From contig NZ_JAAIXZ010000009.1 of assembly GCF_010894435.1 (NCBI RefSeq), forward strand, positions 229,342-293,341: a stretch of DNA of 64,000 bases. Direction: 5' to 3'. The notes beneath the pieces were generated by a model. The model saw nothing but the letters and a program-made list of their open reading frames with translations. It made no database searches and was not told where the DNA came from. Below, piece after piece: positions 1-64,000 of this stretch. Positions within the stretch are counted from its first letter, which is position 1, and each line of letters opens with the position of its first letter. The stretch is from Pyxidicoccus trucidator (GTDB lineage: Bacteria > Myxococcota > Myxococcia > Myxococcales > Myxococcaceae). The position numbers and the translations under genes are program-made.

Positions 1-287
1 AGGCGGTGCAGACCGCGAAGACGAAGAAGGTCCCTCGCAACCACGTGAAGTCCGAGGCCACGGAGAAGCACCCGGCCCAGGTGGAGGTGTATTACGAGGA
101 CATCGTCGTCGGTTACTGGAAGACGGTGAAGTTCTCCGGCGCCCTGCCCGCCATGCGCGTCAACGACATGCTGGAGCGTGTCGAGAAGCTGCAGCAGGCG
201 GTCAAGTTCGCCCGTGAAGAGGCCAACGCCGTGGAGGTGGAGGAGCTGAAGGCCGGCGATTCCCTCCTCGGCTACCTCTTCGGCTAG
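1..287 (+). CDS. DUF7873-like protein, C-terminal part (5' end outside window)
   Basis: The reading frame is open from base 3 to the TAG at 285-287, so the gene enters from the left edge; a GTG at base 6 is probably internal. The visible 90 or so residues contain ATEKHPAQVEV, VGYWKTVKFSGALP and a C-terminal GYLFG. I recall these from the C-terminus of the longer DUF7873 family of Streptomyces and myxobacteria, whose function is unknown. A helical, charged segment (LERVEKLQQAVKFAREEAN) precedes the tail. Directly downstream are two tRNA-mimicking RNAs, so a link to RNA metabolism is possible. That link is inference from position only. Family assignment is from memory of the motif and was not searched. 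Confidence 0.7.
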   Translation, partial: AVQTAKTKKVPRNHVKSEATEKHPAQVEVYYEDIVVGYWKTVKFSGALPAMRVNDMLERVEKLQQAVKFAREEANAVEVEELKAGDSLLGYLFG

Positions 288-349
288 CCTGAGCGCCGCA
301 ATACCTTTCGGAGTACAAACTCAAACTCAGCAGCAGACTGACGCCGAGC

Positions 350-446
350 GTTCCCGGGTCGCCTTCAGTGCAGGTTCGAGTCCTGCCCCCGTCATCCCAA
401 CCTGCGACGGGGTAGCCCAACTGGTAGAGGCAAGCGACACCACGAG
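350..446 (+). ncRNA. tRNA-mimic RNA 1 (YrlA-like Y RNA, permuted tRNA order)
   Basis: Elements run in permuted order. T-stem GCAGG (370-374), T-loop TTCGAGT (375-381) and CCTGC (382-386) are followed by acceptor 3' strand CCCCGTC (387-393). After a 12-base loop come acceptor 5' strand GACGGGG (406-412), TA, and a D-arm GCCC-AACTGGTAG-AGGC (415-431). T-stem and acceptor pair perfectly (5 + 7 bp). An anticodon-stem equivalent GTCGC (358-362) pairs with GCGAC (434-438), and GG (356-357) can pair with CC (440-441) across a bulge. Position 33 is not U and the acceptor is closed by a loop, so this is not a working tRNA gene. The layout matches YrlA-type Y RNAs. The outer Ro-binding stem is weak here, so the ends are uncertain. 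Confidence 0.7.
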
Positions 447-501
447 ACCGCGAAGCACCCCAGCATCAGATTCTCACTCCAAGCTCAGCATTCGCTGTCG
501 C

Positions 502-643
502 AGGTCCGATCGACCGTTTCCGCCCGCCCCCTCGAGATGCTGGTGCAATTCCAGCCCGCCGCTCCATCCGCTTTGCGCGGCGGTCGTTCAATCGCAGGAC
601 GCGAGGTCTCAACCTGAGGCGGAGACTTCAAACGTGCGGACCT
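502..643 (+). ncRNA. tRNA-mimic RNA 2 (YrlA-like Y RNA, permuted tRNA order)
   Basis: This copy has a full long-stem architecture. The outer stem is AGGTCCG (502-508) with CGGACCT (637-643). The middle stem is GTTTCCGCC (516-524) with GGCGGAGAC (618-626), 9 bp with one G-U. The anticodon-stem equivalent is CCTCG (530-534) with CGAGG (602-606). Then come a T-arm GCTGG-TGCAATT-CCAGC (539-555), acceptor strand CCGCCGC (556-562), T and CCA (564-566), a 10-base loop, acceptor strand GCGGCGG (577-583) and a D-arm GTTC-AATCGCA-GGAC (586-600). The outer strand carries GGTCCGA, as in the Ro-binding stem of animal Y RNAs (from memory). Transcript direction is inferred from the polarity of the arms. Confidence 0.75.
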
Positions 644-661
644 CACCCATGGCAGCAAACC

Positions 662-694
662 GAGCCCGGTCGGGAGGACAGCCCGGCCGGGCTC
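662..694 (+). terminator. hairpin downstream of RNA 2
   Basis: GAGCCCGG (662-669) pairs with CCGGGCTC (687-694) and is followed by ACCATTTT. It is a plausible end for the Y-RNA transcription unit. The rest of 695-817 holds only the leader of the next gene. Confidence 0.4.
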
Positions 695-817
695 ACCATT
701 TTCCAGCACTGACGTACCTGCTTGCCGCGCGCGGTCAGCCCCGCCGGGCGCGCGCGCCCCCTACCCGGCACACAAGTGCTTGACGAGGTGCCTGGGGGAG
801 GACTCGGATGCGCGCCC

Positions 818-2476
818 ATGACTGAGCTGCTCACCCGCGCCGAAGCCTCGAAGTACACGCAGACCTCTCGTCACTCGGATGTGCTCGCCTTCGTGGATGA
901 GCTCTGCCGTCGCACGAAGCTCGTCCGGCGCGTGGACTTCGGGAAGAGCGGCGAGGGCCAGCCCCTGGTCGCCCTCATCGTGAGCGACCGCAACTGCTTC
1001 ACGCCGGAGCTGGCGCGCAAGCAGAAGAAAGTCATCGTGCTGGTGGAGGCCAACATCCACGCTGGCGAGGTGGAGGGCAAGGAGGCCCTGCTCGCCCTGA
1101 CCCGGGACCTCACGCTGACGAAGCTCGGCAAGAAGCTGCTGGACCGGCTGTGCCTGGTGCTGGTCCCCAACTTCAACCCGGATGGCAATGACCGCATCAG
1201 CCCCAACAACCGCAAGCTGAACCTCAAGGACCTGGAGGGCCAGGTGAACCCCGAGGGCGGCGTGGGCATGCGCTACACGGGCGAGGGCTGGAACCTCAAC
1301 CGCGACAACATGAAGCAGGAGGCGCCGGAGACGCGCGCGCTCGCCTCGCTGCACCAGACGTGGTGGCCCCACGTGTTCATCGACTGCCACACCACCGACG
1401 GCAGCATCCACGCCTGCGACCTCACCTTCGACACCTCGCACTCCAACGAGCCCCTCTTCGCGGAGCTGCGCGAGTACAACCGCGAGATGCTGGAGCGCGT
1501 CTCCAAGGCCGTGAAGGGGCGCCACGACTTCGACAGCTTCTGGTACGGCAACTACAAGGTGGAGGGCGACCCGAACTCCGGCTGGCACACCTACCCCGCG
1601 CTGCCCCGCTTCGGCAGCCACTACCGGGGGCTGCTCGGCCGCATCGACGTGCTGCTGGAGACGTACAGCTACATCGACTTCCCGCGCCGCTGCGCGGTGA
1701 TACGGGCGTGGCTGCTGGAGCTGCTGCGCGACGCGGCGAAGCACGCCACCGCGTACCGCGCCATCACCGCCGCCGAGGAGGAGCGCATCATCGCGCGCGG
1801 CGAGTCGCCCGACCCGCAGGCGCTGGTGGGCATCAACTACGGCGTCGCCACGCGTGACGAGAAGGGCGCGCTCGTCTTCGAGTACCCCGCCCACGCGAAG
1901 CCCGGCGACGTGGCCCACATCCTCGCCTACGACGAGGCGAGCATCGCCGCGCGGCGCTACCCCGGGAAGAAGAAGCGCACGTACCGCATCCCCCACTACC
2001 GGACGTTCATCCCCACCCAGGCGGTGAGCACCCCGGCGGGCTACCTCGTCCCGGCGGAGCTGGCGACGCGGCTGGAGGGGCACGGCATCCGCTTCGAGCG
2101 CCTGACCTCGGCGCGGCGCTTCACGGTGGACAGCTACCTGGTGGCCCGACGCGAGGAGACCTTCAGCCCCGACGTGGCGGCGAACGTGCCGCCCCCCGGC
2201 GAGGCCGAGGTGCCGCTCAGCCAGAAGCCCAAGCCCGTGCGCTTCGAGACGGTGCTCACCGTGGCCCCCGAGCGCACCACACGCGAGTTCCCCGAGGGCA
2301 TGCTGTACGTGCCCACCGCGCAGCGTGCCGGCACGCTGGCCGTGTACCTGCTCGAACCGCACTCCGATGACGGCTTCTGCCGCTGGCAGTTCCTCGACGG
2401 GATGATCAAGAGCGGGGAGCTGTTCCCCATCCACCGCGTCGTCGAGCCCGTCAACGCACCGAAGAAGGCCGAGTAA
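818..2476 (+). CDS. M14-family zinc carboxypeptidase-like protein
   Basis: The 552-residue protein starts at the ATG at 818 (MTELLTRAEAS), with a GGGGGAGGA stretch about 16 bases upstream. An in-frame upstream ATG at 722 would add 32 residues of low-complexity sequence and is disfavoured. The N-terminal half carries M14 hallmarks: ANIHAGEVEGKE supplies zinc ligands His and Glu, NFNPDGND and GEGWNLNRD line the pocket, FIDCHTTDGS supplies the third zinc ligand His, and LLETYSYIDF fits the catalytic Glu region. The C-terminal 200 residues look like a beta-rich accessory region. No convincing signal peptide is visible, so location is unclear. It probably removes C-terminal residues from peptides; substrate unknown. 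Confidence 0.85.
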   Translation: MTELLTRAEASKYTQTSRHSDVLAFVDELCRRTKLVRRVDFGKSGEGQPLVALIVSDRNCFTPELARKQKKVIVLVEANIHAGEVEGKEALLALTRDLTLTKLGKKLLDRLCLVLVPNFNPDGNDRISPNNRKLNLKDLEGQVNPEGGVGMRYTGEGWNLNRDNMKQEAPETRALASLHQTWWPHVFIDCHTTDGSIHACDLTFDTSHSNEPLFAELREYNREMLERVSKAVKGRHDFDSFWYGNYKVEGDPNSGWHTYPALPRFGSHYRGLLGRIDVLLETYSYIDFPRRCAVIRAWLLELLRDAAKHATAYRAITAAEEERIIARGESPDPQALVGINYGVATRDEKGALVFEYPAHAKPGDVAHILAYDEASIAARRYPGKKKRTYRIPHYRTFIPTQAVSTPAGYLVPAELATRLEGHGIRFERLTSARRFTVDSYLVARREETFSPDVAANVPPPGEAEVPLSQKPKPVRFETVLTVAPERTTREFPEGMLYVPTAQRAGTLAVYLLEPHSDDGFCRWQFLDGMIKSGELFPIHRVVEPVNAPKKAE

Positions 2477-2606
2477 CGGCGACGGCTTCTCCTTGAGTGA
2501 GGGTTCCGATGCTCCGTGGGTGTCGGGCCCTCCCCTCGCGCGGCGTTTACAGGCGTCCAGGTGCCCATTCTCCGTTAGCGTCGCGCCCTCACCTGAGAGG
2601 GCTCGT

Positions 2607-4052
2607 TTGAGACACCTGGACTTCCTCCGCGCGGCCTGCGCCCTGCTCGCGCTCGGCGCGGGACTCGTGGGCTGTGCCACCTCCCCCCCGGGAGCGCGGC
2701 CCGTCCCCGTCGAGGCGCCCGTCCTCCTCGTGCAGGACGGCGTGCCCGTGGAGGCGGCGCGCGGCACCTGGCGCTCTCGCGGCTACGGCCTGCTGCTCTC
2801 CGTGACGGCGGCGGGACTGAAGCTGCACCACGAGACGGCGGCCGGCTGCTACCCGGACCCTGGCGGAGAGGACAGCCTGCTGGCGTCACTCGCCTACCTC
2901 GCGCCGGGGACAGCGGCGGACGCGCTGGCCCTGCTCGGTGAGCCTGGCGAGACGCGGTACTTCTTCCAGCGCATCCCTGCCCTGCCCGCGGCCTGCGAGG
3001 CCCCCGTGACGTGGACACCGCCGCGCCTGTTCGACGTGTTCGCCGCGACCTTCACGGAGCAGTACTCCTTCTTCCCGGAGTACGGCGTGGACTGGAAGGC
3101 GCGCGTCACCGCGCATCGCCCGCGAGTCACCGACGCGACGGACGCGCGCGCCCTGTTCGGCGTCTTCACCGACATGCTGAAGGGGCTGGAGGACGCGCAT
3201 ACCGGCCTCATCGCCGAGGTCGACGGCGAGGAGCTGGCCTTCAGCGAGGGCCAGGGGTTGACCACGAAGCGCGTGGAGGCAGAGGCGCTCAAGAACGGCG
3301 TCCCGGCCCGCGAGGCGAAGCGGGCGTGGCTGGGCGTGTACCGCGACGGCATCCTCCAGACGCTGCTGAAGGGCGCGGGCCACCACGTGGCGAACCAGCG
3401 CATCTTCCACGGGCGCATCGGCGACATCGGCTACCTCAACGTGCTGACGATGGGCGGCGTCGTCGAGGGAGAAGGCTCGCTGGCGGACGAGCGCCGTGCC
3501 CTGAAGGCCGCGCTCGACGAGGCGCTCACGTCCTTCCAGGGGGCGCGGGCAGTCATCGTGGACGTGAGCAACAACCGTGGAGGCCATGACGCCGTCGCCC
3601 GGGACATCGCCGCGCGCTTCGCGGAGGCGCGGCACCTCGCGTACACCAAGCGGCCCCGACAGGTGGACATGGCGCCGCAGCCCTTCTACGTGGAGCCCGC
3701 CACCGGGCCGCGCTTCACCGGGCCCGTGTATCTCGTGACGAGCGACGTCACCGTGAGCGCCGGGGAGATCTTCACCCTCTCCATGCGCGCGCTGCCCAAC
3801 GTCACGCACGTGGGCACCCCCACCCGGGGCGCCTTCTCCGACGTGCTCGTCAAGCCGCTGCCCAACGGGTGGCGCATGGAGCTGTCCAACGAGCTGTACC
3901 TGGACGCGGATGGGAAGCTGTACGAGGCGCGCGGCATCCCTCCCGAGCAGCCCCTCGACGTCTTCCCGGAGAGCGACCTGAACGGCGGGCATGCGAAGGC
4001 GGTGCTCTCCCTGGTGGAGCTCGCGTGGCGGGGGACACAGTCTCGAAGGTGA
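2607..4052 (+). CDS. S41-family (C-terminal processing/tricorn-like) peptidase, lipoprotein
   Basis: I chose the TTG at 2607 because GAGAGG sits 6 bases upstream and because it places a lipoprotein signal (hydrophobic stretch, lipobox LVGC) at the N-terminus. The first ATG in frame at 2493 would bury that signal. The protein is 481 residues. The C-terminal half has the S41 fold signature: GDIGYLNVLTMGGV, then AVIVDVSNNRGGHD, then SDVTVSAGEIF with the nucleophile Ser, then VGTPTRGAFSD. It is probably an envelope-anchored serine protease. It lies 130 bases after the M14 gene on the same strand and may act with it in extracellular protein degradation. Confidence 0.85.
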   Translation: MRHLDFLRAACALLALGAGLVGCATSPPGARPVPVEAPVLLVQDGVPVEAARGTWRSRGYGLLLSVTAAGLKLHHETAAGCYPDPGGEDSLLASLAYLAPGTAADALALLGEPGETRYFFQRIPALPAACEAPVTWTPPRLFDVFAATFTEQYSFFPEYGVDWKARVTAHRPRVTDATDARALFGVFTDMLKGLEDAHTGLIAEVDGEELAFSEGQGLTTKRVEAEALKNGVPAREAKRAWLGVYRDGILQTLLKGAGHHVANQRIFHGRIGDIGYLNVLTMGGVVEGEGSLADERRALKAALDEALTSFQGARAVIVDVSNNRGGHDAVARDIAARFAEARHLAYTKRPRQVDMAPQPFYVEPATGPRFTGPVYLVTSDVTVSAGEIFTLSMRALPNVTHVGTPTRGAFSDVLVKPLPNGWRMELSNELYLDADGKLYEARGIPPEQPLDVFPESDLNGGHAKAVLSLVELAWRGTQSRR

Positions 4053-4074
4053 GCAGCCCTCCTCCCGAGGGGCC

Positions 4075-4662
4075 TTACAGGCTGCCGACCATCCAGGCGC
4101 CCCCCAGCGCGATGGAGAGCGAGGAGGCCAGCTTCGGCACCCGCGCGCCCAGCGCCGGGGAGAACCGGCGCGACTGGGAGAAGCTGGCGATGCCCGCGGT
4201 GAGCCCGGCCATGGCCACGGTGCTGCCAATGGAGAAGCCGCCCAGGTAGAGCGCCTGGTCCGCCAGGGAGCTGGACACCGCGACGGGCAGGATGAGCAGC
4301 AGGGCCGCAGCTCCGGTGAGCCCATGCACCAGCCCCACAGCCACCACACCCCGGTTCGCCGCTTCGGGCGGCCCGGAGAAGGCGCGCCGCCGCAGCCCCC
4401 AGGCGCCCATGCCTATCAACGCGAGCGCGGCCACCCGCTCGGCCCAGACTTCGACGCCTTGCAGGTGGACCGTGGAGAGGACGAGCAGCAACACCGCCGA
4501 CGCGGCGAGGGTGCCCAGGCCGTGACCGAGGCCCCAGAGCAGGCCCACCCGCCACGCACCCTGGCGACGTCCCACCGACAGCGGCGCCAGGCTGAGCAGA
4601 TGGTCCGGCCCCGACAGCGCGTGCAGTGCTCCTGAGCCGAGTCCCGCCAATGCCATGACCAT
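4075..4662 (-). CDS. UreH/HupE-like metal-transport membrane protein
   Basis: The start at 4662 follows AAGGAG by 8 bases. Upstream in-frame ATGs up to 4770 have no such site. The 195-residue protein has about six hydrophobic segments and begins with a segment carrying HALSGPDHLL, followed by GLLWGLGHGLGT. These histidine-rich motifs are typical of the NiCoT/UreH/HupE branch (nickel or cobalt uptake or export), also grouped with SafE/TauE-type proteins. No urease or hydrogenase genes are nearby, so the substrate is open. A perfect inverted repeat upstream (4746-4762) may be its operator. It converges with the S41 peptidase gene 22 bases away. Confidence 0.75.
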   Translation of the reverse strand: MVMALAGLGSGALHALSGPDHLLSLAPLSVGRRQGAWRVGLLWGLGHGLGTLAASAVLLLVLSTVHLQGVEVWAERVAALALIGMGAWGLRRRAFSGPPEAANRGVVAVGLVHGLTGAAALLLILPVAVSSSLADQALYLGGFSIGSTVAMAGLTAGIASFSQSRRFSPALGARVPKLASSLSIALGGAWMVGSL

Positions 4663-4745
4663 CTTGAGGTCTCCTTCCCCTTCCGATGCCCTGAGAAGAT
4701 GGTGCCGGAGCGTCATAACCGCCATGACATTGTTCTGCTCGTTTC

Positions 4746-4762
4746 GATAGTCTGGGACTATC
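4746..4762. promoter_or_regulatory. perfect inverted repeat, candidate operator
   Basis: GATAGTC-TGG-GACTATC lies 84 bases upstream of the UreH-like start and 12 bases from the 3' end of the kinase gene. There is no T-run, so an operator for the transporter gene is more likely than a terminator. The cognate regulator was not identified. Confidence 0.45.
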
Positions 4763-4773
4763 ATGCCCACTCC

Positions 4774-8817
<4,044 letters not shown>

Positions 8818-8983
8818 GCCGCTCCCCCCAAGCCTCGACGGACCCCGTTGGGTGAGGGCCCGGCTTTGAAGCTAGGAAGCCGTTCCCCGAGATGCATCAC
8901 ACCCCCGGGAACCCAGACTCCTCCCTGGGGCTGGAGAAATCAGTCGAGGGGCCGCGAGGCGCGGCTCCCCAGAGGGGGAACAC

Positions 8984-10288
8984 ATGGAGAGACATGCGGA
9001 ATTGCGGGCCGATTACTTCACGGAATACGCCCCCGTGCGCTCCGAAATCGAGAGCCTCCGCACCGCGGTGAAGAACAAGCACTTCTCAGACATCATCGGC
9101 GACAACGAGACCCAGTACGTCGACCTGGTGATGGAGGGCGGCGGCATGCTCGGCGTTGCACTGCTGGGCTACGTGCACGCGCTGGAAGAGGTGGGCATCC
9201 GCTTCCTGGACCTCGCGGGCACGTCGGCGGGCTCCATCACCGCGTTGCTCCTGGCGGCGGTGGACGACAAGGACAAGAAGAAGAGCGAGAAACTGCTGAA
9301 TGCGCTTGCCCAGCAGAACCTCAGCCAGTTCATGGACGGCAACTGGGGCGCCCGACTCTTCAGCAAGCTCCTGATGGCCAAGCGCTTCAGGTTCCTACGC
9401 TTCTTGTTCGGCCCCTTCGCGGCGACGTCCCTTCGCAGGGAGCTGGGAATCCACCCGGGTGAGGAGTTCGAATCCTGGGTCCGAGGAATCCTGAAGGAGT
9501 GCGGGATGGACACGGCGGAAAAGCTGCGCGAGCGCATGGCGCTGCTGCCAGGACTCAAGCGGCGCCAGGAGGCGCCGATGGACAGCTACGACTGCGAATG
9601 CCGCCTGTCGCTCATCGCCGCCGAGGTGACTACCCGGTTCAAGGCGGAGTTCCCGAAACACGCGGAGCTCTTCTTCGAGGACCCGGAGCAGGTCAACCCG
9701 GCCCGCTTCGTACGGGCCTCCATGTCGGTGCCGTTCTTCTTCCACCCCATGCGCGTCAAGCTGCCGAAGTCCATCGCGAAGAAGCGCGCCATCCACTGGG
9801 AGAAGAGGACTGGAGGGCCGGTGCCCGGTTCCTCGGACACGTGCCCGGGCCCGGAGAACGAATACCTGTTCATCGACGGCGGCATCATGTCCAACTTCCC
9901 CATCAACATCTTCCACCGGGAAGGCATCCCCAGTGCCCCCACCTTCGGGGTGAGGCTGAGCGGTCGGGCGCCGACCTCCGTCACCCGGCTCAAGCACCTG
10001 GCCCAGGCCATCTTCGATTCGGCGCGGCACACCCTGGATGACGACTTCATCTTCCGTCACCCGGACTACCGGCACCTGCTGGCCCAGGTAGACACGACGG
10101 GCTACCAATGGCTCAACTTCGACATGAAGCCCGAGGAGCTGCGGACGCTGTTCCTCCGGGGAGTGCAGGCGGGCGCCACGTTCTTGAAGAACTTCAACTG
10201 GAGCAACAACGACGGGCCCGACCCGAAGAAGGAGAGCTACAGGAGCGTGAGGATGGAGCTGGTCCGGTTGAAGTCCGAGCCCGCGTAG
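8984..10288 (+). CDS. patatin-like phospholipase
   Basis: The 434-residue protein has a GAGGGGG ribosome site 6 bases before its ATG. It carries the patatin Ser-Asp dyad set: oxyanion glycine string EGGGMLGVALLG, nucleophile elbow GTSAGS, and LFIDGGIMSNFP with the catalytic Asp. A lysine-rich stretch (DDKDKKKSEK) lies in the first third. No signal peptide is seen, so it is probably a cytoplasmic or membrane-associated acyl hydrolase acting on phospholipids. It is divergent from the kinase gene across a 166-base promoter region. Confidence 0.88.
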   Translation: MERHAELRADYFTEYAPVRSEIESLRTAVKNKHFSDIIGDNETQYVDLVMEGGGMLGVALLGYVHALEEVGIRFLDLAGTSAGSITALLLAAVDDKDKKKSEKLLNALAQQNLSQFMDGNWGARLFSKLLMAKRFRFLRFLFGPFAATSLRRELGIHPGEEFESWVRGILKECGMDTAEKLRERMALLPGLKRRQEAPMDSYDCECRLSLIAAEVTTRFKAEFPKHAELFFEDPEQVNPARFVRASMSVPFFFHPMRVKLPKSIAKKRAIHWEKRTGGPVPGSSDTCPGPENEYLFIDGGIMSNFPINIFHREGIPSAPTFGVRLSGRAPTSVTRLKHLAQAIFDSARHTLDDDFIFRHPDYRHLLAQVDTTGYQWLNFDMKPEELRTLFLRGVQAGATFLKNFNWSNNDGPDPKKESYRSVRMELVRLKSEPA

Positions 10289-10341
10289 CCAGGCGAGGCC
10301 TCGCGGACTCGCAGGCGGGCAGCGAGCCCGCACCGGCTGCC

Positions 10342-11397
10342 CTACCCGCCCGTCACGGGCCTCATTGCCAGCTCCACCGCGCCCACCTCGCGCCACCAGG
10401 GCGTCACCGTCTCCACGTGCGCGGGCTCGACGGCGGAGCCGAGGCGCGGAGTGAAGAGGCGCACCCGCTGTTCCGCGGCGAGGCGCACCAGCGTCTCCGC
10501 CGGCTCGTCCCACGCGTGGAGCGCCAGGTTGAAGGTGCCCCAGTGCACGGGCATCAGCGGACCGCCGCCGAGCATCGCGTGGGCCTTGAGCGCGTTCTCC
10601 GGCCCCAGGTGGATGCCACCCCAGCTCGGGTGGAACGCGCCCACCTCCAGCATCACCAGGTCGAACGGCCCGTGCCGGCGGCCAATCTCCTCGAACTCCG
10701 GCGTCAGCCCGGTGTCGCCGCTGAAGAAGACGCGGCGCCGGTCCGTCGTCAGCACCCAGGACGCCCAGAGCGTCTCGTTGCGGTCCCCCAGGCCGCGCCC
10801 GGAGAAGTGCTGCGACGGCGTGGCGGTGAAGCCCACCGGGCCCACGCGGGCCTCCTCCCACCAGTCCAGCTCGGTGATGAGCTCCGGCGCCACACCGTAC
10901 GCCTCCAGGTGTGCGCCGACGCCCAGGGCGGTGATGAACGGCACACGCCGCTTCGCCAGCGCGGTGATGGTGGCGCGGCACAGGTGGTCGTAGTGGTCGT
11001 GCGACACGAGCACCGCGTCCAGCTCCGGCAGGGACTCCAGCGGCACGGGCGCCGGGTGGAACCGCTTCGGCCCGGCGAAGGCCAGGGGCGAGGCGCGCGC
11101 GCCCCAGACGGGGTCGGTCAGGATGCGCGCGCCGTCCAGCTCCAGCAGCATCGTGCTGTGGCCCAGCCACGTCACCCGGAAGCCGCTGTCCGGCCGGCGC
11201 GCCCACGCCTCCAGCGGTCTCAAGAGCGGCAGAGGCGCGGGCGGCGTCCGCTGCGCACCCCCGAAAAAGTACTCGCCGAGCAACGGCAGCGGGTTGCCCT
11301 GGAGGCCCGCGTCGATGGGCGCGGTGTTGCGGAAGTGCCCGTCCACGAACCGCTGGGAGGCGCGCGCCCGCTCGAGTCGAAGTCCAGAGAGAGACAT
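10342..11397 (-). CDS. metallo-beta-lactamase-fold hydrolase, NAPE-PLD/UlaG-like
   Basis: The 351-residue protein contains WLGHSTMLLEL, TDPVWGARASP and the metal motif SHDHYDHL, followed by FSGDTG and MPVHWGTFNLALHAWDEP. This set is typical of the NAPE-PLD-like branch that hydrolyses phosphodiester bonds of N-acyl phospholipids or related substrates. No signal peptide is visible. It converges with the patatin gene, so two lipid hydrolases sit tail to tail; whether they act together is unknown. Confidence 0.85.
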   Translation of the reverse strand: MSLSGLRLERARASQRFVDGHFRNTAPIDAGLQGNPLPLLGEYFFGGAQRTPPAPLPLLRPLEAWARRPDSGFRVTWLGHSTMLLELDGARILTDPVWGARASPLAFAGPKRFHPAPVPLESLPELDAVLVSHDHYDHLCRATITALAKRRVPFITALGVGAHLEAYGVAPELITELDWWEEARVGPVGFTATPSQHFSGRGLGDRNETLWASWVLTTDRRRVFFSGDTGLTPEFEEIGRRHGPFDLVMLEVGAFHPSWGGIHLGPENALKAHAMLGGGPLMPVHWGTFNLALHAWDEPAETLVRLAAEQRVRLFTPRLGSAVEPAHVETVTPWWREVGAVELAMRPVTGG

Positions 11398-11530
11398 GGC
11401 GCGTCTTTAACGGCGCTCGCCCTGCCTGGCTACCCGGCCTGTGTGAAGAAGTGTGTGAGTCACCCAAGGCGTCCGAAGCCCGGCGGCCGGACGGGCAGGC
11501 GCCCGGGCCGTCCCGGGTAGACTGGGAGGC

Positions 11531-11998
11531 ATGTCCGACGAAAATGCCTTCGTTTCCCGCGTCCCCTACGAGCACACGCACCCGACAGTGCTCGCCATCT
11601 ACTGCTCGGACGGGCGGTTCACGGATGCCGTCGAGGACCTCGCGCAGCACCTCGGGCACGAGCGCATCGACACGCTGACGATTCCCGGCGGCCCCGCGCT
11701 GCTCAACCGCTGGGTGGCGGACTACCTGGAGAGCGACGTCATCACCCGCGCCGCGCGCTTCCTCATCGAGGGGCACCACATCACCGAGGTGCTGCTGCTG
11801 GCGCACGCGGGCTGCGGGTACTACCAGACGCGGCATGGCGCCCTGGGCCCGGAGTTCGTCGCGGAGCAGCAGCTCACGGACCTGCGCCACGCCGCGGAGG
11901 AGCTCCAGAAGGCGCACCCCCGCATGGCCGTGCGACTCTTCTTCACCCGCCCCCACGGCGAGCGCATCCACTTCGAGCCCGTGTCCCTCAAGCCCTGA
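11531..11998 (+). CDS. carbonic-anhydrase-like protein
   Basis: The 155-residue protein is short for a beta-carbonic anhydrase. It has AIYCSDGRF near residue 24 (Cys and Asp-Arg equivalents of the CxDxR motif) and LLLAHAGCGYY near residue 90 (His-x-x-Cys equivalent), so the zinc site could be intact. It may be a minimal or divergent member, possibly not an active CO2 hydratase. It is divergent from the metallo-hydrolase gene across 133 bases. Confidence 0.7.
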   Translation: MSDENAFVSRVPYEHTHPTVLAIYCSDGRFTDAVEDLAQHLGHERIDTLTIPGGPALLNRWVADYLESDVITRAARFLIEGHHITEVLLLAHAGCGYYQTRHGALGPEFVAEQQLTDLRHAAEELQKAHPRMAVRLFFTRPHGERIHFEPVSLKP

Positions 11999-12013
11999 CG
12001 GGCGCCCCGGCGC

Positions 12014-13510
12014 TCAGAGCGGACCGCCCAGGTCGGCTGGAGGAGGGCCCGCCGCGGCACGCTCCCCATGGCCGATGCGGGAGTGCTTGCGGCCGTAGCC
12101 GAAGTAGATGGCCAGCCCCAGGGCCAGCCAGCCGAGGAGGCGCAGCCACGTCTCCAGTCCCAGGCCCACCATGAGGGACATGCAGATGAGGATGCCCAGC
12201 ACCGGCACCACCGGGACGAAGGGCGTGCGGAATGGCCGGGGCAGCTCGGGGCTGCGATAGCGCAGCACCAGGACGCCGCCGCAGACGACGACGAAGGCGA
12301 ACAGGGTGCCGATGGAGACGAGCTGCCCCAGCAGGCCGATGGGAAACAGCCCCGCCACCACCATGGCCACCACGCCGGTCAGCAGCGTGGAGGCATAGGG
12401 CGTCTTGAAGCGCGGGTGCACGCGGGAGAAGAAGGGCGGCAGCAGTCCGTCGCGCGACATCGCGTAGAAGATGCGCGGCTGGGCCATCAGCATCACCAGC
12501 ACCACCGAGGACAGCCCGGCGATGGCCCCCAGGCTGACGATGGGCCGCAGCCAGTTCAGCGACTCCCCCGCCTGGGAGATGGCCACGTACACGGGCTCCG
12601 GCACGTTGAGGGTGCTGTAGTGCGCCAGGCCCGTCATCACCGCCGCCATGAGGACGTACAGCAGCGTGCACACCGCGAGAGAGCCGAGGATGCCCGCCGG
12701 CAGGTCCTTCTGCGGGTTGCGCGTCTCCTGCGCGGCGGTGGACACGGCGTCGAAGCCGATGAAGGCGAAGAAGATGACGCCCGCGCCCGCCAGCACGCCG
12801 CTCCAGCCGAACTCGCCGAAGGTGCCGGTGTTCTCCGGGATGAAGGGCGTCCAGTTGGCGGGCTCGACGTAGAAGGCGCCGAAGCCGATGACGAGCAGCA
12901 CCACCGTCACCTTCAGGAAGACGATGATGTTGTTGACCCGCGCGGACTCGTGGACGCCCACGACGAGCAGCACCGTCAGCAGCCCCACCAGCAGCGCCGC
13001 CGGCAGGTTGACGATGGCGCCGGTGAGGTGCGGCACGTGCGAGCCCGCCGCCACCTCGAAGGGCGCGGTGATGAGCGCCGGCGGCAGGTGCACGTGCAGG
13101 TAGTCGCGCAGGAACGCGGTGAAGTAGCCGGACCAGCCCACCGCCACCGTGGAGGAGGCGAAGAGGTACTCCAGGATGAGGTCCCAGCCGATGATCCAGG
13201 CCACCAGCTCGCCCAGCGTCGCGTAGCCGTAGGTATAGGCGCTGCCGGCCACCGGAATCATCGCCGCGAACTCGGCGTAGCACAGGCCCGCGAAGAGGCA
13301 GCCCAGGCCCGCCAGCACGAAGGCCAGGATGATGGCCGGCCCCGAATGCTGCGCCGCCGCCGTCCCCGTCACCACGAAGATGCCCGCGCCGATGATGGCG
13401 CCCACCCCCAGCAGCGTCAGGTGGAAGCCGGTGAGCGTGCGGCGCAGCTCGTGCCCGGCCCCCTCGTCGCCCTGGAGCTGGGCGATGCTCTTCTTCGACC
13501 AGATGCCCAT
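12014..13510 (-). CDS. APC-family amino-acid permease
   Basis: The 498-residue protein has about 12-14 hydrophobic segments. The first carries [15 protein letters not shown], the unwound-helix substrate motif of APC transporters. [19 protein letters not shown] and [20 protein letters not shown] follow, as in cationic-amino-acid (CAT/YfnA-like) permeases. It sits in the inner membrane and probably imports amino acids by proton symport, which fits a proteolytic predator. It converges with the carbonic-anhydrase-like gene 15 bases away. Confidence 0.88.
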
Positions 13511-13578
13511 GCGCGGCAGTCAATACCGGCGACTCCGCTGGAGGAAGCGCCGTGAGCGGCCGGCGCGGGCGAGTGTCA

Positions 13579-13600
13579 CCCGGAGGGCGAAGCCTCCGGG
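13579..13600 (-). terminator. hairpin terminator between two minus-strand genes
   Basis: CCCGGAGG (13579-13586) pairs with CCTCCGGG (13593-13600) around a 6-base loop. It lies just after the stop of the Arg/Asp-rich gene and before the permease gene. Confidence 0.5.
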
Positions 13601-13619
13601 CCCCGACGCTCAGGCGGGC

Positions 13620-14315
13620 CTAGATGCGGCGCCAGTCCTGGCGGACCGGCTGCTGCGTGCGGCGGTCCTCGCGCCTCTCGCGGCGGTCCTCGCGCTGCTC
13701 ACGCCGGTCCTCGTGCATCTCCTGCCGCCCCTGGTTCAGCTCCTGCTGGCCCAGCTGGATGAGCTCCACGATGAGCGCGCGCTTGCGGTGCAGCGCCCCA
13801 TCCCGACGCATGCCCTCCAGCTCCGACAGCTCCCGGGCGATGACCTGCCGCGTGCGCAGCGAGGCCGCCTCCACCCTCACGTCGCGGCGGTCGTCCGCCG
13901 CATCGCGGCGGTCGTCCCGACGGTCGTTCGAGTGCGCCCCACCCCGGCCCCAGGCCGCGTCGTTGCGGACCTCCCACCGCTCGGAGCGCACCTCGCGCTG
14001 GCTGCGCCGCGCCTCACGCACGTCCGCCGACAGCTCCGCGCGGCTCTCCGCCAGCTCGGCCCGGAGCAGCCGGTGCAGCGCGTCCTCCACCGCGCGCATC
14101 TCCCGCGCGTTCCCGCGCGCCCAGGCATTGTCAAAGCGATTGAGGACGGCCTGCAGCTCCTGCACGTCACGGCGGTCGTCGCGCTGCTCCCGACGGTCCT
14201 GACGGATTTCCTGACGGTCCTGGGAGCGCTCGACGTGGTTGCGGCGGGAGTCGGCGGCCTGCGCACTGCCAGCGAAGAGAAGGGCGGCGACCAGAGCGGA
14301 AGAATAGCGGTTCAT
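13620..14315 (-). CDS. secreted Arg/Asp-rich coiled-coil protein of unknown function
   Basis: The start at 14315 follows GAGGA and gives a clean signal peptide (MNRYSSALVAALLFAGSAQA). The mature part of about 210 residues is almost all Arg, Asp, Glu and Gln, with recurrent DRRD, REQRDDRR and EDRRERREDRR blocks at both ends and a helical centre. It has no catalytic motif. Similar proteins occur in myxobacteria; a periplasmic scaffold or polyanion-binding role is possible but is inference. Confidence 0.75.
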   Translation of the reverse strand: MNRYSSALVAALLFAGSAQAADSRRNHVERSQDRQEIRQDRREQRDDRRDVQELQAVLNRFDNAWARGNAREMRAVEDALHRLLRAELAESRAELSADVREARRSQREVRSERWEVRNDAAWGRGGAHSNDRRDDRRDAADDRRDVRVEAASLRTRQVIARELSELEGMRRDGALHRKRALIVELIQLGQQELNQGRQEMHEDRREQREDRRERREDRRTQQPVRQDWRRI

Positions 14316-14410
14316 GGGGGGTGTCCTCGTGGGCTGGGGGCCCGTTGTCGCGTTCGTACAGATGGACGGGACGGGCTCCACTTTATTCGAGGGCACCGGG
14401 ACGGCCCTGC

Positions 14411-15121
14411 CTACATGGACTCACCCAGAGAGTCCGGCGGCTTCCGCCGCTCCTTCTCCCAGAAGTACCGGAACTCGGAGCCGAGCATCGCGAGCAGCAG
14501 GGCCGCGGCCAGCGACAGGAGCGCCCAGCCTGGCCAGGGGGATGGGTTGGTGAGCAGGAGCACGGCCACCAGCACCAAGGCGGCGGCGACGTTCCAGCAC
14601 AGCGTGGCCATGTTCCAGAAGTAGAGCAGCAGCTCCGGGTCCTCGCGCTCGCGAGCCGTGGGCGCTGGCCCATAGACGTGCTCGCCCCAACTGTCGCGTG
14701 AAGCCTGCTTCAGTGAGAAGAGGGCCTTCGTCGTGCCCCAGTAGGGATGGCGGAACCACGAGTCGCCCGCGCCATTCCGGCTCCACTGCCAGGCGCCGAG
14801 CCGGAACATGAGGGAGCGCCAGACCCGCGCGACGGCATGGCAGAGCAACCCGGCGATGAAGACCAGGACGACGAGGGTGACGGCGAGCGCAAGCGCGGCG
14901 AGCCAGCCGGGCACGTCCTCCCCCTCCACCAGGGGCGACGCCCCCGCGCCGAGGATGTCCAGCAGGTTCCCCACGACGGCCTTCGACGTGGCGCCGTGGG
15001 ACAGGAACAGGCCCAGGACAAGCACGGCCCCTGGAAGGAAGAAGGCGATATCGAAGACCCGGAAGAAGCCGCCGATGGCCTTCCACCCCGTAGTCACGGG
15101 CTCGGTCGGGGGTGCTGGCAT
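14411..15121 (-). CDS. four-helix membrane protein, candidate RADAR partner
   Basis: AAGGGAGG stands 7 bases before the ATG at 15121; further upstream the frame is open but has no good start. The 236-residue protein has four hydrophobic segments: FDIAFFLPGAVLVLGLFL, LAVTLVVLVFIAGLLCH, NVAAALVLVAVLLL and WALLSLAAALLLAML. Between the two pairs lies a Trp-rich soluble region. I do not recognise the family. It is divergent from rdrA across 230 bases. Known RADAR loci often include a small membrane protein (SLATT or Csx27 types), so a partner role is plausible but based only on position and topology. Confidence 0.7.
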   Translation of the reverse strand: MPAPPTEPVTTGWKAIGGFFRVFDIAFFLPGAVLVLGLFLSHGATSKAVVGNLLDILGAGASPLVEGEDVPGWLAALALAVTLVVLVFIAGLLCHAVARVWRSLMFRLGAWQWSRNGAGDSWFRHPYWGTTKALFSLKQASRDSWGEHVYGPAPTAREREDPELLLYFWNMATLCWNVAAALVLVAVLLLTNPSPWPGWALLSLAAALLLAMLGSEFRYFWEKERRKPPDSLGESM

Positions 15122-15351
15122 GTCCGCGCCTCCCTTGTTCACGCCCGTCGCTGGCACCGGGCCCTGGTCCGAAGGTCGCGTCGCCCACGCGGGCCAGGAA
15201 CTGCTCCCGGGTCCTGCACGGACGGCCGGGCGAGCGCGCGCGGGCCGCCGACGCCGGCCCATCCCTCCGGGCCGATGCCACCCCCCAACGCCCTCCCCCA
15301 CTGTCGCCTGGAGCCCCGCGCCTGGCACCCGCGACATGAGGAGGACACGCC

Positions 15352-18177
15352 ATGGAACCGCAAGCCCCGGAGCGCCTCCCGCACGACAGCGACCCCGAGC
15401 GCCGTCCCCGCCCGGAGGCGATGGCGCTGAGCTGGAAGGAGCTGCTGGCCCCCACCCAGGCGGCCATGGAGGAGCTCATCCACTGGCTGACCGGGGCCCT
15501 CGGCGAGAGCCGGACGCGGAGGACCGGCGCCTCGGACGCGTCTCCCCCCACCGTCCACGAGCAGCTCGCGACGAGCGTGCTCATCGCCGGTGACCGGGGC
15601 TTCGGCAAGACAACGCTCCTGCTGACGCTGGCGGAGGCGCTCCACCAGCCCGCGCGCTTCCTCCTGTCGCAGGCCGCCGCGGACGCGGAGCTGTCCTCCA
15701 GCGGCAGGATTTCCGCCGCGGAGAGCCACCCGCTGTACCGCCCGCTCCATCTGCTCGGTGAGCACCTGGTGATGCTCACGCCACTCGACATGGAGCCCCT
15801 GCCGGCGGAGGCCAACCTGCTGGCCACCCTGCTGGTGCGCGTGCGCGATGCGCTGAACGTGGCGCCCTCCAGCAAGGGGCGTGAGCGGCTCGCCTCCCCC
15901 GTCCTCCTGGAGGAAGGCGCGGACGAGCCCTGGAGTCAGATTGACCAGCTCGTCCGCGAGGCCACCTTCATGTGGGAGGACATCCCGGTGCAGGGGCAGG
16001 ACCCCCGCCAGCGCGCGGAGTACCAGCTCCGGTCGGCGGAGCTCTTCGCCAGCTTCCAGGGGCGCTTCTACAAGGCCATCGACGCGGTGGCCCGGCACCT
16101 GGCCCGGCGCCGCTTCGGCTACGACAGCGACAGCGCCCATGAAGGCGTCATGCTGGTGCTGCCCATCGACAACGTGGACCGCAGCATCCAGCACCTCCAC
16201 CTCATCCTGAAGCTGACGCGCATGGTGGCCAGCCGGAGGCTCTGGTTCCTCCTCGCCGCCGGCCGCCAGGAGTTCCAACTCTTCCTGGAGCGGACCTTCC
16301 AGAAGGAGCTGGCCGACTCCGGACGGCTGCTCCAGAGCGCGAACCGGAACGACCAGACGCTGGCCATCGCTCGCCGGCAGGCCGCCGCGGCCATGCGCCG
16401 CGTGCTCCCGCAGACGCATCGCATCGAGATTCGCTCCCTCACCGCCAGGGAGGTGTGGGATTTCCACGCGCCGGCCTCGCTGCTGGGCGAGCGCCAGGGC
16501 TCGAAGCCGCTCGGCGCGCTGCTCGCGGAGATTCCCCTGCCCGGCCGCGAGAGACCCACCGGGCCCGGGGAGCCGATACCCCCGCGGCGCTCGTTCGCCG
16601 CCCTCTTCGACCTCCGGGAGTGGCTCCATCCCGGGAGCACACTCCAGGTAGCGCCTGCCGAACCCCTCTTCACGGACGCCGCCCGGCTCGCCCTCACCAT
16701 GTCGGCCCGGACGGCCCTGGACCTCTGGCAGGCGGTGCGCAAGGGCTGCTCCCGGAGCCGGCAGCGCGAGCAGGTGCCGACCTCCGGACGGGAGGAGGAC
16801 GGGAACCAGGGCCCGGCGGCCTGCTCACGGCTCACCCTGGGGGGCGACGAGCCAGCCATCACCGTCAGCCACCAGATGCTCCTCATGGCCATCGACGAGA
16901 GCGACCTGCCGAGCTGGGCCAGCGAGCAGCTCCTGCACCGCCTCATCCGCTGTGACGTGAGGAAGCGCACCGTCCTGGACCTGACGGGCATGCCCATCCG
17001 CCGGCTGAAGCGCACCGCGCTGGCCGACGCGCTCGACGTGCCCCCGCTGGAGGGACACGGAGCCAGGGCGCCCGGAGCCAGGGTGCTGCGCAGCGAGCTG
17101 CACCTGCGCCACTTCCAGGACGCCATCCTCCAGCTGCACGACCTGGAGAACCCGGCCCGCTCCGTCCCGCTGCCTTCGAACGTCGCCGGCTGGTTCATGC
17201 TGCTGCACGACCTGCTCATCCGCACCGAGGAGCAGCGCGTCCTCAACCTGCAGGTCATGCCGCTCGACGTGGCCCCGGAGCTGGTGGTGAGCCAGCACGA
17301 GGCCCGGCTCGAGAAGGACTTCCTCTTCGAGCTCAACCTCTGGTGGATTCCCCCCGAGTGGGAGACCTTCATTGACTTCGCCATCTTCACCCACCAGTGG
17401 AAGGAGTGCTTCATCGAGCCGCGTCTGGCCGTGCTCCAGCAGGCCTGGGTCCACGAGCGCGGGGAAGAGACGCGGAACTCCTGCTTGCGGCTCATCCTGG
17501 CGGCCTGGGTCGACAACGTCTGCTCGGTGGCGGGAAGGCAGCGCGGTGGCTGGCAGCTGCCGCTGACCTCCACCTCCTCCGCGACCTCGCTCGAGGAGTA
17601 CACGGGGGCAGTCGAGTCGTATGAGCAGGACGTCGCCCGGCATGTGCTGACGCTCTTCCAGGAGTGCCGCGACGCGCGGCTGCACCATGACCGCGCCCGC
17701 ATCGCCTGGCGCTGGCTGAGGTATTCACTGCCCCTGATGCTCCAGCCGGAGTTCCTCCCGGCCTCCGTCACCCGGCCCCTCTGGGAGCTGCTCTCACCGG
17801 AGCTCGCGTGGGACACCGCGCTCCTTCAGCGGCGGCGCTTCGAGATGGTTCGCGCCGTGCTGCAGCGCTCCGACGCCTACCAGCGCCAGGAAGCGCTGTT
17901 CAATCGCGCCACCGGGCCGGGCGCGCAGCAGGCCCGCGACTTCCTCCTGGACTGCTGCGCGACCTGGTTCCGGTCCGTGGCCTCGCACTTCGATGGCCCC
18001 CCAGGCGCTCCAGGAGGGGCTCCGGAAGAAGCCCCGGCGCGGAAGCGCGCGGCCCCCACGCGGGTGCCCGCCCGGGGCGCGAAGACGGTGCGGCGGAGCG
18101 TCTCGGCGAAGGAGTCCCGGCGGAGTACGGACACTCCCGGCAAGTCTCGCCCGGGCTCCCGGAAGAGGCGGCGCTGA
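15352..18177 (+). CDS. rdrA: RADAR ATPase RdrA-like protein
   Basis: The 941-residue P-loop ATPase starts after AGGAGG at 9 bases spacing. Walker A is GDRGFGKTT at residues 80-88; Walker B is VMLVLPIDNVD near residue 270, followed by FLLAAGRQEFQLFLERTF, which fits a STAND/AAA-type sensor region. The C-terminal half is helical and ends in a basic tail rich in Lys, Arg and Pro. It is followed one base later by an adenosine-deaminase-fold protein of 933 residues. In RADAR, RdrA forms rings that dock on RdrB and are needed for defence against phage. Size, gene order and partner all fit; identification is by architecture, not by search. Confidence 0.78.
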   Translation: MEPQAPERLPHDSDPERRPRPEAMALSWKELLAPTQAAMEELIHWLTGALGESRTRRTGASDASPPTVHEQLATSVLIAGDRGFGKTTLLLTLAEALHQPARFLLSQAAADAELSSSGRISAAESHPLYRPLHLLGEHLVMLTPLDMEPLPAEANLLATLLVRVRDALNVAPSSKGRERLASPVLLEEGADEPWSQIDQLVREATFMWEDIPVQGQDPRQRAEYQLRSAELFASFQGRFYKAIDAVARHLARRRFGYDSDSAHEGVMLVLPIDNVDRSIQHLHLILKLTRMVASRRLWFLLAAGRQEFQLFLERTFQKELADSGRLLQSANRNDQTLAIARRQAAAAMRRVLPQTHRIEIRSLTAREVWDFHAPASLLGERQGSKPLGALLAEIPLPGRERPTGPGEPIPPRRSFAALFDLREWLHPGSTLQVAPAEPLFTDAARLALTMSARTALDLWQAVRKGCSRSRQREQVPTSGREEDGNQGPAACSRLTLGGDEPAITVSHQMLLMAIDESDLPSWASEQLLHRLIRCDVRKRTVLDLTGMPIRRLKRTALADALDVPPLEGHGARAPGARVLRSELHLRHFQDAILQLHDLENPARSVPLPSNVAGWFMLLHDLLIRTEEQRVLNLQVMPLDVAPELVVSQHEARLEKDFLFELNLWWIPPEWETFIDFAIFTHQWKECFIEPRLAVLQQAWVHERGEETRNSCLRLILAAWVDNVCSVAGRQRGGWQLPLTSTSSATSLEEYTGAVESYEQDVARHVLTLFQECRDARLHHDRARIAWRWLRYSLPLMLQPEFLPASVTRPLWELLSPELAWDTALLQRRRFEMVRAVLQRSDAYQRQEALFNRATGPGAQQARDFLLDCCATWFRSVASHFDGPPGAPGGAPEEAPARKRAAPTRVPARGAKTVRRSVSAKESRRSTDTPGKSRPGSRKRRR

Positions 18178-18178
18178 C

Positions 18179-20980
18179 GTGAGCGAGCCGCAGTCACCTC
18201 CAGGCATGCCGCTGGCCCCCCGGCGCACGCCGGAGGCCTACGTCCGCGCGGAGGTCGCCAGCTTCCCCCTGGCCAGCCGCGAAGCGTTCCGCTCCGCCAT
18301 GGTGCAGCTCAACCCCCTGCTCGACGGAGCCACGGGCGGCAAGACGCGGGCGCTCTGGGCGCACTGCGAGGAGCAACTCTCCCAGCACGCGGGAGGCTGG
18401 TCCCTGGACCGGCTCATCATCGCCCGCGACTTCTTCTGGTTCGGGTTCCTCCCGGGAGCCCAGCACGCCGTGGAGCCGCGGCCCGTCTCCATGGCGCGCT
18501 ACCTGCGCACCCTCTCCCGCATCTACCTGGAGGCCGCCCCGGGACGCACCCGGCTGAAGCAGGGCTTCGAGACCAACTCCTTCGACGCGTCCACCCACTA
18601 CCGCTGGCTCACCTTCGCGCTCCCCGAGGACCTGCTGCTGGCGGCCACCGACGCCGAGCCGCCTCCCACCGGCGTGGGCGCGGAGCCCCCCATGCTGCTG
18701 CGACACCTCGCGGACCGGGGGGTGGTGGAGATCCACCACCACATCGGCGCGGGCATGGACTTCCCCCTGCTGTGGGCCGCGCTCCAGGCGAGGCTCGCGG
18801 ACCCGGCCCTCGCTCCGAGCGATCTGGACAGCCCCGCCCTGCCCTTCGACTCCGGCGAGCTGCTGCTGACCTGGCTGCTGGTCGCCGCCGTGAGCCGCTG
18901 CGTGCTGGCCGAGTTCCTCGTCCAGACGGGCGGCACCGGCCCCACCCTGCGCGGCTTCCTGAGCGCCCTGTCCACCGGCACGGACTGGACGTTCGGCCGG
19001 CGCCGCCTGCTCCTCCAGGCGCTCGACGCCCTCGCGGACGGACAGCGTGAGGAGCTGCCGGATGTCTACCGCCTGCGCGAGCTCTACCGGGACCTCCACC
19101 CGCTGCGGGACGGCCCCTCGACGAATCCCCCGCCGACGCTCGACGCGCTGTGGCGGCGCTGCGACCCCATCGCCGTCCGGCTGGGACTGCACATCCCCAA
19201 TGGAGGAGAGCGCTGGCTGGTGCGCCACGCAATGACATACCTGGAGCAGCGCGAGCGGGAGCCGGGGGACGGGGACGCACTCTTCGCCCGCCTCTTCTGG
19301 CAGCTCCAGCGGGCGCGGTGCATCTACTACCGCTCCGTGGTGCAGCGGCCGATGACGGCCGGGCTCCAGTGGTTCGTCCGTTTCTATGACCGCCTGGGCT
19401 GGGCCCGCGTGCCGCTGCGCGCGGCACGCGCGGAGGTGTCCTTCGCGGTGGCGGGCAAGGGTCAGCCGCTCTCCGGCCTGGAGGTGCGCATCGCCCCTTC
19501 CGAGAGCCCCTTCGCGCTGGCCGAGGACCTCCGGGGCCTCACCCGCTCGTGGGCGTACGTGCTGGAGAAGACGCGCAGCCCGCGGCACGGCCGCCGCGAG
19601 CCGGAGTTCGGCGTCATCGTCCACCTGCTCAAGGAGAGGGACCTCCAGCGGCGCTGGGCGGCGGGCATTCCTCCCGGGGGCGAGCGGCAGACGCATGCCG
19701 AGCCCCACCCTCGCGGCGACCAGATCCGGCTGGGCGGCCGCTTCGCGGAGTTCTTCTCGCACCAGACGCGGCGGGCCCGCGCGCTGGTGGACCTGCTGCG
19801 CGCGGTGCCGCAGGCGCTCTGGCTGGTGCGGGGGCTGGACGTGGCGTCGGACGAGCTGGGCGTGCCCACCTGGGTGATGGTGCCCCTCTACCGGTATATC
19901 GAGCGCGAGGCGGCCCTGGCCGCCGTCGCTCCCGCCAGCCTCAACGCCCCGCCGCTGCGGCTGACGGCGCACGTGGGCGAGGACTTCCGCCACCTCATGG
20001 AGGGCATGCGGCGCGTCTACGAGTGCATCCAGTACCTGCTGGGCGGCGCGGGCGGCCGGCTGGGACATGCCACCGCGCTGGGTATCAACCCCCGCCGCTG
20101 GGCGGAGTCGACGGGCTCGGTGATGATGATGGCCGAGGAGCGGCTGTGGGACCTGGTCTTCGAGTGGCGGCTGTACAGCCGCTACCGCGTCGACCCCCAG
20201 CTCCAGGTGGAAGCCCCGTCGGGGCGGCCCGAGCAGGTGGAGAACCTCATCCGCCAGCTCTCCGGCAGCATCTTCCACCGCTGCCAGGAGCCCCAGGTGC
20301 TGGCCGAGGCGCACCACGTGCTGCACCAGCTCCTGTGCCGCCCCATCTCCCGCGTGGCGGCCGGGGGCAGCCTGGATGCGTTCGTCCGCGCACTGAAGAA
20401 CCTGGACCCGGAGCAGGTGCGCAACTACCGCCAGGTGCGCCAGCTGCTCCAGGACTACCGCGAGGATGAGACGGTCTTCCTGCGCGGGCGGGACCTGGTG
20501 GACATCACCCTCGACGCCTCCGAGGTGTCCGCGCTGCTGGCCGTGCAGAACGCGCTGCGCCGCGAGGTGGGGCTGCGGGGGCTCGTCGTCGAGGTCAACC
20601 CGTCCAGCAACCTGCTCATCGGCGACATGATGGACCTGCGCAGCCACCCCATCCTCCGCCTCTTCCCCCCGGAGCGCGAGGAGGGTGCGCCCCCGCCCGT
20701 GCCCATCGCCGTGGGCTCGGACGACCCCATCACCTTCAGCACCTGGCTGCTCCGCGAGTACGCGCTGCTCCACGAGGCCGGGCTCATGGCCGGCTACTCC
20801 GAGCGCGTCGTCCACGACTGGCTGGAGACCATCCAGAAGATTGGCATGGACGCCCGCTTCACCGTGCCCTGGCACCCCTCCGCCCGCCGCCAGGCGGAGC
20901 GGCTCCTGGACGCGCTGGAGGACTACCTCCAGCTCCCGCAGAGCAGCCGGACCCGGTTCCCGGCGCCCGGAAGTGAGTAA
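18179..20980 (+). CDS. rdrB: RADAR adenosine deaminase RdrB-like protein
   Basis: The GTG at 18179 begins one base after the rdrA stop, with GGAAGAGG upstream. The 933-residue protein carries the adenosine-deaminase metal and catalytic motifs spread over a long chain: EIHHHIGAGMD near residue 185 (zinc histidines), LTAHVGED near 598 (His and catalytic Glu), GRLGHATALG, VEVNPSSN and VGSDDP near 847. Classic deaminases are about 350 residues, so the large insertions and length match RdrB, which forms a dodecameric shell and deaminates adenosine or ATP/RNA during infection. All key residues appear intact. Confidence 0.82.
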   Translation: MSEPQSPPGMPLAPRRTPEAYVRAEVASFPLASREAFRSAMVQLNPLLDGATGGKTRALWAHCEEQLSQHAGGWSLDRLIIARDFFWFGFLPGAQHAVEPRPVSMARYLRTLSRIYLEAAPGRTRLKQGFETNSFDASTHYRWLTFALPEDLLLAATDAEPPPTGVGAEPPMLLRHLADRGVVEIHHHIGAGMDFPLLWAALQARLADPALAPSDLDSPALPFDSGELLLTWLLVAAVSRCVLAEFLVQTGGTGPTLRGFLSALSTGTDWTFGRRRLLLQALDALADGQREELPDVYRLRELYRDLHPLRDGPSTNPPPTLDALWRRCDPIAVRLGLHIPNGGERWLVRHAMTYLEQREREPGDGDALFARLFWQLQRARCIYYRSVVQRPMTAGLQWFVRFYDRLGWARVPLRAARAEVSFAVAGKGQPLSGLEVRIAPSESPFALAEDLRGLTRSWAYVLEKTRSPRHGRREPEFGVIVHLLKERDLQRRWAAGIPPGGERQTHAEPHPRGDQIRLGGRFAEFFSHQTRRARALVDLLRAVPQALWLVRGLDVASDELGVPTWVMVPLYRYIEREAALAAVAPASLNAPPLRLTAHVGEDFRHLMEGMRRVYECIQYLLGGAGGRLGHATALGINPRRWAESTGSVMMMAEERLWDLVFEWRLYSRYRVDPQLQVEAPSGRPEQVENLIRQLSGSIFHRCQEPQVLAEAHHVLHQLLCRPISRVAAGGSLDAFVRALKNLDPEQVRNYRQVRQLLQDYREDETVFLRGRDLVDITLDASEVSALLAVQNALRREVGLRGLVVEVNPSSNLLIGDMMDLRSHPILRLFPPEREEGAPPPVPIAVGSDDPITFSTWLLREYALLHEAGLMAGYSERVVHDWLETIQKIGMDARFTVPWHPSARRQAERLLDALEDYLQLPQSSRTRFPAPGSE

Positions 20981-21033
20981 CCGAGGTCGGCGCGGAGTGG
21001 CCCCAGGGCGCGGCGGAGCCCGCTGAAGAAGAA

Positions 21034-21062
21034 GGGGCCCGGACCTCCCCGGTCCGGGCCCC
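21034..21062. terminator. bidirectional hairpin terminator after rdrB
   Basis: GGGGCCCGGACC (21034-21045) pairs perfectly with GGTCCGGGCCCC (21051-21062) around TCCCC. It lies between the convergent rdrB and propeller genes. Confidence 0.7.
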
Positions 21063-21089
21063 ATCCACTTCAGGCCGGTGTGGCCAGGA

Positions 21090-23453
21090 CTACGGCCGCA
21101 GCTCCCAGACGGAGCGGCCGTACGTGGCGGCGCGCACCAGGCTGGAGTCCGGGAGGATCTGCACGTCCGTCACATTGACCAGCGGCATGCCGGCGCCGAA
21201 GCGGGTCCACGAGGCGCCCGCGTCGGTGGAGCGGTACACGCCCAGGTGGGTGGCGGCGTACAGCGTGGTGTTGCTGCCCGGGTCCACCGTGACGGTGTTC
21301 ACCGGCACGCCGGCGGGAAGGCCGCTCTCGATGACCGTCCAGCTGGCGCCGAAGTCGGTGGACTTCCACAGGTGGCTCTTGGTCCCGTCCGCGGCCACCG
21401 AGCCTACGTAGAGGGTGTTGGCGTTGGTGGGGTCGAAGGCGAGGTCGCTCAGGCTCAGGCCGTTGTTCGGCAGGGCCGCCGCCTGCGTCCAGGCCGCGCC
21501 GCCGTTGCTGGTGAGGAACACGCGGCCGCCGCTGGCGACCGTGCCGATGACGTTGGCGTTGGACTTCGCCGCGGCCACGTTGCGCAGGAAGATGCCGGCG
21601 GGCAGGCCGCTCACGCCGAGCGCCGTCCACGAAGAGCCGAAGTTCGTGGAGCGGTACACCTTGGTGTTGGTGTGCGTGTAGATGGTGTTGCCCGTGGCGT
21701 CAGCCGCGCCTGGCGCCATGCGGGTGATGAAGGGCGCGGTGCTGCTGTTGTTGCACTCGGTGATGCCGCTGCACGCGGACACCCAGTTCAGACCGCCGTC
21801 GGTGCTGCGCTGGATGCGCGAGTAGTACAGCGAGCCCAGCATCAGGCTGCCGTTGGTGGGGTGGATTTCGCAGTCGAAGCCGTCGCCGCCAATCTCCTGG
21901 TTGTAGACGGCGGTGTCGCTCACGCGCACGCGGGTGCCGTTGTCCTGCAGGCCCGCGATGACCGCGTTGCGGTTGGCCCCGGAGATGCCGATGTCGTAGA
22001 TGAGGTGCGAGGCGATGCCCACGTTGAGCGCGTCGCTGAAGGTGGCGCCGCCGTCGCTGGAGACGAAGATGCCGCCGTCGTTGCCCACGTAGAGCTTGCC
22101 GGACGCGTCGTAGGCCGCCGCGTGGAAGTCCGCGTGCACGTACGGCAGGCTGAACTGGCCGAGCCAGTTGGAGACCTGGTAGTACGTGGAGCCACCGTCC
22201 GTCGTCTTGGCCATGTGCAGCGCGCCGCCGAAGAACACCAGGTTCGGGTTCGTCGGGTTGACGATGAGCATGTGGTCATACCAACCCTGCCCATTGAAGA
22301 GGGTGCTGACGGTGCGGCCCTCGGCGTTGCCGTTCTTGTAGCGCTTGGCGCCCGCGCCCAGCGCCGTCCAGGTGGTGCCGCCGTTGGTGGACTTGAAGAT
22401 GTCCGCCAGGCCGCCGCTGGGGTCGGCCGCCAGCGCGTACACCGTGTTGCGGTTGGAGGGCGCCGCGGCCAGGGTGATGCGCTCGATGCCCGCGCTGGCG
22501 GTGACGCCGGTGCCGCGCGTCCACGTGGCGCCGTTGTCGCTGGAGACCCAGATCTGCCCCTGGTAGGTGCCGCTGGCGGCCAGGGGGTCCGCGTCGATGG
22601 CGGCGACGAACTTCGTGCCACCGGCCCACTCCACGGACCAGCCGTACGCGGCGCCGGCAAAGCCCGTGCTCAGGGAGATGGCGGACCAGGTCGCGCCCGC
22701 GTCCACCGAGCGGAACAGGCCCGCGTTGGTGGCCGCCAGCACGATGTTGCTGTTGCCCGGCGCGACGATGAGGTCCGGGATTTCGGTGGCGCTGCCCAGG
22801 TACACGGGGGCGAACCAGGTGTTGCCGCCGTCGGTGGACTTCACCAGGCCGATGCCCGTGCCGTCGAACGGGTCGCCGAGGCCCAGGTACAGCGTGTTGT
22901 TGTTGTTCGGGTCCATCGCCAGCGAGCCCGTGGACAGGCTGCCCAGCGTCTCCGACCTGGGAGTCCAGGTCGTCCCGCCGTCGGTGGTCTTCCAGACGCC
23001 GCCGCCCGAGAACGCGACATAGATGATGGCCGGGTTGGCGGGGTCGATGACGATGTCGCGCACCCGGCCCGTGTCCGTCTTGTTCAGGCTGTAGCTGCCG
23101 TTCTGCATGTAGTTGGCCTTGGTCGGGCCGATGTTCACCCACGTGGTGCCGGTGGCCGCCAGCGAGGCGGACGGCTCACCCGCGGGGAGGATGGGCGAGC
23201 TGGTGCCCGGCAGCAGGGACGCGTACGTCGCGCGCTCCTTGGCCGCCGCCTCGTTCATGTGCTTGCGGAAGGCCGCCGACCACGGGCCGCCCTTCTTCGA
23301 CTTGCCGTACGCCTTGCCGTAGGCCTCGTTGTACCACTCGTCCATGGCCCGCCGACGGCCGTTCGGGTCGTCCTTCTCCGCGGCGACGGACGCCCCGCTC
23401 AGGACCACTGCCGCTGCCGCGATCAACCGCTGCCACTTCTTCAGCTGAGACAT
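21090..23453 (-). CDS. secreted BNR/sortilin-like beta-propeller protein
   Basis: The 787-residue protein has a signal peptide (LIAAAAVVLSGASVAA). A basic segment (AMDEWYNEAYGKAYGKSKK) precedes long runs of BNR/Asp-box repeats such as STDGGNTW, TTDGGTTW, STNGGTTW, SVDAGATW and SSDNGATW. These build the blades of a VPS10/sortilin or xyloglucanase-like double propeller. No catalytic acid pair can be assigned by eye, so it may bind or cleave glycans or act as a surface ligand-binding protein. It is highly represented in secretomes of myxobacteria (from memory). Confidence 0.8.
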   Translation of the reverse strand: MSQLKKWQRLIAAAAVVLSGASVAAEKDDPNGRRRAMDEWYNEAYGKAYGKSKKGGPWSAAFRKHMNEAAAKERATYASLLPGTSSPILPAGEPSASLAATGTTWVNIGPTKANYMQNGSYSLNKTDTGRVRDIVIDPANPAIIYVAFSGGGVWKTTDGGTTWTPRSETLGSLSTGSLAMDPNNNNTLYLGLGDPFDGTGIGLVKSTDGGNTWFAPVYLGSATEIPDLIVAPGNSNIVLAATNAGLFRSVDAGATWSAISLSTGFAGAAYGWSVEWAGGTKFVAAIDADPLAASGTYQGQIWVSSDNGATWTRGTGVTASAGIERITLAAAPSNRNTVYALAADPSGGLADIFKSTNGGTTWTALGAGAKRYKNGNAEGRTVSTLFNGQGWYDHMLIVNPTNPNLVFFGGALHMAKTTDGGSTYYQVSNWLGQFSLPYVHADFHAAAYDASGKLYVGNDGGIFVSSDGGATFSDALNVGIASHLIYDIGISGANRNAVIAGLQDNGTRVRVSDTAVYNQEIGGDGFDCEIHPTNGSLMLGSLYYSRIQRSTDGGLNWVSACSGITECNNSSTAPFITRMAPGAADATGNTIYTHTNTKVYRSTNFGSSWTALGVSGLPAGIFLRNVAAAKSNANVIGTVASGGRVFLTSNGGAAWTQAAALPNNGLSLSDLAFDPTNANTLYVGSVAADGTKSHLWKSTDFGASWTVIESGLPAGVPVNTVTVDPGSNTTLYAATHLGVYRSTDAGASWTRFGAGMPLVNVTDVQILPDSSLVRAATYGRSVWELRP

Positions 23454-23550
23454 CCGTGCTCCTGCTCGTGATGGGTCAACGCGCTGCCGGGGGGATTTCG
23501 ACGGTACCGCATTTTCAGTTTATTAGAATATAACAAGGAAGACTGGGAAT

Positions 23551-23566
23551 CCTTTGAAGGCAAAGG
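23551..23566. promoter_or_regulatory. short inverted repeat in AT-rich promoter region
   Basis: CCTTTG-AAGG-CAAAGG lies next to an unusually AT-rich stretch (23512-23536, containing TTTATTAGAATATAA), between the divergent propeller and sigma-factor genes. It could be an operator or a small hairpin. Confidence 0.3.
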
Positions 23567-23717
23567 AATCAGGTTTCTGTTGCCCGTCTCCGGGGCGGTG
23601 GGCGCGGTCGGGCAGGACCCGCCGTGCTCGCCTGAATTTCCCGTCCGGTTTTGGGAGACTCCGTCCTGCCCCGAGCGGCCACTTCACACGGGGCTGTACG
23701 CTGCTGCTTCGCACCCC

Positions 23718-24608
23718 ATGAGCACCTCCTTCGTCGCGCCCGTGCAGGCCTTTCTCGAGGGCGCAGCGCGCGCCTGTGCACCGGACGAGGCGGACACCCT
23801 CGGCCCGCTGCTGGAGGAGGTGCTGGCACGCGGACGCGACGCGTGGCCCGGGGTGCGCGTGGCCGAGGAGGACTTCGCGCGCCACCTGGGCACGCGCGTG
23901 GCAGCGGAGGGGACGCTGGCGGACGGCCTGCGCGCCCTGTACGTGGAGGACCTCTACCTCGCCTGGGCGTGCCTCGCCGGAGACCGGGCCGCGCTCGACG
24001 CCCTCCAGCGCGTGGTGCTGGTGCCGGTGGGGCGGGCCGTGCGCCGGGTGGACGCCACGGAGGCCTTCGTGGACGAGGTGCTCCAGCTCACGCGGATGCG
24101 CCTGCTGGTGGGCGGTGGGCGCCAGGGCCCGCGCCTGGCGGAGTATGCCGGGCGGGGCGCGCTGCGGCGCTGGACGGAGGCCGTGGCCCTGGGCGTGGCG
24201 GTGTCGCTCAAGCGCGGAGCGGTACGCACGACGCCGCTGGACGACACGCTGCTCGTGTCGGAGCTGCGCACCGCGGACCCGGAGCTGGCGTTGATACAGG
24301 AGCGCTACCGCCCCGCGTTCCGCGCCGCCTTCGCGGAGGCCCTGGCCGGCCTGTCCGCGCGTGACAGGAACCTCCTGCGGCTGAGCCTGGTGCAGAACCT
24401 GGGAGTGGAGTCGCTGGGCACGCTCCACCAGGTGCATGCCTCCACCATCTCCCGCTGGCTGGCGCGCGCCCGCCAGTCCCTCCTGGAGGACACCCGCGCC
24501 GGCGTCGCCCGGAGGCTGGCGCTGACCTCCTCGCAGCTCGACAGCCTGCTGCGCGTCATGGACGCCAGCCTCGCGTTGAGCCTCACCTCCCTCCTGGACG
24601 AAGGGTGA
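23718..24608 (+). CDS. ECF-like RNA polymerase sigma factor (myxobacterial type)
   Basis: The ATG at 23718 gives a 296-residue protein; a 46-residue in-frame extension to 23580 looks non-coding. The central helices fit sigma region 2 (DEVLQLTRMRLLVGG). The C-terminal part, LSARDRNLLRLSLVQNLGVESLGTLHQVHASTISRWLARARQ in outline, is a region-4-like helix-turn-helix. Its stop overlaps the start region of a zinc-finger Ser/Thr kinase. Such sigma/kinase pairs are known in myxobacteria; the kinase probably controls the sigma factor. Confidence 0.75.
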   Translation: MSTSFVAPVQAFLEGAARACAPDEADTLGPLLEEVLARGRDAWPGVRVAEEDFARHLGTRVAAEGTLADGLRALYVEDLYLAWACLAGDRAALDALQRVVLVPVGRAVRRVDATEAFVDEVLQLTRMRLLVGGGRQGPRLAEYAGRGALRRWTEAVALGVAVSLKRGAVRTTPLDDTLLVSELRTADPELALIQERYRPAFRAAFAEALAGLSARDRNLLRLSLVQNLGVESLGTLHQVHASTISRWLARARQSLLEDTRAGVARRLALTSSQLDSLLRVMDASLALSLTSLLDEG

Positions 24609-24613
24609 CTGCC

Positions 24614-27600
24614 ATGCGCGAGGCGCCCCTGCCCGACTGTCTCGATGAGACGCAGCTGCTCGACCTGGCCGACGGCGTGGCGCCCCCTGCCCTGCGCGCC
24701 CGCGCCGAGGGCCACCTGGACGGCTGCGCCTCGTGCCGGGAGCTGCTCGCCGGGTTCCTCCAGGCGAGGGCCCCCGCCCCATCCGAAGGCGACACCGCGC
24801 CGCCCACGCAGCCCGTCACCACCGTCCTCGAGGACACCCAGGCCATGGCCACCCCGCGCGTGCGCGCGCTGGAGCGGGGCACGCTGCTGGGGCGCTACGT
24901 GGTGCTGGAGCGGCTGGGCGCGGGGGGCATGGGCGTGGTGTACGCGGCCTATGACCCGAGCATCGACCGGCGCATCGGCCTGAAGCTGATGCAGGCCCCG
25001 CCCGGCGTGGAGGGGGCAATAGAACGGCTGCTGGGCGAGGCCCGCGCCGCCGCGCGCACGCAGCATCCCCACGTCGTCGCCGTCCATGACGTGGGCGTGC
25101 TCGGCAACCTCGTCTTCATCGCGATGGAGCTGGTGGAGGGAGGAACGCTCCGCCAGCACCTCGCCACCCGCCGCCCGGGCTGGCGCGAGGTGGTGCGCCT
25201 GTACCTCGAGGCCGGACGGGGGCTGGCGGCCGCGCACGCCGCGGGCGTGGTGCACCGTGACTTCAAGCCCGACAACGTGCTGGTGGACCGCGCGGGGCGG
25301 GCGCGGGTGACGGACTTCGGGCTGGCACGGTTCGCCTCCTCGGAGCCTGGCGTCCCCTCGGCCGGCGTCAGCGGAGCCCACGGCACCGGCCGGAGCAGCG
25401 GCCCCACCGGCCCGGCCACGTCGGTGGCGGGCACGCCGGGCTACATCGCCCCGGAGACGCTCGCCCGAGGGCCCGTGGACGCGCGCGCGGACCAGTACAG
25501 CTTCTGCGTGGCGCTGTACGAGGGGCTCCATGGCAGGGCGCCCGGTGCCCCGGGGCAGCGCGTGGTGCTGGAGCGCACCTCCGTGCCCCGCGCGGTGCAG
25601 GCCCTCGTGGAGCGCGGGCTCTCGCCGGTGCCGGACGCGCGGCATCCCTCCATGGACGCGCTCCTCGCGGCGCTGGAGCGGACCCTGTCGCCGCGCCTCG
25701 GGCGTCACGCGGGAGGAGTGGCGGCGGGCATGGGCGTGGCCGCCGCCATCGCCGCCGTCCTCGTCGCGCGGGGGCCCCAGCCGTGCACGGACAGCGCCCA
25801 GCGGCTGGCGGGCGTGTGGGACGCGGCACGGGGCGTGGCGCTCCAGCGGGCCTTCTTCGCCTCGGGGGCGCCCGCCGCGCCCTCACTCCACGCGGCCGTC
25901 AGCCGGGCGCTGGAGTCCCATGCAGCGGCCTGGGCGGACGCCCACCGCGAGGCGTGCGAGGCCACGCGGGTTCGGGGTGAGCAGTCGGAGGCGGCGCTGG
26001 ACTTGCGCATGCACTGCCTGGAGCGCCGCAGGCGCGAGCTGGGCGCCACGGTGGACCTGCTCCTCTCCGCGGACAAGGACGCGGTGGTGAGCGCGCCGCA
26101 GGCGGTGCGGAGCCTGGAGCCGGTGGCCGACTGCGCCGACGTGGAGGCGCTCGCGCGGCCCATGCCCCTGCCCACCCAGGGGCAGCAGGCCACGCGCGTC
26201 AAGGCGGCCTATGACCGGCTGGCGGACGCGAAGGCGCGGGACAACGCCGGGCATTGGAAGGAGGCGGCGGGAATCGCGGCGACGGTGGCCACCGAGGCGG
26301 AGGCCGTCGGGTACAAGCCCCTGCTGGGAGAAGCGCTGCTCACCGAGGGCCGCGCGCTGCGGCACCTGCGTCAGGAGAAGGACGCGGCGCTGCGCCTGCG
26401 CCGGGCGGCGCTGGCGTCACAGGCAGGGCGAGACGACGCGCGGGCCGCGGAGGCGTACATCCACCTCGTCTTCGTGGAGGGCGAGCTCGCCGAGCGCCCG
26501 GAGCAGGCGGAGCTGTGGCGGGAGCTGGCGCAGTCCCTGCTGGAGCGCATTGGCGGCGATGACCCACTGGAGAGCGAGCTCGCCTTCCACCAGGGCCTGG
26601 TGCTGACCCGCCAGGGCCATCCCGCGGAGGCCATTCCCCTGCTGCGCAGCTGCCTCGCCATGCGCGAGCGGGCCTTCGGGAAGGACCATGCCTCCCTCGT
26701 GGACGTCCTGCGCATGCTGGGCTCCGCGCAGCGGAGCGCGGGCCTGCTGGAAGAGGCCCTGGCCACCCAGCGGCGGGCGCTGTCCCTCACCCGGCACCAC
26801 TTCGGGGCAGACCATCCCTCCGTCGCGATGATGCACAACAACCTGGCCAACACGCTGTTGACGCTGCGCCGGTTCGACGAGGCGCTCGCCGCCCAGTCGG
26901 AGAGCCTGGCCACCTTCGAGCGCGTCTACGGGCCGGGGCAGCCGGTGAACTACATTCTCGGACTTCTCGGCAACATGGGGGTGCTGCACTTCCAGCGTGG
27001 GGACTTCGCGCAGGCGCGCCGCTCCCTGGAGAAGGGCTGGGCGCTGGCGCAGGAGCACCGGCCCCCGGGACATCCGGACCGTGCGTCCCTGGCCGGCCCG
27101 CTGGCCCTGGCGCTCACGAACCTGGGGCACACGGACGAGGCGCTGCGCATGCTGGCGTCCATGCGCCAGGAGCTGGCCGCGGCGGAGGCGGAGGGCCGCA
27201 GCAGCGTGCGAAACGGCGAGCTGATGGAGCAGGAGGCGGAGGTGCTCCTGCGGGTGAGTCGCTTCGAGCAGGCCGCGGGCGCCGCGCGACGGGCCGTGGC
27301 GATGCTGCGCGGGCTGGACGCGAAGGACGAGCTGGCGGGCGCCCTCTCCACGCTGGGGCGGGCGCTGCTCGGAGAGGGCCGGCTCCTGGAGGCCGAGCGC
27401 GTGGCGAGAGAAGCCCTGGCGCTCCGGCGGGAGCTGGCGGAACCCCGGGCCTCGGCGCTGTCGGAGCCGCAGGCCGTGCTGGGACAGGTGCTGCTGGCGA
27501 GAGGCGACGCGGCCGGAGCCCGCGCCCTGCTGGAGCAGGCGGTGGCGGGCTGGGAGCAGGACGGTGCGGATGCGCTCAATCTGGCGGCTGTCCGCTTCGC

Positions 27601-27742
27601 GCTGGCCCAGGCCCTGCGGAAGGACGGGAAGGACGCCGCCCGCGCCCGGTCCCTGGCCCTCGCGGCCCGCGACGCGGTGGCGCCCACCGCCGAGCCCCGC
27701 ATCGTCCGGCTCGACGAGCTGAATGCCTTCCTCCTGCACTGA
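24614..27742 (+). CDS. zinc-finger Ser/Thr protein kinase with TPR domain, sigma partner
   Basis: The start is the ATG at 24614; a GTG at 24605 overlapping the sigma stop is also possible. The 1042-residue protein begins with an anti-sigma-like zinc finger (H34, C38, C41 in GHLDGCASCRELL). A kinase follows from about residue 95: RLGAGGMGVVY, IGLKLM, HRDFKPDNV, VTDFGLAR and GTPGYIAPE. One membrane helix follows (AGMGVAAAIAAVLVA). The rest is an extracytoplasmic TPR array (AIPLLRSCLAMRERAFG and ALATQRRALSLTRHHFG are repeat units). It probably senses an envelope signal and regulates the upstream sigma factor through the zinc finger and phosphorylation. Confidence 0.85.
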   Translation: MREAPLPDCLDETQLLDLADGVAPPALRARAEGHLDGCASCRELLAGFLQARAPAPSEGDTAPPTQPVTTVLEDTQAMATPRVRALERGTLLGRYVVLERLGAGGMGVVYAAYDPSIDRRIGLKLMQAPPGVEGAIERLLGEARAAARTQHPHVVAVHDVGVLGNLVFIAMELVEGGTLRQHLATRRPGWREVVRLYLEAGRGLAAAHAAGVVHRDFKPDNVLVDRAGRARVTDFGLARFASSEPGVPSAGVSGAHGTGRSSGPTGPATSVAGTPGYIAPETLARGPVDARADQYSFCVALYEGLHGRAPGAPGQRVVLERTSVPRAVQALVERGLSPVPDARHPSMDALLAALERTLSPRLGRHAGGVAAGMGVAAAIAAVLVARGPQPCTDSAQRLAGVWDAARGVALQRAFFASGAPAAPSLHAAVSRALESHAAAWADAHREACEATRVRGEQSEAALDLRMHCLERRRRELGATVDLLLSADKDAVVSAPQAVRSLEPVADCADVEALARPMPLPTQGQQATRVKAAYDRLADAKARDNAGHWKEAAGIAATVATEAEAVGYKPLLGEALLTEGRALRHLRQEKDAALRLRRAALASQAGRDDARAAEAYIHLVFVEGELAERPEQAELWRELAQSLLERIGGDDPLESELAFHQGLVLTRQGHPAEAIPLLRSCLAMRERAFGKDHASLVDVLRMLGSAQRSAGLLEEALATQRRALSLTRHHFGADHPSVAMMHNNLANTLLTLRRFDEALAAQSESLATFERVYGPGQPVNYILGLLGNMGVLHFQRGDFAQARRSLEKGWALAQEHRPPGHPDRASLAGPLALALTNLGHTDEALRMLASMRQELAAAEAEGRSSVRNGELMEQEAEVLLRVSRFEQAAGAARRAVAMLRGLDAKDELAGALSTLGRALLGEGRLLEAERVAREALALRRELAEPRASALSEPQAVLGQVLLARGDAAGARALLEQAVAGWEQDGADALNLAAVRFALAQALRKDGKDAARARSLALAARDAVAPTAEPRIVRLDELNAFLLH

Positions 27743-27802
27743 CGCCCACCCGGCCCTTGGGGTCGGCACGGGGCGCGGCGCTCGCGTACACTCCGGCGCA
27801 CG

Positions 27803-28417
27803 ATGAACCGCGAAGAAGCGAATCAGGCCCTCCAGCTCATCCGGCGCGTCGTCGCGCAGGCGCGTGACGACTCGGCGCTGCAGAACTGGGGCGTCATCTG
27901 GATGCTCCACTCCTTCGTCAATGGCGCGGGCTTCGCCGCCACGAACTGGCTCTGGACGGAGGGGCACCGCGCGCCCGGCCCCTATGCGCTCCTGTGGGCC
28001 GGGGTGATGACCTTCAACATCACCAGCATCTTCGTGCTGAAGCGCGGGCAGACGGCCGGGGCCCGCTCCTTCATCGAGCGGCAGATCTGGGCCATCTGGA
28101 CCACCTTCATCGTGGGCACGGTGCTGGTGGCCCTCCTCAACTGGCTGCTCGGGCTGGACAGGCTCTTCATGCCCGCGGTGGCGTGCGTCCTCATCGGCAC
28201 GGCCTTCTCCATGATGGGCGCGCTGATGGGGCGCGTCTGGTACGCGGTGGCCGTGGCCTTCGCACTGGCCGCGCTGGGGATGACGCAGGTGCCGGACCAC
28301 GCCTTCAACCTGCTGGGCGCGGTGTGGTTCGCCTCACAGTTCGGCGGCGGCTTCGCCCTCCACCGCGCGCGCGTCCGCAGGCTGGCCGCCGGGGGCGTCG
28401 GGGCGCGGCTGGTATGA
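27803..28417 (+). CDS. membrane protein of unknown function
   Basis: The 204-residue protein has five or six hydrophobic segments after a charged N-terminal helix (MNREEANQALQLIRRVVAQ). Its segments include WIMLHSFVNGAG-like and FMPAVACVLIGTAFSMMGAL regions, without a transporter signature I recognise. Its stop overlaps the next start as ATGA (28414-28417), so the two are translationally coupled. Confidence 0.75.
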   Translation: MNREEANQALQLIRRVVAQARDDSALQNWGVIWMLHSFVNGAGFAATNWLWTEGHRAPGPYALLWAGVMTFNITSIFVLKRGQTAGARSFIERQIWAIWTTFIVGTVLVALLNWLLGLDRLFMPAVACVLIGTAFSMMGALMGRVWYAVAVAFALAALGMTQVPDHAFNLLGAVWFASQFGGGFALHRARVRRLAAGGVGARLV

Positions 28418-29430
28418 GCCCGGAGTCGCTCGCCGCGCTGGTGGCGTTGGCCGTGGAGCCGTTCGGGATGCCCGAGGACGCGCTCCGCCAGCGGCTCGCC
28501 GACGCCGGGGTGAAGGACCCGGCGCCGGTGCTGCGAGGCCTCATCGCCGCGGGACTGGTGCGGACGCCAGGCCGCCTGTGCTCACTGACTCCAGCGGGAC
28601 ACGAAGCGCTGCGCGACGCGGAGGACGCGCTCGTCGGCGCGCATGACCCGAGCCCCACCACACGCGGGATGGAGGAGTGCCCCTCCGTGCCCTGGCTCAC
28701 CCAGGTGCAGACGCACTGGGTGGAGGCGGTGTCCATCAACTATGCCGTGGAGCCGGAGCGCCTGGCGCGGCTGCTGCCCACGCCGCTGGAGCCAGAGGTG
28801 TTCCACGGCAGCGCTTGGGTGCAGGTGCTGATGTCATCGCTGCGGGACATGCGGCCCCAGGGCATCAGCCCGCTGCTGGGCGTGTGCTTCTACCAGGTGA
28901 GCTACCGCGCGGCGGTGCGCTACCGTAACGCGAACGGGGACTGGCGGCGCGGCGGCTACTTCGTGCGCAGCGAGACGAGCGACCCGGTGATGCGCCACGT
29001 GGGCAACGCGCTGAAGGAGTTCAAGTTCCACGAGTTCGGCGAGGCGCAGATGGTCATGGCGCGCGAGGGAGATCTGCTCACGGCCGCGGTGGACCCGGAG
29101 CCGGCGTTCCCTGGCGGCAGGCTGGTGGGCGTCTTCGACACGAGGCCCCTCCCCCACCCTCCCACGGGCAGCGTGTGGAAGGGGCTGGAGGAGATGCACG
29201 AACCGCTGGTCGAGTGCTACGACGCGCTCGGCGTGGCGGACGGCTTCGTCTACGTGCTCACCATCGACCGCGAGCCGTGGAACGCGCGCTTCGTCGCCCC
29301 GGTGCAGCTCTACTCCGAGTACTTCGACGACGGCCCCCTGGCCCCGGGGGCGAGACTGGACTCCGTGCTGCACCTCACCGAGTGCGCCTACCGGTGGAGA
29401 CCGCTGAGGAGGGAACGCCATGCGCGATGA
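28414..29430 (+). CDS. winged-helix-like N-terminus fused to DUF2071 domain
   Basis: The ATG at 28414 overlaps the upstream stop. Residues 1-75 of 338 (EPFGMPEDALRQRLADAG, LRGLIAAGLVRTPGRL, LTPAGHEAL) look like a winged helix-turn-helix. The remainder matches DUF2071: WVEAVSINYAVEPERLARLL, GVCFYQVSYRAAVRYRN, GYFVRSETSD and FHEFGEAQMV. DUF2071 has an acetoacetate-decarboxylase-like fold, and its role is not defined. The fusion suggests a ligand-responsive regulator, but that is inference. Confidence 0.7.
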   Translation: MSPESLAALVALAVEPFGMPEDALRQRLADAGVKDPAPVLRGLIAAGLVRTPGRLCSLTPAGHEALRDAEDALVGAHDPSPTTRGMEECPSVPWLTQVQTHWVEAVSINYAVEPERLARLLPTPLEPEVFHGSAWVQVLMSSLRDMRPQGISPLLGVCFYQVSYRAAVRYRNANGDWRRGGYFVRSETSDPVMRHVGNALKEFKFHEFGEAQMVMAREGDLLTAAVDPEPAFPGGRLVGVFDTRPLPHPPTGSVWKGLEEMHEPLVECYDALGVADGFVYVLTIDREPWNARFVAPVQLYSEYFDDGPLAPGARLDSVLHLTECAYRWRPLRRERHAR

Positions 29431-30235
29431 GGCGGGAGTCTGGAACGGATGGCGGGGCGCGGGTGTCCCAGGCCGCATGAGGAACGTCGCCGCCTGTCTG
29501 CTGGTCTTCGCCACGCTCACCGCGCACGCGGAGGAGGCCCGTGTGGCCGCCGCGAGGAAGGCCCGGGCGCCCGTCGTCGCCGCGCTCTTCAAGTCCGCGG
29601 GGGTGGCCTGGCCTCCGGAGCAGATGTACGTGCGGGCCTTCAAGCACGAGCGCGAGCTGGAGGTCTGGGCGGGCCCGAAGGCCGGGCCCCTGGTGAAGGT
29701 GAAGACCTACCCCTTCTGCGCCGCGTCGGGCGAGTTGGGGCCGAAGCGCCAGCAGGGCGACCTGCAGGTGCCCGAGGGCTTCTACTCCATCGACCTGTTC
29801 AACCCGTACAGCAACTACCACCTGTCCATGCGCGTCAGCTATCCGAACGCGGCGGACAAGCACCACAAGACGGCCGCGGACCCGGGAGGCAACATCTTCG
29901 TCCACGGCAACTGCGTGAGCATCGGCTGCATCGCCATCCAGGACGAGCCCATCGAGGAGCTGTACCTCATGGTGCTGGACACGCGCGCGAATACGAAGCG
30001 CAACGTCCCCATCCACATCTTTCCGCGCAGGCTCGACGCCAAGGGCATGAAGGCGCTGGAGGCGGACCGCTCCGCCACGGACCCGCTCGTCGCGTTCTGG
30101 CGAAGCCTCCAGCCGGCCTACAGCCTCTTCGAGGAGGCACGGCACGTCCCCGTCACCTCGGTGGACTCGAAGACGGGCACCTACGTGGTGAAGCCGGCGC
30201 GGCAGTCCCGTGAAGCGGGAAGCGCGCGCCGGTAG
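29420..30235 (+). CDS. periplasmic L,D-transpeptidase (YkuD-family)
   Basis: A strong site (GAGGAGGGA) precedes the ATG at 29420, which overlaps the upstream gene. An internal ATG at 29477 starts a more typical signal peptide (MRNVAACLLVFATLTAHA) but lacks a clear site. The YkuD active-site motif IFVHGNCVSIGCIAI supplies His and the nucleophile Cys. The enzyme probably cross-links peptidoglycan or attaches proteins to it. It converges with a lytic transglycosylase gene, another cell-wall enzyme. Confidence 0.82.
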   Translation: MRDEAGVWNGWRGAGVPGRMRNVAACLLVFATLTAHAEEARVAAARKARAPVVAALFKSAGVAWPPEQMYVRAFKHERELEVWAGPKAGPLVKVKTYPFCAASGELGPKRQQGDLQVPEGFYSIDLFNPYSNYHLSMRVSYPNAADKHHKTAADPGGNIFVHGNCVSIGCIAIQDEPIEELYLMVLDTRANTKRNVPIHIFPRRLDAKGMKALEADRSATDPLVAFWRSLQPAYSLFEEARHVPVTSVDSKTGTYVVKPARQSREAGSARR

Positions 30236-30249
30236 GGCCCGGCGGCGCC

Positions 30250-30271
30250 GGAGCCCTGCGCTTCGGGCTCC
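30250..30271. terminator. hairpin between convergent cell-wall genes
   Basis: GGAGCCC (30250-30256) pairs with GGGCTCC (30265-30271) around an 8-base loop, between the L,D-transpeptidase and transglycosylase stops. Confidence 0.55.
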
Positions 30272-30286
30272 ACACCTGGGCGCGGT

Positions 30287-32200
30287 TCACCGCTTGGAGG
30301 ACTGCTTGCTGGCGGGCGCCTTCGGGGCTTTGGGAGCGCAGCGCCCCGTCTTCGCCTTCTTGCCCGAGCTCCAGAAGTGGTCCAACGGCCGCGCCTTCGT
30401 GTCGATGACCCGCGACGAGTACCAGTAGTGGTTGCGGATGATTTGCGACACGTAGTCGCGCGTCTCTCTCACGGGGATGGACTCGATGAAGTCGATGAGG
30501 TCCGTCCCCAGGAGCCCCTGCCGCTTCCAGCCGTTCACCCGCCCCATCCCCGCGTTGTAGCTGGCGAGCGCGAGGGCGCGGTTGCCGCAAAAGTAGTCGA
30601 GGAGATAGCGCAGGTACTTCGTCCCGACCCGGATGTTGGGCTCCACCTGGAGGAGCTGCCTGCTCGCGCCCTTCTCCAGCCCCTCGGCGGTGCCGGGCAG
30701 GAGCTGCATCAGCCCGAGCGCGCCCTGCCCGGACTCGGCGTTGGTACGAAAGGAGGACTCCTGCTTCATCACGCTCAGCACCAGGGCGGGCTCCAGCCCG
30801 TGCTCGGCCGCGTACTTCTGGACCAGCTCCAGGTGCCTTGGCGGGAAGAGCAGCCGGAGGGCGAACGGCGTGAGCGCGTCGGGATGCTTCCTTCGGAGCA
30901 GCTCGCTGACCGTCTGGAACGCCGAAGGGTCGTCCCCGGCCTCCGAGTGCAGCAGCGCCACGTACAGCAGGAAGGGTGAGCCGAGCCGCGCCGGCTCTCG
31001 CGTCGCCAGCCCCTGGAGCTCCTCCGCCGCGAGCGGGGCCATGCCCTCGGCCAGGAAGTGCTCGGCCCGCTCCACGCGCTGCTGCTCGCACGGGTCGAGC
31101 GCCGCGTCTCGCGCCGCCACCTTCGGCTTGGTGGGGGAAATCCTCGCCTGGAGGTCCTCCCCCGCGTCCCCCGCCGCGAGCAGGCCGTACCAGGTGAGGG
31201 GCGCGTCCTCCACGAGCGCCTTGAACACCTCCCTGGACTCCTTGAGCTTCTTGCTCCGGACGAGCGCGCGGCCCCTCCAGTAGCGAGCGCGGAGGACATG
31301 GGCCGACGTGGGGTACTTCTCCGGCAGGGACTGGAAGGCGGCGGCGGCGGCCCCGAACTTCCGCGCCTGGTAGAGCGCCATCGCTTCCGCGAACGCCCGG
31401 GTGTCCGGGGCCACGGCGGGCGCGGCGGAGGTGCTGGGCTCCGCAGGTGGAAAGGGGCCGAGCGACTCGAGGGGGACGTGCTTCACGATGGCCAGCGTCT
31501 TGGGCGAGCCTCGCGCCTCCAGTTGGACGAAGCGGCGGAGCCACTCCACGCAGGTGGGGGAAACCGAGGGCTTCGCCTGCCGCGCGCAGGACTCCGCGTA
31601 GCGGCCAAGCGTCTCCGGCAGGAAGCTCCTCAGCAGCTCGGCGGTGGCGAAGTGCGCGAAGGCGCTCTCGTAGAGCCGCTGGGCCTCCGCCCATTGTTGC
31701 TGCCCGTGATGGGCCTCACCCGCCACGGCCTCGGTCCGCCCGAGCTCCTCCGGCAGCTTCCGCGCCGCGACAGGGGATGGGCAGCTCTCCGCGGCGCGCT
31801 GGTAGAGCGCGAGGGACTTCGTCGCCGCCTCCAGCGCCTCCACGCGCTTGCCCCCGGCGAGGAGCTCCCGCGCCACGGTGCGTGAGCTCGCGGCCTCGAG
31901 CTGGAGGCCATAGGGGAGGAAGAGCGGGTCCGCTTGCAGGAGCGTCGCGACGCGCAGGACCTCCGCGGGCTGTCGAGAGCCAGCTTCGAGGGCGAGCCGC
32001 AGCTGCCGCGCGGCCGGTGAGCGGCGTGTCTGGACCGCGTCACGCAACTGCTCGACGGAGCGCTCGGGGGTGAGGGTGTCGACGCCTCCGTCGCTGGCGG
32101 GCGGAAGTTGCCAGGCCCCGGCGGGCGGCGCACCCCATGGGCCCACGCCTCCGAGGAGGACGAGACAGGCAACCCACCCCACGAGCTTCCCCCCACGCAT
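30287..32200 (-). CDS. soluble-type lytic murein transglycosylase (Slt-like)
   Basis: AAAGGAGG directly precedes the ATG at 32200, which opens a signal peptide (MRGGKLVGWVACLVLLGG). The 637-residue protein has a long alpha-helical superhelix of TPR-like repeats. The C-terminal SLT domain follows: PALVLSVMKQESSF with the catalytic Glu, ESGQGALGLMQLLPGTA, RVGTKYLRYLL and ALASYNAGMGRVNGW. A Lys/Pro/Ser-rich tail ends it. It cleaves peptidoglycan to anhydro-muropeptides in the periplasm. Confidence 0.9.
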   Translation of the reverse strand: MRGGKLVGWVACLVLLGGVGPWGAPPAGAWQLPPASDGGVDTLTPERSVEQLRDAVQTRRSPAARQLRLALEAGSRQPAEVLRVATLLQADPLFLPYGLQLEAASSRTVARELLAGGKRVEALEAATKSLALYQRAAESCPSPVAARKLPEELGRTEAVAGEAHHGQQQWAEAQRLYESAFAHFATAELLRSFLPETLGRYAESCARQAKPSVSPTCVEWLRRFVQLEARGSPKTLAIVKHVPLESLGPFPPAEPSTSAAPAVAPDTRAFAEAMALYQARKFGAAAAAFQSLPEKYPTSAHVLRARYWRGRALVRSKKLKESREVFKALVEDAPLTWYGLLAAGDAGEDLQARISPTKPKVAARDAALDPCEQQRVERAEHFLAEGMAPLAAEELQGLATREPARLGSPFLLYVALLHSEAGDDPSAFQTVSELLRRKHPDALTPFALRLLFPPRHLELVQKYAAEHGLEPALVLSVMKQESSFRTNAESGQGALGLMQLLPGTAEGLEKGASRQLLQVEPNIRVGTKYLRYLLDYFCGNRALALASYNAGMGRVNGWKRQGLLGTDLIDFIESIPVRETRDYVSQIIRNHYWYSSRVIDTKARPLDHFWSSGKKAKTGRCAPKAPKAPASKQSSKR

Positions 32201-32357
32201 CCCGCCTCCTTTGGAGCACCGCGAGTCACCGGCATCCCCGCTCCGCTCCGGAGCGCCGCATGAGGCGCTCCGGGACGTAGGCGAGAATACACCGCTCCGC
32301 GTGGCCAATCTTCACAATGGCCCTGAGCGGAGCTCCACTCCAGAGCCGAAGAAAAGG

Positions 32358-33539
32358 TCAGGGCGTCACGGCGGCGGCGAACCTCCTGCGGCCGTCGCGG
32401 ATGGTGAGGATGACGGCCGGCTTCACCGGGTTGCGGTTGGCGTCGAGGGAGAGTGTCCCCGTCGCACCCGGGAAGTCCTTCGTCGCGGCGAGCGCGTCGC
32501 GGATGGCGGGGCCGGACAGGGGCTCCGCCCTGGCGATGGCGGCGAGCGCGACCCTGGCGGCGTCATAGCCGAGCGCCGACGCGGCCTCGGGGGAGCGGCC
32601 GTAGCGCGCGCGGAACGCGGTGATGAAGCGCTGCAACTCCGGCGCGGGGTTGTCCTCCGCGTAGTGCGACGAGTAGTACGCGCCCTCCAGTGCACCGCCC
32701 GCGAGCTCGAAGATGCGGTCGGACTCCCAGCCGTCTCCGCCCAGCAGCGGCTGCGTCATGCCCAGTTCGCGCGCTTGACGGGCGATGACGCCCACCTCGC
32801 TGTAGAAGCCGGGGAGGTACAGCGCCTGCGGCTTCACCTTCTTCACCGCGAGCAGCGGCGCGCGGTAGTCGGTGTCGCCCTTGGAGTAGCTCTCCACCCC
32901 CACCACCGAGCCGCCCAGCTTCTTGAAGGCGTCCTGGAAGGCCTCGCTGAGGCCGAGCGAAGACGCATTCCTGGCGTCGTGCAGCACGGCCACCCGCTCG
33001 AGCTTCAGGTTCTCCCGAGCGAAGCGCGCCATGGCGCCGCCCTGGAACGGGTCGATGAAGCAGGTGCGGAAGATGTAATTGCCCTTCTTCGTCACGTCCG
33101 GGTGCGTGGCGGACGGCGTCACCATGGGCACGCGCGCCGCCTGCACCGCGTCCGCGATGGCCAGCGAGCCGGAGGACGTCACGTCCCCGAGGATGAGCAC
33201 CACACGGTCCTGCGTGAGCAGTCGCTGCGCGGCGGCGACGGACTCCTCGATGCGGCCCTGGCTGTCATAGGAGCGCAGCTCCACCTTGCGGCCCTTCACT
33301 CCGCCAGCAGCATTGGCCTCCTCCACCGCGAACTGGATGCCGTCGCGCACCACGGTGCCGAACGACGCCTCCGAGCCCGTGAGGCTGCCCAGCGTGCCGA
33401 TGACGATGAGGCCCGCCTCCGGGGCCGCCTGCCGTGCGGGTGCCGACTCGGGAGCCGGAGGCGCGGATGGCGGGGCCTTCCGCTCACAGGCGAGGGTTCC
33501 CAGGACGAGGGCGGCGAGAAATGGGACGAGGCGGGGCAT
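32358..33539 (-). CDS. branched-chain amino-acid-type ABC substrate-binding lipoprotein
   Basis: GGAGAG stands 5 bases before the ATG at 33539. A lipoprotein signal with LGTLAC is followed by a Pro/Ala linker and a Leu/Ile/Val-binding-protein (type 1 periplasmic binding) fold: IGTLGSLTGSEASFG, VRDGIQFAVEEANAAGGV, VLILGDVTSSGSLAIADAV, RVPMVTPSATHPDVT and LGGDGWESD. The protein is 393 residues. No ABC permease genes are adjacent, so it may be an orphan sensor or binding protein for amino acids or short amides. Confidence 0.88.
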   Translation of the reverse strand: MPRLVPFLAALVLGTLACERKAPPSAPPAPESAPARQAAPEAGLIVIGTLGSLTGSEASFGTVVRDGIQFAVEEANAAGGVKGRKVELRSYDSQGRIEESVAAAQRLLTQDRVVLILGDVTSSGSLAIADAVQAARVPMVTPSATHPDVTKKGNYIFRTCFIDPFQGGAMARFARENLKLERVAVLHDARNASSLGLSEAFQDAFKKLGGSVVGVESYSKGDTDYRAPLLAVKKVKPQALYLPGFYSEVGVIARQARELGMTQPLLGGDGWESDRIFELAGGALEGAYYSSHYAEDNPAPELQRFITAFRARYGRSPEAASALGYDAARVALAAIARAEPLSGPAIRDALAATKDFPGATGTLSLDANRNPVKPAVILTIRDGRRRFAAAVTP

Positions 33540-33576
33540 GGGGGCTCTCCGGGCGCGCACTCTCGCACGAGCGCGG

Positions 33577-34959
33577 TCAGAACACCTTGCCCGGGTTGAG
33601 GATGCCCAGCGGGTCCAGAGCGCCCTTGATGGTGTGGTGGAGCCGGAGCCCTCCCGCGCCAAGCTGCTCGCCGAGGAAGGGCCGCTTGAGCGCGCCGACG
33701 CCATGCTCGCCGGTGATGGTGCCCCCCAGTTCGAGCGCGGCGCGGAGGATGTCATCGAAGGCCGCGTGCGCACGCTCCAGGGCCACGGAGTCGTTCCGGT
33801 CGAAGACGACGGTGGGGTGCATGTTGCCGTCACCGGCATGGCCGAAGGTGCCGATGAGCACTCCCCTGCGCGCGGCAATCCGCTCCACGGAGGCCAGCAG
33901 CTCCGCGATGCGTGACAGCGGGACGCCCACGTCGTCGAGGAGCGTGGCGCCCTGCTTCTCCAGGGCGGGATAGGCAAGCCGGCGGGCCTGCATCAGCAGC
34001 TCGCCCTCGGCCTCGTCGGCGGACTGCGCGACGAAGGTGGCTCCGGCGGCCTCACAGAAGGCGGCCATGCGGGAAAGCTCCGCCACGCCCTGCTCTCCTC
34101 CCGCGTCGGAACGGGCGAGCAGGAGGGCCGCGGCGTCGACGTCCAGCCCCATGGCCCCGTGGGCCTCGACTGCGCGGACGGTGGCGCGGTCCATGAGCTC
34201 CAGGAGTGAGGGACGTGTGGAAGCCATGATGTCCGTCACGGCGACTCCGGCGCCCACGAGCGTGGGAAACGAAGCGACGAGCGTCGTCGCCTTCGGAGGC
34301 CGGGGACGGAGCTTGAGCGTGGCCTCGGTGATGACACCCAGGGTGCCCTCGGAGCCGACGAACAGCCGGGTGAGGCTGTAGCCGGCGGAGCTCTTCATCG
34401 TGCGCCCTCCGGTGCGGACGACGGAGCCATTCGCGAGGACGGCCTCCAGGCCGAGCACGGCGTCGCCGGTGACGCCGTACTTCACACAGCACAGGCCGCC
34501 CGCGTTGGTGGCGAGGTTGCCTCCGATGGAGGAGAACTCCCAGCTCGCGGGGTCGGGCGCGTACCAGAGCCCCTGCTCCGCCGCAGCGGCCTTGACGGCG
34601 GCGTTGAGGACTCCGGGCTGGACGACGGCGAACATGCCGCGCCGGTCCACCTCCAGCACGCGGTTCATCCGGGACAGCGAGAGGACGATGCAGCCGTCCA
34701 CCGCATTCGCTCCACCGGAGAGGCCCGAGCCCGCGCCCCGGGGGACGACAGGCACGCGGAGGGCGGAGGCGACTCGGAGGACGGCCTGCACCTCGGCGGT
34801 GGAGGCGGGACGGACGAGGACCCGGGGCATGCCCGCCGGGGCCCACTCGGCCTGGTCACGCCGGTGGGCCTCCAGTACATCGGCGTCAGTGACGACGGAC
34901 TCCGGCGGCAGCACGGCCGCCAGCTCCCGCAGCACGTCGGGTGTTCCCTGAGTCGTCAC
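33577..34959 (-). CDS. FAD-linked oxidase (GlcD/D-lactate dehydrogenase type)
   Basis: The 460-residue protein has the FAD_binding_4 (PCMH) signature VPRGAGSGLSGGANAVDG, then SIGGNLATNAGGLCCVKYG and LFVGSEGTLGVITEATLKL. The C-terminal domain has GTFGHAGDGNMHP and GTITGEHGVGALKR (flavin/metal-binding His residues). It oxidises a 2-hydroxy acid such as glycolate or D-lactate. Its start overlaps the DUSAM gene stop (ATGA at 34956-34959), so it is the last gene of a three-gene operon. Confidence 0.88.
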   Translation of the reverse strand: MTTQGTPDVLRELAAVLPPESVVTDADVLEAHRRDQAEWAPAGMPRVLVRPASTAEVQAVLRVASALRVPVVPRGAGSGLSGGANAVDGCIVLSLSRMNRVLEVDRRGMFAVVQPGVLNAAVKAAAAEQGLWYAPDPASWEFSSIGGNLATNAGGLCCVKYGVTGDAVLGLEAVLANGSVVRTGGRTMKSSAGYSLTRLFVGSEGTLGVITEATLKLRPRPPKATTLVASFPTLVGAGVAVTDIMASTRPSLLELMDRATVRAVEAHGAMGLDVDAAALLLARSDAGGEQGVAELSRMAAFCEAAGATFVAQSADEAEGELLMQARRLAYPALEKQGATLLDDVGVPLSRIAELLASVERIAARRGVLIGTFGHAGDGNMHPTVVFDRNDSVALERAHAAFDDILRAALELGGTITGEHGVGALKRPFLGEQLGAGGLRLHHTIKGALDPLGILNPGKVF

Positions 34960-35339
34960 CGTGCACCTCCCTCCAGCCGCTCCAGTTGCCCTTCCGCGAT
35001 GTCGCGGTAGTGCGGAACGACCTCTACCGCGAGCACGTCGCGCAGCTGCTGGCGTGCCCCCTCCACGTCCCCCGAGTCCTCCAGGCGGTACATCCGGTGC
35101 AGCGCATCCGTGATGCGATTCGAGCCCTCGGTGATGCGGCGCCTCATTTCATGCAGTAGAGCGGTAGCGCGCTCCACGCTCGCGAGAGCGGCCGTCACCT
35201 CGGAGTCAGGAATGGCCACCGTCGGAGCGGTACGCCACAGCAGGTCGCGCACCTCAGGGGTGAGCTCCAGCAACTCCCCTTGCTGGACCCGGTTGTCCAG
35301 CATCCGCACCGGGTACCAGTCGTCCTCCAGGCTCCCCAT
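34956..35339 (-). CDS. DUSAM-domain protein
   Basis: AAAGAGGTGA precedes the ATG at 35339. The 127-residue protein is a single DUSAM domain: LEDDWYPVRMLDNRV, LELTPEVRDLLWRTA, ALHRMYRLEDSGDVEGARQQ and DVLAVEVVPHYRDIAEGQL. The family is confined to myxobacteria as far as I know, is helical, and has no known function. It is translationally linked to the lipoprotein gene upstream (4 bases) and overlaps the FAD oxidase downstream. Confidence 0.85.
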   Translation of the reverse strand: MGSLEDDWYPVRMLDNRVQQGELLELTPEVRDLLWRTAPTVAIPDSEVTAALASVERATALLHEMRRRITEGSNRITDALHRMYRLEDSGDVEGARQQLRDVLAVEVVPHYRDIAEGQLERLEGGAR

Positions 35340-35343
35340 CTGC

Positions 35344-35763
35344 TCACCTCTTTCCTCTCGACGGGAAACACATGCCGATCGGCCAGTCCCGCTGTCCCTC
35401 ACACCTGCGCAGACAGTTGTAGCAGTTGCCTGTCCATCCCTTGTTCTCGCAATCCACGAAGCCCTTGATGCACCTCTGCTTCCAGTCCGGAAGGTGGTTG
35501 TTGTTGGCGAAGTCGTCGACGTCTTCGGCCTCGGGGTAGCTCATGGCCTCATGGGCTGCCTGCAAGACCATCAGCGTCGTCAAGATATCCTCCCTGCTCG
35601 CGGCGCAACTCTCCGCGGGGCTGAGCGGGTACTTCTTGATGCAGCAGGACATCGAGGACTCACCCGGTCGGCATGATGCCGCCGTCGCGGCCGTACATCC
35701 CGAGGTGAGCGCACCCATCAACATGGCCAGAGCGAGGGCCCAAGCGCGGTTCATTCGATTCAT
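35344..35763 (-). CDS. small cysteine-rich lipoprotein, myxobacterial type
   Basis: The start at 35763 (MNRMNRAW) gives a lipoprotein signal ending LTSGC; a second ATG lies 9 bases on. The mature part of about 118 residues has paired cysteines (MSCCIKKYPLSP, CAASRED, RCIKGFVDCENKG, CYNCLRRCEG), which suggests several disulfides. I have seen similar small lipoproteins in myxobacterial genomes next to DUSAM genes, but know no function. It is the first gene of the operon lipoprotein-DUSAM-FAD oxidase. Confidence 0.75.
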   Translation of the reverse strand: MNRMNRAWALALAMLMGALTSGCTAATAASCRPGESSMSCCIKKYPLSPAESCAASREDILTTLMVLQAAHEAMSYPEAEDVDDFANNNHLPDWKQRCIKGFVDCENKGWTGNCYNCLRRCEGQRDWPIGMCFPSRGKR

Positions 35764-35894
35764 TCTGGCCACACCGCACGTGGGTTGCCACCCGGCCGGG
35801 TGACGGCTAGTTTCTGGGGACTCCTGCGTCCTCGCAGCCGGTCTCGCCAGCCGGTCCCAACTCGGCGTCTTGATTGTCCTCGGTCCCCAGTTTG

Positions 35895-37553
35895 ATGTGG
35901 TCCTCGCGCGAGAACATCCGCGCACGGTTGCTGTCCATCCTGGAAACGACTCCCCGGCAGGACACCGCGCTCCGCAGGAGCATCGTCCGGCTGCTCGGCA
36001 TCTTCGGGAGCCCGGAGCAGCTTCCGCTCCTGCGCTCCCTGTTCTTCGACGTCCGGGAGCACTTCTCCCTCCGCAACGCGGCGCTGGACGCAGGCCAGAG
36101 ACACGGCCTGCACCTGTCCGGCCCAGAGCTCACGCTGCTCCTCGAACGGGACTCGACGCTCCACTGCGACGGTCATGACCATCCAGGCCCGTGTGTGCCC
36201 TCGCTGGGACAACTCCTCTCGCTGGTCCGAGCGGAGGACGGCGACACCCGCGCCGCCGTCGAGACCGTGCTGCTCCACGTGTCCGCCTGGCAGCGAGCAC
36301 AGCTCCTCGCGGAGACGGACTGCACGCCCCTCCGCCCATGGATGGAAGAGTGGCTGTTCGCGCGCTGGTACTCCGTGGACCGCCAGCTCCTGGTGGGAAA
36401 CCACCCGTGGGGACAGGAGTGCAACTTCTGGGTGGCCATCACCCACCGCGACAGGCCGGAGGCGCGGCGGCTCCTCGTCGATTGGACCTGGGACCGGACC
36501 ACCGGAGCGCTGGAAGAGCGCCCATACTGGGAACTCTCCGACGAGGAGCGCGAGCAGCTCCTGGAATCCGTCCCCCTGCTCCGCCACCGCTTCGCCGAGT
36601 CCCTCGTCCTGCCGCTGCCAGAGCTCCTCACCTGTCTCGAACCCGACGCGCTGTTGCGCCGGCTGCGCCGCATCGTTCGCGCGGAGAGCGTCGCCTGCCG
36701 AGTGCCCTACTCCCTCATGGAAGGCCCCGAGGAGTTCCCCCAGGCAGTGCGGCTCCTCGGTGAATGGCGCGGCGCACGCGCGATGCTGTACCAGCTCCTC
36801 TGCGACTTCCAGGTGGAGCTCAGTGTCAGGACCCGGCTGGCCGTGAGCCTGTTCGAGAATGACCGTGCCGCCGCGGGTCGCTGGACCATCGCCGCGATGC
36901 GATACCCGGACAACGCGGCCCTCGTCCACCAGGTCCTCGGGCTCGCGGCGAGCGCGCCGACGCACGGAGACCGCTCCCTGTTCCTGGCCGCGCTGCGAAG
37001 CACGGATGACGTGGCACACGGCCTCGCGCTCGAAGGGCTCTTCACGCTGGGCGAGTCGGGCGAAGGATGGTGCGACCGGCTCGGCTCCCTGACCCACTCC
37101 CCCCTGCCCCTGGTGCGCCTTCGAGCGGCCGCGTGCCTCGTGAAGCAGGGCCGGAGCGAGTGGCTCTCCTTCATCCAGACAGCGGCGCTCGAAGCGCCCG
37201 AGCCCTGGCTGCGCGCCGACGCGGTTCGCTGGCTCGCCGAGGTGGCAGCGGAAGCCAGTCGGCCCATCCTGAGGCAGGCCCTCCTCGCGGAGGCCCACCT
37301 GAAACCCGGGAAGCGCTCCTCCGCATCAATCGAAGCGACGTGGGCTCTGTCGCGGCTCGGCACTGACGAGGATGCGACCGCCCTGCTCAACGCGAGCCTC
37401 CACGGCTGCTGCTCGTACCTCGTCGAGGCAGCCCTGGAGCGTCACCTGGCGCGGCAGGAGGGACGCCCGTTCGGGGACGTCCCTCCTCCGTCCTGGCGCG
37501 AGGACGCGTCCGAGCGCCTCCTGGAGCTGCTCAGAGCCGATTCAGGAACTTGA
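35895..37553 (+). CDS. HEAT-repeat-like protein of unknown function
   Basis: A TGA at 35871 limits the frame; the ATG at 35895 is the best start, with a TTG at 35874 as alternative. The 552-residue protein is all-alpha with degenerate HEAT-like pairs (ALRRSIVRLLGIFGSPEQLP, GLALEGLFTLGESGEG and LVRLRAAACLVKQGRSEW). It has no signal peptide or catalytic motif. It is divergent from the lipoprotein operon (132 bases) and overlaps the peroxidase gene tail to tail by 23 bases. Confidence 0.7.
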   Translation: MWSSRENIRARLLSILETTPRQDTALRRSIVRLLGIFGSPEQLPLLRSLFFDVREHFSLRNAALDAGQRHGLHLSGPELTLLLERDSTLHCDGHDHPGPCVPSLGQLLSLVRAEDGDTRAAVETVLLHVSAWQRAQLLAETDCTPLRPWMEEWLFARWYSVDRQLLVGNHPWGQECNFWVAITHRDRPEARRLLVDWTWDRTTGALEERPYWELSDEEREQLLESVPLLRHRFAESLVLPLPELLTCLEPDALLRRLRRIVRAESVACRVPYSLMEGPEEFPQAVRLLGEWRGARAMLYQLLCDFQVELSVRTRLAVSLFENDRAAAGRWTIAAMRYPDNAALVHQVLGLAASAPTHGDRSLFLAALRSTDDVAHGLALEGLFTLGESGEGWCDRLGSLTHSPLPLVRLRAAACLVKQGRSEWLSFIQTAALEAPEPWLRADAVRWLAEVAAEASRPILRQALLAEAHLKPGKRSSASIEATWALSRLGTDEDATALLNASLHGCCSYLVEAALERHLARQEGRPFGDVPPPSWREDASERLLELLRADSGT

Positions 37554-38994
37554 GCAGGTCCTGCTTCTGCGCGGCGCTGAGGGCCTCGGGGAGCCCGCCG
37601 GGAGACTCCGGCGGGTGGACGGGCGGCAGGTTCAGCTGGACCGTGACGGGCAGGATGAGCTGGCTGTAGGTGTCGACCGCGTCCTTCAACGTCTCATGGC
37701 TGTTGTCGTGGAAGTACGGAGCGGTACCCGCGACGCCTCGAAGCGCCGGGATGTCGAAGAGCTCGAAGTCCAGGGGGTCTCCGGTGATGAGGGCGCGGCC
37801 CGCATCGGTGGTGAACCACTGCGGGGCGAAGTTGGGACCGACAATCGGCGCGCCGTTCTCGTCCAGCGCCGGGTTCCCGTCATAGGGGTCTCCGCTGGCG
37901 GTCACCGGAATGGGCGGGAGGTCGGTCACCCGTTGCTGGCGCGTGCCATCCGTGTAGAAGCGGAAGCGATATCGCGGCAGCTCGACGGAGGCGTTGTACG
38001 TCGGGAACTGTCCAAGCTGGCCCAGGTAGGAGAAGAACCCGAACCCCACGTTGACGAACTTGTCATCCGCGCGAGGCACCGTCACGGGAACGGGCCCCAC
38101 CTCCGGGATGACGGTGAACACGAGGTTTCCATCGGGCTTCAGCTTGTTGCCCTGTCGCACGGCCGCATTCAGTCCGGGATGCGCGATATCGGTCTGCGTC
38201 GCCCCGCCGTGGCAGCCCTCACAGGCGACCTGGAAGACCTCCCGGCCGCGCTGCTCCTGGAGACTCAGCAGCATGAAGCGCTCGGGGATGGGAACCTGGG
38301 TACGGGGAACGCCGTGGTTGAGCAGCTCCGCGACGAACCGCGAGCGCGGTGACGAGAACATGCTCCGCTGGAAGTCGGCGACCTTGCGCAGCTGCGCCAG
38401 GGACACCGGGCCCCCCTCACTGTGACTGGTGATGGCGGACTGGGCCTGCACCTCCAGCTGGGTCTCTCGGCCGTCGTACTGGAACGCTCCGGTGATGGCC
38501 GTGTCCTGGATGCTCGGCACCGCGCGCCAGACCGCGACCTTCCGGTCGGCCGGGGTGATGACCTGGCCGTCCACGTCGATGACATCCATGTTGGCGGGCA
38601 GCGGCAGGACGACGCGGACGAGCCCCTTCTTGAGGTGCTCGTACGTGGGAACCGCCGCTGACGGGTCGTCCGCGTCGATGCGATTGAACAGCGGGTCGCC
38701 CGGGTTGGCGGCCAGTCGCGCCACCACGTTCGCGGGCCGAAGGGCCGTGCTCTCGTCGAGGACATGACAGGTGGCGCAGGAGCGCCCGTTCGTATTCGCG
38801 AACGCCTCAGTGAAGAACTTCCTGCCGTTGGACGTGCGGCTCAATCCGGATTGAGCTTCGGTCAGCGATTCCGCTTCGACCAGGGACTCAGCCTCGAGTG
38901 GCGGCGCTTCGTCCTGAGTCGATTCCGAACAGCCCGTCACTCCGCCGAGTGCGAGCGCACCGGACAGACACGCAATGAAGCGCCTGCGAATCAT
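37531..38994 (-). CDS. di-haem cytochrome c peroxidase-like lipoprotein
   Basis: The start at 38994 gives MIRRRFIACLSGALALGGVTGC, a lipoprotein signal. The 487-residue protein has two haem c motifs, CATCH near residue 70 and CEGCH in the middle, and late sequences PALRGVAGTAPYFHDNSHETL, in outline like MauG/CcpA-type peroxidases and RoxA-like oxygenases. It probably works in the periplasm on peroxide or an organic substrate. Confidence 0.82.
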   Translation of the reverse strand: MIRRRFIACLSGALALGGVTGCSESTQDEAPPLEAESLVEAESLTEAQSGLSRTSNGRKFFTEAFANTNGRSCATCHVLDESTALRPANVVARLAANPGDPLFNRIDADDPSAAVPTYEHLKKGLVRVVLPLPANMDVIDVDGQVITPADRKVAVWRAVPSIQDTAITGAFQYDGRETQLEVQAQSAITSHSEGGPVSLAQLRKVADFQRSMFSSPRSRFVAELLNHGVPRTQVPIPERFMLLSLQEQRGREVFQVACEGCHGGATQTDIAHPGLNAAVRQGNKLKPDGNLVFTVIPEVGPVPVTVPRADDKFVNVGFGFFSYLGQLGQFPTYNASVELPRYRFRFYTDGTRQQRVTDLPPIPVTASGDPYDGNPALDENGAPIVGPNFAPQWFTTDAGRALITGDPLDFELFDIPALRGVAGTAPYFHDNSHETLKDAVDTYSQLILPVTVQLNLPPVHPPESPGGLPEALSAAQKQDLLKFLNRL

Positions 38995-39094
38995 GGTTTG
39001 TCTCCGCGCTGAATGGCGGGACAAAAACACCGGGGTCTGGTGGAACTGTCACTGGCCCCGGCTAGGCTCCCTCGCGAGGAGCCGAGGAGGACTC

Positions 39095-40123
39095 ATGCAC
39101 CCCGGAGTGTCATTCACCGCCGATGACACGAAGGACTGGCACCTGCCCGTCGCGGGTCCAGGCCTGCTGCTGGATGTGCCCGCGAAGGGGCGGTGGCTTC
39201 AGCGCCCGGCCCTGCACCTGGAGGCCGCGCCCGACTATCGGCTGCGGCTGATGAGCGGAGGACAGTCGCTGCTCTGGGTGCGCATCGCGAGCTACTGGGA
39301 CCGGTGTGCCTTTCTCCGAGGGACGCCTCACGTCCCCTGGCGACTGCCAGCGCTCTCGGCACCCGAGGTGCGCGCGGTGGCACAGGAGCCAGGAACTCCG
39401 CCGTGGTGGGAAGCCTGGGCGTGGCACCTGGGGCGTGCGCTCGTGGAGGCTCCAGCGTCCGTACTGCACACGGGCCGCTGGTGCCTGCGGCCGTTGTGTG
39501 CCATTGCCGCGGACCTGGCCTCGCGCCATGCCATCAGCACGATGGAATGGGAGTTCGGCCAGCCGCCCGCGCCGCCGCACTCGCTGGACACGGTGCTCCG
39601 CTTCCAGCCGGCCTGGGAGGAGAGCTGGTGGCAGGAGCTGCCGGAGCAGAAGCCCGGTGTCCTGCTGCCGCTGCGCGCGCCGTCCGACGCGGACGACGGC
39701 CGCATCAAGAGCTGGCGCAAGCGCGCGAGGGACGGGACGCTGCCGCCCGCGCTGCTGCTGTACGTGGACATCCTCGCGAAGTGGCTGGTCCTGGACGGGC
39801 ATGACCGCGTGCATGCGGCCCTGCTCGAGGGCGTGGAGCCACCGCTGCTCGGACTGTGGCCCTATGTGGAGACACGGCGCGCGGAGAGCCGGGTCCGGGA
39901 GGAAGGCGCCCTGCTCGGCGCGGAGTTCCAGCTGCGCGCGGGAGCGACCCCCGAGGTCATCGACCGCGTCAATCGCCAGCTGGTGCGGAGCTTCGACTGG
40001 CCCGAGCGGGGCACCGTCACCCGCGCGTGGCCCCTGGCCGGCGGTCGCGAGGCCTGGCGCACCGAGGTGTCCGCATGGCGGCGACGGAATGCCATCTCCT
40101 GGGACGGGGACGACTGGGATTAG
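39095..40123 (+). CDS. hypothetical protein with ParB-like motif
   Basis: GAGGAGG sits 6 bases before the ATG at 39095; an in-frame ATG at 38975 would overlap the peroxidase start. The 342-residue protein is Trp-rich in its N-terminal part (SFTADDTKDWHLPV, WWEAWAWHLGRALV). Near residue 230 it has LLLYVDILAKWLVLDGHDR, which recalls the DGHHR core of ParB/sulfiredoxin-like domains. It has no signal peptide. Function unknown. Confidence 0.65.
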   Translation: MHPGVSFTADDTKDWHLPVAGPGLLLDVPAKGRWLQRPALHLEAAPDYRLRLMSGGQSLLWVRIASYWDRCAFLRGTPHVPWRLPALSAPEVRAVAQEPGTPPWWEAWAWHLGRALVEAPASVLHTGRWCLRPLCAIAADLASRHAISTMEWEFGQPPAPPHSLDTVLRFQPAWEESWWQELPEQKPGVLLPLRAPSDADDGRIKSWRKRARDGTLPPALLLYVDILAKWLVLDGHDRVHAALLEGVEPPLLGLWPYVETRRAESRVREEGALLGAEFQLRAGATPEVIDRVNRQLVRSFDWPERGTVTRAWPLAGGREAWRTEVSAWRRRNAISWDGDDWD

Positions 40124-40152
40124 ACTCGCGGACTTTCTGGGAGCCTCCGTCC

Positions 40153-40689
40153 ATGCGCCACCCCCTGGTCTTCGTCCTGTCCGCCCTCTGCCTTCTTCTC
40201 GCGCATCCGGCGCGAGCGCAGGCCATCTCCTCTGCGTACACCGACCTTACGAACTGCCCTCGCGACACCACCCACGATGAGGACGCGGAGGAACACGGCT
40301 CCGATGCGCCCACCGATTGCCCGGGCCCTGGCGGCGAGTACCGCGTCCACGAGTACTACAGCGCGTACGGCATCCACCGGAGCATCGACCTGAACGCCGA
40401 GCCCTCCAGCTTCTCGGTCCGGCTGCTCCCGACGAAGGACGAGTGCCCGGTCTCCCGCTACGGCAACAAGGTGGAGTGGCGGCTGAAGGGAGGTAAGCCC
40501 TTCGCGGTGATTCAGCGCGTGACGTGCTTCGAGGACACGGGGAGCGGGCCGGGAAAGCGGCTCGCGGAGTATCTGGTGGTGAAGGGCCTCAAGGGCTTCG
40601 AGTCGCTGGACGGCGCGGTGTCCGCGAAGCAGAAGAACGCGAACGAGAAGGCTCGGGCCCTCGCGGACAAGGCAGCCCAGGGGCGCTGA
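40153..40689 (+). CDS. secreted hypothetical protein
   Basis: The 178-residue protein begins with a signal peptide (MRHPLVFVLSALCLLLAHPARAQA). The mature part has four cysteines and a motif GGEYRVHEYYSAYGIHRSIDL, then a Lys/Ala-rich helical C-terminus. No family is recognised. It lies 29 bases after the ParB-like gene and may share its transcript. Confidence 0.7.
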   Translation: MRHPLVFVLSALCLLLAHPARAQAISSAYTDLTNCPRDTTHDEDAEEHGSDAPTDCPGPGGEYRVHEYYSAYGIHRSIDLNAEPSSFSVRLLPTKDECPVSRYGNKVEWRLKGGKPFAVIQRVTCFEDTGSGPGKRLAEYLVVKGLKGFESLDGAVSAKQKNANEKARALADKAAQGR

Positions 40690-40724
40690 CACGTCCAGCG
40701 CGGGCCCCGGTAACGCGTGAGGCA

Positions 40725-40748
40725 GTGGGCGGCGCGTGAGCCGCCCAC
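40725..40748. terminator. bidirectional hairpin terminator
   Basis: GTGGGCGGC (40725-40733) pairs perfectly with GCCGCCCAC (40740-40748), between convergent genes. Confidence 0.65.
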
Positions 40749-40759
40749 CGCCACGTTCC

Positions 40760-42214
40760 TCAGCGAGGCGCGGGCGTCGGAGGAAGCTCGCCCTTCCCTT
40801 CCTTCGCTCCCGCGTTCACCACCACGGCCTGACCGGGCGCACGCGCGGTGCCGTCCGTCTTCAGGATGTTCACCAGGGCCATCATCTGCGCCACCAGGGT
40901 GGCCACGCCCTGCCCGTCCTGGGCCCCACCGCTCCCGCCGATGGAGACCGAGCGCAGCTCCTGCGGCTTCGGCAGCTTCTCCGCGATGTCCGGCAGCAGC
41001 TCCACCAGCCGAGCCTGCACGTTGGCCGGGGTGAGCTCGTTGAGGATGCGCTGCCGCGTCTCCAGCAACTCCAGCTCCATCTTCGCCTGACGGTTGGCCG
41101 CCGCGCGCTCCACGTCGCTGACCTCGGTGAGGGCCAGCACCTCCCGCTTGTGCTTGGCCGCTTCCGCCTCCTGCTTCTGCTTCGTCAGCTCCGTCTCCAC
41201 CGCCAGTCGCGCCTTCTCCAGCTCCGCGGCCTGGAGCGCGGACTGCTGCCGGTCCACCGCGAGCCGCCGCGCGTCCTCCTCCTCACGCTGCTGCCGGCGC
41301 AGCTGCTCGGTCTGCTCCCGGTCGTACGCCTCCGCGTTCTTGTGCGCCCGCAGCATGGCCAGCTCGCCGTCGCTCTCCAGCCGCATGCGCTCCCGGGCCT
41401 GCTCCACCTCCAGCTCCCGGTGGGCCAGCGCCTCCTCCGTCCCGAGCGACGCCAGGCGCGCCACCCGCTCGCGCTCGGAGCGGAATGGCGTCTGGAGGCT
41501 CTCCCAGAGGCGCGCGGAGCTGACCACCGCCTCCTTGATCTGCACGGTGACGATGCGCAGCCCCAGGCCCTTGTCTCCGCCGCCACCACCCTCGGCCACG
41601 TGCCGCAGCCGGGCCGTGAGCTCCTCGATGATGGGCTGCTTGTCGGACAGCACCGCGTCGATGCTCATCGTCGCCACCTTGTCCTTGATGGCCGCCTCCG
41701 CCTGCTCGCGGAGCTGGACGTTCACCACGCGCATCGGGTCCTCCGCGTCCGTGAAGTCCAGCTTCCGGTATGCGGTGCCGAAGTCCTCGATGATCCACTG
41801 CACGTAGCCCTGCACCAGCAGCCCCTGCAGCTCGCGGCAGATGCAGTGCGCGTTGATCATGATGGTCTGCATCGCGCCCGGCGCGACGATGAAGGAGTCC
41901 TTCGACGGGTCGAACCGGAACGACACCCCCAGGCCGATGTGCAGTGGCTGAGGATGGCCCCGGCGCGTGTGGACGACGTAGGCGTTGGGCGGGACGATGA
42001 CCGTCTTCCACCGCCAGAAGCCGGTGACGCGCACGTCCACCGCGTTGCCCGTCCGCTCCGCCACGGCCGCCGCCGCGCGCCGCATGGGCGCCATGTTCTG
42101 CTGGGCCTGCACGGGCGACATCACCTTGCGCGCCTTCAGGTCCACTTCCACGCGCTGCTGCTGCTCGCGCACCTGGTCCAGGTACTCGTTGCGCACCGGC
42201 TCCTTCGATTGCAT
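40760..42214 (-). CDS. SPFH/band-7 domain protein with long coiled coil
   Basis: The start is the ATG at 42214; a GTG at 42220 is also possible. The roughly 484-residue protein has an SPFH-like N-terminal half (VIVPPNAYVVHTRRGHPQP, VSFRFDPSKDSFIVAPGAMQ, VSSARLWESLQTPFRSERER). A coiled coil of about 130 residues rich in Glu, Arg, Gln and Ala follows, then a short C-terminal region. No signal peptide or membrane helix is obvious, so it may attach to membranes peripherally, as flotillin-like scaffolds do. Confidence 0.8.
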   Translation of the reverse strand: MQSKEPVRNEYLDQVREQQQRVEVDLKARKVMSPVQAQQNMAPMRRAAAAVAERTGNAVDVRVTGFWRWKTVIVPPNAYVVHTRRGHPQPLHIGLGVSFRFDPSKDSFIVAPGAMQTIMINAHCICRELQGLLVQGYVQWIIEDFGTAYRKLDFTDAEDPMRVVNVQLREQAEAAIKDKVATMSIDAVLSDKQPIIEELTARLRHVAEGGGGGDKGLGLRIVTVQIKEAVVSSARLWESLQTPFRSERERVARLASLGTEEALAHRELEVEQARERMRLESDGELAMLRAHKNAEAYDREQTEQLRRQQREEEDARRLAVDRQQSALQAAELEKARLAVETELTKQKQEAEAAKHKREVLALTEVSDVERAAANRQAKMELELLETRQRILNELTPANVQARLVELLPDIAEKLPKPQELRSVSIGGSGGAQDGQGVATLVAQMMALVNILKTDGTARAPGQAVVVNAGAKEGKGELPPTPAPR

Positions 42215-42289
42215 GCCCACGCGGCCCCCGACCCCAGCGGGGCGCCGTTCATCGGCGCACGGCTACCGGGGCTCTCCATGGAGGGGAGT

Positions 42290-42523
42290 CTACCGGAATG
42301 CGTCGACGATGTAGGCGCCCGCCGAGGAGTACTGGAGGACGGCCATCCCGGGCTTCGATTCGGGCAGCTTCTTGAGCTGACCGCGAAATGGGCCGTCATA
42401 CAGGGTGATGGGGCTGTCGGACCTGACCCGGCGCTGACGCCCGGAGAGGCGTTGGCCGGAAACGAGGACGGTCCGCAAAAGTGACTTCGCGCGGGCTGCC
42501 ATCTCCACCGAACCCTTGTCCAA
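42290..42523 (-). CDS. possible small basic protein (77 residues)
   Basis: A minus-strand frame fills most of the 42215-42593 gap. Its C-terminal half (SDSPITLYDGPFRGQLKKLP, then SAGAYIVDAFR) reads like real protein, and codon positions show GC3 bias. The start is unclear: ATG at 42523 or 42502, neither with a good ribosome site. No family is recognised. Apart from this frame I see nothing in the gap. Confidence 0.4.
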   Translation of the reverse strand: MDKGSVEMAARAKSLLRTVLVSGQRLSGRQRRVRSDSPITLYDGPFRGQLKKLPESKPGMAVLQYSSAGAYIVDAFR

Positions 42524-42593
42524 TGCACCGTGCGCTCGAACGATGCGTCAGGGCTCCGCGTGACAATGACCTCCATTCCACTGGAGGACAGTC

Positions 42594-43934
42594 ATGCACG
42601 GGGTGCTGTTGGTGTGGCTGCTGCTGGGGCAGGCCGGGGACGCCGAGCAGCCGGTGGTGGAGGGTGAAGGTGAGACGACGTACTGGCCGGGGCCCGACGA
42701 GGAGAGCCTGCACTACGGCGTGAGCCTGGAGGTGTCCGGGCTGACGCTGCTGCCAGGCATGGAGGAGGGCTCCGTCGAGGGCCATGCGCAGGTGGAACCC
42801 ACGTTGATTCTGGATGGCGGGGAGCGCTTTGGCCTCAACATGGGCGCGCCCTTGAGGCTGCAAGTAGCGAGAGGCGCCCACGCGGCCACGGGCGGCGACC
42901 TCCTCCGTGCGCGGGACTGGGACAGCCTCTCGGACGTCGGCCAGCTGGTACGCGAGCTGAGGGTGGGCGCGGCCACCTCGCCCGCCATGCTGCGAGCAGG
43001 CGCGCTGGAGGAGTACAGCCTCATGGGTGGCCATCTGGTGGGCCGCTACTCCAACCGCTTCAACCCCGACTACCACCCGGCCGGCGCCGTCCTCTCAGGC
43101 GCGCTGGTGCCACTGTACGCGGAGGCCTTCACCAGTGACGTCCTGGCCGCGCGGCTGGTGGGCGGCGAGCTGACAGTCAACCTCGCGTAGCTGCTGGGCG
43201 ACGCCTCCCAGCCCTCGGACTGGTGTGCGCTGTCGCTGTCGGCCGTGCATGACGTGGGCAGGGCGGAGGGGCGTACCCCCGAGGTGACGCTGGTCCATGC
43301 GGATTTTGACGCGGCTCTCGTCTTCCGGGACGACTTCCAGGTGTTTCTCCTGGCCGGGGCAGGCACGCGCGCGGGACGGGAGGGAGCATGGGGTGCCCTG
43401 GTAGGCGCGGGGCTGGAGAGCGTCTCCGACACACTGCGAGTACATGCGCAGGTGGAGGCGCGGCGGCAGCATGGCGGCTTCCGCCAGGGCTTCTTCGGCC
43501 CGGACTACGAGCTGGGACGCTTCGTCGCCGCCGGGCATGCCTCGCTACCGGCGGCGCAAGCACCCTTCCCGGACGGCTACTCCGTCTTCGGCGAGCTCAC
43601 CATCGCCCGCGACACGCTGCATCTGGACCATGCGCGACGCGAGCTGCACCTGAGTCTGGCGGCCGAGGCCTTCAGCTGGGGGCGGCTGGACACCCAGGTG
43701 CGCATCTCTACGTGGCGCATGCTGCGCCACCTGTACCTGGCGCTGGACGTGCTGGGGGTGGGCGTGGGGCAGCCGAAGGCGCGCTACGCCGTCTCCGGAG
43801 AGGTGCGCTACCGCTTCACCCGATACCTCTATGTTCTGGGGCGTGGGGGCACGCTGCTGTCGTTGCAACCGGACGCCACCGTGCGGCCCGGGGTGCAGGC
43901 CCAGCTGGGCCTCGGCGCCACCTACGCGCGCTGA
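42594..43934 (+). pseudogene. outer-membrane-like protein interrupted by an in-frame TAG
   Basis: Two reading frames, 42594-43190 and 43191-43934, are in the same phase and separated only by TAG at 43188-43190 (codon 199 of 447). The upstream part has a weak signal sequence. Both halves show alternating hydrophobic patterns (LHYGVSLEVSGLTLLPG, VLVHADFDAALVFRDDF-like, YRFTRYLYVLGRGGTLLSL) of a beta-barrel. The second half has no own ribosome site and continues smoothly. One base change would restore the protein, so this is a recent nonsense mutation, a sequencing error, or readthrough. It precedes the AHH toxin gene. Confidence 0.65.
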
Positions 43935-43979
43935 GACGGCCGCGTCCTTTCACGTGACGACGTACTTCCGGGGAATGCC

Positions 43980-44821
43980 ATGCATCCTGTCTTGACGCGC
44001 GGAGTGGCGGCCGGGCTGGCCCTGTTGCTGGTGGTTTCGAGCGCGCCAGCCCGGGCGGACGGCGGAAGGCGCTGGTGGTGGCGACAGCGGCGGCGCGCAC
44101 CTTCGCCGAGGTGAAGGTGGCGGGAGAGCGCTTCGGGCGAGCGGTGGGGGAGGACGGAGCGCGGGTGCTCTTCGTCCTGGCCTCCCTCGCCATGGGGAAG
44201 GACCTGCACGGCATCCTCAAGCGGCTGCCGCGAGCACCGCCCTCGGGCCCGGCGCTGGTGGCCGAACTGCCCGGAGGCATGAGGGTGCGGCTGCCGGCGC
44301 TCAAGCCTCCGTCGGGGACGGCGGGTGCAGCGACGGCCATGGACGGAGGCAAGGTGGTGTCCGTCACCGTGGTGGGTGACCGCTTCGTCGTCGCCATGGC
44401 CGCCGGGGCCGGGGGCGCGGCGGGGGGCGGCCTGAGTGGGGGCAGCGGTGCGGCGTCTGTCTCGGGCTCGCCAGCCCCGTCATCCAAGCGGTTGGCGGCC
44501 AACCTGGAGTCAGCGGGCGTGCGCCGCCCTCAGGGCACGGATGCGCACCACATCGTCGCCGCGAATGCCGAGGCGGCGGGATCTGCACGCGCGGTGCTTC
44601 ATCGCTTCGGCGTGGACATCGACGATGCCGCGAACGGCGTCTTCCTGCCGAGCAATAGCCATGTCATCAACCCGGCACCGGGTTCGGTTCATTCGACCAT
44701 TCACACGAATGAGTATTACAGTGCGGTAGATTTTGCATTGAGGCGGGCCAGGAGCCGGCAAGACGTGCTGGAGATTCTCAGCCAACTGCGCCAGATGCTG
44801 CTCTCGGGCTCATTGCCATGA
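43980..44821 (+). pseudogene. AHH-nuclease toxin gene with frameshift after signal peptide
   Basis: The ATG at 43980 opens a signal peptide (TRGVAAGLALLLVVSSAPARA), but its frame soon stops. The main frame, open from about 44066 (KALVVATAAARTFAEVKV) to 44821, lacks a good start except GTG 44075. One missing base near 44062-44068 (GGCGGAAGG) explains both. The C-terminal domain has the AHH signature TDAHHIVAAN with a later NSHVINP, marking an HNH/EndoVII-fold nuclease toxin. The immunity gene overlaps its stop by ATGA. GC content falls toward the 3' end, as in exchanged polymorphic-toxin tips. It may still be made as a cytosolic form from the GTG. Confidence 0.7.
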
Positions 44822-45384
44822 GACGGTCGGAGCAAGATTTGAAGATTTTTGTGTTTGTAGGAGAAGAGGGGTTTGAAACCGCTCAACCCGTTGAACAGGA
44901 AGAATATACGCGGCTGGACTCGCTGATTGATGGGACCCCGCGAGCGGACTCATGGGAGCCCTTGCTCATGAAAATCATCGACAAAGGGGAACGCCGTCGC
45001 ACCTTGCAACAGTCAGATGCGCCATGGATGACCGGAGACCTGCTCGTTCTCAGGCAGAATGCTGCTGAGGCGCTCAGGCCATTTCTCGCAGGCCATGGTG
45101 AATTCCTGGCCCTGGCGTGCGAACAAGCGGCCCTGGTCATGTTCAACGCCTTGTGTATGGTCGATGCTCTCGACGAAGCCGCATCAACCCTGAAGAGGCT
45201 TGACGATGGACGTATCTGGTGGGTTGGAAAATACGTCTTTCATAAGGCAGCCGTTCAAAGCCTACAGGCCTTCAAGCTGACAAACCTCCAGCCCAGCCCG
45301 CTGTTCGTAGGCGAGGAGTTCCTGGAACGGTGGCGAGCCGCCGGCCTCAAGGGTTTGGCGTTTCGGCAGGTATGGGAAGGCTGA
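44818..45384 (+). CDS. Imm11/DUF1629-like immunity protein
   Basis: The ATG overlaps the toxin stop (44818-44821). The 188-residue acidic protein ends with LFVGEEFLERWRAAGLKGLA and FRQVWEG, the pattern seen at the end of Imm11 (DUF1629) immunity proteins. Its base composition is clearly more AT-rich than the neighbours (for example 44835-44900), which points to horizontal transfer with the toxin tip. It should neutralise the AHH nuclease in the cytoplasm. Confidence 0.75.
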   Translation: MRRSEQDLKIFVFVGEEGFETAQPVEQEEYTRLDSLIDGTPRADSWEPLLMKIIDKGERRRTLQQSDAPWMTGDLLVLRQNAAEALRPFLAGHGEFLALACEQAALVMFNALCMVDALDEAASTLKRLDDGRIWWVGKYVFHKAAVQSLQAFKLTNLQPSPLFVGEEFLERWRAAGLKGLAFRQVWEG

Positions 45385-45413
45385 GCCCGCCCTGCTGACG
45401 CGAAGCGGCGCCC

Positions 45414-46772
45414 CTACTTCTTCGAGCGCAGCAGCACGAACTCCACACGGCGGTTCAGCTCACGGCCGCGCGGAATGAGGTTCGGCGCCTTGGGGCGGGC
45501 ATCTCCCACGCCCCAGGTCTCGATGCGAGACGGATCCAGCCCCGCGGCCACCAACAGCTCCGCCACCGCCCGGGCCCTGGCCTCGGACAGTCCCTGACGG
45601 GACTTCGCGGCGCCCTCGCGGTTGTCGGTGTGCCCTTCCAGGCGCAAGCGGAGGGACTCGTCGCGCACCATCATGTCCACCAGCAGGGCCAGCCCGGCGG
45701 TGGAGCCCTTCTTCGGCGCGGACTGCTGCTCGGCGAAGCGCGGCTGCTTGGGCAGCTCCACCCGCTCGTTCTTCACGCTGGCCTGCTGCGTCTTCTTCGC
45801 CGGGGCCTTCGCGAGCGTGAAGGCCACCGTGGGCTCCGTGTCACGCGTCAGCTTCACCTTGCGAGTCTGCGCCAGGTAGCCGCGCGACAGCACGTCCACC
45901 GAGTACTCGCCCGGCGGCAACATCACCGGCGTGGGCTTGCGCGCCTTCGGGTCCACGAGCACCTGCTGCGGCGCCCCCTTCCCCCGCACGTACACCGTGG
46001 CCGAGATGGGCTTCTTCCCCGCCAGCACCTTGAGCAGCAGCTTCGCGGGCGCCACCGGCCCCTGCTCCGGACGCTGCGATACCGGGACGACGGCGGGCAC
46101 CGCGGCCGTCTGCGTGGGCTGTGTCCCCGACACCGGCTGCACCGGAGGCGGCGTGACGGGCGCCACGGGCGTCTGCGCCACCTTCGTGGGAGTCCCGGCG
46201 TCCGCCGCGTCCGGAATGGCCACGTCCGCGAGCTGCGCGGTCATCTCCACCGACACGTCATGCGACAGCTTCAGCTTCAGCCGGGGGTCCGGCGCGGTGG
46301 GATTGATGCTCGGCAGCACCTTCACCCGGACCCGCAGACCCTTCTGCACCTGGAACGTGACGGACGCCGTCAGCTTCCAGAGGAAACCGCTCTCCTCGCT
46401 GAAGAGGTTCCACGCCTCGTTCGCATACGTGACGTGCGACACGAGCGTGAAGGAGCCTTCCTCCACCTTCACCACCGCCAGCTTGTGCTGGCCCGGGGCG
46501 TTGAGCTTCTCCGCCCCCGGGACGGCCAGCGGCTGGCCGTTGAGGGAGAAGTCCGCCTCCACCAGCTTGTAGCCGCGATTGGTGCCGGCGCCGGGGAGCC
46601 CCTCGAAGGAGATGACCACCTCCGGGGGAGGCGTCTTCACCAGGGCCTGGAGCTGCCGGTCCAGGTCGTCGCGCGCACGCTGCTCCACGGACGAGGGCTC
46701 TGCCGCGCGCGCGGAGGCGGCGAGCAGTCCCATGATGACGAGTAGCAGTGCCTGAGAAGTGGAGGAAGCCAC
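45414..46772 (-). CDS. OmpA-family protein with PEGA-like repeat region
   Basis: The start codon is GTG at 46772, followed by a signal peptide ([15 protein letters not shown]). The 452-residue protein has an N-terminal beta domain, a Pro/Thr/Val linker ([15 protein letters not shown]), and a PEGA-like segment ([20 protein letters not shown]). The C-terminal OmpA peptidoglycan-binding domain has [22 protein letters not shown] and [12 protein letters not shown]. It anchors the outer envelope to the wall. Confidence 0.85.
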
Positions 46773-47057
46773 GGGGGGCTACAGCATCTCACAACCGGGG
46801 CACATCGCGAGTTGTCCGCCAGCAGGGCTGACGACCAGCCGACCCTTCGGTCCCCCTCCCCGCCCCGGACCCGCGTCATCCTGACGACATGGCCAGGCAG
46901 CTACCGCTGCCTGCCCCCGGCCACGTGTACGACACCTGCCCCTACCTCGACTTTTGGCTCCCATCGGGAGAGGTTTTCCGCCCCCGGGCGGGCCCCTCGC
47001 GGCGCCAGCCTTCCGACTACCCATCCAGGCCCCATCGGCGCTACGCCTAGGCTCCCC

Positions 47058-48692
47058 ATGAACGACTTCCAGTTCCAGGAAATGTTGCCGCTGGGCAAGG
47101 ACGAGACGCCCTTCCGGCTCCTCACGAAGGATCACGTCTCCACGTTCGAGGCCGCCGGGCGCACCTTCGTCCAGGTCGAGCCCGAGGGGCTCACCCTCCT
47201 CACCCGCGAGGCCATGCGCGACATCGCGCACCTGCTGCGCCCCGGACACCTGGGCCAGCTCGCCCACATCCTCAAGGACCCGGAGGCGTCGGCGAATGAC
47301 CGCTTCGTGGCGCTGGAGCTGCTGAAGAACGCCAACATCGCCGCTGGCGGCGTGCTGCCCTCCTGCCAGGACACGGGCACCGCCATCGTCATGGGCAAGA
47401 AGGGCCAGTACGTCCTCACCCAGGGCAATGACGAGGAGGCCATCTCCCGGGGCGTGTTCGACACGTACCGCACGTCCAACCTGCGCTACTCGCAGATGGC
47501 GGCGCTCGACATGTACAAGGAGGTCAACACCAACAACAACCTCCCCGCGCAAATCGAGCTCTACGCCACCGAGGGCGACGCCTACAAGTTCCTCTTCATG
47601 GCCAAGGGCGGCGGCTCCGCGAACAAGAGCTACCTCTTCCAGGAGACGAAGGCGCTGCTCAACCCGCAGAGCCTGCTGTCCTTCCTCGACGCGAAGATCC
47701 GCTCGCTGGGCACCGCCGCGTGCCCGCCGTACCACCTGGCCATCGTCGTGGGCGGCACCTCCGCCGAGTTCGCGCTGAAGACCGCCAAGTACGCCTCCGC
47801 CCGCTACCTGGACACGCTGCCCCGCGAGGGCAACGCCATGGGCCGCGGCTTCCGCGACGTGGAGCTGGAGCAGGAGGTGCTCAAGCTCACGCAGCGCACC
47901 GGCATCGGCGCGCAGTTCGGCGGCAAGTACTTCTGCCATGACGTGCGCGTCATCCGCCTGCCCCGCCACGGCGCGTCCTGCCCGGTGGCCATCGCCGTGT
48001 CGTGCTCGGCGGACCGGCAGGTGCTGGGCAAGATCACCCGCGACGGCATCTACCTGGAGCAGCTGGAGGCGGACCCGGCGAAGTACCTGCCCGAGACGAC
48101 GGAGGCGGACCTCAACGGAGAGGTGGTGAAGATCGACCTCAACCGCCCCATGAGCGAGATTCGCGCCGAGCTGTCCCGCTACCCCATCAAGACGCGCCTG
48201 ATGCTCTCCGGCCCCATGGTCGTGGCGCGCGACATCGCGCATGCGAAGCTCAAGGAGCGCCTGGACGCAGGCCAGGGCATGCCGCAGTACCTGAAGGACT
48301 ACATGGTCTACTACGCCGGCCCGGCGAAGACGCCCGAGGGGTACGCCTCCGGCTCGTTCGGCCCGACGACGGCCGGCCGCATGGACGCCTACGTGGACCA
48401 GTTCCAGGCCCAAGGCGGCAGCTTCGTGATGCTGGCCAAGGGCAACCGCTCGCCCGCCGTCACCGAGGCGTGCAAGAAGCACGGCGGCTTCTACCTCGGC
48501 TCCATCGGCGGCCCGGCGGCGCGGCTGGCCCAGGACTGCATCAAGAAGGTGGAGGTCCTGGAGTACGAGGAGCTGGGCATGGAGGCCGTGTGGAAGATCG
48601 ACGTGGTCGACTTCCCCGCCTTCATCGTCGTGGACGACAAGGGCAACGACTTCTTCGCCAACATCAACAAGCCGACCGCGAAGAAGGCCTGA
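47058..48692 (+). CDS. fumarate hydratase, class I (4Fe-4S)
   Basis: The ATG at 47058 gives a 544-residue enzyme, the usual length for one-chain class I fumarases; upstream sequence to 46812 is open but not protein-like. Cluster-binding cysteines lie in [18 protein letters not shown] and AVSCSADRQ. The C-terminal domain has [35 protein letters not shown] and [20 protein letters not shown]. It converts fumarate to malate in the TCA cycle. Confidence 0.92.
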
Positions 48693-48704
48693 GGCATGGC
48701 GATG

Positions 48705-48730
48705 CGCCCCGGGGCTTCAGACCCGGGGCG
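48705..48730. terminator. hairpin terminator after fumarase
   Basis: CGCCCCGGG (48705-48713) pairs with CCCGGGGCG (48722-48730). It overlaps the 3' end of the convergent small gene and can serve both. Confidence 0.6.
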
Positions 48731-48947
48731 ACTCGCTGCTCACGGGCGCGGGGGCCGGCGGCGGGACACGCTTCTTCGGAGGGATGATGGAGCGGCGCGG
48801 CCCCTTGAGGGCGACGCCCAGCAGCATGGTCGCCGGGAGCAGCATCCCCAGGCCCTGCGTGAGATTGTCGGGAGGCCGCACGACGGCGCCCAGCACCATC
48901 GCGGAGAAGAGAAGGCCGCAGACCAGGCGGATGATGAGGGAGCTCAC
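48717..48947 (-). CDS. small membrane protein
   Basis: The GTG start at 48947 follows AGAGG by 6 bases. The 76-residue protein has two hydrophobic segments (IIRLVCGLLFSAMVLGAVV and LGMLLPATMLLGVAL) and a Pro/Lys-rich tail. No family is recognised. Confidence 0.65.
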   Translation of the reverse strand: MSSLIIRLVCGLLFSAMVLGAVVRPPDNLTQGLGMLLPATMLLGVALKGPRRSIIPPKKRVPPPAPAPVSSESPRV

Positions 48948-49116
48948 ACGGAACCTCTATCAGGAGTGTCCGCCAGCCTAAGCACCCGGGGCTGACTGTC
49001 CACCCGCCCCCTCGCTTTCCAGCCGGCCGCCACGCCCCTGCCTGCGCCTACACGGGGCGCTCACGTCGGCGCGGCGGCCCGGGCGGAACCTCGCGCCGGG
49101 CCGCCACCGGGAAGCC

Positions 49117-52100
49117 TCACCGCACCAACATGCCGAGCTTCGGTGCCGGCGGGCCGCCCACGGGCGCCGCGGGCACCGGAGCGGGCGCGGGCGTGGGAGC
49201 CGGCGGCGCCACCGTCACGTCCTGCGCCAGCGACTCCAGGTCATGGAAGCCCTTGCCGCTCACGTCGGCGCCCTGGAAGCGGGCCCACCCATGGAGGCCC
49301 CGGTGGAAGGTGCGCGTCATCTGCCAGAGCTGCATGCCGCTGTTCGCCGTGTACACGTAGAGCGTCCGCTTCGGGTTCCACGGGTTGGGCAGCGCCAGCG
49401 CGAGCCCGTCGTCCGGCTTGCCGTACGTCTTGCCCTCCCAGCGGAAGTAGCGACGGCCCAGCTCCAGCGGGAGCTTCTTCTCCGCGACGAGCCGCGCCAG
49501 CAGCGCGTTGTCCTCCGCGCCCCCCAGCAGGACGAGGTCCCGGTCCGCGAGCTCCGCGTCCGTCACCTCGCCGTCCGGCTTGAGCTGCGGCAGCACCTCT
49601 GTGAAGGCATCCGCCAGCACGTCGCGGTAGCCCAGCGCCAGCGTGCGCATGGACTCCGTCTGCCGTGCCGTGCCGTGCACCAGGAGCAGCCGCTCGAAGG
49701 CGTCCGTCTGGTTGGACAGCACCTGGAAGCGCTCGCGCGGCACGGGGATGTCGTTGGCCGCGTTGAACACCACGCGCACCGGCGCCTCCGCCGTGCGGAA
49801 GGTGAACGTCTCATTGCCGCTCTTCACCTCCACCCGCTCGAACGTGGAGCCCTTCGCCGTCCGCACCTCCACCAGCGTGATGAAGTGCCAGGGCCGCGCG
49901 CCCGGCTGCTCCACCTTCAGCGTCACCTCGTAGCCGTCCTTCACCTGCGCCGCGGTGGCGCGGATGCGCGGCTGGGGCAGGCCGGTGCGCTCCAGCCACT
50001 GCGCGACGAAGGCCCCCACGTCCTTGTTGGTGGCCTCCAGCACGGTGCGCTTGAAGTCCGCGGTGGTGACGTCCTTGTTCGCGTAGCGCGAGTGCACCGC
50101 GCCCATCGCCTTGCTGAAGTCCTGGTTGCCCAGCAGCAGCCGAAGCTGGTGGAGCGCGAAGGTGCCCTTGATGCGCGGCACCAGGTACGCGCCATAGCGA
50201 CCGTAGTCCGTCTTCGCATTCACGGGCACCACGTCCGCCTCGCGCGAGGTGGTGAAGAGGTAGCGCGCGTTCAGCTCCGCCAGCGCGTCGCGCTGGTGCT
50301 CGAAGGCCTTGTCCTCACCGTCCGGCAGGCCCTTGAGCATCCTCCAGTAGGCCGAGGTGCCGCTGGCCAGCCAGTTGTCACCCTCCGTGGAGGGGAACAC
50401 CGTGTTGGCCCACAGCAGCTTCTCGTCGAAGGAGACGACGTCCTTCACCTTCGCCAGGTCCCGCTTCGGAGCGGCGGGCTCCTCCGGGGCCTTCCACGCC
50501 TTGCGCGCCTCCTTCAGCCGGTCCGCGACGACGATGGGGCTGAAGGTGGTGTAGCCCAGCGACAGGTGCGGCGTGGCGCCGGGCAGGTCCGGCATGAAGC
50601 GGCTGCCCACCATCTTCTCGCGCAGCGTCGTCTTGCCGTAGTGGGCCAGGAACATCAGCTTCTCGACCATCTCGGACGTGGTGACCTTGCCGTCACACGC
50701 GTGGGGCCGGTTGATGGGGCTGGAGGCCAGCATCCGGGTGGCCGAGTCCAGGTCGAAGCCCTTCTTGCCGAACTTCGCGTAGTACTCCCAGAAGGCGATG
50801 TCCCGGTTCCACGTGTTGAAGGTCAGGTCCACCGGGGCGTTGTCCGGGTTGGGCACGTACTCCTTGCGCACCTCCAGGTCCCTGTTGTTGTTGTTCGCCC
50901 AGATGAAGTCCTTCAGGTTGCCCGGAGTGTCCGCGGCGTTGCCCTTGCTGCCCGTGCGCCACAGCCGCGTCTTCTTCGTGCCGAGCAGGAAGCAGGCGCC
51001 CTCGTCCGTCTTCGTGTCCGCCAGCGTCCAGTCGTTGGTGTAGAGGCCGTTGTTCCCGTCCTTCATGATGCGGGCCACGTCGTCGATGGAGGACGCGTAC
51101 TGCGCCGCCTTGCGGATGCGGTTGCTCTGCGGCGAGCCGTTCATGTCGAACGGCGTCTGCCCCACCGTCGTCTCGCCGATGACGATGCCCGCGGAGTTGA
51201 CGTACCAGTCCGCGCCGCTGTGGATGCCACCCGGGAAGGTCTGCATCACGAAGCGGTGGCCCTTCGTCGGCTGCACGTCCAGCACCACGTCCCAGTGGAC
51301 GCCGGTGTAGCCGTTCCACATGAAGATCTGCCCGATGATGGCGCGGCCGTCCTTCGTGGCGGACTTCGTGGCCACGAACGAGGAGCAGTGGTCGCCCTTG
51401 CCGGCGCGCTCCGTCTCGTCCTCGGCCTTGAGGAAGGTGCGGCCGGACAGCGGCGTGGCCGTGGCGTTGTTGGCCTCGTCGAGCTGGCCCGCATCCACCG
51501 CGGAGTTCAGCGTCACGATGTCCAGCAGGTCCAGCTGGCGGTCCTTGAACTTCGCGCCGGCCTTGTTGGCGCCATCGGCGATGCCCTTCATCTCCTCCAG
51601 GTACTCGGCGTCGTACTTGCGCAGGAAGAGCGCGTCCGCGAGCAGCCGGGCATGGCCCCACCCCTTCACCGCATCCGTCTTGTCCTTCTGGATGCCGAGC
51701 TTCTCCATGTAGCGGACGATTTCCCCGGACGTGAGCTCGCCGAACTGCTGGCCGCGCTCGTACGGCTCGCCCTCGATGTGGACGTAGATCCACCCGCCGT
51801 CGTCATAACGGAAGCCCTTGCCGGCCCAGCGCACGGACTCCATCGGGACGTAGGCGGTGATGTCCTCCACCTTCTCCAGGCGCACGTCGTCGAACCAGGC
51901 GGTGCCGGACGCCTTGCCGTTGCGGCCCAGGTGGAGCTGCACGCGGTCCGAGGACTGGGTGGCGAAGAAGAGCACCGACACCCGGCTGCCCGCCTCCGCG
52001 GCCGGGGCGGGCGTACAGTTGGTGAAGGGGAAGCTCTTCATCGAGAGACAGGCGCCATGCGCCGTGGGGTAGCGCGCCTGCGGGTCCGCCTGGACTCCGC

Positions 52101-52434
52101 GCGTGCGCACCCAGGCGCTGAGCCGGTAGAGCTGGCCCACCTGGAGCTTCATCGCCTCGGACTCGACGGTGGTCTCCGCGCCGCCCTGGGGGCTTTCGAT
52201 GGCAAGGCCCTTCGCGCCCTCCACCTTCGCCTCCGAGGAAGCGGCCGCCTTGCCCTGGCCCTTCGCCGTCCAGAAGGCGGGCAGCGCCGAGGAGCCTCCC
52301 GCCATCTCGAAGGTGCCGTTGGGCACGAGGATGGGAGTGGACGCGGGCGCCGCCCGGGCGGGCGTCGCGTGAAGCACGCCCACGGACAGCAGGAGTGCGC
52401 CGAGGAGCTTCGACGTCAAGCGGTGGTCGGACAT
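49117..52434 (-). CDS. large secreted C45-type Ntn-hydrolase with aminopeptidase-like C-terminus
   Basis: The start at 52434 gives a signal peptide (LLGALLLSVGVLHATPARA) on a 1105-residue protein. Residues 30-190 look like a carbohydrate-binding-like beta domain. A C45/phospholipase-B-like Ntn-hydrolase core follows: GDHCSSFVATKSAT with the probable nucleophile Cys, GQIFMWNGYTGVHWD, and FPGGIHSGADWYVNSAGI. The region from about residue 700 (YGAYLVPRIKGTFALHQLRL, WLERTGLPQPRI) resembles the C-terminal helical part of M1 aminopeptidases but lacks HExxH. It probably hydrolyses amide bonds outside the cell. A Pro/Ala tail ends it. Confidence 0.78.
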   Translation of the reverse strand: MSDHRLTSKLLGALLLSVGVLHATPARAAPASTPILVPNGTFEMAGGSSALPAFWTAKGQGKAAASSEAKVEGAKGLAIESPQGGAETTVESEAMKLQVGQLYRLSAWVRTRGVQADPQARYPTAHGACLSMKSFPFTNCTPAPAAEAGSRVSVLFFATQSSDRVQLHLGRNGKASGTAWFDDVRLEKVEDITAYVPMESVRWAGKGFRYDDGGWIYVHIEGEPYERGQQFGELTSGEIVRYMEKLGIQKDKTDAVKGWGHARLLADALFLRKYDAEYLEEMKGIADGANKAGAKFKDRQLDLLDIVTLNSAVDAGQLDEANNATATPLSGRTFLKAEDETERAGKGDHCSSFVATKSATKDGRAIIGQIFMWNGYTGVHWDVVLDVQPTKGHRFVMQTFPGGIHSGADWYVNSAGIVIGETTVGQTPFDMNGSPQSNRIRKAAQYASSIDDVARIMKDGNNGLYTNDWTLADTKTDEGACFLLGTKKTRLWRTGSKGNAADTPGNLKDFIWANNNNRDLEVRKEYVPNPDNAPVDLTFNTWNRDIAFWEYYAKFGKKGFDLDSATRMLASSPINRPHACDGKVTTSEMVEKLMFLAHYGKTTLREKMVGSRFMPDLPGATPHLSLGYTTFSPIVVADRLKEARKAWKAPEEPAAPKRDLAKVKDVVSFDEKLLWANTVFPSTEGDNWLASGTSAYWRMLKGLPDGEDKAFEHQRDALAELNARYLFTTSREADVVPVNAKTDYGRYGAYLVPRIKGTFALHQLRLLLGNQDFSKAMGAVHSRYANKDVTTADFKRTVLEATNKDVGAFVAQWLERTGLPQPRIRATAAQVKDGYEVTLKVEQPGARPWHFITLVEVRTAKGSTFERVEVKSGNETFTFRTAEAPVRVVFNAANDIPVPRERFQVLSNQTDAFERLLLVHGTARQTESMRTLALGYRDVLADAFTEVLPQLKPDGEVTDAELADRDLVLLGGAEDNALLARLVAEKKLPLELGRRYFRWEGKTYGKPDDGLALALPNPWNPKRTLYVYTANSGMQLWQMTRTFHRGLHGWARFQGADVSGKGFHDLESLAQDVTVAPPAPTPAPAPVPAAPVGGPPAPKLGMLVR

Positions 52435-52583
52435 GTAGGAGGTCCCATCCCGGGCGGGGCCGGGCATCGGCTTGGGAGTGGCAGAAGCGCATGACACTTC
52501 CCCCGTCCCCAAGCGTCAACCGTGACCGGACAGGTAGGCGAATGACGCGCAGCGGCTTGTCTTCCTGCCCGCCCGCCGGGCCG

Positions 52584-53531
52584 TCAGCGGAGCACGCGGG
52601 CACTCGCGCGGAGCACCCCACGCGCCACCCGGCGCACCGCGTCCACCCGCCTCGCGGGGATGGCGGGCGGGTCCACCGGAGCGTCCCAGTCGAAGGTGCG
52701 CAGCCGGGACAGGAACCCTTGTCGCACACAGCCCTCCAGGCTGAAGACGTGGAGGTCATGCGTCCACCGCACCGCGAGCCGCAAGTCCCGGGAGAGCTCC
52801 GCCCAGTCCAGCGGCGGAGGAAGGCGCGCGCCCGGCAGCTCCACCCCGCCCCCGGTGATGCCCACCGCGATGGAGGACGCCCCCGGGCCGTAGCTCCACA
52901 GCACCGCCGCGCCGTGCGGGCGCACGAAGCTGGAGTAGAGCATCAGCACCTCGCGGTCCGCCGGCAGGTCCAACACCCCGGACAGGCGCTGCAGCAGCGT
53001 GGAGCGCGACTGCCGCTCGTCCACGATGAACGGGAACTGGTAGGTGTCCACCCGGTACCCGTCCGCGCGGATGCGCTCCACCAGCGCGACGTACCCGGCC
53101 CGAGCCTCCCGCACGCGCCCTCCCCGCACCACCCTGGGCAGCAGTCCCGACAGCCGTCGCCACCCACCTTCGAGCACCTCACGCAGCTCGCGAAGGTCAG
53201 GCTCGATGTCCAGGCCCACACCCGCCCACTCCAACCCGTGCTCCGCCGTCCACGCGCGGAAGGCGTCGTAGCGCGCCGTGGCCTGCGCGACGTTGCCCGC
53301 GTGGAACCAGTAGCCCTGGTCCTCGGGTAGCAGCAGCCACGCCGTGACGGGAATGCCCGCGCGGTTCAGGCGGCGCACCTCCTCCGCGCGCTCGGGACCC
53401 AGGTCGAGCAGGCCCAGGCTCACCCCCGCCCGCAGCGCCACCAGGTCCTCGAGCACGCCCGAAGTGGCGAGTAGCTCACGCAACGGCCCGGGTGCCAGCT
53501 CGCAGAAGAAGGTCAGCAGGTGCAATTTCAT
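52584..53531 (-). CDS. hypothetical protein, possible TIM-barrel hydrolase
   Basis: The 315-residue protein has alternating beta/alpha segments and WAGVGLDIEPDLREL near residue 105, reminiscent of the acidic strand of glycosidase-like TIM barrels. RVDTYQFPFIVDE and VLMLYSSFVRP follow. There is no signal peptide and a basic C-terminus. It is divergent from the VOC gene with only 33 bases between starts. Function not assigned. Confidence 0.6.
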   Translation of the reverse strand: MKLHLLTFFCELAPGPLRELLATSGVLEDLVALRAGVSLGLLDLGPERAEEVRRLNRAGIPVTAWLLLPEDQGYWFHAGNVAQATARYDAFRAWTAEHGLEWAGVGLDIEPDLRELREVLEGGWRRLSGLLPRVVRGGRVREARAGYVALVERIRADGYRVDTYQFPFIVDERQSRSTLLQRLSGVLDLPADREVLMLYSSFVRPHGAAVLWSYGPGASSIAVGITGGGVELPGARLPPPLDWAELSRDLRLAVRWTHDLHVFSLEGCVRQGFLSRLRTFDWDAPVDPPAIPARRVDAVRRVARGVLRASARVLR

Positions 53532-53564
53532 GGCAGCTTCGCCTTACCACCGAGGAGGAATGAC

Positions 53565-53984
53565 ATGGAATTCCACAGAGGCCGCCTGTTCGACCACGTC
53601 CATCTGCGCGTGAAGGACCTCGACGCGAGCAAGCGCTTCTACCGCGCCGTCCTGGACATCCTCGGAGTCCCCTTCGCCCTGGAGGGCCCGCACTACTTCG
53701 CCGCCGACGAGCTCTTCGTCAGTCCCGTGGACCCGGGCACTCCCCCCGCCGCGCGAGGCGTGCACCTGGCCTTCCAGGCGAAGGACCGTGAGACGGTGCA
53801 GCGCTTCCACACGGCGGCGCTCGCGGCGGGCGGCCGCGACAACGGCGGCCCGGGCGAGCGCAACTACCATCCGGGCTACTACGCCGCCTTCGTCCTGGAC
53901 CCGGACGGCAACAACATCGAGATGGTGTTCCATGGCCCGGCGCGTCGCTCCGCGGCCTCCGTGGTGATGACGACCGAGGGCTGA
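53565..53984 (+). CDS. VOC (glyoxalase/dioxygenase superfamily) protein
   Basis: GAGGAGGAA precedes the ATG at 53565. The 139-residue protein has DHVHLRVKDLDASKRFYRAV, in pieces the first VOC module with its metal His, and AAFVLDPDGNNIEMVFHG, the second with the metal Glu. It is a single two-module VOC protein; substrate unknown. Confidence 0.85.
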   Translation: MEFHRGRLFDHVHLRVKDLDASKRFYRAVLDILGVPFALEGPHYFAADELFVSPVDPGTPPAARGVHLAFQAKDRETVQRFHTAALAAGGRDNGGPGERNYHPGYYAAFVLDPDGNNIEMVFHGPARRSAASVVMTTEG

Positions 53985-54124
53985 CCCGCCCGCGCCCGGA
54001 GCCTGTTGCCCGTTGACACTTCCGGCCGTGAAGCGGTCGACGCTTCGGGGCGCCGTGCGTCCACACGTGGACGGGATGAGCGCTCGCTGACGCAGCGGTG
54101 ACGTGCCATGGATACCAACACTCC

Positions 54125-54802
54125 ATGGCGGCGTCCCCACGAGGCATCCAGTCCCTTGTCATCGAAGAGAGCGTGAAGCCCCGGCTGCGGGGGCTGTCGC
54201 ACCTGCTCGCGGCCGTGGCGGCGCTCTGCGGCTGCGTCCAGCTCGCGCTGGCCCCGGCCCAGGGCGCCCGGTACGTCGCCGCCCTGGTGTTCGGCCTCAG
54301 CCTGGTGCTGATGTTCGGCGTCAGCGGGACGTACCACTGGCCCACCTGGAGCCCCGCCGCATACGCGCGCCTGCGGCGGTGTGACCACGCGGCCATCTAC
54401 TTCCTCATCGCCGGAAGCTTCACCCCCATGGCCGCGCTGGAGACGACGAGCGGCTGGAGCGGCCCGCTCCTCTGGGTGATGTGGGGCTGTGCACTCACCG
54501 GCGCGACGCTCGCGCTGCTGGGCATCTCCGCGTCGCGCGGGCTCCGCTCCGCCCTGTACGTCGTGCTGGGGGCCCTGGCGACGCCGGTGGTGACGCAGCT
54601 GCCGGCGGTGATTGGCTCGGGCCGCGTCGCCTGGCTCGTCTCCGGAGGCGTCCTCTATGCCCTGGGCGCGGTGGTGTACGCGCGCCGCTGGCCGGACCCG
54701 AAGCCCACCTTCTTCGGCTACCACGAGGTCTTCCACCTCATGGTCATCGCCGCGGCCGCCGTGCACTACGGCGTCCTCGTCGACGTGCTGTGGAGCCGCT
54801 GA
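54125..54802 (+). CDS. hemolysin-III/PAQR-family membrane protein
   Basis: The ATG at 54125 gives 225 residues; ATG 54098 is an alternative. Seven hydrophobic segments include GVSGTYHWPTWSP, RRCDHAAIYFLIAGSFTP and GYHEVFHLMVIAAAAVHY. These supply the Ser, His and Asp residues of the conserved zinc site of the PAQR/CREST superfamily. It converges with the MNIO operon. Confidence 0.88.
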   Translation: MAASPRGIQSLVIEESVKPRLRGLSHLLAAVAALCGCVQLALAPAQGARYVAALVFGLSLVLMFGVSGTYHWPTWSPAAYARLRRCDHAAIYFLIAGSFTPMAALETTSGWSGPLLWVMWGCALTGATLALLGISASRGLRSALYVVLGALATPVVTQLPAVIGSGRVAWLVSGGVLYALGAVVYARRWPDPKPTFFGYHEVFHLMVIAAAAVHYGVLVDVLWSR

Positions 54803-54819
54803 GCTGCTGAGCCGGGCCG

Positions 54820-55398
54820 CTACGCGCGCACCAGCACGGCGGGCAGGAGCGGCACCTTGAGGAACTCCACGCGCGTGGGGCGCACGGGCACCTCCGGCCA
54901 GCCGGGCTGCGCCAGCGCCGCCAGCAGCTCCGTCACCGGGTACTGGAAGGACTCGAAGTGGCTCGGCCCGGACATGGGCTCCAGGCCCCAGGCGAGCGCG
55001 ATGCGCAGCCGCTCACAGCGGGCCAGGTCCGCCATGTACGCGGGCAGCGTGCCGCGAGGGGCCGCCTCCAGGTAGCGGCAGAAGGCGATGGCCTCCTCGC
55101 GGTTGAGCAGCTCCGGGAGCGCGTCCTGGAGGAAGTCCTTCAGCACCGGCAACAGGCCGGGCCTCACCGCGGGGTCCGCCCACGGCAGGTGCTCGTGCAC
55201 GCGAGACAGGCGGTGGCCGTCCAGCATCCGCCCCGCCCGCTCCACCACGTTGGCGTCCGCGCCCGCCAGGCCCTCGCGCTCACGCGGGGTCAGCGCGTAA
55301 GGCGCCATGGCCGCGTGCGCGTCCTGCAGCCAGGCCTGGCGAAAGCGCGCGTCCACATGCAGCCGCGCCAGCACCTCCAGCGTCTCCGGGTAGCCCAT
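54820..55398 (-). CDS. probable MNIO partner protein
   Basis: The 192-residue protein is the last gene of the operon, 12 bases after the MNIO gene. Its N-terminus (LARLHVDARFRQAWLQDA, APYALTPREREGLAG) resembles small LigA/Nif11-like helical domains. The centre and C-terminus are not recognised. MNIO enzymes usually need a cognate partner encoded next to them (MbnC, TglI, HvfC types) for precursor binding. By position this protein should fill that role, though clear similarity to those families cannot be shown by eye. Confidence 0.65.
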   Translation of the reverse strand: MGYPETLEVLARLHVDARFRQAWLQDAHAAMAPYALTPREREGLAGADANVVERAGRMLDGHRLSRVHEHLPWADPAVRPGLLPVLKDFLQDALPELLNREEAIAFCRYLEAAPRGTLPAYMADLARCERLRIALAWGLEPMSGPSHFESFQYPVTELLAALAQPGWPEVPVRPTRVEFLKVPLLPAVLVRA

Positions 55399-55410
55399 GA
55401 TGTCTTCTCC

Positions 55411-56244
55411 TCAGGCCGCGCTCGCCCCGCAGCGCTTGAGGATGGCGCGGGCACGGGCCAGCTCCTCCACCAGCCGCGAGAACGGCGGGAAGCCGCTGTC
55501 CATCTCGAAGTTCACTCCACGCACCGGGCAGCGCGGCGCCACGTACTCCAGCAGCCGCCACACCTCGTCCGGAGAGACGGACGAGTGGCTGTCCACGTAC
55601 ACGCCCTCCATCGTCACCCCACCCGCCAGGTGGATCTGCACCACCCTGTCCAGCGGGAGCCGGTCCACGAAGTGGTACGGGTCGAACTTGTGGTTCACCG
55701 CGTTGGCGTAGACGTTGTGCAAATCCAGCAGCAGCCCGCAGTCCGACTCCTTCACCACGCGGGTGAGGAAGTCGGCCTCGTCCAGCGTGCTGAGCGGCGT
55801 GTCGAACAGCCAGGCGATGTTCTCGATGACGAAGGGCATGCCCAGGTCCGCCTGCACGCGGCGGATGTTGCGCACGCACGTCTCCAGCGCCTCCTCCGTG
55901 AAGGGCACCGGCGTGAGCGAGCGCACCGGCAGCTCGCCCGCGCGGGTGAAGCACAAGTGGTCCGAGTGCCACGCCGCCCGGGTGAGGCCCAGGAAGCGCT
56001 TCAGGTCCTCGCGGTAGCCCGGCCCGTCCACGCCGTCCGAGCCCACCGACAGCTCCAGGCCGTGGCCGGCCAGCGGGAAGCGCTTCGCCAGCACCTCCAG
56101 CCGCCGCACCGCGTCCTCCGTCAGCGGGAGGAAGTGCTCGGGCATCACCTCCAGCCAGTCCACACCCGGGTTGCCCCGGGCGAGGTTGGGCTGGAAGTCC
56201 CAGCGATAGCTGAGCCCCACTCCGAGGAACGGAATCGCCGCCAC
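55411..56244 (-). CDS. DUF692-family multinuclear non-haem iron oxidase (MNIO), MbnB/TglH-like
   Basis: The 277-residue protein has the complete DUF692 signature: LEVMPEHF (E32, E36), AGHGLELSVG (H61), WHSDHLCF (H93, H96), VIENIAW (E141, N142), LLLDLHNVYAN (D174, N177), VQIHLAGG (H205), VYVDSHSSV (D218, H220) and VNFEMDSGFP (E247). These fit the two- or three-iron active site of MbnB, TglH and related enzymes, which oxidatively rearrange cysteine residues of ribosomal peptides. The natural substrates here are the seven KCSCGG peptides encoded upstream in the same operon. Confidence 0.88.
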   Translation of the reverse strand: MAAIPFLGVGLSYRWDFQPNLARGNPGVDWLEVMPEHFLPLTEDAVRRLEVLAKRFPLAGHGLELSVGSDGVDGPGYREDLKRFLGLTRAAWHSDHLCFTRAGELPVRSLTPVPFTEEALETCVRNIRRVQADLGMPFVIENIAWLFDTPLSTLDEADFLTRVVKESDCGLLLDLHNVYANAVNHKFDPYHFVDRLPLDRVVQIHLAGGVTMEGVYVDSHSSVSPDEVWRLLEYVAPRCPVRGVNFEMDSGFPPFSRLVEELARARAILKRCGASAA

Positions 56245-56254
56245 GGCCAGCCTC

Positions 56255-57100
56255 CTACTTCTTCCTGCGCGCCATCACCTGGAAGTGCTGCCCCTGCAGC
56301 GCGAAGCCCTCATGCGCGAACTTCTCCTGCATCGCGATGATTTCGTCGCGCGCCGCCCACACGTCGAAGTCCGGGCCGCGCTCGGCCTGCATCGCCTCGA
56401 GCATCTCGAAGTACATGACGGGCTTGCCGAAGATCTCCTCCACGTCGGCGCCGGCGGCCTTCACGCCGTCGTGCAGCTCCTTCAGCGTAAAGAGGTGCAC
56501 CGGCAGCCCGTACGGGCACTTGCCGCGCCCGGTCATCAGCATCTTCAGGGCCTCGGCCTTCTTGCCGTGCTTCAGCTCGAACATGAAGTGCTCGTTCAGG
56601 TTGTCCACGCCCATGATGACCGGCCCGCCCGGCTTCACCACGCGCACCAGCTCGCTCATGGCCTTGGGGTACTGGTCCAGGCAGTAGGACACCGGGTCGC
56701 CCTCGCTGAACACCAGGTCGAACGAGGCGTCCTCGAAGCGCAGGTCCGCCACCGTGCCCTCGACGAAGGTGGCCCGCTCCAGCAGCCCCTTCGAGGAGAG
56801 GTGCGCCTTCGCCGAGTCCAGCATGCCCGCGGAGATGTCCAGCACGGTGACGTGGTGGCCGGCCTCCGCGAAGCGCGCGCTGAACTTGCCGCCACCGCCG
56901 CCAGCGTCCAGCACGCGCCAGGACGTGCCGGCCGGAGGCAGCACCTTCTGGACGGCCGCCCAGGTGAGGTGGTCGTAGACCACCCAGAACAGCTTGTGCG
57001 CCGCCTTGGTGTAGTTGCTGTTGTTGTACGTCGACGACACCTGGTCGTAGCGGCTGGAGATGTCCTGCGGCTGGGGAGGCGTGGGGGTGGTGGCGCTCAT
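56255..57100 (-). CDS. SAM-dependent methyltransferase
   Basis: The 281-residue class I methyltransferase has motif I VLDAGGGGGKFS, motif II HVTVLDISAGML, and SFDLVFSEGDPVSYC. The N-terminus (SSRYDQVSSTYNNSNYTKAA) is polar and lacks a signal. It lies 10 bases before the MNIO gene and 21 bases after the DUF5916 gene, so it is part of the operon and probably methylates the peptide product or an intermediate. Confidence 0.82.
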   Translation of the reverse strand: MSATTPTPPQPQDISSRYDQVSSTYNNSNYTKAAHKLFWVVYDHLTWAAVQKVLPPAGTSWRVLDAGGGGGKFSARFAEAGHHVTVLDISAGMLDSAKAHLSSKGLLERATFVEGTVADLRFEDASFDLVFSEGDPVSYCLDQYPKAMSELVRVVKPGGPVIMGVDNLNEHFMFELKHGKKAEALKMLMTGRGKCPYGLPVHLFTLKELHDGVKAAGADVEEIFGKPVMYFEMLEAMQAERGPDFDVWAARDEIIAMQEKFAHEGFALQGQHFQVMARRKK

Positions 57101-57121
57101 GACGGGTTCACTCCGGGCACA

Positions 57122-59242
57122 TCAATACGTGAAGGAGATCTTCGAGAGGATACGGCGCTCCTGCGAGCCGTTGAAGGGCTGGTCCGAGTAGACCAGGAAG
57201 AGGTCGCTCCACGGCCGGTAGTGCCAGCCGAAGACGGCGTCCAGCAGCGTGCCCTTCACGTTGCTGTAGTCGGCCAGCTCGGAGACGGCGCCCTGCTGGA
57301 AGGTGATGCGGGTGTAGAGGTTCGGGTTGAACTGGTAGCGCAGCTGCGCGTAGCCGCTGTACGAGTGGCCCGTACCGGACGTGCCATACAGCTCGCTGTG
57401 CGTCGGCACGTCCTCGCTCTCCGTGTAGAAGGCGCTCAGCCTGGCCTGGAGCCGGTTGCCCAGCTTGTAGTTGAGGGCGGCGTTGATGCCGCGCGTCGGC
57501 CCCCCCAGGAAGCGGCCGGTGAAGGCCGTCAGCGTCAGGCTCTGCCAGTCGTTGGGGAAGAGGATGAAGCCACCCGTGGCCACCCGGTCCTTGAAGCCCT
57601 CGTTGTTGTCGTAGACGTAGTCCGCGTAGAGGGCGAAGTTGTGGTGCAGGTAGGGCGTCACGTTGACGCGCTGGCGCAGGCGGGTGCGCACCTTCTCGTG
57701 GTTGCGCCGCCAGAGGGTGTCCCAGGTGAGGTTCACCTGCGGCAGGAAGCGCAGCCCGGGGAACGGCGTCAGGTACAGGTGCGTGTTCCAGCCCTGCTTG
57801 TCGAGCACCGGCGTGTAGCCCAGGGGGTTGGCGTACCGCTCGCCGATGTCCTCCAGGTGGACCCAGAACTCGGAGTTGGTGTCGAAGCGGTGGATGGCCA
57901 GCTTGTACGCCTCGGAGTTCTTCGAGCCCGCCGCGTCGCTCCAGCTCTTGAGCGCCTGGGCCTGGATGAAGACCTCTTCCCAGATGTGGATGTTGGCGTC
58001 GAGGCCGGCGGTGCGGAACCAGCCGTACTTGTCGCCGTAGCGGCTGACGCCGATGAGGTTGATGGCGGAGCGCTTGCCGATGTCGTGCTGCAGGCGAAGG
58101 ACGCCGGAGTTGAGGTTCTCCTTGATGGTGGTGCCGTCCCCCGGGTCGTCCTCGTGCTGCACGTCGAGGAGGGCGAAGCCCAGGCCGCCGACCTTACCGG
58201 TCAGCTGCCCGCCGCCCCAGATGCGGTCATGCGGCTTCATGGCGATGCGGCGGGAGGTGAAGATCTTGATGGGCGCCAGGAAGAGGTGCTCGGACTCCAC
58301 GAAGAAGGGACGGCGCTCGGGAAGCAGCGGCTCATCGGTGTCCAGCAGCAGCCGGTCCTGGTCCGCCTCCACGTCTGAGAAGTCCGGGTTGACGGTCAGC
58401 TTCAGGGCCGCCCAGGGGGTCGGGTCGATGCGGGCGTCAAGGCCCGCGTTGGGCCGGAGCATCTTCCGACTCTCGGTGGTCTTCAGCGCGAAGTCGGTGG
58501 CGACGTACGGGGTGACGCTCCAGCTGCGGCGCCCCTGGATGTTCTTGAGGCCCTCCAGGTGCGGGAAGCGGCTCACCTTGGCGCTGTTGACGCCGTCCGG
58601 CGTCCAGTTGCTCCACTCCTGGGTGCGGGCCTGCTCGCGGTCCAGCATCAGGCCGAACGTCACCTCCTCGCCCTCCGGGAACTGGAAGTTGGCGAAGGGG
58701 ATGCGCATCTCGGAGTACCACCCGGTGTCGGTGACGGAGCCCATGGTCTCCCACTCACCCACCCAGGACGTGGTGAAGGCCTCGCCGTCCGCGACGATGC
58801 GGCCGTCGGTGCGCACGCCCAGCGGATTGGTCCAGAAGTAGTAGGCGTTCCGGTGGTCCTTGAACGTGTCCAGCATCACCGTGACGTTGTCCTCCTGGTG
58901 GAGGAAGGAGTCGTTCTGGACGCTGTAGGCCGTGATCTTCGACGGGTCCTTGTCGAGGCAGTGGAAGAGCACGTACAGGTTGTGCTTGTCGTAGAGGATG
59001 CGGACCTTGGTGTCGTCAGGCGCCGGCTTGCCGTAGTTGATGCGCGTGAGGTACCAGCCAGAGACCTCCGTCGCCGTCTGCCACACGGCCTCATCCGGCT
59101 TGCCATCGATGGTGATGGGCTCGGCGGTGAAGGTGGCCTTGTAGTTGTAGTGCTGCTTGTCGGGGGGTGAATCGGCAAAGGCCAGAGCGGGCAGACACGC
59201 GACGAACAGCGCGGCGCCCCAGGCACAGGTAGACGGTTTCAT
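57122..59242 (-). CDS. DUF5916 outer-membrane-type protein with CBM9-like domain
   Basis: Its ATG overlaps the MFS stop (59239-59242). The 706-residue protein has a signal peptide (CAWGAALFVACLPALAFA). A carbohydrate-binding family 9-like N-terminal domain follows (ITIDGKPDEAVW, VRILYDKHNLYVLFHCLD). A long DUF5916 region has RPFFVESEHLF and many alternating beta strands, and the chain ends KISFTY with a terminal aromatic residue typical of barrels. In this operon it could be the outer-membrane exit or receptor for the peptide product. Confidence 0.82.
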   Translation of the reverse strand: MKPSTCAWGAALFVACLPALAFADSPPDKQHYNYKATFTAEPITIDGKPDEAVWQTATEVSGWYLTRINYGKPAPDDTKVRILYDKHNLYVLFHCLDKDPSKITAYSVQNDSFLHQEDNVTVMLDTFKDHRNAYYFWTNPLGVRTDGRIVADGEAFTTSWVGEWETMGSVTDTGWYSEMRIPFANFQFPEGEEVTFGLMLDREQARTQEWSNWTPDGVNSAKVSRFPHLEGLKNIQGRRSWSVTPYVATDFALKTTESRKMLRPNAGLDARIDPTPWAALKLTVNPDFSDVEADQDRLLLDTDEPLLPERRPFFVESEHLFLAPIKIFTSRRIAMKPHDRIWGGGQLTGKVGGLGFALLDVQHEDDPGDGTTIKENLNSGVLRLQHDIGKRSAINLIGVSRYGDKYGWFRTAGLDANIHIWEEVFIQAQALKSWSDAAGSKNSEAYKLAIHRFDTNSEFWVHLEDIGERYANPLGYTPVLDKQGWNTHLYLTPFPGLRFLPQVNLTWDTLWRRNHEKVRTRLRQRVNVTPYLHHNFALYADYVYDNNEGFKDRVATGGFILFPNDWQSLTLTAFTGRFLGGPTRGINAALNYKLGNRLQARLSAFYTESEDVPTHSELYGTSGTGHSYSGYAQLRYQFNPNLYTRITFQQGAVSELADYSNVKGTLLDAVFGWHYRPWSDLFLVYSDQPFNGSQERRILSKISFTY

Positions 59243-60537
59243 CCGGGCTCCTGGGATGGGGTGAGGACGGGGGTGTGGGCGACAGGTGCCGGTGCGCTGC
59301 GCTCCGGAGCCCAGGCCATGGCGACCAGGGACAGGAGCAGCGCACCGGAGGACAGCAGGAAGGCACTGGAGAGCCCGGCATGCCGGGCGACGAAGCCATA
59401 GCTGAGGGGCGCGAGGACCTGGGCAAGCGCCGCGCACGAGCCGAGCGCGCCGAGGAAGCGGCCACGCTCCGAAGTCGGAGCCACCTCCACCACCACCGCC
59501 TGGGCGGCGGGCCGGTGGAGGCCGTCCGGCACGGCGAGCAGCGCCCAGGCCACCACCATGACGATGAGGCCGTACGGCGCGGGCAGCCAGCCGGCCAGCC
59601 CGAGCACGGCGCTCATGAGCACCATGCCCGCCAGGCCCGCGAGGATGAGGCCGCTGCGCCGGGGCAGCCCGTCCGACAGGCGCCCGCCAAAGGGCTGCGC
59701 GAAGGCGTAGACGAGCCAGGAGACGGCGACCAGCGGCCCCACCAGCTCGGCGGGCGCGCCCAGTTGCATCGCGTAGAGCGGGATGTAGATGGGGAAGAGG
59801 TTCAGGGCGAAGGCGAAGAAGAACTGCCAGACGAAGAGGCCGGCCATGCGCGGCGTATCGCGCACGTAGTCGAGCGGGGCGCGCAGCGACTCCAGCGCCA
59901 GCCGCAGGTGGCTGCCCTTCGGCTCCGCCTTCGGTGCCTCGCGCCTGGGCTCCTCCAGCTTCAGGAGCAGCAGGCTGCTGACGAGGAAGAGCGCGCCGGC
60001 GAGGAAGAAGGTGTGCTGCGTGCCCAGCCAGCGGATGACGGCGGCGGAGGCCGCCAGCGCCGCGACGAAGGTGAGGCTGCTGGTGGCGTCCAGGAGGGAG
60101 AAGATGGTGGCGCGCTTCTTCGACGGCGCGAAGTCCGCCACCAGCGCGCCATTCACCGGCTGCGCGGTGCGCGCCAGCAGCAGCTTGAGCGACAGCGCCG
60201 CGGCCAGCGGCAGCGGGTGCGAGAAGAGCGCCATCAGCGGCACCAGCAGCGACGTGGCCAGCGACAGGCTCACCACGAAGGCCTTGCGGCTGTAGCGGTC
60301 CGACAGCGCCCCCATCACCGGCTGCAGGAAGATGGGCACCAGCGAGCCGGCCGTGTACACCAGCCCGATGCCCTGCAGATCCAACCCGCGCGACTGGAGG
60401 TACAGCGGCATCACCGGGTTGAGCAGCCCTCCGGCCACCGTGCCCACCAGGCCGGACACGAGCAGCACCCGCAGGTTGCCCAGCCCCTGCGTCAGCTCGT
60501 ACATCTCGCGCACCGCGCGAACGCCCCGGGCAATCAT
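59239..60537 (-). CDS. MFS transporter
   Basis: The ATG at 60537 overlaps the stop of the S16-like gene (ATGA). The 432-residue protein has 12 hydrophobic segments and the MFS motif GALSDRYSRK between helices 2 and 3, with a related GGRLSDGLPRRS in the second half. It sits in the inner membrane. Within this operon it is the likely exporter of the mature peptide; a role as importer cannot be excluded. Confidence 0.85.
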   Translation of the reverse strand: MIARGVRAVREMYELTQGLGNLRVLLVSGLVGTVAGGLLNPVMPLYLQSRGLDLQGIGLVYTAGSLVPIFLQPVMGALSDRYSRKAFVVSLSLATSLLVPLMALFSHPLPLAAALSLKLLLARTAQPVNGALVADFAPSKKRATIFSLLDATSSLTFVAALAASAAVIRWLGTQHTFFLAGALFLVSSLLLLKLEEPRREAPKAEPKGSHLRLALESLRAPLDYVRDTPRMAGLFVWQFFFAFALNLFPIYIPLYAMQLGAPAELVGPLVAVSWLVYAFAQPFGGRLSDGLPRRSGLILAGLAGMVLMSAVLGLAGWLPAPYGLIVMVVAWALLAVPDGLHRPAAQAVVVEVAPTSERGRFLGALGSCAALAQVLAPLSYGFVARHAGLSSAFLLSSGALLLSLVAMAWAPERSAPAPVAHTPVLTPSQEPG

Positions 60538-61169
60538 GCCGCCACCCCGCCCGGAATCGCCGCGCCCGCCGCGGCAGCGGCCTGACGCAGCGGCAGCGCG
60601 CCCAGCACGGACTCGGCACCCTCGGTGAGGGTGGCGACGGGGCGCACGTCGAGGGAGGCGAGGGGCGCGGCGTCCCACTGGCTGCCGGCGGGCACCCACA
60701 CCGGCACGCGCCCGGCGGCCGCGTGGACCTGGCGCACGTAGCCGTCCGCGACGGCCAGCTTGCCCTGGAGCTTCTCGAGCGGCGCGGACACCAGCGCCTC
60801 GCCCGCGTCCAGCGCCACGCCCGTGGCCAGGAAGGGGGCGGGCAGCTCGCGCCCGGCCAGCAGCGCCACCCACGCGACGAACAGCGGCAGGGACGCGCTG
60901 CGCCCGTCCAGCAGCACGCGCCGGCCTCGCACGGAGACGAACAGGTCCGTCTCGTCCCAGGGCAGCGCGTAGCGCCCGCGGCCCACGGCCGCCAGGTGGC
61001 GCAGGTGCTGCTGCCAGGCCGGCGCGTAGCCGGTGTCACGGGACAGGTCCACCCAGAGGCGGCCTTCGCCCGGGCGTACCGCCACGTCGACGGACACGGC
61101 CCGGAACAGCGGCGCGCCATGCAGGTCGGCCTGGGTGAGCAGCAGGAGTGGCGTGGACGAGGAGCTCAA
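60534..61169 (-). CDS. stand-alone Lon (S16)-like peptidase domain, candidate leader peptidase
   Basis: The frame has no ATG; TTG at 61169 is the most likely start, giving 211 residues, but its ribosome site is poor. Residues 75-141 follow the Lon catalytic pattern: DLFVSV, then LLDGRSASLPL (S91 aligned with the Lon nucleophile in GPSAG), LAGRELPAPFLATGVAL, and APLEKLQGKLAVA (K133 or K137 as the general base). There is no ATPase domain. Located between the precursor array and the exporter, it may cut the constant N-terminus of the peptides. The alignment is by eye. Confidence 0.62.
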   Translation of the reverse strand: MSSSSTPLLLLTQADLHGAPLFRAVSVDVAVRPGEGRLWVDLSRDTGYAPAWQQHLRHLAAVGRGRYALPWDETDLFVSVRGRRVLLDGRSASLPLFVAWVALLAGRELPAPFLATGVALDAGEALVSAPLEKLQGKLAVADGYVRQVHAAAGRVPVWVPAGSQWDAAPLASLDVRPVATLTEGAESVLGALPLRQAAAAAGAAIPGGVAA

Positions 61170-61205
61170 GGGAAGGGAGCAGCGAGGTGAAGAGGGAGGA
61201 AAACA

Positions 61206-61245
61206 CGGGCGGGACTCGGCCCCCGAAGGAGCCGCTTCCCGCCCG
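61206..61245 (-). terminator. hairpin after last precursor gene
   Basis: CGGGCGGGA (61206-61214) pairs with TCCCGCCCG (61237-61245), with inner CGGC (61217-61220) and GCCG (61231-61234). It lies between precursor A and the S16-like gene. It could terminate part of the transcripts or stabilise the precursor mRNA. Confidence 0.55.
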
Positions 61246-61255
61246 CGAGCTTCAA

Positions 61256-61354
61256 CTACTCGGCGACGCGAACCTGCGCGGCGACCATGGTGCCACCGCA
61301 GGAGCACTTGTCGGACGAAGCGGAAACGCGAACGATCTGGGCCTTGACGTACAT
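61256..61354 (-). CDS. RiPP precursor-like peptide A (32 residues)
   Basis: The peptide has the shared 23-residue part (MYVKAQIVRV, then SASSDKCSCGGTM) and a tail VAAQVRVAE. Ser replaces Ala at position 11, the only copy with this change. AAAGAGG stands 6 bases upstream. It is the last unit of the array and is nearest the S16-like gene. Confidence 0.8.
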   Translation of the reverse strand: MYVKAQIVRVSASSDKCSCGGTMVAAQVRVAE

Positions 61355-61474
61355 GGTGAACCTCTTTCGGGGTGCTGGGTTGAGCCCATCCACGGTCCGG
61401 CGAGCCGGCCCCCGGACGGGGTGCTGCGCAACGGCGAGGGCGGAAGGAAGACCTCCCGCCCCTGCCGGTGTGGA

Positions 61475-61570
61475 CTACTCCGCGATGCGGACCTGCGCGG
61501 TCATGGTGCCGCCGCAGGAGCACTTGTCGGACGAAGCGGCAACGCGGACGATCTGGGCCTTGACGTACAT
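61475..61570 (-). CDS. RiPP precursor-like peptide B (31 residues)
   Basis: Shared N-terminal part ending KCSCGGTM, with tail TAQVRIAE. The AAAGAGG ribosome site is 6 bases upstream. The tail is close to that of peptide A. Confidence 0.8.
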   Translation of the reverse strand: MYVKAQIVRVAASSDKCSCGGTMTAQVRIAE

Positions 61571-61652
61571 GGTGAACCTCTTTCGGGGTGTTGGGGTTGA
61601 GCCCAACCGCGGCCCGGCGAACCGGACCGCGGGCGGGGTGCTGCACAACGGT

Positions 61653-61683
61653 GCGGGTGGAGAGAGAGACCCTCACCACCCGC
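61653..61683 (-). terminator. hairpin between precursors C and B
   Basis: GCGGGTGG (61653-61660) pairs with CCACCCGC (61676-61683), 11 bases after the stop of peptide C in the direction of transcription. A smaller imperfect GC hairpin lies after peptide B at 61438-61460. Confidence 0.4.
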
Positions 61684-61694
61684 GCCGAGGAGGA

Positions 61695-61790
61695 CTACTC
61701 CGCGATGGTCAGGTTCGCGGACATGGTGCCGCCGCAGGAGCACTTGTCGGACGAAGCGGCAACGCGGACGATCTGGGCCTTGACGTACAT
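61695..61790 (-). CDS. RiPP precursor-like peptide C (31 residues)
   Basis: Shared N-terminal part ending KCSCGGTM, with tail SANLTIAE. The leader differs slightly (GGTCCACAC before ATG) but keeps AAAGAGG. Confidence 0.8.
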   Translation of the reverse strand: MYVKAQIVRVAASSDKCSCGGTMSANLTIAE

Positions 61791-61855
61791 GTGTGGACCT
61801 CTTTCGGTGCTGCGGGTTGTGGGCGTGAGCCCGGATGAACTACGGAACACAACGG

Positions 61856-61954
61856 CTACTGGATGACCGCCGCGTCGGCGAGGGTCATGGTGCCGCCGCA
61901 GGAGCACTTGTCGGACGAAGCGGCGACGCGAACGATCTGGGCCTTGACGTACAT
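61856..61954 (-). CDS. RiPP precursor-like peptide D (32 residues)
   Basis: Shared N-terminal part ending KCSCGGTM, with tail TLADAAVIQ. The leader has AAAAGAGATCCCC. The tail type (ending VIQ) is shared with E and F, whereas A, B, C and G end in AE. Confidence 0.8.
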   Translation of the reverse strand: MYVKAQIVRVAASSDKCSCGGTMTLADAAVIQ

Positions 61955-62002
61955 GGGGATCTCTTTTCGGTGATGTGAGTGGTTGGGGGGCGTGAGCCCG
62001 GA

Positions 62003-62101
62003 CTACTGGATGACTTCGGCGTTGTTCAGGGTCATGGTGCCGCCGCAGGAGCACTTGTCGGACGACGCGGCGACGCGAACGATCTGGGCCTTGACGTACA
62101 T
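62003..62101 (-). CDS. RiPP precursor-like peptide E (32 residues)
   Basis: Shared N-terminal part ending KCSCGGTM, with tail TLNNAEVIQ. AAAGAGG lies upstream. A 301-base stretch separates it from F; that stretch holds a 14-bp hairpin near F and otherwise no gene I can support. Confidence 0.8.
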   Translation of the reverse strand: MYVKAQIVRVAASSDKCSCGGTMTLNNAEVIQ

Positions 62102-62357
62102 GGTGGACCTCTTTCGGTGTTGGGGTTGAACCCGGCCTCGTTCCGGCGAACCGGCTCGCAGCCGAGGCGCTACGAGCGACACGGGCCTGAAGAAGACTGA
62201 TTGCCCGCGCCGCCACTACTACCCGAGCCCCCTGACACGCGTTCTGGGACACCGCGGGTCGCGCGCTCATGAGCAGGCACGACGATAGATACACGCGTTG
62301 CAGCCACGTCCATCGTGGTCCTCTTGGGGGTGTGGGTTTGAAGAGCGCCGCAAACGA

Positions 62358-62389
62358 GAAGGGCGGGGAGGTTTTCCTCCCCGCCCTTC
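62358..62389 (-). terminator. strong hairpin dividing the precursor array
   Basis: GAAGGGCGGGGAGG (62358-62371) pairs perfectly with CCTCCCCGCCCTTC (62376-62389) around a TTTT/AAAA loop. It lies 12 bases after the stop of peptide F on the minus strand, so it could separate precursors G-F from E-A. No long U-tract follows. Confidence 0.6.
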
Positions 62390-62401
62390 CTTACTTCCCA
62401 A

Positions 62402-62494
62402 CTACTGGATGACCTCGCGCACCGTCATCGTGCCACCACAGGAACACTTGTCGGAGGAAGCGGCAACGCGGACGATCTCAGCCTTGACGTACAT
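62402..62494 (-). CDS. RiPP precursor-like peptide F (30 residues)
   Basis: The most diverged copy at DNA level, with Glu for Gln at position 6. The KCSCGGTM core is intact and the tail is TVREVIQ. The leader is CTGAGAGGTACATC before ATG. Conservation of the cysteines despite silent changes suggests selection on the core. Confidence 0.8.
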   Translation of the reverse strand: MYVKAEIVRVAASSDKCSCGGTMTVREVIQ

Positions 62495-62533
62495 GATGTA
62501 CCTCTCAGGTGTTGGGGTGTTGGGAGCTTCGAA

Positions 62534-62626
62534 CTACTCCGCGACGGTGAGGACCGTCATGGTCCCGCCGCAGGAGCACTTGTCGGAGGAAGCGGCGACG
62601 CGAACGATCTGGGCCTTGACGTACAT
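62534..62626 (-). CDS. RiPP precursor-like peptide G (30 residues)
   Basis: First unit of the array, with tail TVLTVAE after KCSCGGTM. The frame is open further upstream, but the AAAGAGG site and the match to the other copies fix the start at 62626. Confidence 0.82.
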   Translation of the reverse strand: MYVKAQIVRVAASSDKCSCGGTMTVLTVAE

Positions 62627-62652
62627 GGTGAACCTCTTTCGGTGGTGGGTTG

Positions 62653-62724
62653 GCCTGTGCTGTGAAACAATGCGTTCCGTGTCACAGGCGTTGTGTGTGT
62701 TTTTAAGAAAATGAAACACACACA
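62653..62724 (-). promoter_or_regulatory. upstream region of precursor array with two inverted repeats
   Basis: TGTGTGTGTTT (62692-62702) pairs with AAACACACACA (62714-62724), and GCCTGTG (62653-62659) pairs with CACAGGC (62683-62689). The stretch is much more AT-rich than the surroundings and sits 27-98 bases before peptide G. It is a likely promoter/operator or the 3' end of the PqqD-like transcript. Confidence 0.45.
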
Positions 62725-62813
62725 TCTGGTGGCTCTTCGGGCAAAGCGAGGCCATGGCCTGACTTGCCAGGGAAGAACCCAATGAGTTGTGCTTGCAGGA
62801 TGAGAAGGCGTTC

Positions 62814-63092
62814 TCAGGAAACGCCGGACGGCTCGCAGAGTCCGAGTTCCAGGAACTGAGCTACAGTACTCTGGACGTCTTCAACGATTTCCTGGCGGGG
62901 AGCCGTTGCGCCCAGTCCGCTGGAGAGTGCCTGCACCGCGTCCTCGAGCGTGCTGCCAGTGCGGCACAGCTCGAAGATACGGGCGGCGGTCTCGTTTACT
63001 CGGAAGACCTCTCCACCTTCGGTGTCCAGGAGGAAGAACGCGTCCTGCTGCTGCTGGACCATGACACCGGCCACTGCTCGTGGAAGGACCAA
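62814..63092 (-). CDS. PqqD-like RiPP recognition element protein
   Basis: TTG at 63092 is the start: CAGGAGAG lies 6 bases upstream. The 92-residue protein follows the PqqD/RRE pattern: DAFFLLDTEGGEVFRVNETAARIFELC, read in pieces as strand-strand-helix, then GSTLEDAVQALSSGLG and EIVEDVQSTVAQFLELGL. RREs bind leader peptides and deliver them to modifying enzymes. It is the first gene of the cluster, 187 bases upstream of peptide G, and should recognise the constant N-terminus. Confidence 0.82.
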   Translation of the reverse strand: MVLPRAVAGVMVQQQQDAFFLLDTEGGEVFRVNETAARIFELCRTGSTLEDAVQALSSGLGATAPRQEIVEDVQSTVAQFLELGLCEPSGVS

Positions 63093-63313
63093 GATGCGCT
63101 CTCCTGGTGACCGCGGTTTTCCCGGACTGCCGTATGAATCCGCTCAGACCGTTACAAACCGCGCTTCTCTATTTCCGTGTTTCTAAATCCTTCCACTCCT
63201 GTAGTCAATACCTCGCAGCCCTGAGGTGAAAAAAGACCCCCAACTCCGTGAAATCACAGGCTGAAACAGGAACACGAAAAACAGTGACGCGTCGCATGCA
63301 CGCGGCGGGTCGA

Positions 63314-63339
63314 AGCGCGGCGGCGTTTCATGCCGCGCT
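63314..63339 (-). terminator. hairpin after menB
   Basis: AGCGCGGC (63314-63321) pairs with GCCGCGCT (63332-63339), 19 bases after the menB stop. The rest of 63093-63313 is relatively AT-rich and probably holds the promoter for the PqqD-like gene. Confidence 0.4.
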
Positions 63340-63357
63340 CCGCCGCGAAAAAAGCGC

Positions 63358-64000
<643 letters not shown>

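Follow-up and report, generated by a model that had tools for sequence, protein, structure and literature searches.

What are the two neighbouring tRNA-like elements that lie close to the start of the window, a 64,000-nt stretch of the Pyxidicoccus trucidator genome, and which protein do they partner? The initial annotation took them for a probable tandem pair of YrlA-type Y RNAs, a class bound by the Ro60 homologue Rsr. Our best reading is a YrlA-like double tRNA mimic that partners the product of the adjoining DUF7873 gene, probably as a decoy or scaffold for tRNA-binding enzymes.

Two permuted tRNA-like units form one structured locus

Each of the stretches 358-438 and 530-606 comprises a T-arm, an acceptor 3' strand, a short loop, an acceptor 5' strand and a D-arm, in the permuted tRNA order that had been described, and the T-stems and acceptor stems are perfectly paired within each unit. 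The earlier figure of a 10-12-base loop agrees with unit 1 (12 nt), the loop of unit 2 having 14 nt in the present parse; the CCA ascribed to unit 2 is found in the TCCA with which loop 563-576 begins. Beyond that description, we found anticodon-arm-like helices, basal stems, a hairpin at 662-694 and the DUF7873 gene. The features of the locus are as follows.

1-287, + strand: 3' end of the DUF7873 (PF25283) gene, 94 codons in the window (hmmscan E 1.4e-43, 149.8 bits)
310-480, + strand: domain 1 of the RNA, basal stem GGAGT/ACTCC (310-314/476-480) around unit 1
358-438, + strand: unit 1, permuted tRNA-like body (covariance model R2, Rfam YrlA, pair counts)
358-362/434-438, + strand: unit 1 anticodon-arm-like helix, five pairs
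370-386, + strand: unit 1 T-arm, GCAGG TTCGAGT CCTGC
387-393, + strand: unit 1 acceptor 3' strand, CCCCGTC
394-405, + strand: unit 1 permutation loop, 12 nt
406-412, + strand: unit 1 acceptor 5' strand, GACGGGG
415-431, + strand: unit 1 D-arm
494-656, + strand: domain 2 of the RNA, nested stems 494-499/651-656, 502-508/637-643 and 516-524/618-626 around unit 2
530-606, + strand: unit 2, permuted tRNA-like body (covariance model R1, pair counts)
530-534/602-606, + strand: unit 2 anticodon-arm-like helix, five pairs
539-555, + strand: unit 2 T-arm, GCTGG TGCAATT CCAGC
556-562, + strand: unit 2 acceptor 3' strand, CCGCCGC
563-576, + strand: unit 2 permutation loop, 14 nt, starting T-CCA
577-583, + strand: unit 2 acceptor 5' strand, GCGGCGG
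586-600, + strand: unit 2 D-arm
662-694, + strand: 13-bp hairpin 3' of domain 2, then ACCATTTT; conserved in the genus loci
818-2473: zinc carboxypeptidase (Peptidase_M14) gene, 3' of the RNA

Both units are closed by their anticodon-arm-like helices, which continue into the basal stems on which the units are seated; no anticodon loop is evident in either unit, the flanks forming long basal stems instead. The hairpin, together with the bases that follow it, is the probable transcript end of the candidate RNA. A scan of the RNA locus for a sigma-70-like promoter and a consensus terminator found neither, and ARAGORN predicted 0 ordinary tRNA or tmRNA genes in the window. Separately, unit 1 lies between tracts of CTCA/CTGA-like motifs (310-335 and 470-492) that repeat about every six bases; such tracts recur in nearly all of the related loci printed and are possibly repeated protein-binding sites.

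Covariance models built from the unit 2 cores (R1) and the unit 1 cores (R2) tell the two units apart. With the window sequence itself in the training set, unit 1 scored 77.3 bits with R2 (356-446) versus 38.6 with R1, and unit 2 scored 61.3 bits with R1 (525-617) versus 31.1 with R2. Because ordinary neighbouring tRNAs also score with these models, up to ~51 bits for R1 (locus L050), weak model matches were not counted as cassettes.

Conservation and covariation of the stems

A BLASTN search with 288-660 matched the window's genus throughout (27 of 27 genomes) and none of 34 other relatives, and the blocks conserved within the genus extend from ~310 through the hairpin. The paired stems, whose loss from related genomes would by the initial annotation have told against it, persisted in 27/27 genus genomes, with compensatory changes. 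Across the 27 aligned loci, 98.4% of the cells of the unit 2 domain held standard pairs and 13 of its 41 pairs had changed on both sides, a covariation equalled by 0 of 500 shuffles. Double changes were fewer in unit 1 (5 of 27 pairs), and its anticodon-arm-like stem was unpaired in four or five of the 27 loci at two of its five positions. The basal stem of domain 1, GGAGT/ACTCC, was paired in all 27 genus loci and gives no covariation signal because it never varies. Each of the 13 hairpin pairs was formed in at least 25 of the 27 loci, with A-T to G-C changes at pair 663/693 (16 and 11 loci).

Cross-phylum alignments combined the window locus (L001) with 37 of 41 selected sequences (A5) or with 46 of 57 (A6), selection being for permutation loops of up to 12 nt and sequences under 85% alike. 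The unit 2 core was 99.2% paired, with a covariation score of 0.735 versus 0.200 after shuffling (38 sequences). As the unit scan required both the T-stem and the acceptor stem, their pairing is partly circular; the D-stem, which was not a scan criterion, was 96.7% paired in the same core and showed double changes (38 sequences). The anticodon-arm-like helix, likewise outside the scan criteria, reached a score of at least 12 in 78% (unit 1) and 84% (unit 2) of the distinct loci, and in 32% and 40%, respectively, when strands were swapped between loci.

The units are linked to DUF7873 in bacteria and phages

The whole DUF7873 gene reaches ~445 nt upstream of the window; its match to the full-length HMM (386.6 bits, Pfam span G000:C9:228897-229622) exceeds the curated Pfam cut-off. 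Among 146 genomes of the phylum the gene was present in 26, comprising all 25 members of the window's genus in the sample and one genome of another family (G108).

Linkage was measured on loci picked by the DUF7873 protein only, with the units then sought within 650 nt downstream. The bacterial set held the best 80 of 489 relatives in the genome scan (Myxococcus, Hyalangium, Streptomyces, Kitasatospora, Rhodococcus, Ktedonobacter, Actinospica, an Acidobacteria and a Polyangiaceae metagenome bin) and the viral set the best 80 of 130; loci with less than 500 nt of sequence 3' of the gene (1 of 80 bacterial, 4 of 80 viral) are omitted from the counts. Of the 79 bacterial loci, 76 had at least one unit and 53 had two; for the 76 viral loci the figures were 65 and 40. 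Streptomyces dominates the bacterial set, and the loci are therefore not independent events. Upstream sequence of equal length contained units at 0/79 bacterial and 1/74 viral loci (1/153 in total), and dinucleotide shuffles of 155 loci gave 0/395 and 0/380 (0/775 in total). The order of the units was fixed, with a spacing of 143-194 nt (median 154) in the 93 two-unit loci.

The relatives retrieved through DUF7873 are Myxococcus and Pyxidicoccus, in agreement with the myxobacterial origin given earlier. In G108, two permuted units lie 3' of DUF7873 with stem sequences that differ from those of the window; both were matched by the R1/R2 models, unit 1 was confirmed by the unit scan, and unit 2 has the acceptor CGGGTCC/GGACCCG followed by GCCA.

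Of 50,697 phage records, 73 also contained DUF7873, which the entries listed call a 'hypothetical protein', and the phage hosts are as distant as Gordonia, Rhizobium, Vibrio and Pseudanabaena. Many phage copies of the cassette sit within tRNA arrays. In Gordonia phage Phendrix and Arthrobacter phage Mimi, DUF7873 stands in a tRNA array and is followed by an unannotated gap in which the R1/R2 models found both units; phages Ronaldo and Pam2 likewise carry both units in the gap 3' of DUF7873, and in phage RHph_TM30 one place in the corresponding unannotated gap was matched by both models. Vibrio phage D505, whose DUF7873 is ~31% identical, retains a weak unit 2 (R1 28.1 bits).

The DUF7873 protein

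The Myxococcus-type DUF7873 is 70-75% identical to proteins of Streptomyces, Acidobacteria and Ktedonobacter. Searches with it gave no match in NCBIfam or PADLOC and a single weak match in PHROG (E 0.11), a profile search up to E 10 returned DUF7873 alone, with no sequence relation to TROVE, and a literature search for 'DUF7873' found no paper using the name. No solved structure related by sequence was found. Two AlphaFold models (pLDDT 80.5 and 92.3) predict long helices and a beta sheet; no Foldseek match reached E 0.001 for either model in the PDB, or for the first model in BFVD. The best row of the VIA comparison was 3kdq_A (Z 9.3, rmsd 7.8, 147/152 residues), a Corynebacterium protein of unknown function, and this likeness between a predicted fold and a structure may serve as a lead, no known fold being assigned. 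A likeness of the first model to TolC (Z 7.2, rmsd 12.5) was not kept.

Relation to YrlA and Ro60

The structure of the bacterial Y RNA YrlA is PDB 6CU1, as given in passages of PMC8394870 and PMC11472068, the latter describing Y RNA as superposable on tRNA through circular permutation. According to parts of PMC8394870, tRNA enzymes modify the tRNA-like domain of YrlA, which also serves as the dock for PNPase, and the stem holds Rsr; a section of PMC7790460 suggests YrlA as a possible competitive inhibitor of an anticodon nuclease.

Both units have the YrlA order of T-arm, acceptor and D-arm within a closing helix. The covariance search proposed in the initial annotation did match unit 1 with Rfam YrlA (RF02553; 363-434, 25.3 bits, E 0.021), a score far under the gathering score of 69; unit 2 of the window was not listed, and none of 10 related loci contained a YrlA at the gathering score. 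Furthermore, DUF7873 and not rsr (TROVE) adjoins the RNA in the window. The YrlA assignment is partly supported: the topology and a Y-RNA-like basal stem agree with it and the tRNA mimicry has strong support, but the Rfam score and the neighbouring gene do not place the RNA in the Rsr-bound family.

Pfam TROVE matched nothing in the window's genome. A Ro60 profile (A7) made from nine diverse sequences among 13 candidate frames, four having been dropped as judged not to be the TROVE frame, detected one Ro60-like protein in this genome, a divergent one missed by Pfam TROVE at G000:C9:194630-196213, ~33 kb from the window (587 aa; L267:4480-6243, minus strand), for which hhalign gave a probability of 99.4 for a relation to Ro60. 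The absence of Ro60 from the genus, as suggested by Pfam TROVE and a single-protein search, was thereby overturned for 12 of the 27 genomes, that of the window included; the other 15 gave only weak matches in the vWA part. No permuted unit was found beside the Ro60-like gene of the window's genome. Separate YrlA-like RNAs do adjoin the Ro60 genes of L053 and L257. The L053 locus, from the same order, is a control for the classical arrangement, with its Ro60 gene at 172-1776 and a near-canonical YrlA directly 3' (1888-2015, 65.1 bits).

A second family of permuted units was observed in the Myxococcaceae, characterized by a GAGGCC-ATACACGC-like motif, often tandem ~170 nt apart and without DUF7873 (L049:571 and 9310; L054:6063; L270, L271, L272, L273, L274 and L275). 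In L049, L054, L273 and L274 it lies directly upstream of a ~600-aa protein, which has a vWA domain in L049 and L054 and a local match to the Ro60 profile in L049. Two units of this family lie not far from an array of 20 tRNA genes (L050:4660-7257) in the window's genome, on the same contig.

Alternative explanations

One alternative makes them ordinary YrlA Y RNAs partnered by a Ro60/Rsr protein whose gene lies elsewhere, with DUF7873 as an accessory; we regard this as possible, if somewhat unlikely. Ro60 could be the partner because many carriers have a Ro60-like gene: in a count confined to cassette carriers, 33 of the 46 bacterial loci covered (out of 80) had a TROVE protein, as did 9 of 28 viral cases (25 of 80 loci and three phage records), and in viral records L204 and L234 the TROVE gene is a near neighbour of the cassette. 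These figures, the YrlA topology and the divergent Ro60-like protein of the window's own genome speak for binding by Rsr, as initially proposed. However, 15 of the 27 genus genomes carry the RNA with no Ro60-like match, the Ro60-like gene of the window's genome, unlike those of L053 and L257, has no permuted RNA beside it, no TROVE was found in the Phendrix, D505 and Mimi records, and the Rfam gathering score is not reached. In named phages Ro60 matches fell in 350 and 88 records, overlapping with DUF7873 in Rhizobium phage RHph_Y65 only, among the entries listed.

That the units are functional circularly permuted tRNAs, whose acceptor loop is opened by RNase P and 3' processing to yield CCA and perhaps carry an amino acid, is very improbable. 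The bases after the acceptor 3' strand read N-CCA in 71 of 234 units and N-CTC in 75; no unit has C as its discriminator (0/234), only A, G or T, and the base differs between the units: 81 of 102 distinct unit 1 sequences have A, whereas T or G stands in 102 of the 106 distinct sequences of unit 2. Permutation-loop inserts of ~100 nt or more are tolerated (L144 unit 1 and L156 unit 2), which fits a loop that is dispensable or removed. Nevertheless, most units have no CCA and N-CT is commoner than N-CCA, the anticodon-arm-like helix leads into a long conserved basal stem and not an anticodon loop, and the acceptor sequence varies freely with no common charging identity seen. The truly permuted, charged tRNA raised at the outset is not supported, and the N-CCA and discriminator statistics are compatible with tRNA-like processing of the ends. 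A remnant of a decayed tRNA array, permuted by chance, might be imagined from the phage copies among ordinary tRNAs and from neighbouring tRNAs that score with the models; this has a negligible probability, being refuted by the perfect pairing within units, the compensatory changes across phyla, the fixed spacing, the lack of an ARAGORN tRNA in the window and the shuffles.

A candidate RNA partner for DUF7873

The structure, conservation, order and linkage of the units, all observed directly, frame the reading that we prefer. It is likely that 310 to ~700 is a single noncoding RNA gene, whose two YrlA-like domains follow a set order, forming with DUF7873 a cassette shared between bacteria and large phages and predicted to act as a decoy or scaffold for tRNA enzymes. 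Each domain would be a circularly permuted tRNA body whose open ends, at the place of the anticodon loop, run into the basal stem. We infer that DUF7873 binds this RNA; by analogy with Rsr and YrlA it would hold the basal stems, and the two mimics, which present no anticodon loop, might occupy enzymes that recognise tRNA by its elbow and acceptor. This engagement, and with it the decoy or scaffold role, is the less certain part. The particle could then be a decoy or docking scaffold in attack on, processing or quality control of tRNAs, carried by a cassette that would move between bacteria and large phages, and the tRNA-array setting in phages favours a tRNA-protecting or tRNA-replacing role. 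A bolder version, speculative and rather unlikely, is a phage-borne mobile ribonucleoprotein of a new kind, in which host tRNA processing enzymes would cut the acceptor loops of the double permuted mimic and the two open tRNA-like ends, side by side on the DUF7873 particle, would, in the course of infection, tie up or divert translation factors or nucleases that target tRNA.

Taken together, a highly conserved protein family of unknown function, present in several bacterial phyla and in phages, gains a candidate RNA partner. Permuted tRNA mimicry is set apart from Ro60, phage tRNA arrays gain a new component, and the role of the tRNA mimics of bacterial Y RNAs becomes testable in a small two-gene system.

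Comparison with known systems

In two-piece (permuted) tmRNA the acceptor strands occur in reversed order with a loop between them, as they do in both units; here, in contrast, the D-arms are intact, and ARAGORN counted 0 tmRNAs in the window. The permuted tRNAs of algae and archaea are restored by splicing and ligation. Their genes likewise place the 3' half before the 5' half with a spacer between the acceptor strands, whereas the flanks here form long basal stems with no evident anticodon loop; such genes are the subject of PMC3978253 and PMC3218864.

The closest likeness is to YrlA (RF02553), one domain of which, with its T-arm, acceptor and D-arm leading into a basal stem, corresponds approximately to one unit. 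The differences are that two distinct units occur here in fixed order within one conserved block, with long conserved linkers absent from the Rfam alignment, with DUF7873 and not rsr as the neighbour, and with an Rfam score under gathering. Literature on permuted tRNA, YrlA and Ro-like phage proteins, in which the YrlA work was covered in part, contained no description of the cassette. DUF7873 also differs from the protein of the Ro60/Rsr-YrlA-PNPase particle in having no detected sequence relation to TROVE, yet that particle, as portrayed in parts of PMC8394870 and PMC7790460, offers a possible analogy: a mimic of tRNA on which an RNA-processing enzyme docks, or which may competitively inhibit an anticodon nuclease. 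Since the pair of protein and RNA recurs in distant bacteria and many phages, the cassette appears to be a mobile and hitherto undescribed relative of bacterial Y RNAs.

Follow-up and report, generated by a model that had tools for sequence, protein, structure and literature searches.

We analysed a stretch of 64,000 nucleotides (the window) from contig C9 of the 12.67-Mb Pyxidicoccus trucidator genome (G000), in which three genes, a membrane gene, rdrA and rdrB, form a unit of 6.6 kb (14390..21027) that was delimited by DNA comparison with sister species. On the forward strand, an rdrA-like gene for an AAA+ ATPase of 941 aa (15352..18177), recognised from profile, fold and motif evidence and preceded by an SD-like GGAGG, is followed by an rdrB-like gene for an adenosine deaminase of 933 aa (18179..20980), recognised from RdrB profiles and a match to solved RdrB. 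The third gene lies on the reverse strand (14411..15121), divergent from rdrA, and codes for a protein of 236 aa in which four membrane segments are predicted, a candidate accessory of RADAR, a known anti-phage system of two proteins; the 230 bp between the two (15122..15351) presumably hold the promoters, for which a sigma-70 consensus scan found no match. The rdrA stop codon ends at 18177 and, one base later, rdrB opens with a GTG that has GAGG upstream and at which the RdrB alignments of relatives begin, while the extension from a longer in-frame ATG start (17993) is not coding-like in its codon-position GC (0.79/0.81/0.73). Both genes are strongly coding by this measure (0.72/0.49/0.93 for rdrA, 0.75/0.49/0.95 for rdrB), and the open reading frames, motifs and codon-position GC together confirm the P-loop ATPase and the long second protein that an initial annotation had described one base apart. 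For the membrane gene, the start at 15121 is preferred over an ATG at 15337 because of the SD sequence AAGGGAGG before it, the coding composition, which disfavours the upstream ATG, and the alignment to its homologue.

The identity of the second protein is the clearest part of the system. It matches the PADLOC RdrB model (E 5.6e-34) and the NCBIfam RdrB model NF041744 (E 2.7e-42, 145.3 bits), the solved E. coli RdrB (8fnv/8fnw, E 1e-27) stands out among solved structures, and hhalign aligns it with four plasmid-borne RdrBs over 723 columns (probability 100, E 1.9e-55). The ordinary adenosine deaminase Pfam family gives a far weaker match than the RdrB models (7.7e-4), and these comparisons argue for homology with RdrB rather than with ordinary adenosine deaminases. 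The zinc-coordinating or catalytic residues of E. coli RdrB are H152, H154, H498, H530 and E501 (PMC9994260); their equivalents are the histidine tetrad H186, H188, H598 and H630 and the catalytic E601, invariant across a ten-sequence RdrB alignment, so that the deaminase motifs reported initially are indeed intact in this long chain. D848-D849 lie within GSDDP (the SDDP motif), and alignment of the sequence and its profile to solved RdrB suggests a deaminase (TIM) barrel.

Known RADARs have rdrA ahead of rdrB (PMC9994260), the order found here and again in relatives, in agreement with the layout first proposed. The RdrB-like genes that were examined with enough flanking sequence are directly preceded by a gene for an RdrA-like or P-loop ATPase and, since both proteins are kept adjacent in relatives from several phyla, the pair is not a chance association. 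In the ATPase, the Walker A motif GDRGFGKTT occupies residues 80-88, with K86 and T87, and aligns to G81, K82 and T83 of E. coli RdrA. The Walker B motif is LPIDNVDRS, in which D273 is kept and N274 stands in place of the second Asp (D221-D222 in E. coli). Every member of the window's clade whose RdrA was read has LP[IV]DN[VI]DRS at this site, and D-D is found in the E. coli-like, Rhizobium and Cetobacterium RdrAs and in those of five further loci (L052-L056). At the position of the E. coli sensor-1 residue D253, the RdrA alignment has Gly in its Myxococcota members and Asp in L009 and L010. Our most speculative reading of the D-N Walker B, from sequence, is that in this clade ATP binding may count for more than rapid hydrolysis. 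The altered ATPase motifs, like the third gene and the boundaries of the unit, go beyond the initial annotation.

The unit extends from 21 bp past the stop codon of the membrane gene to 47 bp after rdrB, and the genes flanking it, a permease upstream and a BNR-repeat gene downstream, lie close together in several genomes of the same genus. In two sister-species genomes (G113, G128) DNA homology runs to window position 14389 and resumes at 21028, with 79 bp between, and in another (G123) it runs to 14389 and resumes at 21082, with about 255 bp between. Two others (G116, G138) have signalling genes at the site instead of the unit, and these are not known defence genes. In two sister-species loci this same site holds a histidine kinase and response regulator (L070) or a KaiC-like ATPase and response regulator (L071) instead of RADAR. 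The unit was either gained here or lost in the sister species, gain being the simpler reading; no target-site duplication was evident by eye at its edges. The idea of a defence island was rejected on these signalling genes and on a scan of ten other window genes, which gave only generic kinase matches in PADLOC and turned up no further clear defence gene.

The 236-aa membrane protein has no significant Pfam, PADLOC or NCBIfam family match, and it could be merely a neighbour of a plain two-gene RADAR. Its divergent transcription, and the lack of such a gene near the close sister systems L004 and L048, would fit this reading. We nevertheless consider it unlikely, given that the membrane gene lies inside the unit, whose edge falls just beyond it, and that its sole other homologue in 195 Myxococcota genomes (L003/G100) directly adjoins the rdrA of a sister system, lying upstream and pointing the same way as its neighbour rather than opposite as in the window. 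Other clade members also carry other membrane genes beside rdrAB. A SLATT_2 protein is encoded downstream of rdrB in L008, and unrelated membrane proteins occur in L002 and L009. A membrane family of about 390 aa is common to Corallococcus and UBA5297 in differing orientations, with a truncated homologue at a contig end in Anaeromyxobacter (L005); in Corallococcus (G075-G090), all six fully read loci (L041-L046) have this protein, whose membrane segments are C-terminal, convergent with and directly past rdrB. No convincing membrane gene was seen beside rdrAB in L004, L047, L048 or L010, so the accessory is optional. As an accessory, the 236-aa protein might regulate or tether RADAR or add an effector to it, in parallel to Csx27 and SLATT, and this is among the most speculative of our suggestions. 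In Myxococcus sp. RHSTA-1-4 (L002:3813-5036), a 251-aa membrane protein with four segments and a 152-aa protein similar to Nuc_deoxyri_tr2 (E 1e-6) are encoded upstream of rdrA and are possibly a further accessory pair; the 251-aa protein was considered as a homologue of the 236-aa protein and rejected, no homology being detected.

The nearest named relatives of the RdrB come from Myxococcus sp. RHSTA-1-4, a Myxococcaceae MAG and Archangium lansinium, and nine close relatives with 46-66% identity comprise Myxococcota together with one Fibrobacter, one Burkholderiales and one Methylococcales MAG. They form a deep clade that is frequent in Myxococcota, has members in MAGs of Fibrobacterota and Pseudomonadota, and in a tree of 42 RdrB sequences stands well apart from the plasmid-borne RADARs, which are themselves mutually distant. 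RdrB-like matches, of which two are weak or fragmentary, were found in 32 of the 195 Myxococcota genomes searched, and no relative was found when viral contigs were searched with the RdrB alignment. In more diverged Myxococcota clades the RdrA ranges from 792 to 1224 aa. Several further observations concern this wider family: twelve Myxococcota loci (L049-L060) hold further and more diverged RADAR-like pairs, in which the profile of the window clade gives the RdrBs about 400-490 bits and the RdrAs are often above 1100 aa; three genomes (G062, G127, G102) have three or four RdrB-like matches each; and in the Fibrobacter MAG (L008:3898-6814) rdrA is split over two adjacent ORFs, through either a true interruption or an assembly error.

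This distribution bears on whether a pair descended from RADAR could by now have exchanged phage defence for a host function, be it in nucleotide metabolism, in development or in predation. Known RADAR is described as rare, being found in <1% of genomes (PMC9994260), whereas 15 of 16 Corallococcus genomes have an RdrB-like gene of the window's family, a near-core retention that would be unusual for so rare a defence system; the fixation of the D-N Walker B throughout the clade points the same way. Against this, the clade is patchy within the window's own genus, where only the source genome and G127 give clade-level RdrB scores, the unit is absent from sister species, and the close relatives are spread across taxa that are unrelated. 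We therefore hold a host function to be improbable. Taken together, the counts in Myxococcota and Corallococcus suggest that the RADAR family may be wider than the curated cut-off indicates.

The NCBIfam equivalog cut-offs are 600 bits for RdrA and 800 bits for RdrB, and the window pair, like its clade, lies far below both. The profile search proposed in the initial annotation was clearly positive for RdrB, with both models, and only marginal for the ATPase, which NF041743, the NCBIfam RdrA model, matches at 27.5 bits (E 1.1e-6). A Pantoea plasmid pair (L061) whose match to solved EcRADAR spans almost the whole of both proteins likewise fails the cut-offs, with 114.6 bits for RdrB and 127.8 bits for RdrA, and the NCBIfam cut-off therefore does not define the RADAR family. 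Judged by this plasmid pair, the window RdrB is inside the range of the family, while the window RdrA is more diverged. The standard annotation cut-off for RADAR would overlook the window pair.

Sequence comparison does link the ATPase to known RdrA: hhalign relates the two with a probability of 95.5% (E 1.6e-8), pairing PLDMEPLPAEANLLATLL of the ATPase, aligned to the crown-site region of RdrA, with the E. coli-type LPTIDPTKLPRHEPILVTVT, and another group of myxobacterial RdrAs (alignment A6) can be aligned with both. Searching PDB sequences with the RdrA profile yielded no RdrA match at E<=10, and we therefore turned to fold comparison, using a structure model built from an eight-sequence alignment with a low mean pLDDT of 56.7. 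In spite of this low confidence, all 20 Foldseek matches at E<=0.001 were RdrA chains, belonging to RADAR entries of the E. coli type and of S. suis, with the next match at E 0.29, and VIA-align gave Z scores of 14.8-18.2 for RdrA, 12.0 for BrxC and 9.7 for ORC. The match covers the AAA+ region and about the first 630 residues, the best VIA alignments stopping by residue ~630; the C-terminal part, where RdrA has the helical domain of its second layer, is helical in the model, at low pLDDT. The AAA+ domain thus has a predicted RdrA fold, in a model of pLDDT 56.7. That only RdrB is RADAR-like, and the ATPase an unrelated ORC/BrxC-type NTPase replacing RdrA, would accord with the very weak RdrA sequence scores, the outcome of the PDB profile search and the fact that BrxC and ORC folds also align, but is very improbable in view of the exclusively RdrA Foldseek matches, the higher RdrA Z scores and the alignments to known RdrA and the A6 group.

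The weak sequence similarity of the RdrA, the low-confidence model and the altered Walker B and sensor-1 positions were counted against a RADAR reading, as were the wide retention of RdrB-like genes in Corallococcus and the lack of a further clear defence gene among the ten window genes scanned. Even so, with the RdrB matches to profiles and structure and significant fold matches of the ATPase to RdrA only, the initial proposal of a RADAR-type system holds, and we are confident that the locus encodes a divergent form of RADAR, with a membrane protein as its accessory. The evidence supports a RADAR core from a clade that has diverged and scores under the curated cut-offs; its ATPase site is altered, and its membrane partner belongs to no known family. 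Among the papers searched, none on RADAR in myxobacteria was found.

Compared with the RADARs of E. coli, C. rodentium and S. suis (8fnt, 8fnu, 8fnv, 8fnw, 8hr7), the window has the same tandem of two large genes, intact deaminase residues and a P-loop ATPase, whose RdrA-like fold is predicted only. It differs in that its RdrB is only about 20% identical and on a separate deep branch of the tree, and its RdrA is almost unrecognisable by sequence, with D-N rather than D-D at Walker B and Gly rather than Asp at sensor 1. The known complex is an RdrA heptamer docked on an RdrB dodecamer. RADARs associated with SLATT or Csx27 consist of the core with an adjacent small membrane protein (Gao et al. 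2020, via PMC7699616). The window has such a neighbour too, but one that is divergently transcribed and without a SLATT match; in comparison with Csx27, its lack of a Pfam, PADLOC or NCBIfam match has to be read with the caveat that those libraries may not include Csx27. Cad1, a CARF-fused adenosine deaminase of type III CRISPR that makes ITP (PMC11645235), is an effector of the same enzymatic type as the window RdrB, in which ITP production can be proposed by analogy. In contrast to Cad1, no CARF domain was found here, and the window RdrB matches RdrB models and has an RdrA-like ATPase as its partner.

On the model of the E. coli complex of known structure (PMC9994260), RdrA would assemble into a ring-shaped ATPase, respond to phage infection and dock on a shell of RdrB. 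RdrB would then deaminate adenine mononucleotides, converting ATP and dATP to ITP and dITP, which would poison the nucleotide pool and abort phage replication; RNA editing, the original proposal for RADAR, would be an alternative output. Assembly, substrate, trigger and defence are thus all taken over from solved RADAR, and abortive phage defence through nucleotide deamination is the likely role on this analogy. More tentatively, and as an idea that we think possible though doubtful, RdrA could be a slow or non-hydrolysing ATP switch, with interchangeable multi-pass proteins coupling activation or killing to the membrane, in what would be a membrane-linked RADAR subtype of three components instead of a soluble machine of two proteins. 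Because the ATPase site of RdrA is altered in this natural clade and its membrane partners are new, it gives direct access to what ATP hydrolysis and membrane accessories contribute to RADAR. Elsewhere in the window, on the reverse strand (55411-57100), an enzyme of the MbnB/TglH/ChrH family of RiPP modification is encoded beside a methyltransferase.

Follow-up and report, generated by a model that had tools for sequence, protein, structure and literature searches.

Described MNIO systems and the present cluster

MNIO enzymes are a rapidly growing source of new peptide chemistry. In the captophorins, bufferins, and oxazolins (BufABC, HvfABC, and FonABC), an MNIO and a partner protein act on cysteines beside small residues; FonBC, for example, prefers small residues after its target cysteine. 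These systems have precursors with Sec signal peptides (and repeated-cassette precursors exist), DUF2063-RRE (PME1) partners, and often DoxX, and they lack a dedicated protease or exporter. In the 3-thiaglutamate (pearlin) pathway (TglHI), TglH acts on a cysteine that a LanB-like ligase has added to a scaffold peptide. Methanobactin (MbnABC) is made by an MNIO with a helper from a short, cysteine-containing precursor without a signal peptide. The biphenomycin-like pbs cluster brings together an MNIO, a PME2-type partner, an MFS exporter, and a putative metalloprotease; in its precursors, phenylalanine is modified and ortho-tyrosine is cross-linked (PMC12257519). In the chryseobasin system (ChrH/DybH), the MNIO acts on a motif with two cysteines and a methionine (CPACGM), S-methylation occurs, and precursors carry signal peptides or lipoprotein signals (PMC12636315). 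For the adjamnio precursor families, the main text of PMC12452194 gives CxxC, CxxCC, and others, with no CxC or myxobacterial family in that text. A large MNIO survey is reported to have sought substrates mainly as the ORF immediately before the MNIO gene.

The cluster that we describe lies on the minus strand at positions 54820–63092 of the window (the whole 64,000-nucleotide stretch of DNA that was analyzed; Table 1). On balance, we lean toward reading it as a discrete RiPP cluster of some soil-predator bacteria, gained or lost as a unit, that makes a small set of peptides of about 25 residues with paired cysteines modified by an iron enzyme, and we propose a full pathway for it. The broad class (MNIO RiPPs) is known, and in the open-licence literature that we searched, we found no characterized pathway that matches its peptides, their processing, or its Lon-type protease. 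These searches returned nothing on CSCGGTM, on an MNIO in Corallococcus, or on DUF5916, although a subscription paper could exist. Because the precursors have about 30 residues and lie four genes further upstream, searches of the ORF before the MNIO gene would miss them. With a protease, a methyltransferase, and an exporter encoded alongside, the cluster offers a complete pathway for testing.

Gene content and layout

Table 1. Features of the cluster, with positions in the window and the evidence for each.
Feature	Position	Strand	Evidence
PqqD-like stand-alone RiPP recognition element (RRE), 92 aa, TTG start	62814..63092	-	PF05402 PqqD E 1.8e-12, over cut-off
Precursor peptide 1 MYVKAQIVRVAASSDKCSCGGTMTVLTVAE	62534..62626	-	ORF with RBS; kept in 22 genomes
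Precursor peptide 2 MYVKAEIVRVAASSDKCSCGGTMTVREVIQ	62402..62494	-	ORF with RBS
Precursor peptide 3 MYVKAQIVRVAASSDKCSCGGTMTLNNAEVIQ	62003..62101	-	ORF with RBS
Precursor peptide 4 MYVKAQIVRVAASSDKCSCGGTMTLADAAVIQ	61856..61954	-	ORF with RBS
Precursor peptide 5 MYVKAQIVRVAASSDKCSCGGTMSANLTIAE	61695..61790	-	ORF with RBS
Precursor peptide 6 MYVKAQIVRVAASSDKCSCGGTMTAQVRIAE	61475..61570	-	ORF with RBS
Precursor peptide 7 MYVKAQIVRVSASSDKCSCGGTMVAAQVRVAE	61256..61354	-	ORF with RBS
GC-rich hairpin between last precursor and enzyme genes	61206..61245	-	18-nt arms, 83% complementary, 4-nt loop
Predicted Lon-type proteolytic domain without ATPase, 211 aa	60534..61169	-	AF2 model, Foldseek, conserved Ser/Lys
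MFS transporter, 432 aa	59239..60537	-	PF07690 E 9e-49
CBM9_1 + DUF5916 protein, 706 aa, with signal peptide	57122..59242	-	PF06452 3e-10, PF19313 1.4e-8
Class I SAM methyltransferase, 281 aa	56255..57100	-	PF13649 E 2.6e-22
MNIO (DUF692, MbnB_TglH_ChrH) oxidative maturase, 277 aa, GTG start	55411..56244	-	PF05114 E 2.3e-79
MNIO partner protein, PME-type-2-like, 192 aa	54820..55398	-	AF2 model and structural matches

The gene content is shown by computation, and every gene listed in the preliminary description (an RRE, seven cysteine-containing peptides, a Lon-like protein, an MFS protein, a DUF5916 protein, a methyltransferase, a DUF692 enzyme, and a partner) is present. Its reading of the locus as an MNIO-based RiPP pathway is supported, with the chemistry unproved. 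Its claim of gaps under 25 bases from the peptidase gene onward, with two ATGA overlaps, also held: ATGA overlaps of 4 bases join LON to MFS and MFS to CBM9, and gaps of 21, 10, and 12 bases separate the remaining genes (the last between the MNIO and partner genes). This tight spacing begins only at the Lon-type gene, because an interval of 86 bases with the GC-rich hairpin separates it from the last peptide. The hairpin might be an attenuator that fixes the ratio of precursor to enzyme. A terminator-like site of the consensus type overlaps it, but at chance frequency. A sigma-70 promoter scan found none and is uninformative for myxobacteria.

The RRE scores under every NCBIfam PqqD equivalog cut-off. 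The CBM9/DUF5916 protein is probably an outer-membrane barrel; its signal peptide was read by eye from the N-terminus, without a predictor. The TTG start of the Lon-type gene was set from orthologues. ORFs of 1332 and 544 aa over the Lon/MFS region were rejected (wrong frame or a start too early). PADLOC gave no match to support an anti-phage defence reading.

Precursor peptides

The seven ORFs in the window encode near-identical peptides of 30–32 aa, each with a GA-rich RBS close upstream. Across codons 1–23 of the seven copies, pN is 0.011 and pS is 0.238 (pN/pS 0.045), which shows that purifying selection acts on them. Because pN is far below pS and the peptides recur at conserved loci in 22 genomes, we rejected the idea that they are chance or shadow ORFs. 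The related alternative of untranslated ORFs in an operon that is decayed or unrelated can be virtually ruled out: very short ORFs are usually left unannotated, which leaves some room for it, but the pN/pS ratio, the RBS at each ORF, the 22 genomes, and a fusion in another genus all speak against it. (A cysteine-containing peptide further upstream, MPSSGRLKAYF...CACG, seen at four loci, was discarded as a shadow ORF antisense to an enoyl-CoA hydratase, menB-like, gene.)

A D-x-C-[ST]-C-x3-M block is invariant in 77 separate peptides, and R9, D15, C17, C19, and M23 are invariant in an alignment of 37. Both cysteines precede small residues (S/T after the first and G/S after the second), which fits the preference of FonBC. 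All 77 separate peptides have [ASP]-[EQ]-[IV] at positions 5–7 and end in E or Q. The tails after Met23, of 7–13 aa and without Cys, Met, Tyr, Trp, or His, take 60 different forms among the 77 peptides, and like tails are retained across species. What stays constant is the CxC block, and products differ in the tail, so the earlier proposal of a "CSC core" held only in part. By inspection (without a predictor), the precursors have no Sec signal peptide and no hydrophobic stretch in their 30–32 aa.

In one genus (genome G041), seven units are fused into a single polyprotein ORF. The conserved block repeats with each tail, and the six joints are A-E-I (four), P-E-I (one), and A-A-I (one). Both the invariant block with its variable tails and terminal signatures and the polyprotein with its mostly A-E-I joints are new. 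These data bear on an alternative in which the tails are the bioactive products and the N-terminal 23 residues, including CxC, are a leader, with modification there serving recognition or cleavage or being absent. Leader and core are usually arranged in this way, with the conserved part first and the variable part last, and the diversity of the tails, with similar ones kept between species, is also in its favor. However, the polyprotein repeats the conserved block with every tail, as a leader need not be, and the lack of Cys, Met, Tyr, Trp, and His in such short tails leaves little known chemistry for an MNIO. We consider this alternative very improbable.

Separately, there are six orphan peptides that end in Cys, unlike the main-cluster precursors, and that adjoin a ZIP-type metal transporter.

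Distribution and co-inheritance

Co-inheritance and gene order are shown by computation. The order RRE, peptides, Lon-like, MFS, CBM9/DUF5916, methyltransferase, MNIO, partner is kept on one contig in 19 genomes, and four further genomes carry the cluster on broken contigs. The peptides are found in 22 of 96 Myxococcaceae genomes, every one with an MNIO orthologue (at least 74% identity), and in none of the 73 genomes without it; the orthologue is otherwise found in only one genome, which has a contig break. The association is strong (Fisher p 9e-21), although the genomes are not independent. Widespread peptides without the DUF692 gene, which would have refuted the original proposal, were looked for and not found. 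The RRE orthologue is in exactly the same 22 of 96 genomes as the peptides; the LON profile matches in carriers only, apart from one remote match within a long frame; and the partner profile matches only in carriers and one relic. With short precursors genetically tied to an RRE, a modifying enzyme, a protease, and an exporter, the locus meets the criterion for a RiPP cluster.

A Myxococcota-wide search with a peptide profile gave no additional carriers. An exact-peptide-word scan of genome contigs found 12 loci, all Myxococcaceae; as this was the only search outside Myxococcota, remote relatives elsewhere are not excluded. In seven congeners without the cluster, the flanking genes are adjacent at the same site (an empty site), and one Corallococcus (G029) retains a deletion scar. 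The gene set was therefore gained or lost as a unit.

The MNIO and its partner

The catalytic residues of the MNIO are shown to be conserved: the metal ligands H61, H96, E141, D174, N177, H205, D218, H220, and E247 and the catalytic base D249 (assigned from PMC8888699 and PMC12668002) are invariant in 23 orthologues, which bears out the claim that all metal ligands are present. With the PF05114 match, this complete set satisfies superfamily membership. Like the captophorin enzymes, it has conserved ligands and a catalytic Asp beside a partner, and would act on cysteines next to small residues. However, it falls below the cut-offs for BufB (208.6 bits versus 310), HvfB (198.7 versus 360), ApyH (aminopyruvatide; 114.5 versus 400), ChrH (68.1 versus 600), and MbnB (23.6 versus 325), whereas MNIOs from other Myxococcaceae loci do pass the BufB/HvfB cut-offs. 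Two selectivity positions in the cysteine pocket are altered (the second Arg to Trp15 and Phe to Ser250). In a tree, the enzyme lies outside the bufferin/HvfB clade and on the TglH side; deep support is weak, and where the clade joins other MNIOs is unresolved.

The partner model (AF2, pLDDT 87) is closest to TglI (8hci_A, Z 10.7), followed by NGO1945 (3dee, Z 8.3) and MbnC (Z 5.8). With this fold, no match to DUF2063 (PF09836), and a gene beside the MNIO, it meets the criteria for a PME-type-2 partner. Because of this partner and the position of the MNIO outside the bufferin/HvfB clade (weak deep support), captophorin ring chemistry is not simply transferable.

The preliminary description had found no match to methanobactin, 3-thiaglutamate, or bufferin clusters, and this held against curated cut-offs. 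The TglI-like fold and the TglH side of the tree are shared with pearlin, but the conserved components include no LanB-like ligase, and none of the main-cluster precursors has a C-terminal Cys. Methanobactin also has a short, signal-less precursor, but the partner here is only weakly MbnC-like and there are many precursors. The pbs cluster has a similar set of proteins, but here there are no aromatic core residues and the protease is Lon-type. Chryseobasin shares two cysteines and a methionine, with other Cys spacing.

It is conceivable that the system buffers copper in the manner of captophorins or bufferins; the modified peptide would then remain whole and associated with the cell, where its thiooxazoles and Met would bind Cu(I). 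In favor are the CxCx3M arrangement, which is that of a soft-metal ligand; the 5-thiooxazoles that captophorin MNIOs produce in copper detoxification (PMC12668002); the cassette repeats of another thiooxazole RiPP; and the position of the orphan peptides beside the ZIP-type transporter. Against this, there is no signal peptide, DUF2063 (PME1) partner, or DoxX; the MNIO falls short of the BufB and HvfB cut-offs that other MNIOs of the same bacterial family pass; and the core of such operons includes no dedicated protease, MFS exporter, or methyltransferase (PMC12452194).

A Lon-type domain and putative cleavage after E/Q

No Pfam or NCBIfam profile significantly matched the Lon-type protein. 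Its AF2 model (pLDDT 82.5; Foldseek E 5e-11) superimposes on E. coli Lon (3wu6) with VIA Z 19.8 and rmsd 2.3 over 172 residues, and Ser91 (DGRSAS) and Lys137 (LQGKL) are invariant in 21 aligned sequences. With the proteolytic fold and the Ser-Lys dyad, the protein satisfies one of two criteria for the Lon (S16) family, and the model predicts that the gene encodes the Lon proteolytic domain. The calls of an S16-like peptidase and of a probable partner are thus now backed by models. Unlike Lon peptidases, the protein has no AAA+ module (the ORF is the proteolytic domain alone), is only about 20% identical, is missed by the Lon profile, and sits in a RiPP cluster. Lon domains usually act together with an ATPase. 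The review that we searched holds no precedent for a stand-alone Lon domain in a RiPP cluster; if it acts as proposed, it is a new kind of RiPP protease.

The polyprotein also ends in E or Q, and inside the chain the same E precedes I-K/S-R-V. A cut after E/Q would free equivalent peptides from the separate and fused forms, so that the two versions of one precursor point to a cleavage site without an experiment. The computation shows that the pattern is compatible with cleavage; cleavage itself is inferred, and one of the six joints (A-A-I) lacks E.

Alternatively, the MNIO might act on the C-terminal Glu/Gln, with the CxC pair a plain metal-binding or disulfide-forming element. All 77 separate peptides and the polyprotein end in E/Q despite variable tails, known small-cluster MNIOs modify C-terminal residues (ApyH Asp, MovX Asn; PMC12452194), and the enzyme is outside the Cys-modifying BufB/HvfB clade. 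However, it scores higher with BufB and HvfB than with ApyH, the orphan peptides end in Cys, D-x-C-x-C-x3-M is invariant, and the E that is mid-chain in the fused form is better read as a cleavage-site residue. We regard this alternative as unlikely.

Proposed pathway

Returning to the cysteine-modification reading, short precursors would be translated in excess over the enzymes. The PqqD-like RRE and the TglI-like partner would offer the N-terminal half (YVKAQIVRV), beta-strand-like, to the MNIO, which would oxidize one or both cysteines of the D-x-C-[ST]-C block; the likeliest outcome, we think, is a ring of the thiooxazole or oxazolone-thioamide type, formed by a four-electron oxidation. 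The methyltransferase would add a methyl group, perhaps at the ring sulfur. The Lon-type domain would cut after E/Q in [ASP]-[EQ]-[IV], removing MYxxx[EQ] and separating fused units, to give peptides of about 24–30 residues that start with I-x-R-V and end in E/Q. Their export over the inner membrane would fall to the MFS protein, with help at the outer membrane from the CBM9/DUF5916 barrel. The tails would tell members of the set apart, and CxCx3M would bind a soft metal (copper). The nature and site of the modification, the methyl site, cleavage, export, and function are all inferred, without a product, mass, or phenotype; a thiol-derived metal-binding or signalling product, as first suggested, has no evidence for either role.

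A bolder reading, which we lean against, is that this is a new RiPP class: the ATPase-free Lon-type domain would cut after Glu/Gln, from separate genes or a seven-unit polyprotein, and free MNIO-modified CxCx3M peptides with member-specific tails, and the MNIO, from a clade that falls in none of the known maturase families, would install an unprecedented CxC modification. The predicted core IVRVAASSDKCSCGGTMTVLTVAE has a calculated mass of 2397.17 Da unmodified and 2389.11 with two changes of -4.03.

Gene content and distribution of the cluster

We derived the minus-strand genes anew from the sequence of the window, and the coordinates, intergenic gaps and ATGA overlaps reported in the preliminary description all held (see table).

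Features of the cluster and of compared loci (plain coordinates, window; L, locus; C, contig; G, genome, G000 being the window's). Families are from a Pfam/curated profile search.
Feature	Position	Strand	Remark
PqqD-like RRE (RiPP recognition element)	62814-63092	minus	Pfam-confirmed; most upstream gene
Seven peptides, 30-32 residues each	62626 down to 61256	minus	no family above its cut-off
Lon-like ORF, 211 residues	60534-61169	minus	no family above its cut-off
MFS protein	downstream of Lon-like ORF	minus	Pfam-confirmed
CBM9/DUF5916 protein with signal peptide	downstream of MFS gene	minus	Pfam-confirmed
Methyltransferase	downstream of CBM9/DUF5916 gene	minus	Pfam-confirmed
MNIO (DUF692/PF05114 iron enzyme)	downstream of methyltransferase gene	minus	Pfam-confirmed
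Partner, 192 residues	last gene, down to 54820	minus	no family above its cut-off
Deletion scar (G029)	L136 5700-6400		relics of partner and methyltransferase/MNIO junction
Polyprotein (G041)	L055 3586-4131
Six-copy precursor array (G015)	L054 9727-10468
RRE gene, seemingly frameshifted (G069)	L046 12122-12396
Bufferin-type MNIO	G000:C28:106087-106887
Divergent MNIO	G000:C6:444051-444782

The genes of the cluster form one unit. Among 96 Myxococcaceae genomes, the peptide and the RRE are present in exactly the same 22, and an MNIO orthologue (identity about 75% or higher) in 23; in the 23rd (G019), the contig begins within the MFS gene (L011). Gene order is identical across 19 single-contig loci from four genera. 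In seven congeners without the cluster, both flanks adjoin (the menB-like gene at 63358 and the left flank at 54802 or about 53970). DNA-level alignment is essentially limited to the cluster (54812-63070) in Corallococcus, Citreicoccus and a fourth genus, so its location differs there. Finally, in the Corallococcus genome G029, which lacks the cluster, the flanks are otherwise colinear, and between them remain a fragment of the partner gene and 317 bases left over from the methyltransferase/MNIO junction; this indicates loss as a unit.

The window's genome (12.67 Mb, Myxococcaceae) has Pyxidicoccus caerfyrddinensis and Myxococcus sp. RHSTA-1-4 as near relatives. The RRE gene of G069 gives two tblastn pieces 2 bases apart; either sequencing error or decay is possible.

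Precursors and a possible cleavage rule

R9, D15, C17, C19 and M23 are invariant in 37 aligned peptides, and across the seven copies in the window pN is 0.011 and pS 0.238 over codons 1-23. Beyond M23, 77 peptides continue with 60 different tails, which are 7-13 residues long and rich in T, V, A and I (some are kept between species). All 77 have [ASP]-[EQ]-[IV] at positions 5-7, and the C-terminal residue is E in 63 and Q in 14. In G015, one precursor gene occurs as six identical tandem copies at 128-base spacing, which implies recent amplification.

In G041, a single 181-residue ORF of seven units stands in place of the array. Its joints (A-E-I four times, P-E-I once, A-A-I once, then K/S/T-R-V/L) thus combine the C-terminal A-E of one unit and the N-terminal [AS]-[EQ]-I of the unit after it. 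One cleavage rule, after E/Q and before I/V, would give equivalent products from array and polyprotein; this is inferred from sequence alone, and no cleavage has been shown. For the chemistry, the main competing reading places the modification on the C-terminal E/Q, but the polyprotein makes this residue look like a cleavage-site remnant.

In the proposed pathway, the RRE and partner would recognise the precursor, the CxC cysteines would be oxidised, and methylation, cleavage after E/Q and export of the product would follow. For the last steps, the only support is gene content and sequence pattern. Copper binding is plausible given CxCx3M, without binding data.

The model of the Lon-like protein (pLDDT 82.5) resembles the proteolytic domain of E. 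coli Lon (Z 19.8, rmsd 2.3 over 172 residues), and Ser91 and Lys137 are invariant in aligned orthologues. Matches to its profile are restricted to carriers of the cluster, bar one elsewhere (E 8e-7, within a 784-residue frame). Neither Lon nor S16 is named in a review of RiPP leader proteases.

The MNIO and its partner

H61, H96, E141, D174, N177, H205, D218, H220, E247 and D249 are invariant in 23 MNIO orthologues. They comprise the metal ligands reported for MbnB (PMC8888699) and the Asp that is catalytic in FonB (PMC12668002). At the three selectivity positions of PMC12668002 (two Arg, one Phe), the first Arg is kept (R14), while Trp15 replaces the second and Ser250 the Phe. The enzyme scores below all curated NCBIfam MNIO cut-offs (score/cut-off: BufB 208.6/310, HvfB 198.7/360, ApyH 114.5/400, ChrH 68.1/600, MbnB 23.6/325); some other Myxococcaceae MNIOs exceed that of BufB or HvfB. 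In a tree with weak deep branches, the orthologues group as a clade of their own (support 99/98), separate from the bufferin/HvfB group.

The best structural matches of the partner's AlphaFold model (pLDDT 87) are TglI (Z 10.7 and 9.6), NGO1945 (8.3) and MbnC (5.8, 4.8), with all other rows lower. On this predicted fold, the partner corresponds to what PMC12452194 calls PME-type 2. In that survey of MNIO clusters, precursors were mainly identified as ORFs ahead of an MNIO gene, and the text mentions none of Myxococc-, PqqD, MFS or methyltransferase. "CSCGGTM" did not occur in the open-access literature searched. Overall, the cluster likely belongs among MNIO-modified RiPPs, outside any named product family.

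Related loci

The window's genome has two further MNIO genes; in the tree, one groups with bufferin-type maturases and the other is very divergent. In two Corallococcus genomes (L066, G021:C595; L067, G026:C348) there is a second, orphan set: three related peptides that have additional cysteines and end in Cys (e.g., MYTKAEIVRVAAVVDSCTCGGGMTTTTTTCTGLVQSSDC). The set is flanked by genes for a ZIP-type metal transporter and an SDR, and the contig stretch read contains no MNIO. Loci L058-L061 (e.g., L059 7984-9904) hold a separate MNIO group (42-46% identical), fused to a long C-terminal region that is weakly partner-like (hhalign E 4e-4, but probability just 34%). A Cys-rich precursor (...GSVCISCACGSGCLCG...) lies directly upstream of the MNIO. 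Two glycosyltransferases are also present; the C-terminus of one is PqqD-like. These loci may encode a further uncharacterised RiPP.

Follow-up and report, generated by a model that had tools for sequence, protein, structure and literature searches.

Seven tandem short genes in Pyxidicoccus trucidator, together with the genes around them, are best read as a RiPP biosynthetic cluster of an apparently undescribed family, in which the precursors would be modified, cleaved and exported by proteins of the same cluster; we give this reading a probability of about 70%. The evidence consists of the conservation of the units, the co-occurrence of the cluster genes, the predicted folds and the pattern of constraint. 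The window (the whole stretch of 64,000 nucleotides that was analysed) contains the array within one discrete 8.3-kb cluster, at about 54820–63092. The earlier note had recognised the array and treated it as the unit of interest; the array stands, but the MNIO cluster around it had been missed, and the functional unit is the whole cluster.

The array and its cluster

The order of transcription is PqqD-like protein, leader region, array, Lon-fold protein, MFS exporter, DUF5916 protein, methyltransferase, MNIO and MNIO partner. Downstream of the array, neighbouring genes either share 4 bp or are separated by no more than 21 bp. Each of units A–G below was identified as an ORF with a ribosome-binding site (RBS) and a match to a unit HMM.

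62814–63092, minus strand: PqqD-like protein, presumed RiPP recognition element (PF05402, 47.8 bits against a cutoff of 23.4)
62627–62813, minus strand: 187-bp leader region between PqqD and unit G, inverted repeats conserved in a five-genome alignment
62534–62626, minus strand: unit G, first in the transcript, MYVKAQIVRVAASSDKCSCGGTM-TVLTVAE
62402–62494, minus strand: unit F, tail TVREVIQ
62170–62313, minus strand: short ORF MDVAATRVSIVV... in a 300-bp spacer, RBS and start unit-like
62003–62101, minus strand: unit E, tail TLNNAEVIQ
61856–61954, minus strand: unit D, tail TLADAAVIQ
61695–61790, minus strand: unit C, tail SANLTIAE
61475–61570, minus strand: unit B, tail TAQVRIAE
61256–61354, minus strand: unit A, tail VAAQVRVAE
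60534–61169, minus strand: stand-alone Lon (S16) proteolytic-domain-like protein, presumed leader peptidase (fold, two aligned residues)
59239–60537, minus strand: MFS exporter (PF07690, 8.9e-49), overlapping the Lon-like gene by 4 bp
57122–59242, minus strand: DUF5916/CBM9-like protein with a signal-like N-terminus by eye (PF06452 and PF19313), overlapping the MFS gene by 4 bp
56255–57100, minus strand: SAM methyltransferase (PF13649, 2.6e-22)
55411–56244, minus strand: MNIO (DUF692) oxidative maturase (PF05114, MbnB_TglH_ChrH, 266.8 bits, above the curated cutoff of 25)
54820–55398, minus strand: MNIO partner, TglI-like (PME-type 2), from the fold match of its structure model

The sequence confirms seven intact ORFs of 30–32 codons each on the minus strand at 61256–62626, as had been claimed, and a ribosome-binding site of the GAGG/GAGA type lies ahead of each. 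The span of the array was right; the coordinates of units B and C have been corrected to those given above. All seven units share a 23-residue head, MYVKA[QE]IVRV[AS]ASSDKCSCGGTM, also described before, although its first six residues, the likely leader, had not been set apart. The tails, of 7–9 residues, fall into the two groups that the earlier note distinguished, ending in AE (A, B, C and G) or VIQ (D, E and F). Copy F is indeed the most diverged in DNA, with a head 86–90% identical to those of the other copies (93–100% among themselves), and it retains both cysteines. When the unit HMM was run against the whole 12.7-Mb genome, the window units were returned at E-values of 6e-19 to 8e-22; because of these values, and because differences between the heads are mostly synonymous (pS 0.27, pN 0.03), the array is not a product of chance. 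The units are conserved as ORFs, with no internal stop in the unit matches listed from a six-frame search; the result by which the earlier note would have been refuted was thus not seen.

The short ORF in the spacer between units F and E gave no match to the unit HMM; from its unit-like RBS and start we tentatively regard it as a probable decayed eighth unit. A perfect 14-bp inverted repeat lies just past unit F (window 62358–62389), other spacers of the array also carry GC-rich hairpins, and these could adjust the balance between precursor and enzyme messages. The leader region, with its inverted repeats TGTGTGTTT...AAACACAC and CCTGTG...CACAGG, is a probable promoter/operator. No sigma-70-like promoter was found upstream of the array, and a sigma-54-like TGGC...TTGC seen there by eye, its spacing one base too short for the consensus, is not claimed. 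Comparison with PHROGs returned no matches. Outside the cluster, a 315-residue protein encoded at window 52584–53531 is conserved beside the cluster site in five array-free genomes opened there, and matches nothing in Pfam or NCBIfam at E up to 0.01.

Constraint and proposed product boundaries

In 36 units from five congeneric genomes, pN/pS (pooled over non-independent pairs, all pairs being used for the head and those of equal length for the tail) comes to 0.12 in the head and 1.15 in the tail, and 43 reciprocal-best pairs between genomes give 0.11 and 1.03, respectively. The same measure gives 0.51 and 1.44 for 32 units of a second genus (two decayed units left out), and 0.36 and 1.49 for 14 units of a third. 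These ratios point to strong constraint on the head and none comparable on the tails, and in both the first and the second genus they favour one of the proposals of the earlier note, that the chemistry is fixed while the tail is diversified. The five genomes hold 28 distinct tails among their 36 units; V, T, A and S are abundant in the 65 distinct tails from 84 units of three genera, and no cysteine occurs in any of these 84. An array holds from 2 to 9 units in a given genome.

The further proposal that copy number sets the dose fits one genome only, G116. The G116 array (L127, 9306–10175, reversed strand) has the same tail in seven of its nine units, most of which repeat at an exact 128-bp period, and is a recent amplification of one peptide.

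Across 90 separate units, both cysteines are present in all 90, E/Q at position 6 in 89, Y2 in 88 and I7 in 86, the two without Y2 being the third units, both decayed, of L120 and L121. A natural polyprotein bears on the boundaries: in G142, which belongs to another genus, a single 181-residue ORF fuses seven units, with one leader (MYNKPQ) followed by seven cores (IARVAATTDKCTCSNGMVVVLAAE, then IKRV..., and so on), so that the Y-x-x-P leader precedes the first core only. The six inner junctions read AE/I (four), PE/I (one) and AA/I (one), and the protein ends in AQ, its last core in ATTAQ. Of the 65 distinct tails, 51 have E as their last residue, 12 have Q and 2 have A, against a share of 6% for E/Q inside tails.

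Since the tails almost always end in E/Q, and E/Q precedes the next core in the G142 polyprotein, the tail would seem to belong to the product, forming its C-terminus as far as the cleavage point. The simplest reading of these ends would be cleavage after E/Q, with the stop codon replacing the last cleavage. On this sequence pattern we infer that a leader of six residues, MY-x-x-[AS]-[QE], is removed by a cut after E/Q and that the product, of 24–28 residues, keeps its tail. The polyprotein alone is not proof, because units could also become fused in this way by recombination at the AE codons they share, and the E/Q rule has exceptions in the AA/I junction of G142 and in the tails of two orphan arrays, which end in Cys. 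W/Y/LxxP/L/I recognition sequences (YxxP-type) are described for PqqD, FusE, lasso and other RREs in passages of PMC12710340, and the Y-x-x-P/A/S of the unit leader fits them.

The orphan arrays are second arrays of three units each, in G122 (L130, about 1754–2182) and G127 (L131, about 1730–2159). Their tails carry a further cysteine in addition to the terminal one (e.g. DSCTCGGGMTTTTTTCTGLVQSSDC), and no maturation genes were recognised beside them on the 8.9-kb contigs.

Putative maturation proteins and relation to known systems

The metal-site motifs of the superfamily, which include iron-binding residues, are kept in the MNIO: D95-H96, E141-N142, D174, N177, H205, D218, H220 and E247 are invariant in all 19 MNIOs compared. 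The window protein was also aligned with 3bww, TglH and MbnB, and most of these residues are identical in the alignments to 3bww and TglH. The protein reaches no NCBIfam equivalog cutoff. Its best match there is BufB (NF050167, 208.6 bits against a cutoff of 310), and it scores 114.5 of 400 bits with ApyH (NF050151, aminopyruvatide), 68.1 of 600 with ChrH (NF050165) and 23.6 of 325 with MbnB (TIGR04159, methanobactin). The PqqD-like protein likewise falls below the cutoffs of all four PqqD models that it matched in NCBIfam. For the MNIO partner a PDB sequence search returned nothing, but a fold search with its model (pLDDT 87.5) gave TglI in TglHI as the best match (8hi7_A, E 3.5e-4, probability 1.00). 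No DUF2063 profile is among the families matched by any of 19 partners at E up to 1. The PME-type 2 partners described in passages of PMC12452194 resemble this TglI-like protein.

The Lon-like protein is a stand-alone protein of 211 residues without an AAA+ domain. Its model (pLDDT 80.8) matches the proteolytic domain of E. coli Lon in Foldseek (2.4e-10), and VIA-align superposes it on the Lon proteolytic domain with a Z-score of 19.3 and an rmsd of 2.4 over 172 residues, at about 20% identity. All 15 PDB sequences matched by the Lon-like profile (E 0.03–1) are Lon. All 12 Lon-like proteins compared have S91 and K137, and a weak alignment to the Lon of the same genome (hhalign probability 8.7%, E 0.0039) places these two opposite the DGPSAG serine and the second lysine of LKEK. 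The Pfam scan assigned the window protein to no family, and the Lon_C cutoff was not reached, one of 12 members matching at E 0.15. The fold list for the model also includes the S16-fold domains of RadA and ComM, which are not known to be proteases. From its modelled fold and the two aligned residues, the protein is presumed to be a candidate leader peptidase. At L154, L155 and L156 (G116, G142 and G115, respectively) the profile match holds one TGA each and probably runs past the stop.

With roles assigned from family and position, the following pathway can be proposed. The PqqD-like protein would recognise and present the six-residue leader; the MNIO and its TglI-like partner would oxidise the cysteine(s) of D-K-C-[ST]-C, perhaps forming a heterocycle of thiooxazole or related type; and the methyltransferase would add a methyl group. 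The Lon-fold (S16) Ser-Lys peptidase, or another protease, would then cut after E/Q and before Ile, giving a product that runs from Ile7 to the terminal E/Q (24–28 residues in the genus Pyxidicoccus) and may be exported by the MFS and DUF5916 proteins. One enzyme set acting on the units of a genome would yield a small library of products, alike in the CxC head and diversified in the tail. Passages of PMC12668002 describe a Lys-Cys motif as the substrate, and copper binding as the function, of 5-thiooxazole peptides, and by analogy both are plausible here; binding of copper or another metal is a first guess at function. As a counterpoint, the MNIO gene lies four genes from the array, not adjacent to its precursor gene as in bufferins. 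Taken as a whole, the more ambitious reading is one we offer tentatively: a new RiPP class in which a stand-alone Lon-fold peptidase frees MNIO-oxidised CxC peptides after Glu/Gln, from many one-core genes or, in another genus, from a seven-core polyprotein, so that each bacterium has its own small library, whose oxidised head stays constant while the tail evolves fast and is put to use outside the cell.

The cluster apparently represents a new family within the MNIO-dependent RiPPs, being neither bufferin, chryseobasin, methanobactin nor pearlin. It shares with the bufferins/captophorins (BufABC; an MNIO and a DUF2063 partner, thiooxazole copper peptides) an MNIO closest to BufB, a Lys-Cys motif and Cys as the presumed target. 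It differs in that the MNIO falls below the BufB cutoff, DUF2063 is not matched and a PqqD-like protein is added; the precursors, encoded in arrays of separate short genes, have 30–36 residues and no signal peptide or EGKCG repeats, start with MY-x-K/Q/N and consist for half their length of the CxC part plus tail (by eye). In pearlins, a Cys is added at the C-terminus of a long scaffold peptide, then modified and cleaved. Their TglHI system shares the TglI fold of the partner, but here a methyltransferase, a Lon-like protein and an array are present, with no long scaffold peptide in the cluster and presumably no C-terminal Cys addition. The chryseobasin/DybA family likewise has an MNIO (ChrH) acting on a Cys-rich, Gly-Met-containing motif; the motif here is CxC-x-x-x-M, with no CPACGMG, the ChrH score is far below its cutoff, and a separate partner is present. 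The chryseobasin/DybA family is also known in Myxococcota, according to passages of PMC12636315.

Prochlorosins combine one maturase with many precursors. They have the same arrangement of one enzyme set and several precursors with constant and variable parts, but their chemistry is another; in the present array it is the tail that varies, and the cysteines presumed to be modified belong to the constant part. Compared with the S16 domain of Lon, the Lon-like protein has the same fold and the aligned Ser and Lys, but it stands alone, below the Pfam cutoff, in a RiPP cluster. Three features are unusual: arrays with a constant head and diversified tails, the occurrence of such units fused in a natural polyprotein, and a candidate peptidase that has the Lon fold and stands alone.

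Five motif strings of the units are absent from the main texts of the open literature searched, and no word starting with 'myxo' or 'pqqd' occurs in the main text of the MNIO landscape paper, PMC12452194. As passages of that paper describe, the survey took genes just before MNIO genes; surveys of this type would miss the array, because it does not lie just before the MNIO gene. Passages of the literature on MNIO with PqqD do not describe this family, and what was found on RiPPs, Corallococcus and PqqD concerns thioamidated RiPPs. Spread over 22 genomes, the 90 separate units and the single natural polyprotein of the family form a naturally replicated set for studying the action of an MNIO on CxC, the reading and cutting of a very short leader, and the possible use of a Lon-fold domain as a dedicated maturation peptidase; the diversified tails are a natural combinatorial system that is directly testable.

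Distribution and alternative explanations

The unit HMM matches 22 of 195 genomes of the phylum, in four genera, and the named records matched by the precursor query include Pyxidicoccus caerfyrddinensis and Myxococcus sp. RHSTA-1-4. The genomes found with the Lon-like profile are the same 22; two further weak matches of that profile lie in ORFs (784 and 798 codons) that resemble full-length Lon. In all 22 loci PqqD lies directly upstream of the array and the MFS gene beside it; DUF5916, methyltransferase, MNIO and partner are present in 19, the contigs of the other three ending within MFS, and gene order is kept as far as the contigs reach. In the MNIO tree each genus's rows group together, with weak support (74/53) for the largest genus; one old cluster with losses, or a few transfers, is possible.

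Across 61 genomes (the source genome and 60 relatives), array, PqqD, Lon-like protein and MNIO ortholog occur in the same five, all of the window's own genus, with close MNIO orthologs 91–93% identical. Ten weak matches to the units in this search (E 0.1–1) were left out of the count, most of them falling in unrelated or long frames. In the array-free congeners G021, G006, G012 and G005, MenB directly adjoins the gene that flanks the far side of the cluster (hlyIII, or in G005 glyoxalase, 71 bp away), which constitutes an empty site; the spacing is 33 bp in G012, and 0.5–0.9 kb of unrelated sequence in G006 and G021. In array-free G014 (L090), MenB and glyoxalase are about 7.8 kb apart, with no cluster genes detected. 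The co-occurrence of these genes in five of the 61 genomes, together with the empty sites, indicates that the cluster is a single unit of inheritance.

This inheritance bears on whether two systems merely lie side by side, the array with PqqD, Lon-like and MFS genes, and DUF5916, methyltransferase, MNIO and partner with a substrate elsewhere, so that the array peptides are modified by an unlinked factor or not at all. MNIO precursor genes usually precede the MNIO gene directly, as described in passages of PMC12452194, and here four genes intervene. We nonetheless think a division of this kind quite improbable: both halves are together in all 19 loci long enough to show it, in four genera, and both are absent at the empty sites. 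There is also hardly room for another precursor gene, because the gaps listed from the Lon-like gene to the partner (pairs with both gene ends derived) are at most 38 bp. Another alternative, in which the units would be small peptides that bind metal or have a structural role without being modified, and are merely used or exported by their neighbours, is very improbable indeed; CxC-G-G peptides can bind metal without modification, but a PqqD-type protein, an MNIO and an MNIO partner together are parts of RiPP maturation.

The earlier note also raised the tail as a removable follower, a recognition or solubility tag, so that the product would be the CxC part only and gene number would raise the dose. 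The identical tails in G116 agree with this, as does the lack of residue-level constraint on tails except at the end, and the conserved end itself could be an export or protease tag. We consider it unlikely, since dose alone would let concerted evolution keep the tails alike, against the 28 distinct ones in 36 units, and since the terminal E/Q recurs directly before the next core at the polyprotein junctions, which places the cut after the tail. Our preferred reading remains a RiPP cluster whose products retain their tails.

Some matches fall outside this set. Six of the eight loci from the precursor query (L093–L098, Bacteroidales) were dropped as chance matches, a DKCSCGG-like stretch lying inside frames of about 930–1130 residues. 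The MNIO of G005 was rejected as an ortholog, being only 45% identical and in another neighbourhood; its locus (L089, 12064–12882, reversed strand) adjoins glycosyltransferase-like and asparagine-synthase-like ORFs by eye, and is perhaps another MNIO cluster. Within the set, at L034 (G010), the PqqD gene lies in two frames (residues 1–60 and 60–91) and may be broken or mis-sequenced; eight units remain there.
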